Positions 1 through 10,743 of a DNA stretch of 10,743 nucleotides are shown piece by piece. The position numbers and the translations under genes are program-made. The stretch's first letter is position 1. Each line of letters opens with the position of its first letter. Under the pieces are notes generated by a model. The model was given only the letters and a program-made list of their open reading frames with translations, searched no databases and had not been told where the DNA came from. Source of the stretch: Candidatus Altimarinota bacterium (GTDB taxonomy: Bacteria; Patescibacteriota; Gracilibacteria; GCA-2401425; JAJOLG01); assembly GCA_021129445.1 (NCBI GenBank), contig JAJOLG010000072.1, forward strand, positions 1 through 10,743, given 5' to 3'.

Positions 1-140
1 TATAAAAAAACAATAGTTCATTTATATGGTTTTAAACTATCGCTTTTTATCTTTTTTGTTTTTGATATTTTAAATCTTTTCCAATTAATTTCTTCCGGGA
101 AAACTAAATTTAATAATTCTTTACAATCTATTAAATATTT
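1..140 (-). CDS. partial open reading frame of unknown function, runs off the left edge
   Basis: A reading frame without TAA or TAG follows a TAA at 141-143 and continues past the edge of the window. It reads KYLIDCKELLNLVFPEEINW and then a lysine-rich stretch ending near KPYKGTIVFL, with one TGA read as glycine. The composition looks protein-like: Cys and Trp are present and there are few low-complexity runs. No ATG, GTG or TTG starts it, so either the start is unusual, or this is the downstream part of a gene broken by a frameshift, or it is a chance frame. I do not recognise the family, and the product cannot be named from about 46 residues. Confidence 0.3.
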
Positions 141-221
141 TTAATGTATTTATTTTAGTTAAAAAAATTTAATCCATAAGATTTGAGATTATGCCAAGAA
201 ATCCAATTATTGAATTTTTTT
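141..221. other. intergenic gap after the membrane protein
   Basis: This AT-rich stretch lies between the stop of the membrane protein and the partial frame at the left edge. One short minus-strand frame overlaps the end of the membrane protein gene. It reads KFNNWISWHNLKSYGLNFFN and then TAA. It could be the upstream half of the broken left-edge frame, but two further stops lie between them, so a single indel does not join them. No clear terminator hairpin is visible. Confidence 0.4.
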
Positions 222-1139
222 TTAAAAATTTCCCTTATCAATCTCCTTAAATTTAAAATAAGCAATAGTCCAAAAAGTTGTCATAAAAACATTAAATCAT
301 CATAAAAGATAAGCAGAAACCCAAATTAAAAATACTGAAACTACTCATCAAAAAGCTATTCAAAATGAGAAAAAATTTGTATTTGCAAAAAAACTCAAAA
401 TTAAAAATATTAAAAATGGAATAAGTAAAATTATAAAAATATTTACGAAAATCCTAATTATAATCAATAAAACCACCCACCATAAAAAAACTACTTCTTT
501 TAAATTCCTCATAATCAATCAAGACGATGCACTAATTGATCAAATTACGGATTTTTTTTCAATAATTAAAAACTGACTGGCAAAAACGAAGAAAAAATTG
601 ACAATTATTGATAAAATAAACATAAAAACCAAAAACGGAATTAAAATTCACAAAATATTTTCTCATAAATTTCTGATAAAAAAACTTCATTCAGATAAAA
701 GTGTAAATAAATGAACCGGTGCCAACATTGCTGACAATTCAAACATTTTATAAAAATTTCACAATCATGCTCAAAGTCATCACTTCATCGGTTTTCAATT
801 TTTATTTTGATTTATGTAATGAATTATTGCTCATTCACAAATTGGTGGTAAAATTATGTACATTAAAAAAGACACAATTAAAAATAAACCAATAAAAAAA
901 CTTGCCAAAGCATGCATTTTTATCCATCACCAAGAGATAATCGCAATATCTTGAAATCAAAACGAAAATTCTCATGGAACATAAGACGAATTTTTAAAAG
1001 CAATTATTTGATATGAAATCCAAATAATTCACAAAATCGACACAAAAACAGCTGGCACAAATCAATATTTAAAAAGTTTTGATTTATACTCTTTCGTAAT
1101 TTTCCAAGAATCGTGAATTATTTCTTTATGGATTGACAT
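222..1139 (-). CDS. polytopic inner-membrane protein of unknown function
   Basis: The product is 305 residues with TGA read as glycine; its TAA stop is at 222-224. A short hydrophilic N-terminus (MSIHKEIIHDSWKITKEYKS) leads into about six hydrophobic segments, near residues 27-48, 78-100, 160-192, 215-250 (probably two helices) and 257-292. A loop around residues 113-127 is glycine-rich (KNGKPMKGGLGAGLG), with most glycines written as TGA. The layout, with small-residue loops such as SISASSGLIMRNLKEVV before a helix pair, recalls the uncharacterised membrane proteins often annotated as glycerophosphodiester phosphodiesterase membrane-domain-like. I see no catalytic motif, so this is only a resemblance. 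It lies in the same frame as the 108-residue ORF upstream, separated by one TAA and one codon, and is probably co-transcribed with it and the solute-binding lipoprotein gene. It lacks a recognisable ABC permease EAA loop. Confidence 0.85.
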
Positions 1140-1142
1140 TTT

Positions 1143-1469
1143 TTATTGAAAAGAATTAAAATTTTTAAAATCAAACAATTGAATTTTAGCCAAAATTGCT
1201 CATTCACACATTGAATTTTTCACAATATTCAAATCTTTTGGTGATAAATCCTCTTTTTTCAAACTTCACTCATTTATTTTACAAATCAAGATTTCTTCAT
1301 ATTGTTTTTCTTCACTTAAAAATAAATCATCAAATCTAAAAATTTTTTTAAGCTGATTAAAAATTTTTTCAGAAATTTTATTTATTTTTAAATTTATTTT
1401 TTTATTTAAATCAATATTTGAAGATAGATATTTCACCTTATCAATTAAATTTAACGATATTGCGCTCAT
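1143..1469 (-). CDS. 108-residue cytosolic protein of unknown function
   Basis: The frame runs from ATG (MSAISLNLIDKVKYLSSNID) to TAA and contains two glycine TGA codons. The first two thirds is lysine- and isoleucine-rich and probably helical (KKINLKINKISEKIFNQLKK). A region with Cys and Pro follows (LICKINEGSLKKEDLSPKDL), then the tail AILAKIQLFDFKNFNSFQ. There is no signal peptide or membrane segment and I do not recognise the family. It starts 14 bases after the stop of the solute-binding lipoprotein gene. Its own stop is followed by one AAA codon and the ATG of the membrane protein in the same frame, so the two could once have been, or could be by readthrough, a 415-codon fusion. There is no Shine-Dalgarno sequence. 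The plus-strand frame over this stretch is also open, but it belongs to a longer shadow broken by TAA elsewhere. Confidence 0.6.
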
Positions 1470-1483
1470 ATTAAAAAATTATT

Positions 1484-2893
1484 TTATAAACATTTAGTAT
1501 AAATATCATTTTTTTTATATTTGTCAATTAAACATTGAATTTTTCGCTGAGCTTCTGATATTGCAGTTGATGGCTTTGCACGATTATCGTTTATTTTTTG
1601 AATTGCATTTTTAAAAATTTCATCATACTTTTTCGAATCAATCACAAAATCTGGATAAGATTTTCAATATGTCGCTTCTCTTGCAAAAACTCAATAAAAT
1701 TTTTCTAACTTTTGATCATCAATTAAATCTAATCTCGACGAAGGTTTATTTGTTTTTTCAAAATAATCAAGTGAAGATTCTTTTGATCACAAATAATTTA
1801 GAAAATCCCATGCCAATTTTGGGTTTTTAACATTTTTTGACACCACAAAAGGAAAATATGAAACCAAGGCATCCCTTTTTCAGGTTTCATCAAAATCAGT
1901 AACTTGCGGAACTTCTACAACTCAAATATCTTTTTTTGAAATTGTTTCATATCATTTTGATCTAAATTGAGAAATAATTTTATCTAAATCTTTTTTTAAA
2001 TAAGAATATCAAAAAATTGCAGCTGTTTTTCAAGTAATAAACGGATAAAGTTCATTTTTATCTTTAAATTTTGAGGTAATTTCTTTGTTCCAAGAATAAT
2101 TTTTGAATAATGGCTTTCAAAAAGAAGTATAAAGAGTAAGTGCTTTTTCTCATGGTTTTTTCGATTCTCACGAAATATTTCTATTTCACTGAATATCGGC
2201 AAAAATCGCTTTTCAAATTTTTTCATCATAAAATTGTGTTCAAAACTGCAACATCAACATGTATAAAATATCATTAGACCTCAAAATATTATCAGATCTT
2301 CACATTGCAACTCCGGAAATTTTAAATTTTTCAATAGAATTATCGGTTCTTGTTAATTGCTCAACTTGTTTTGTAAATTTTTTCCAAGTTTTTGCAGGTT
2401 TTCAAGATGCAAAATTATCTTCAAAATATTGTTTATTGTAATAAAGTGCCAAAGTATCAACATATGGCGAAATTCAATAAATTTTTCAATCAGAAATTAA
2501 ATCTTTTGCTAAAACTGGCAAAAAAGTTTCCTTATAAATCTGAACATTCATCGGTTTATCTGTTCATCAAACATAAAGTGGTTCTAATTTTCACTTCCAT
2601 CTTTGCAAATCTGTATTTTTTATCACAAAAATATCTGGTCATTTTCACTCTGCAAGCTGGTCTAAAAGCAAATTTTCGTAAAATTCGATATCATTAAATT
2701 TTTTATAATTGATTTTTACTCACGGATACAAACTTGAAAAAGCCTGAATTTGCCCCTCAAAAATCGCAGTATCATCAAACAAATTCCAAATTGTTAGCTC
2801 TTTTGGAGCATTGTCAACCACTTTTTTTTCTCTTTTCAAACAAGATGAAAAAAGTAAAGTTGCGATTAAAAAAATTGCTAATATTTTTTTCAT
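1484..2893 (-). CDS. ABC-type solute-binding lipoprotein (extracellular solute-binding protein family 1)
   Basis: The product is a 469-residue extracytoplasmic substrate-binding protein of the SBP_bac_1/UgpB-MalE class, which captures sugars or related solutes for an ABC importer. The N-terminus MKKILAIFLIATLLFSSC is a lipoprotein signal with a lipobox ending at Cys18. The mature part opens with the classic strand ELTIWNLFDD (residues 32-41). Then come the helix and strand FEGQIQAFSSLYPGVKINY, the motif LAEGKGPDIFVI (80-91), the hinge-like GKIYGISPYVDTLALYYNKQ (136-155) and PAKTWKKFTKQVEQL. The C-lobe has YFPFVVSKNVKNPKLAWDFL (346-365), where bound proteins usually place their 'SKNSKNPEAAWEF' segment. 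Glycines such as those in GKGPD are TGA. One rare CGA arginine codon occurs at residue 450. No permease or ATPase gene lies in the window. The family is certain; the substrate cannot be read. Confidence 0.92.
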
Positions 2894-2967
2894 AAAAAAA
2901 TTTTAAACTTGATATTTTAATAATGTAAAATTTATTTTTTAAATCAAAATATTTTTTCACAAAATTT
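2894..2967 (-). promoter_or_regulatory. intergenic spacer with a weak candidate promoter for the lipoprotein gene
   Basis: This is the only sizeable gap in the leftward cluster of SIS gene, tsaB, 89-residue gene and lipoprotein gene. On the minus strand, TTGATT (2942-2947) is followed after 19 bases by TATTAA (2917-2922), and closer TTATTA or ATTATT alternatives exist. In DNA this AT-rich such matches are common by chance, so the call rests mainly on position. No ribosome binding site is present before the ATG. Confidence 0.2.
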
Positions 2968-3237
2968 TTATTTTCCATTTTTCTCCATCTCTGCCTTTAA
3001 AACCTCTAATTCAAGCTCATTTGACTCCTTTTCAAATCTTTTTTGTTCCAAATCAAATTTCATTTTTGTCAAATTCAAAATATTTTTCGTATTTTTCATA
3101 TCTTTTTCCAAAATTTCAAACATTTCGTTTTTTTCTGCATCAGAAAATTTATCCAAATTTTCAATTATAAAATCTTTCACCTCCGCATCCAACGAAGAAT
3201 TAAACAATAATTCTGCAAATTTTTTTGATTTATTCAT
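2968..3237 (-). CDS. small coiled-coil protein of unknown function (89 aa)
   Basis: The frame runs from ATG to TAA and contains no TGA. An N-terminal helical unit (FAELLFNSSLDAEVKDFIIE, then NLDKFSDAEKNEMFEILEKD) precedes a highly charged helix (FDLEQKRFEKESNELELEVL) with heptad-like spacing that should form a coiled coil. There is no signal peptide or membrane segment. The start of the protein resembles the start of the 134-residue protein at 6122-6526: both have ELLFN/ELFN, then LD, then a helix ending in I/IENL or LEKI, then FS and a second helix ending near ED or KD. The two may be paralogues of a lineage-specific family. It begins 18 bases after the tsaB stop and is likely co-transcribed with it. 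No function is proposed. Confidence 0.75.
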   Translation of the reverse strand: MNKSKKFAELLFNSSLDAEVKDFIIENLDKFSDAEKNEMFEILEKDMKNTKNILNLTKMKFDLEQKRFEKESNELELEVLKAEMEKNGK

Positions 3238-3255
3238 ATTTTTTTTATTATTTTT

Positions 3256-3840
3256 TTATTTTCAATAAAAAATTTTTACCTGTTGAGTTAAAAATTTTTC
3301 TCAATTTTTAGAAATATTTTGTAAAATTTTTTCATCTGGCAAAATTTTTTTTACATCAATTTTTTCAAAATTTTCAAAATCAAAAAGTCATTTTTTTAAA
3401 TTTCAAAAATAAAAAATTTTTTCTTCTCACAAAAATTTTTTTTCCAAATCTCCTCTCAAATAAACCTTTTCCTCTCAATTTATCAAAGTAAAAATTTCAG
3501 AATTATTTAATTGTAAAAAAATCGGCACCAAATTTTGAGTTTTCATCGCAAAAAATTTTACGGTTGAGATGGAAAATAATTTTATCGATGAATTTTGATT
3601 TTTGAAAAGGTTGGCGATCACAGCAGAAATTCTCATTGACATAAACCTTCAAGGTCAATTGCAAAAAAATATTTCTGCAATTTCTTCAAGTTTTAAATCA
3701 TTTTTTTTAAAAAAATCAAAAATTTTTTCATTCTCATTTTCTCATTTTTCAATCTCCAAAAGCTGTTCATTTTGAAAATCTTCATTAAAAACTTTTATCA
3801 AAGTTTTTTCCAAACCCGGCAAAAAAAATATTTTTTTCAT
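3256..3840 (-). CDS. tsaB: TsaB-like t6A tRNA-modification protein (YeaZ family)
   Basis: TsaB is a non-catalytic partner of TsaD, the enzyme that attaches threonylcarbamoyl to A37 of ANN-decoding tRNAs. It has the ASKHA-type fold and dimerises with TsaD. Here the protein is 194 residues, shorter than the E. coli protein (about 230). The diagnostic segment lies at residues 50-98: LEEIAEIFFCNGPGRFMSMR, then ISAVIANLFKNQ and LFSISTVKFFA. This matches the family pattern in which a 'vGPGSFTGLRIG...KGLA' helix is followed by a 'vsSLeala' strand. Its GPG glycines include TGA codons. The Ser of GPGS is Arg and the TG of FTGLR is MS, which is divergent. The ATG overlaps the stop of the SIS gene (TAATG), suggesting coupled translation. 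No tsaD, tsaC or tsaE is in the window. The 89-residue gene follows after 18 bases. Confidence 0.75.
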
Positions 3841-4775
3841 TATCAAAAAATTTTTGTTCATTTTCAAAAATCCGAATTATTCAAGTATTCAACATATTTT
3901 CAAATACTCTCTCTAAAAAAATCCGGCATTTGCTCCTGAATTTTTCAGGAAACAAAATATCACAAAAATAAAATTCAAGCATATCAAAAATTTTCTGGAA
4001 TTTGAATTTCAAGCTCTTCTCAATTAAAATAAATTTCCAAATTATCCAAAACTTTTTCAGTTCAAAATTTTATTAACAATTCATTTTCTGAAACCACAAC
4101 TGAACATGCATGCTTTAATTCTTCAAATGTTTTAATATCTCTTGAGATTTTTCTTCAAAAAAGCTCGATAAATTTTGTATCAATCATACCTGATGCAAGT
4201 CAAAATTCTGATGGTAAAGCAAACAAAAATCAGTTAAATTTCGTAAAATCAAAATCTCACAATCAATCCTCTAACTTAGTTAAAAATTCCAAAATTTCTT
4301 GTGGATTTTCTCAAGTTACTCACAAAATCCATCACAAATAAGTTGAAGTATTATAAGTGTAAGGCTCAGGATTTTTCTTTGTAATCACACAATTTTCCCT
4401 TCAAATAATCTGCTCAGTTTTTGAATTTTCCGTGCAAGTTACAAGCTCAATTTCGTATCATTTTTCCTTAAAAAATTTCGCCATAATCGACGAATGTTTT
4501 CATCAAGAAGCACTTAAAATCGTTATTCCATCAATTCATTCAATTTCCAAAATTTTCTCAAAATCATTTTCCGTTGCAAAAATATTTTCTGGATTTTGAA
4601 ACAAAATTTTTCATGCCAAAATCGCATTTCAAGATCAAATTATCGCTCTTTTTTTAAAATTTTTAAATTTAATTTTTTCTGGTTTCTGCTCAGAAAATAG
4701 CTCCAAAGCTCAAAAAACTACTTCTTTCAAAGATGGCAAATTATCTTCTGAAAATTTTTTTTCTAAATATTTCAT
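3840..4775 (-). CDS. SIS-domain protein, probable sugar-phosphate isomerase or binding protein
   Basis: The 311-residue product has the two-lobe SIS (sugar isomerase) layout. The first lobe has a strand and glycine turn AIIGSGNAILAGKIL (residues 44-58). It then has the phosphosugar-binding loop ILSASGGKHSSIMAKFF (86-102), the expected 'iSxSGxs' strand-loop-helix, followed by EIELVTCTENS (109-118), which corresponds to the 'vi.iT' strand. A TSTYLGWILG helix follows. The second lobe contains RDIKTFEELKHA (212-223), like the 'eeFlHG' segment of isomerases, and a closing strand-helix unit. The length and double domain fit GlmS-isomerase-like proteins or the PGI/PMI type (PF10432). Substrate residues cannot be assigned. 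Most glycines in the loops are TGA. An AT-only hairpin ends six bases before the ATG. Its stop shares a base with the tsaB start. Confidence 0.7.
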
Positions 4776-4781
4776 TTTTTA

Positions 4782-4815
4782 AAAATTATTTTTTCACAAT
4801 TAAAAAAATAATTTT
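4782..4815 (-). repeat. 13-bp AT-only inverted repeat just upstream of the SIS gene start
   Basis: The arms AAAATTATTTTTT and AAAAAATAATTTT pair perfectly around an eight-base loop. On the minus strand the downstream arm ends six bases before the ATG of the SIS gene. It has no adjoining U-run of its own, so it is a poor intrinsic terminator. It may be a leader hairpin that affects ribosome access, or part of a two-hairpin transcription-attenuating spacer together with the one at 4821-4840. Confidence 0.6.
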
Positions 4816-4820
4816 CAAAA

Positions 4821-4840
4821 TGGCAAAAATTATTTTGCCA
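4821..4840 (-). terminator. inverted repeat overlapping the SLH-like stop codon, possible weak terminator
   Basis: The arms TGGCAAAA and TTTTGCCA flank a four-base loop; together they are a perfect 8-bp stem. The TAA of the SLH-like frame (4830-4832) sits at the loop. On the minus strand the stem is followed by ATTTTG and, after some 15 bases, a T-run that is part of the next hairpin. It could end transcription from rsmA weakly, but it is not a textbook terminator. Confidence 0.45.
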
Positions 4841-5048
4841 AATCCGCATATTTTTCAAAATTAAAAACCAATTGTGCCACATCTCACCTCGTCAAAAAAT
4901 CTCATGGCTTCAAATATTCCAAATTTTCAAGCAAATTATTCCTTTTTGCAAAAATTAAATATTCCAAATACCACAATTTTGTGCGATATTGAGCAGTTTG
5001 AAATTTATAAGTTTTTGACAAAATTTTCAAAGCTTCTGCAAAATTTAT
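4830..5048 (-). pseudogene. orphan S-layer-homology-like C-terminal fragment, in the -1 frame of rsmA
   Basis: This frame encodes 72 residues, [16 protein letters not shown] to FNFEKYADLAK. It fits the tail of an SLH-domain protein. [10 protein letters not shown] resembles the 'iTRaEalkil' end of one repeat. KLWYLEYLIFAKRNNLL, then LKPGDFLTRGDVAQLVFNFE, resembles the Trp-to-TRgE body of the next. SLH domains normally anchor surface proteins to the cell wall. The frame has no ATG, and its open part begins inside the end of rsmA. If ribosomes slip back one base at the AAATTTA heptamer beside the rsmA stop, it would be appended to RsmA. The other explanations are a remnant of a deleted surface-protein gene, a sequencing indel, or a start at a near-cognate codon. 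An SLH tail on a cytosolic methyltransferase is odd, so I favour a remnant while noting the frameshift signal. Confidence 0.55.
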
Positions 5049-6016
5049 AAATTTTCTTCATCAATCTCAACTGCAATCTTTTCCAAATCAATAAATCCAA
5101 ATTTATTCTTAATCTCCTGCACCAAAGCATCCCATTGAGGAATCGTCAAAGCCTGTGGTCTCAAATCTCACGAAACACCTGTTTTTTCAAAAATTTCTTC
5201 GGCTTTTTTTGGCCCCATTTGACGATATTTTGCCAAAGTATTTGAAATTTTTTTTCTTTTTTCAGAGAAACAATTATGAATCAAGTCCCAAAACATCGGT
5301 AAATCTTTTTTTTCAATCAAAGGTTTATCAAAAACTTCAATTTTTAAAACCGCAGAATCCACATTTGGTGCTGGGAAAAATTTTTCCCTCGTAATTTCAA
5401 GCTCAATCGAAGGTTGTCAAAAAACCAAAACTTCAAGCGATAACACTGACATATTTTTTGCTTTTTCACAAATTCTCTGTGCAACCTCTTTTTGCATCAA
5501 AAAAACAAGTCTTTTTGGTGGATTTTTTGCAGTGATAAAATGACGAATAAGCGGTGAAGTAAGGTAGTATGGAATATTTGCACACAAAATATATCAAGGT
5601 TTTTCTGGAATATATTCAACTGCATTTTGATGCAAAATCGTCAAATTTTCCGGCTCCTGAGTCGAATATTTCAAAACCGGAATTACGGTTTCATCAATTT
5701 CCAAGGCTGTCACAGATTTTGCTTTTTTTACCAAAACCTGAGTTAAAACTCATGGTCCAGGTCAAATCTCAATCACATCATCATCCTTTGAAATCTCAGC
5801 AGAATCAATAATATCCTCCAAAGCCATTTTATCAATCAAAAAATTTTGCCCCAGATTTTTTTTTGTATGAAATCAAAATTTATGCAAAGTGTCTCTCAAA
5901 AATTTTTGCCCAGTCAAAGATTTTATCTCTCAATCGTCTGTAAAATCTTTTTTTTGAGAAAATTTTTTGAGTTCAAATTCTTCTTTTGAGAGTTTTTTTT
6001 TCTTTTTTTGGAACAT
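5045..6016 (-). CDS. rsmA: 16S rRNA (adenine-N6,N6)-dimethyltransferase RsmA/KsgA
   Basis: RsmA dimethylates two adjacent adenosines in the 3' hairpin of 16S rRNA (A1518 and A1519 in E. coli) using SAM, late in small-subunit assembly. The product is 323 residues. The family hallmarks occur in order: [12 protein letters not shown] (residues 52-63), SAM motif I VIEIGPGPGVLTQVL (81-95), the acidic ALEID at 104-108, the catalytic [10 protein letters not shown] (147-156), and [10 protein letters not shown] with [14 protein letters not shown] (213-226). The C-terminal helical domain has [14 protein letters not shown]. The second and last glycines of GPGPG are TGA-dependent, which by itself supports code 25. 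The first 45 residues are an extra lysine-rich extension compared with the usual family start. A -1 shift at the end would append an SLH-like tail. It is separated from the upstream coiled-coil gene by a terminator. Confidence 0.96.
5048..5054 (-). other. candidate -1 slippery heptamer at the rsmA stop
   Basis: On the minus strand the last codons of rsmA read GA-A AAT TTA TAA. A AAT TTA fits the X XXY YYZ pattern of -1 frameshift sites and lies directly before the stop. After a one-base slip the next codons are ATA AAT TTT GCA, which open the SLH-like frame. AT-rich DNA makes such heptamers common by chance, and I see no strong stimulatory structure immediately downstream. Confidence 0.3.
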
Positions 6017-6083
6017 AATTATTTTATTTTTTTTTATTTAAATATTTTTTTTTATTTTTAGCAAAATTTTTTAATTTAAATAA

Positions 6084-6112
6084 AAAAATATTCTGTAATT
6101 CAGAATATTTTT
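6084..6112 (-). terminator. intrinsic terminator after the 134-residue coiled-coil gene
   Basis: A 12-bp stem (AAAAATATTCTG paired with CAGAATATTTTT, loop of five bases) starts ten bases after the stop codon. On the minus strand it continues into a run of seven T. This is the clearest terminator in the window and separates the coiled-coil gene pair from rsmA. The plus-strand side also carries a T-run, but no plus-strand gene is present to use it. Confidence 0.85.
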
Positions 6113-6121
6113 AATCAAATT

Positions 6122-6526
6122 TTACAACCCCTGCCTAATCTTCTCAATCTCACCCTCCTCAGTCTCACAAGAAATTCCCTCAATTTTCTCATCAATCTCC
6201 CCTTCAATTTTCGACATTCAAAATTTTGCTTCATCATAAATCTCCTTCAATCACTTCTGATTTTTTTCAATTAAATTTTTTTTCGCCTCAAAATTTTTTT
6301 CTTTTTCATCAAAAATTTTTTTTTCAGTTTCAGAAATTTTTTCTCAAAGTTCAGAAATTTCAGAGGTTTTTTTAGAAACATCTTCTGCTAAAAAATTTTC
6401 TAATTCATCAAAAAATTTTTCAGAAAAATTCTCTTCTCAGATTTTCTCCAAAAAATAATGCTTTTTTTCCTCATCAATATCAAGATTTGCCACTAAATTA
6501 AAAAGTTCTTCGATTTTTTGTTTCAT
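6122..6526 (-). CDS. small charged coiled-coil protein (134 aa), paired with the large coiled-coil protein
   Basis: The frame runs from ATG (MKQKIEELFNLVANLDIDEE) to TAA with several TGA glycines. The N-terminal third is a helical unit with LDIDEEKKHYFLEKIGEENF and FFDELENFLAED. From about residue 47 onwards it is a nearly continuous charged helix rich in Lys, Glu and Ser, with heptad-like spacing (VSKKTSEISELGEKISETEK). It ends with FGMSKIEGEIDEKIEG and a glutamate-rich tail containing one Cys. There is no signal peptide or membrane segment. The N-terminal unit resembles that of the 89-residue protein at 2968-3237. It starts 15 bases after the stop of the 655-residue coiled-coil gene, so the two are likely one transcription unit closed by the terminator at 6084-6112. 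I do not recognise a known family. Confidence 0.75.
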
Positions 6527-6541
6527 TGGTTTTTTTAGTTT

Positions 6542-8509
6542 TTATGCGGATTTTTTTTGAGAAAAATCAGGATCATTTATTGGATTCAATCAATTAAGAG
6601 GGATTCAAGCAGGTTTTAGTAAATCAGATATTTTTTTATAATTTTCAACTTGCTCATTCACCACCTCATTATTCTTTTTTTCCTTTTCAGCTTTTTCTAA
6701 TTCCGATTTTTTCTTTTCAACTTCCTCACGAATTTTAATAAATTTTTTATTCAAAATCTCATCTCACAACTCATTCAAGGCTTTTTTATCAATTCATTTT
6801 TCAGTTAAAAAATGATTTTTTGCATCTTTTGATGCATTTTTAAGTTTTTCATAATCTTGATTTTCTTTACCTATTTTTTCTTTTTGATTTATTTTTTTCT
6901 CAAATGCTTTATTTTCAGTTTTCATCACAAAATCGTCAATCTTACTATCAACACTGTTAAATCTTTTCACAAAATTCTCAAAAGATTTCATTAAAACTTT
7001 TCTTTCTCAATTTTCATCATTTTTTAAATCAAAATATTCTTTCAACTTTTCCTCATATTCTCCTTGTTTTGCCAAAATTTTCTTTTTCAAATCTTTTCTC
7101 AATTCCTCATTTTCTTTCCACTCATCTTTTTCAAATCTTTTCTCATCAAAAAAATCTTTATCAATTGCTACAAATCATTTTTCCTTATCAAAAATCACCA
7201 TTTCATCATCATCCCACTTATGAACTTTTGGTTTTTCTCAATCTTTTACATCATAATTTTTGGTAAAAATAATTTTTTCATTATCTCATTTTCAAATCGT
7301 ATTTTTTTCATATTTTCACTTAAATTTCTTTCAATTCACCTCAATTTCTCAACTCAAAATTTTTCAATATTTCATTTTTGAATACTCTTCAAATTCATTA
7401 GCAATTTCTTGTTGTTTTTCAAAAAGATCTTTATTTTTTTCATAAAACTCCATTTTTCTTTGAGTTTTTGAAAAATCTTGATATTTTGTTTTATTTAATT
7501 TATTGAAAACTTTTACTGATTTTTGTAAAATCTTTTTATCAAATTCAGATAAATTTTTATCATTATTTATTTTATTTATAATTTCATTTATTCTTTGCGA
7601 AGGCTTTTTTTCTGTAAAAAATCAAATATTCAATATTCTCAATCAACGCATTGAAACTCTTCATTCTCTCAAAATTTGAATAAAGTACTCTCTGTCTTCA
7701 TTTGACAAATCCACATTTTCAATAATTCAAGCAATATTTTCCGCAATTTCATTCACATCTCACATTTTTTTCTCAAACCTTCATTCAATTTCATCCTTTT
7801 TGTCTTGAACTTTTTCCAACTTTTCTTCCATTTTTTGCTCAATTCTTTCCAATTTTTCAATCTCTTTTCTCGCATTTCTCGCATCCCAATTTTTCACAAC
7901 CTTATTTAATCAAACTGTTCAAGCTGTCACAAATCAATCTCAAATTTTTTCAAACAATCACCTCATTTCTTTTACTTTTTGTGCAGCTTCCTGTGTTTTT
8001 TCTAAAGAATTTATTTTTTTCTCCTTAACTTCTTGCAAATTTTTTAATGTCAATTCCAATTGTTTTTCTTGAAAAACAATTCTCTCGTATTCTTTATTAT
8101 TTCAATCTGTCAAAATTCAGATTTTATCAAAAGCTGTATTTTTCATACTTTCAGCTTTATTAGAAAAACTTGTAAAAATATCTTTTCACTCAAAATTACT
8201 AAATTTTCACAAAATACCATCAACTCAACTTGGATTTAAAGCCCTATCGGAAAATTTTCTAAATTCTCTTTCTAAAATTTCTTTTGTCTTTTTAGAATCT
8301 CACAAAATCTTTTCTCAAACATTTTTAAAATCTTCTTTTGAAAACTCAGATTTTTTCTCAGTTTTTTCAGTACTTTCTTCAATTTGAGTATCTTCTGACA
8401 ATTTCAAAATCTTTCTCGTATCAAAAAAATTTTTTTCATCACAAAAAATTTTTTTATCCGAAAATAAAAAATTTTTCTCTCAGCCGAAAATTTTTTGTAA
8501 TTTTATCAA
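6542..8509 (-). CDS. large charged coiled-coil protein (about 655 aa), non-ATG start unresolved
   Basis: This frame is stop-free from about 8540 to the TAA at 6542-6544. The boundary at 8509 uses TTG, because there is no ATG until residue 122 although the preceding residues look coding. Residues 40-85 are charged and acidic (SEDTQIEESTEKTEK). Residues 140-260 form long coiled coil (VFQEKQLELTLKNLQEVKEK, KEIEKLERIEQKMEEKLEKV). Residues 380-450 look beta-rich (ILSGEIEVNGKKFKGKYEKN, KWDDDEMVIFDKEKGFVAID). More coiled coil follows at 460-625. The C-terminus is a proline/glycine tail (LLKPAGIPLNGLNPINDPDF). There is no signal peptide, membrane segment or nucleotide-binding motif. Most glycines are TGA. 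The first 30 residues show short repeats of the type DKKIFC, DEKNFFD. A structural or scaffold role is possible, but nothing in the sequence names it. Confidence 0.75.
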
Positions 8510-8568
8510 ATTTTTTAAGTTAAAAATCTGAATATTTTACTTGAAAAAAAATATTTTTCGTCAAAAAG

Positions 8569-8598
8569 AAATTGCATAAAAATAATTTTATGCAATTT
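8569..8598 (-). terminator. intrinsic terminator after the alpha/beta hydrolase gene
   Basis: A perfect 13-bp stem (AAATTGCATAAAA paired with TTTTATGCAATTT, loop of four bases) lies about 20 bases after the hydrolase stop. On the minus strand it is followed by CTTTTT. It isolates the hydrolase gene from the large coiled-coil gene. Confidence 0.8.
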
Positions 8599-8618
8599 TA
8601 ATATTTCGATTTTTTTAA

Positions 8619-9536
8619 TTAAAATTTATCCAAAACCTTTTCAACAAGCAAATCCGCATTATGCAAATGAATTCAATGCTTTTCTCATTCCAAAATCTCC
8701 AGTTCAGAATTTTTCAGCAATTCATTCATTTTTTTTCACATCCAAAGCGGAGTGTAAGTATCATGATCTCACCAAATCAAAAAAATTTTTTCCTTAATTT
8801 TCGGTAAAATTTCTGTTAAATCAGTATTTAAAACATTTAAAAATGTTTGTTTCAAATGATAATCTTTCGATGCTTGCAAGTAATCCTGCCCTCAAATCAG
8901 CTTCAAAACTAAAACTCTCAAAAATTTTATTTTCTTAAAAAACGGAAAACATTTTGAACAAGTTTGAATAAATTTTTGTTTAAAATTTAATTTTGGACGA
9001 ATTCATGCACATCACATCAAAAATATTTTTTCAAGAAAAAATTGTTTTTGAAGATTTTTTGCAATATGAGAATTTTTTTCCAAAAATTTTTCAACAAATT
9101 CTTTTTTTTCTTCATTTGACATTTTCTCTATTTCATCAATATTTTGATAAAAAATTCATCTATTTAAAAGTTTCAAAAAAATTCTTCATCAATTTGAATG
9201 TGCAATCAAATTAAAATTTTTCAATCAAATTTCTTTTGCAAATTTTACAACAAAATCTCAATAATCGTCAATTGTAAAATCTCTTGATAGTTCAGTTTTT
9301 CAATGCCCTGGCAAATCTGGAACAAAAACATTAAAATTTTTTTCCGATAATTTTTTAGCAACCTCAACCCAAGAATCACTACTTCATCACCATCAATGCA
9401 AAATTAAAAAATTATTAACATTATTTCAATCAGCAGATTCAAATTTTTTAAAATTTATTTTTCTTGAATTTATTTCAATAAAAACTTCTTCAAATTTTTT
9501 TGACGATAAATTTTCTTCAAGATTATTTTTTTCCAT
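8619..9536 (-). CDS. alpha/beta-hydrolase fold protein
   Basis: The 305-residue product has the alpha/beta-hydrolase order of motifs. The oxyanion segment is LILHGWGGSSDSWVEVAKKL (residues 44-63), followed by FVPDLPGHGKTELS (71-84). The nucleophile elbow is LIAHSNGGRIFLKLL (110-124), with Ser114 as the likely nucleophile. The acid is in IWGDHDTYTPLW (Asp259), and the base is in EGEKHGIHLHNADLLVEKVL (His287 the likely member of the triad). A lysine- and glutamate-rich insertion at about 130-210 would form the lid. The usual first glycine of the GxSxG elbow is Ala (AHSNG), a variation known in active family members. Key glycines such as HGWGG are largely TGA. Substrate and reaction cannot be deduced. 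It lies downstream of recA but is separated by a terminator, and is closed by another one. Confidence 0.9.
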
Positions 9537-9571
9537 AAAAAAATTTTTTTATTTTAAATAAAAATAAAAAG

Positions 9572-9611
9572 AAATAAAAAAAATCCAAATTTTTTTAGAT
9601 TTTTTTTATTT
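9572..9611 (-). terminator. intrinsic terminator after recA
   Basis: A 14-bp stem (AAATAAAAAAAATC paired with GATTTTTTTTATTT) with a 12-base loop begins about ten bases after the recA stop. The loop can extend the stem with further A-T and one G-T pair. The T-rich downstream arm followed by CTTTTT suits rho-independent termination on the minus strand. Confidence 0.75.
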
Positions 9612-9620
9612 AAATATTTT

Positions 9621-10685
9621 TTATTCAGCCACTTCTTCTTCAATATCTTTTGCTAAAACTTCTCACAAATCTTCAACTCAATCAACAGCATTTGTGATTT
9701 TTCATCTAATTTCTTCAAGTATATCAAGATTTGCCTCTAAAAATGCTTTTGCTTTTTCTCTTCATTGTCAAAGTCTAGTTTCTCAATAAGAATAAAATGC
9801 TCATGCTTTTTTAACAACATTAAATTTTACTCATAAATCTAAAATTTCTCAAGAAAGTGAAATTCACTTGTTAAACATCACATCAAATGCAGTTGTTCTG
9901 AAAGGTGGTGCAATTTTGTTTTTTACAACTTTTACTTTCGTTAAATTTCATTGAGCTTCTTTATCATCACCAGTTCAAGTTTCAATTTTTGCTCATTTTC
10001 TAATTTCTAATCTTTGTGAAGCGTAAAATTTTAAAGCATTTCATCAAGTTGTAGTTTCTGGATTTCAAAAAACAATTCAAATTTTTAGTCTAATTTGGTT
10101 GATAAAAATCACCGTACATCAAGTTTTTGAAATTGCAGAAGTCAATTTTCTCAAAGCTTGTGACATCAATCTCGCTTGAAGCCCCATATGAGAATCTCAC
10201 ATATCTCATTCAATTTCTGCTCTCGGAGTCAAGGCCGCAACAGAATCAACAATAACTAAATCAACAGCTCATGATCTCACCAAAGATTCAGTAATTTCAA
10301 GTGCTTGTTCTCAACAATCTGGCTGAGAAACATAAAGTTCATCAAGATTTACTCACAATTTTTTCGCATATTGCGGATCAAGTGCATGTTCTGCATCAAT
10401 AAAAGCACAAGTTCATCATTTTTTTTGCATTTCTGCAATTGCATGCAAAGTCAAAGTTGTCTTTCACGACGATTCAGGTCAGTAAATTTCTACGATTCTT
10501 CAAAGCGGATACCCACCTCAAAGTGCTAAATCAAGTCAAAGAGATCAAGACGAAAATGTCTCAACATTAAGTCATCATCATTTTCAAATCTGCATCACTG
10601 ATCATTTTCAATGTGCTTTTTCAATTTGTGTAATTGCATTTAACAATGCTTGGTTTTTTTGGTCTTTTTGGTCTTTTGTTGCCAT
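9621..10685 (-). CDS. recA: recombinase RecA
   Basis: RecA forms ATP-dependent filaments on single-stranded DNA, drives strand exchange and stimulates LexA self-cleavage. The product is 354 residues, the normal length (E. coli 353). It contains Walker A GPESSGKT (69-76), FIDAEHALD with the catalytic Glu at 99, Walker B VDLVIVDSVAALTPRAEIEG (141-160), the L1 region [20 protein letters not shown], the L2 region [20 protein letters not shown] followed by GNALKFYAS, and a C-terminal acidic tail (DIEEEVAE). About 37 of 41 glycines are TGA, including those of Walker A and of the L2 GG pair. Reading TGA as Trp or stop would destroy all these motifs. The start ATG gives the expected N-terminus MATKDQKDQKNQALLNAITQ. 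It appears to be monocistronic, with a terminator downstream. Confidence 0.98.
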
Positions 10686-10689
10686 AAAG

Positions 10690-10718
10690 TGTATAATTAT
10701 TTTTTACAGATGTGATTA
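10690..10718 (-). promoter_or_regulatory. weak candidate recA promoter, possibly leaderless
   Basis: On the minus strand TATACA (10690-10695) lies four bases before the recA ATG. A poor -35-like TAATCA lies 17 bases further upstream. Used as a -10 element it would start transcription at or next to the ATG, giving a nearly leaderless mRNA. That would fit the lack of a Shine-Dalgarno sequence. The match is weak and the region is AT-rich. Confidence 0.25.
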
Positions 10719-10743
10719 TGTATTAAATTTTTTAGAAAATTTT

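Follow-up and report, generated by a model that had tools for sequence, protein, structure and literature searches.

An S-layer-homology gene fragment adjoining the 3' end of rsmA in a TGA-recoded Gracilibacteria genome

Genes and features at the locus

The window under study, a stretch of 10,743 nucleotides, lies on one contig (C24) of an assembly of 672,893 bases in 77 contigs that is 94.8% complete. The genome has a GC content of 25% and reads TGA as glycine: most of its genes are open only under table 25, and TGA makes up 84% of the glycine codons in genes of at least 150 residues. Code 25 has been established in Gracilibacteria (PMC6851277). Neither prfB in the genome nor a tRNA-Gly(UCA) among the 27 tRNA entries listed was found. 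For comparison, the nearest genome available was the only one of the same order (G001), all others being more distant members of the class; a search for relatives of the contig itself returned one match, a distant one.

The features discussed are collected in Table 1. RsmA is a full-length member of its family, matching PF00398 with an E value of 1.6e-50 and TIGR00755 with 206 bits (cut-off 171), residues 50-301 aligning to model positions 2-255 of 256; matches to rsmA were found in 39 of the 40 genomes searched, its own genome counted. The gene ends in GAA GAA AAT TTA TAA. Its last residues (302-323, about 22; 5045-5110, reverse strand) extend past the end of the KsgA model and make the protein longer than the relatives inspected, most homologues stopping some 10-20 residues earlier.

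Table 1. Features around the 3' end of rsmA.
Feature	Position	Strand	Description
rsmA (ksgA)	6016-5045	-	323 aa under table 25; stop TAA at 5047-5045
Upstream open part of the S-layer-homology (SLH) frame	5055-5102	-	overlaps rsmA, without SLH homology; from frame and profile alignment
Heptamer A AAT TTA (AAATTTA)	5048-5054	-	directly before the rsmA TAA; first codons of the SLH-homologous stretch
Probable 3' remnant of an SLH-protein gene	4830-5054	-	74 codons; end of one repeat plus one complete divergent repeat; TAA at 4832-4830
Earliest potential start codon (TTG) of the SLH frame	5028-5030	-	66 codons; no visible signal peptide
Two adjacent perfect A+T-rich hairpins past the fragment	4781-4840	-	8 bp (SLH stop codon at the loop), then 16 bp
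Peptide from the SLH fragment frame			NNLLENLEYLKPGDFLTR
Sequence with the candidate frameshift site			GAAGAAAATTTATAAATTTTGC

Although long, the 270-nt gap that follows rsmA is not unusual (10% of co-directional gaps), and the spacer gave no RNA match in Rfam. Relative to rsmA the -1 frame is open from 5102 to 4830. As the first-pass annotation had stated, this frame contains no ATG. Its first TTG, at 5030, sits about 15 nt past the rsmA stop; at its upstream end there is no ATG or GTG able to start it either.

Beyond the frame, the hairpin stretch folds with a z-score of -4.8, none of 200 shuffles being as stable, while a simple terminator scan of the region found none; the hairpins possibly represent the 3' end or the terminator of a lost SLH gene. 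The next gene downstream (3840-4775, reverse strand) encodes a 311-residue protein which has no match above cut-off in Pfam or NCBIfam and no relative in the 39 other class genomes, and which resembles, by eye, a sugar-phosphate isomerase of the SIS type.

SLH homology and coding signal of the downstream frame

The 74 residues encoded downstream (hereafter the tail) had been described as the end of an SLH array, a description that our searches uphold. Searched directly against the genomes of the class, the tail has matches in 114 of 288 at E<=1e-4, the best at 4.7e-13, and among the matches listed nearly all lie within ORFs of several hundred residues. Representative proteins so matched carry PF00395, making the tail homologous to the ends of bona fide SLH repeats. 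In addition, a class-level SLH profile was built from 34 matches, each with 45 residues of upstream context; it scores 76 bits against the extended frame, where 1000 shuffles reached 8 bits at most. Since the tail was used to find its members, the profile is in part circular and its score overstates independence, a fault of which the single-genome E values are free. The SLH profile search suggested with the initial description succeeded in one form and failed in the other: the class profile detects the tail, whereas Pfam SLH (PF00395) gives no match to the 74 residues even at E=10; NCBIfam returned nothing for them. In this lineage, divergent repeats at the end of an array can escape the Pfam model.

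In the profile alignment, which opens at base 5054 (residue 17 of the frame) and spans profile positions 44-114 of 124, the tail corresponds to the C-terminal one and a half repeats of an SLH array; the exported arrangement of about three repeats in tandem is absent here, with neither a start upstream nor a signal peptide. Of 21 columns that are conserved in 20 or more of the 34 relatives, the tail keeps nearly all (about 20/21); the departures are F for Y at position 64, a clear change, and D for the commoner E at position 58. One of the two TGA codons of the tail falls on a glycine found in 34/34 relatives.

The coding signal is also preserved. In codon score the tail, with 36.9 bits, stands at the median of real genes and above all samples read in a wrong frame, and an open frame of 74 codons would arise by chance at this base composition in 8% of cases; the fragment is therefore little decayed. 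It contains no stop and no frame-breaking indel, and codon preference, which at first favors the rsmA frame, favors that of the tail from around the rsmA stop onward. Given a codon score at the real-gene median and a TGA on an invariant glycine, we conclude that the fragment was formerly translated in this lineage.

With frame and conserved residues intact, and a TTG so near the rsmA stop, the tail might be read as a separate small gene, initiated at TTG 5030 or at a near-cognate codon and coupled to rsmA termination, whose product would be an SLH-like protein of 66-74 residues. Such a protein would be without a signal peptide and would miss the initial one and a half repeats, and in the 114 genomes the segment nearly always forms part of a much longer ORF, at least among the matches listed; we consider a small gene very improbable.

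The heptamer before the rsmA stop codon

The sequence bears out that A AAT TTA adjoins the rsmA TAA, a slippery heptamer in frame immediately before a stop (A AAT TTA TAA), and the arithmetic offered for it is correct: a -1 slip would add 72 codons (ATA AAT ... AAA TAA at 4830), 323 + 72 = 395 residues. Formally, heptamer and frame match the bacterial programmed -1 frameshifting that takes place at X XXY YYZ (PMC4066793). A living extension of RsmA into a 395-residue RsmA-SLH protein would find further support in the open SLH frame with its conserved residues intact; nevertheless, the following observations make it the least credible of the readings considered, and an extremely improbable one.

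Within genes of this genome, in-frame A AAT TTA occurs 398 times, in 211 of 417 genes, against 166 occurrences expected from codon frequencies, over twice the expectation; therefore the heptamer is not avoided in genes, and one would scarcely expect such abundance of a site that shifts strongly. No significant stimulatory structure was detected downstream of the heptamer (fold z-score -0.8, with 40 of 200 shuffles as stable, in a model that does not cover pseudoknots). A -1 frame open for at least 70 codons past the stop is also found in 58 of 409 genes, probably because that stretch often belongs to the following gene. Moreover, in a survey carried out in E. coli, A_AA.U_UU.A appears neither among the heptamers selected as shift-prone nor among those listed as most efficient (PMC4066793).

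Nor is the arrangement conserved: heptamer and -1 frame do not recur together in the orthologues, and at all 29 other rsmA loci, which belong to distant relatives, rsmA ends without an SLH frame, none being found within 900 nt downstream. The comparison of this junction across relatives, proposed at the outset, thus goes against an extended RsmA. A cytoplasmic methyltransferase devoid of a signal peptide would, in addition, be unable to use a surface SLH tail.

Programmed frameshifting at the end of rsmA is accordingly left unsupported by heptamer frequency, folding and the E. coli motif survey. Unlike established programmed sites, this one has neither stimulator nor conservation, and its motif is common in ordinary genes and foreign to the selected shift-prone set; the frameshifted methyltransferase with a surface tail put forward by the first-pass annotation is not sustained. 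Taken jointly, a living frameshift product or a small gene would still be improbable, and we strongly doubt that the fragment is translated today, be it as an RsmA-SLH fusion or as a short rsmA-coupled peptide, and kept by selection.

Nature of the junction and likeness to known systems

SLH homology begins abruptly at 5054, three codons before the rsmA stop, which therefore lies within SLH-derived DNA. It is homology to the 3' part of longer genes alone, as in a gene remnant. The possibility that the final 22 residues of RsmA are themselves misread SLH DNA was discarded: the profile match does not extend upstream of 5054, and the codon signature of the rsmA frame remains positive until near the stop.

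The other SLH genes of the genome were checked and were found to be long and separate, the clear SLH proteins measuring 221-1087 aa. One SLH gene on contig C18 (L086, 6262-7410) is broken by a run of N, after which its frame looks shifted, an assembly gap. Across the whole assembly (77 contigs) the tail is the sole SLH piece without a 5' part; a matching 5' part was not found anywhere in it, nor was any 5' half of an SLH gene present at a contig end. No rsmA-SLH junction was found in IMG/VR contigs. At the junction itself, AAATTTATAAATTT (5041-5054) forms a perfect palindrome, and a second copy of TTATAAATTT lies about 40 nt onward (5008-4999); both are possible short repeats, probably due to chance in A+T-rich DNA.

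These data favor what the first-pass annotation had called the sober alternative, in which a deletion fused a degraded surface gene to rsmA: the stretch 4830-5054 is probably the 3' remnant of an SLH gene joined to rsmA in that way. We infer a deletion (or an equivalent rearrangement), recent and leaving a fragment without function, with its breakpoint near 5054 within the gene of an SLH surface protein. Promoter and signal-peptide region would have been lost with it, as would one and a half SLH repeats at the start of the array, and the remaining 3' part would have been joined to the 3' end of rsmA, which would now end at a TAA inside SLH-derived DNA, where the SLH frame reads I-N. The fragment probably lies on the rsmA mRNA and would not be translated into a useful product. 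An intact frame and conserved positions fit either a young loss or continuing selection; with codon usage, frame and about 20/21 conserved positions all intact, the truncation is most likely young.

The main rival to a gene remnant is an assembly join, in which the contig would either place rsmA wrongly against an intact SLH gene's 3' end or collapse a path of strain variants. An assembly in 77 contigs, about 95% complete and having a different SLH gene (C18) broken by a run of N, could harbor such an error, and no close relative confirms the junction; however, no long repeat across it is common to other contigs, the matches being short or weak and A+T-rich, and the assembly, contig ends included, does not contain the missing 5' part. 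We regard a misassembly as unlikely, although less so than any form of living product.

The gene remnant reading is thus retained, and the finding is of small import beyond annotation: a real yet ordinary remnant explains a suspicious "slippery" gene end in a TGA-recoded genome of 25% GC. Were the fragment expressed, it would give an rRNA methyltransferase a tail of surface type, a genuine oddity.

Among known systems, the closest likeness is to SLH (PF00395) proteins of the same class, for instance L052 on contig C6 of genome G025 and L043-L045 on contig C1 of G001, which share with the fragment the pattern WYxxY..A...NLL....P...TRG(D/E) and the preceding repeat end I-N-x-A-E-A-L-K. In G001, three tandem SLH proteins match the tail (L043-L045, + matches); the same segment forms their C-terminus, and they stop no more than a few residues away from the stop of the fragment. 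These same-class relatives are long, with at least two Pfam SLH repeats, whereas the fragment, which has neither a start nor a signal peptide, retains just the final one and a half.

As regards its position, the fragment may be compared with the 3' gene remnants and truncated pseudogenes located in the spacers of reduced bacterial genomes; spacers with decaying pseudogenes in such genomes are described in PMC3164680. There, likewise, a once-coding piece follows an intact housekeeping gene; in contrast to those spacer pseudogenes, the fragment downstream of rsmA is little decayed, its frame and nearly all of its conserved residues being intact.
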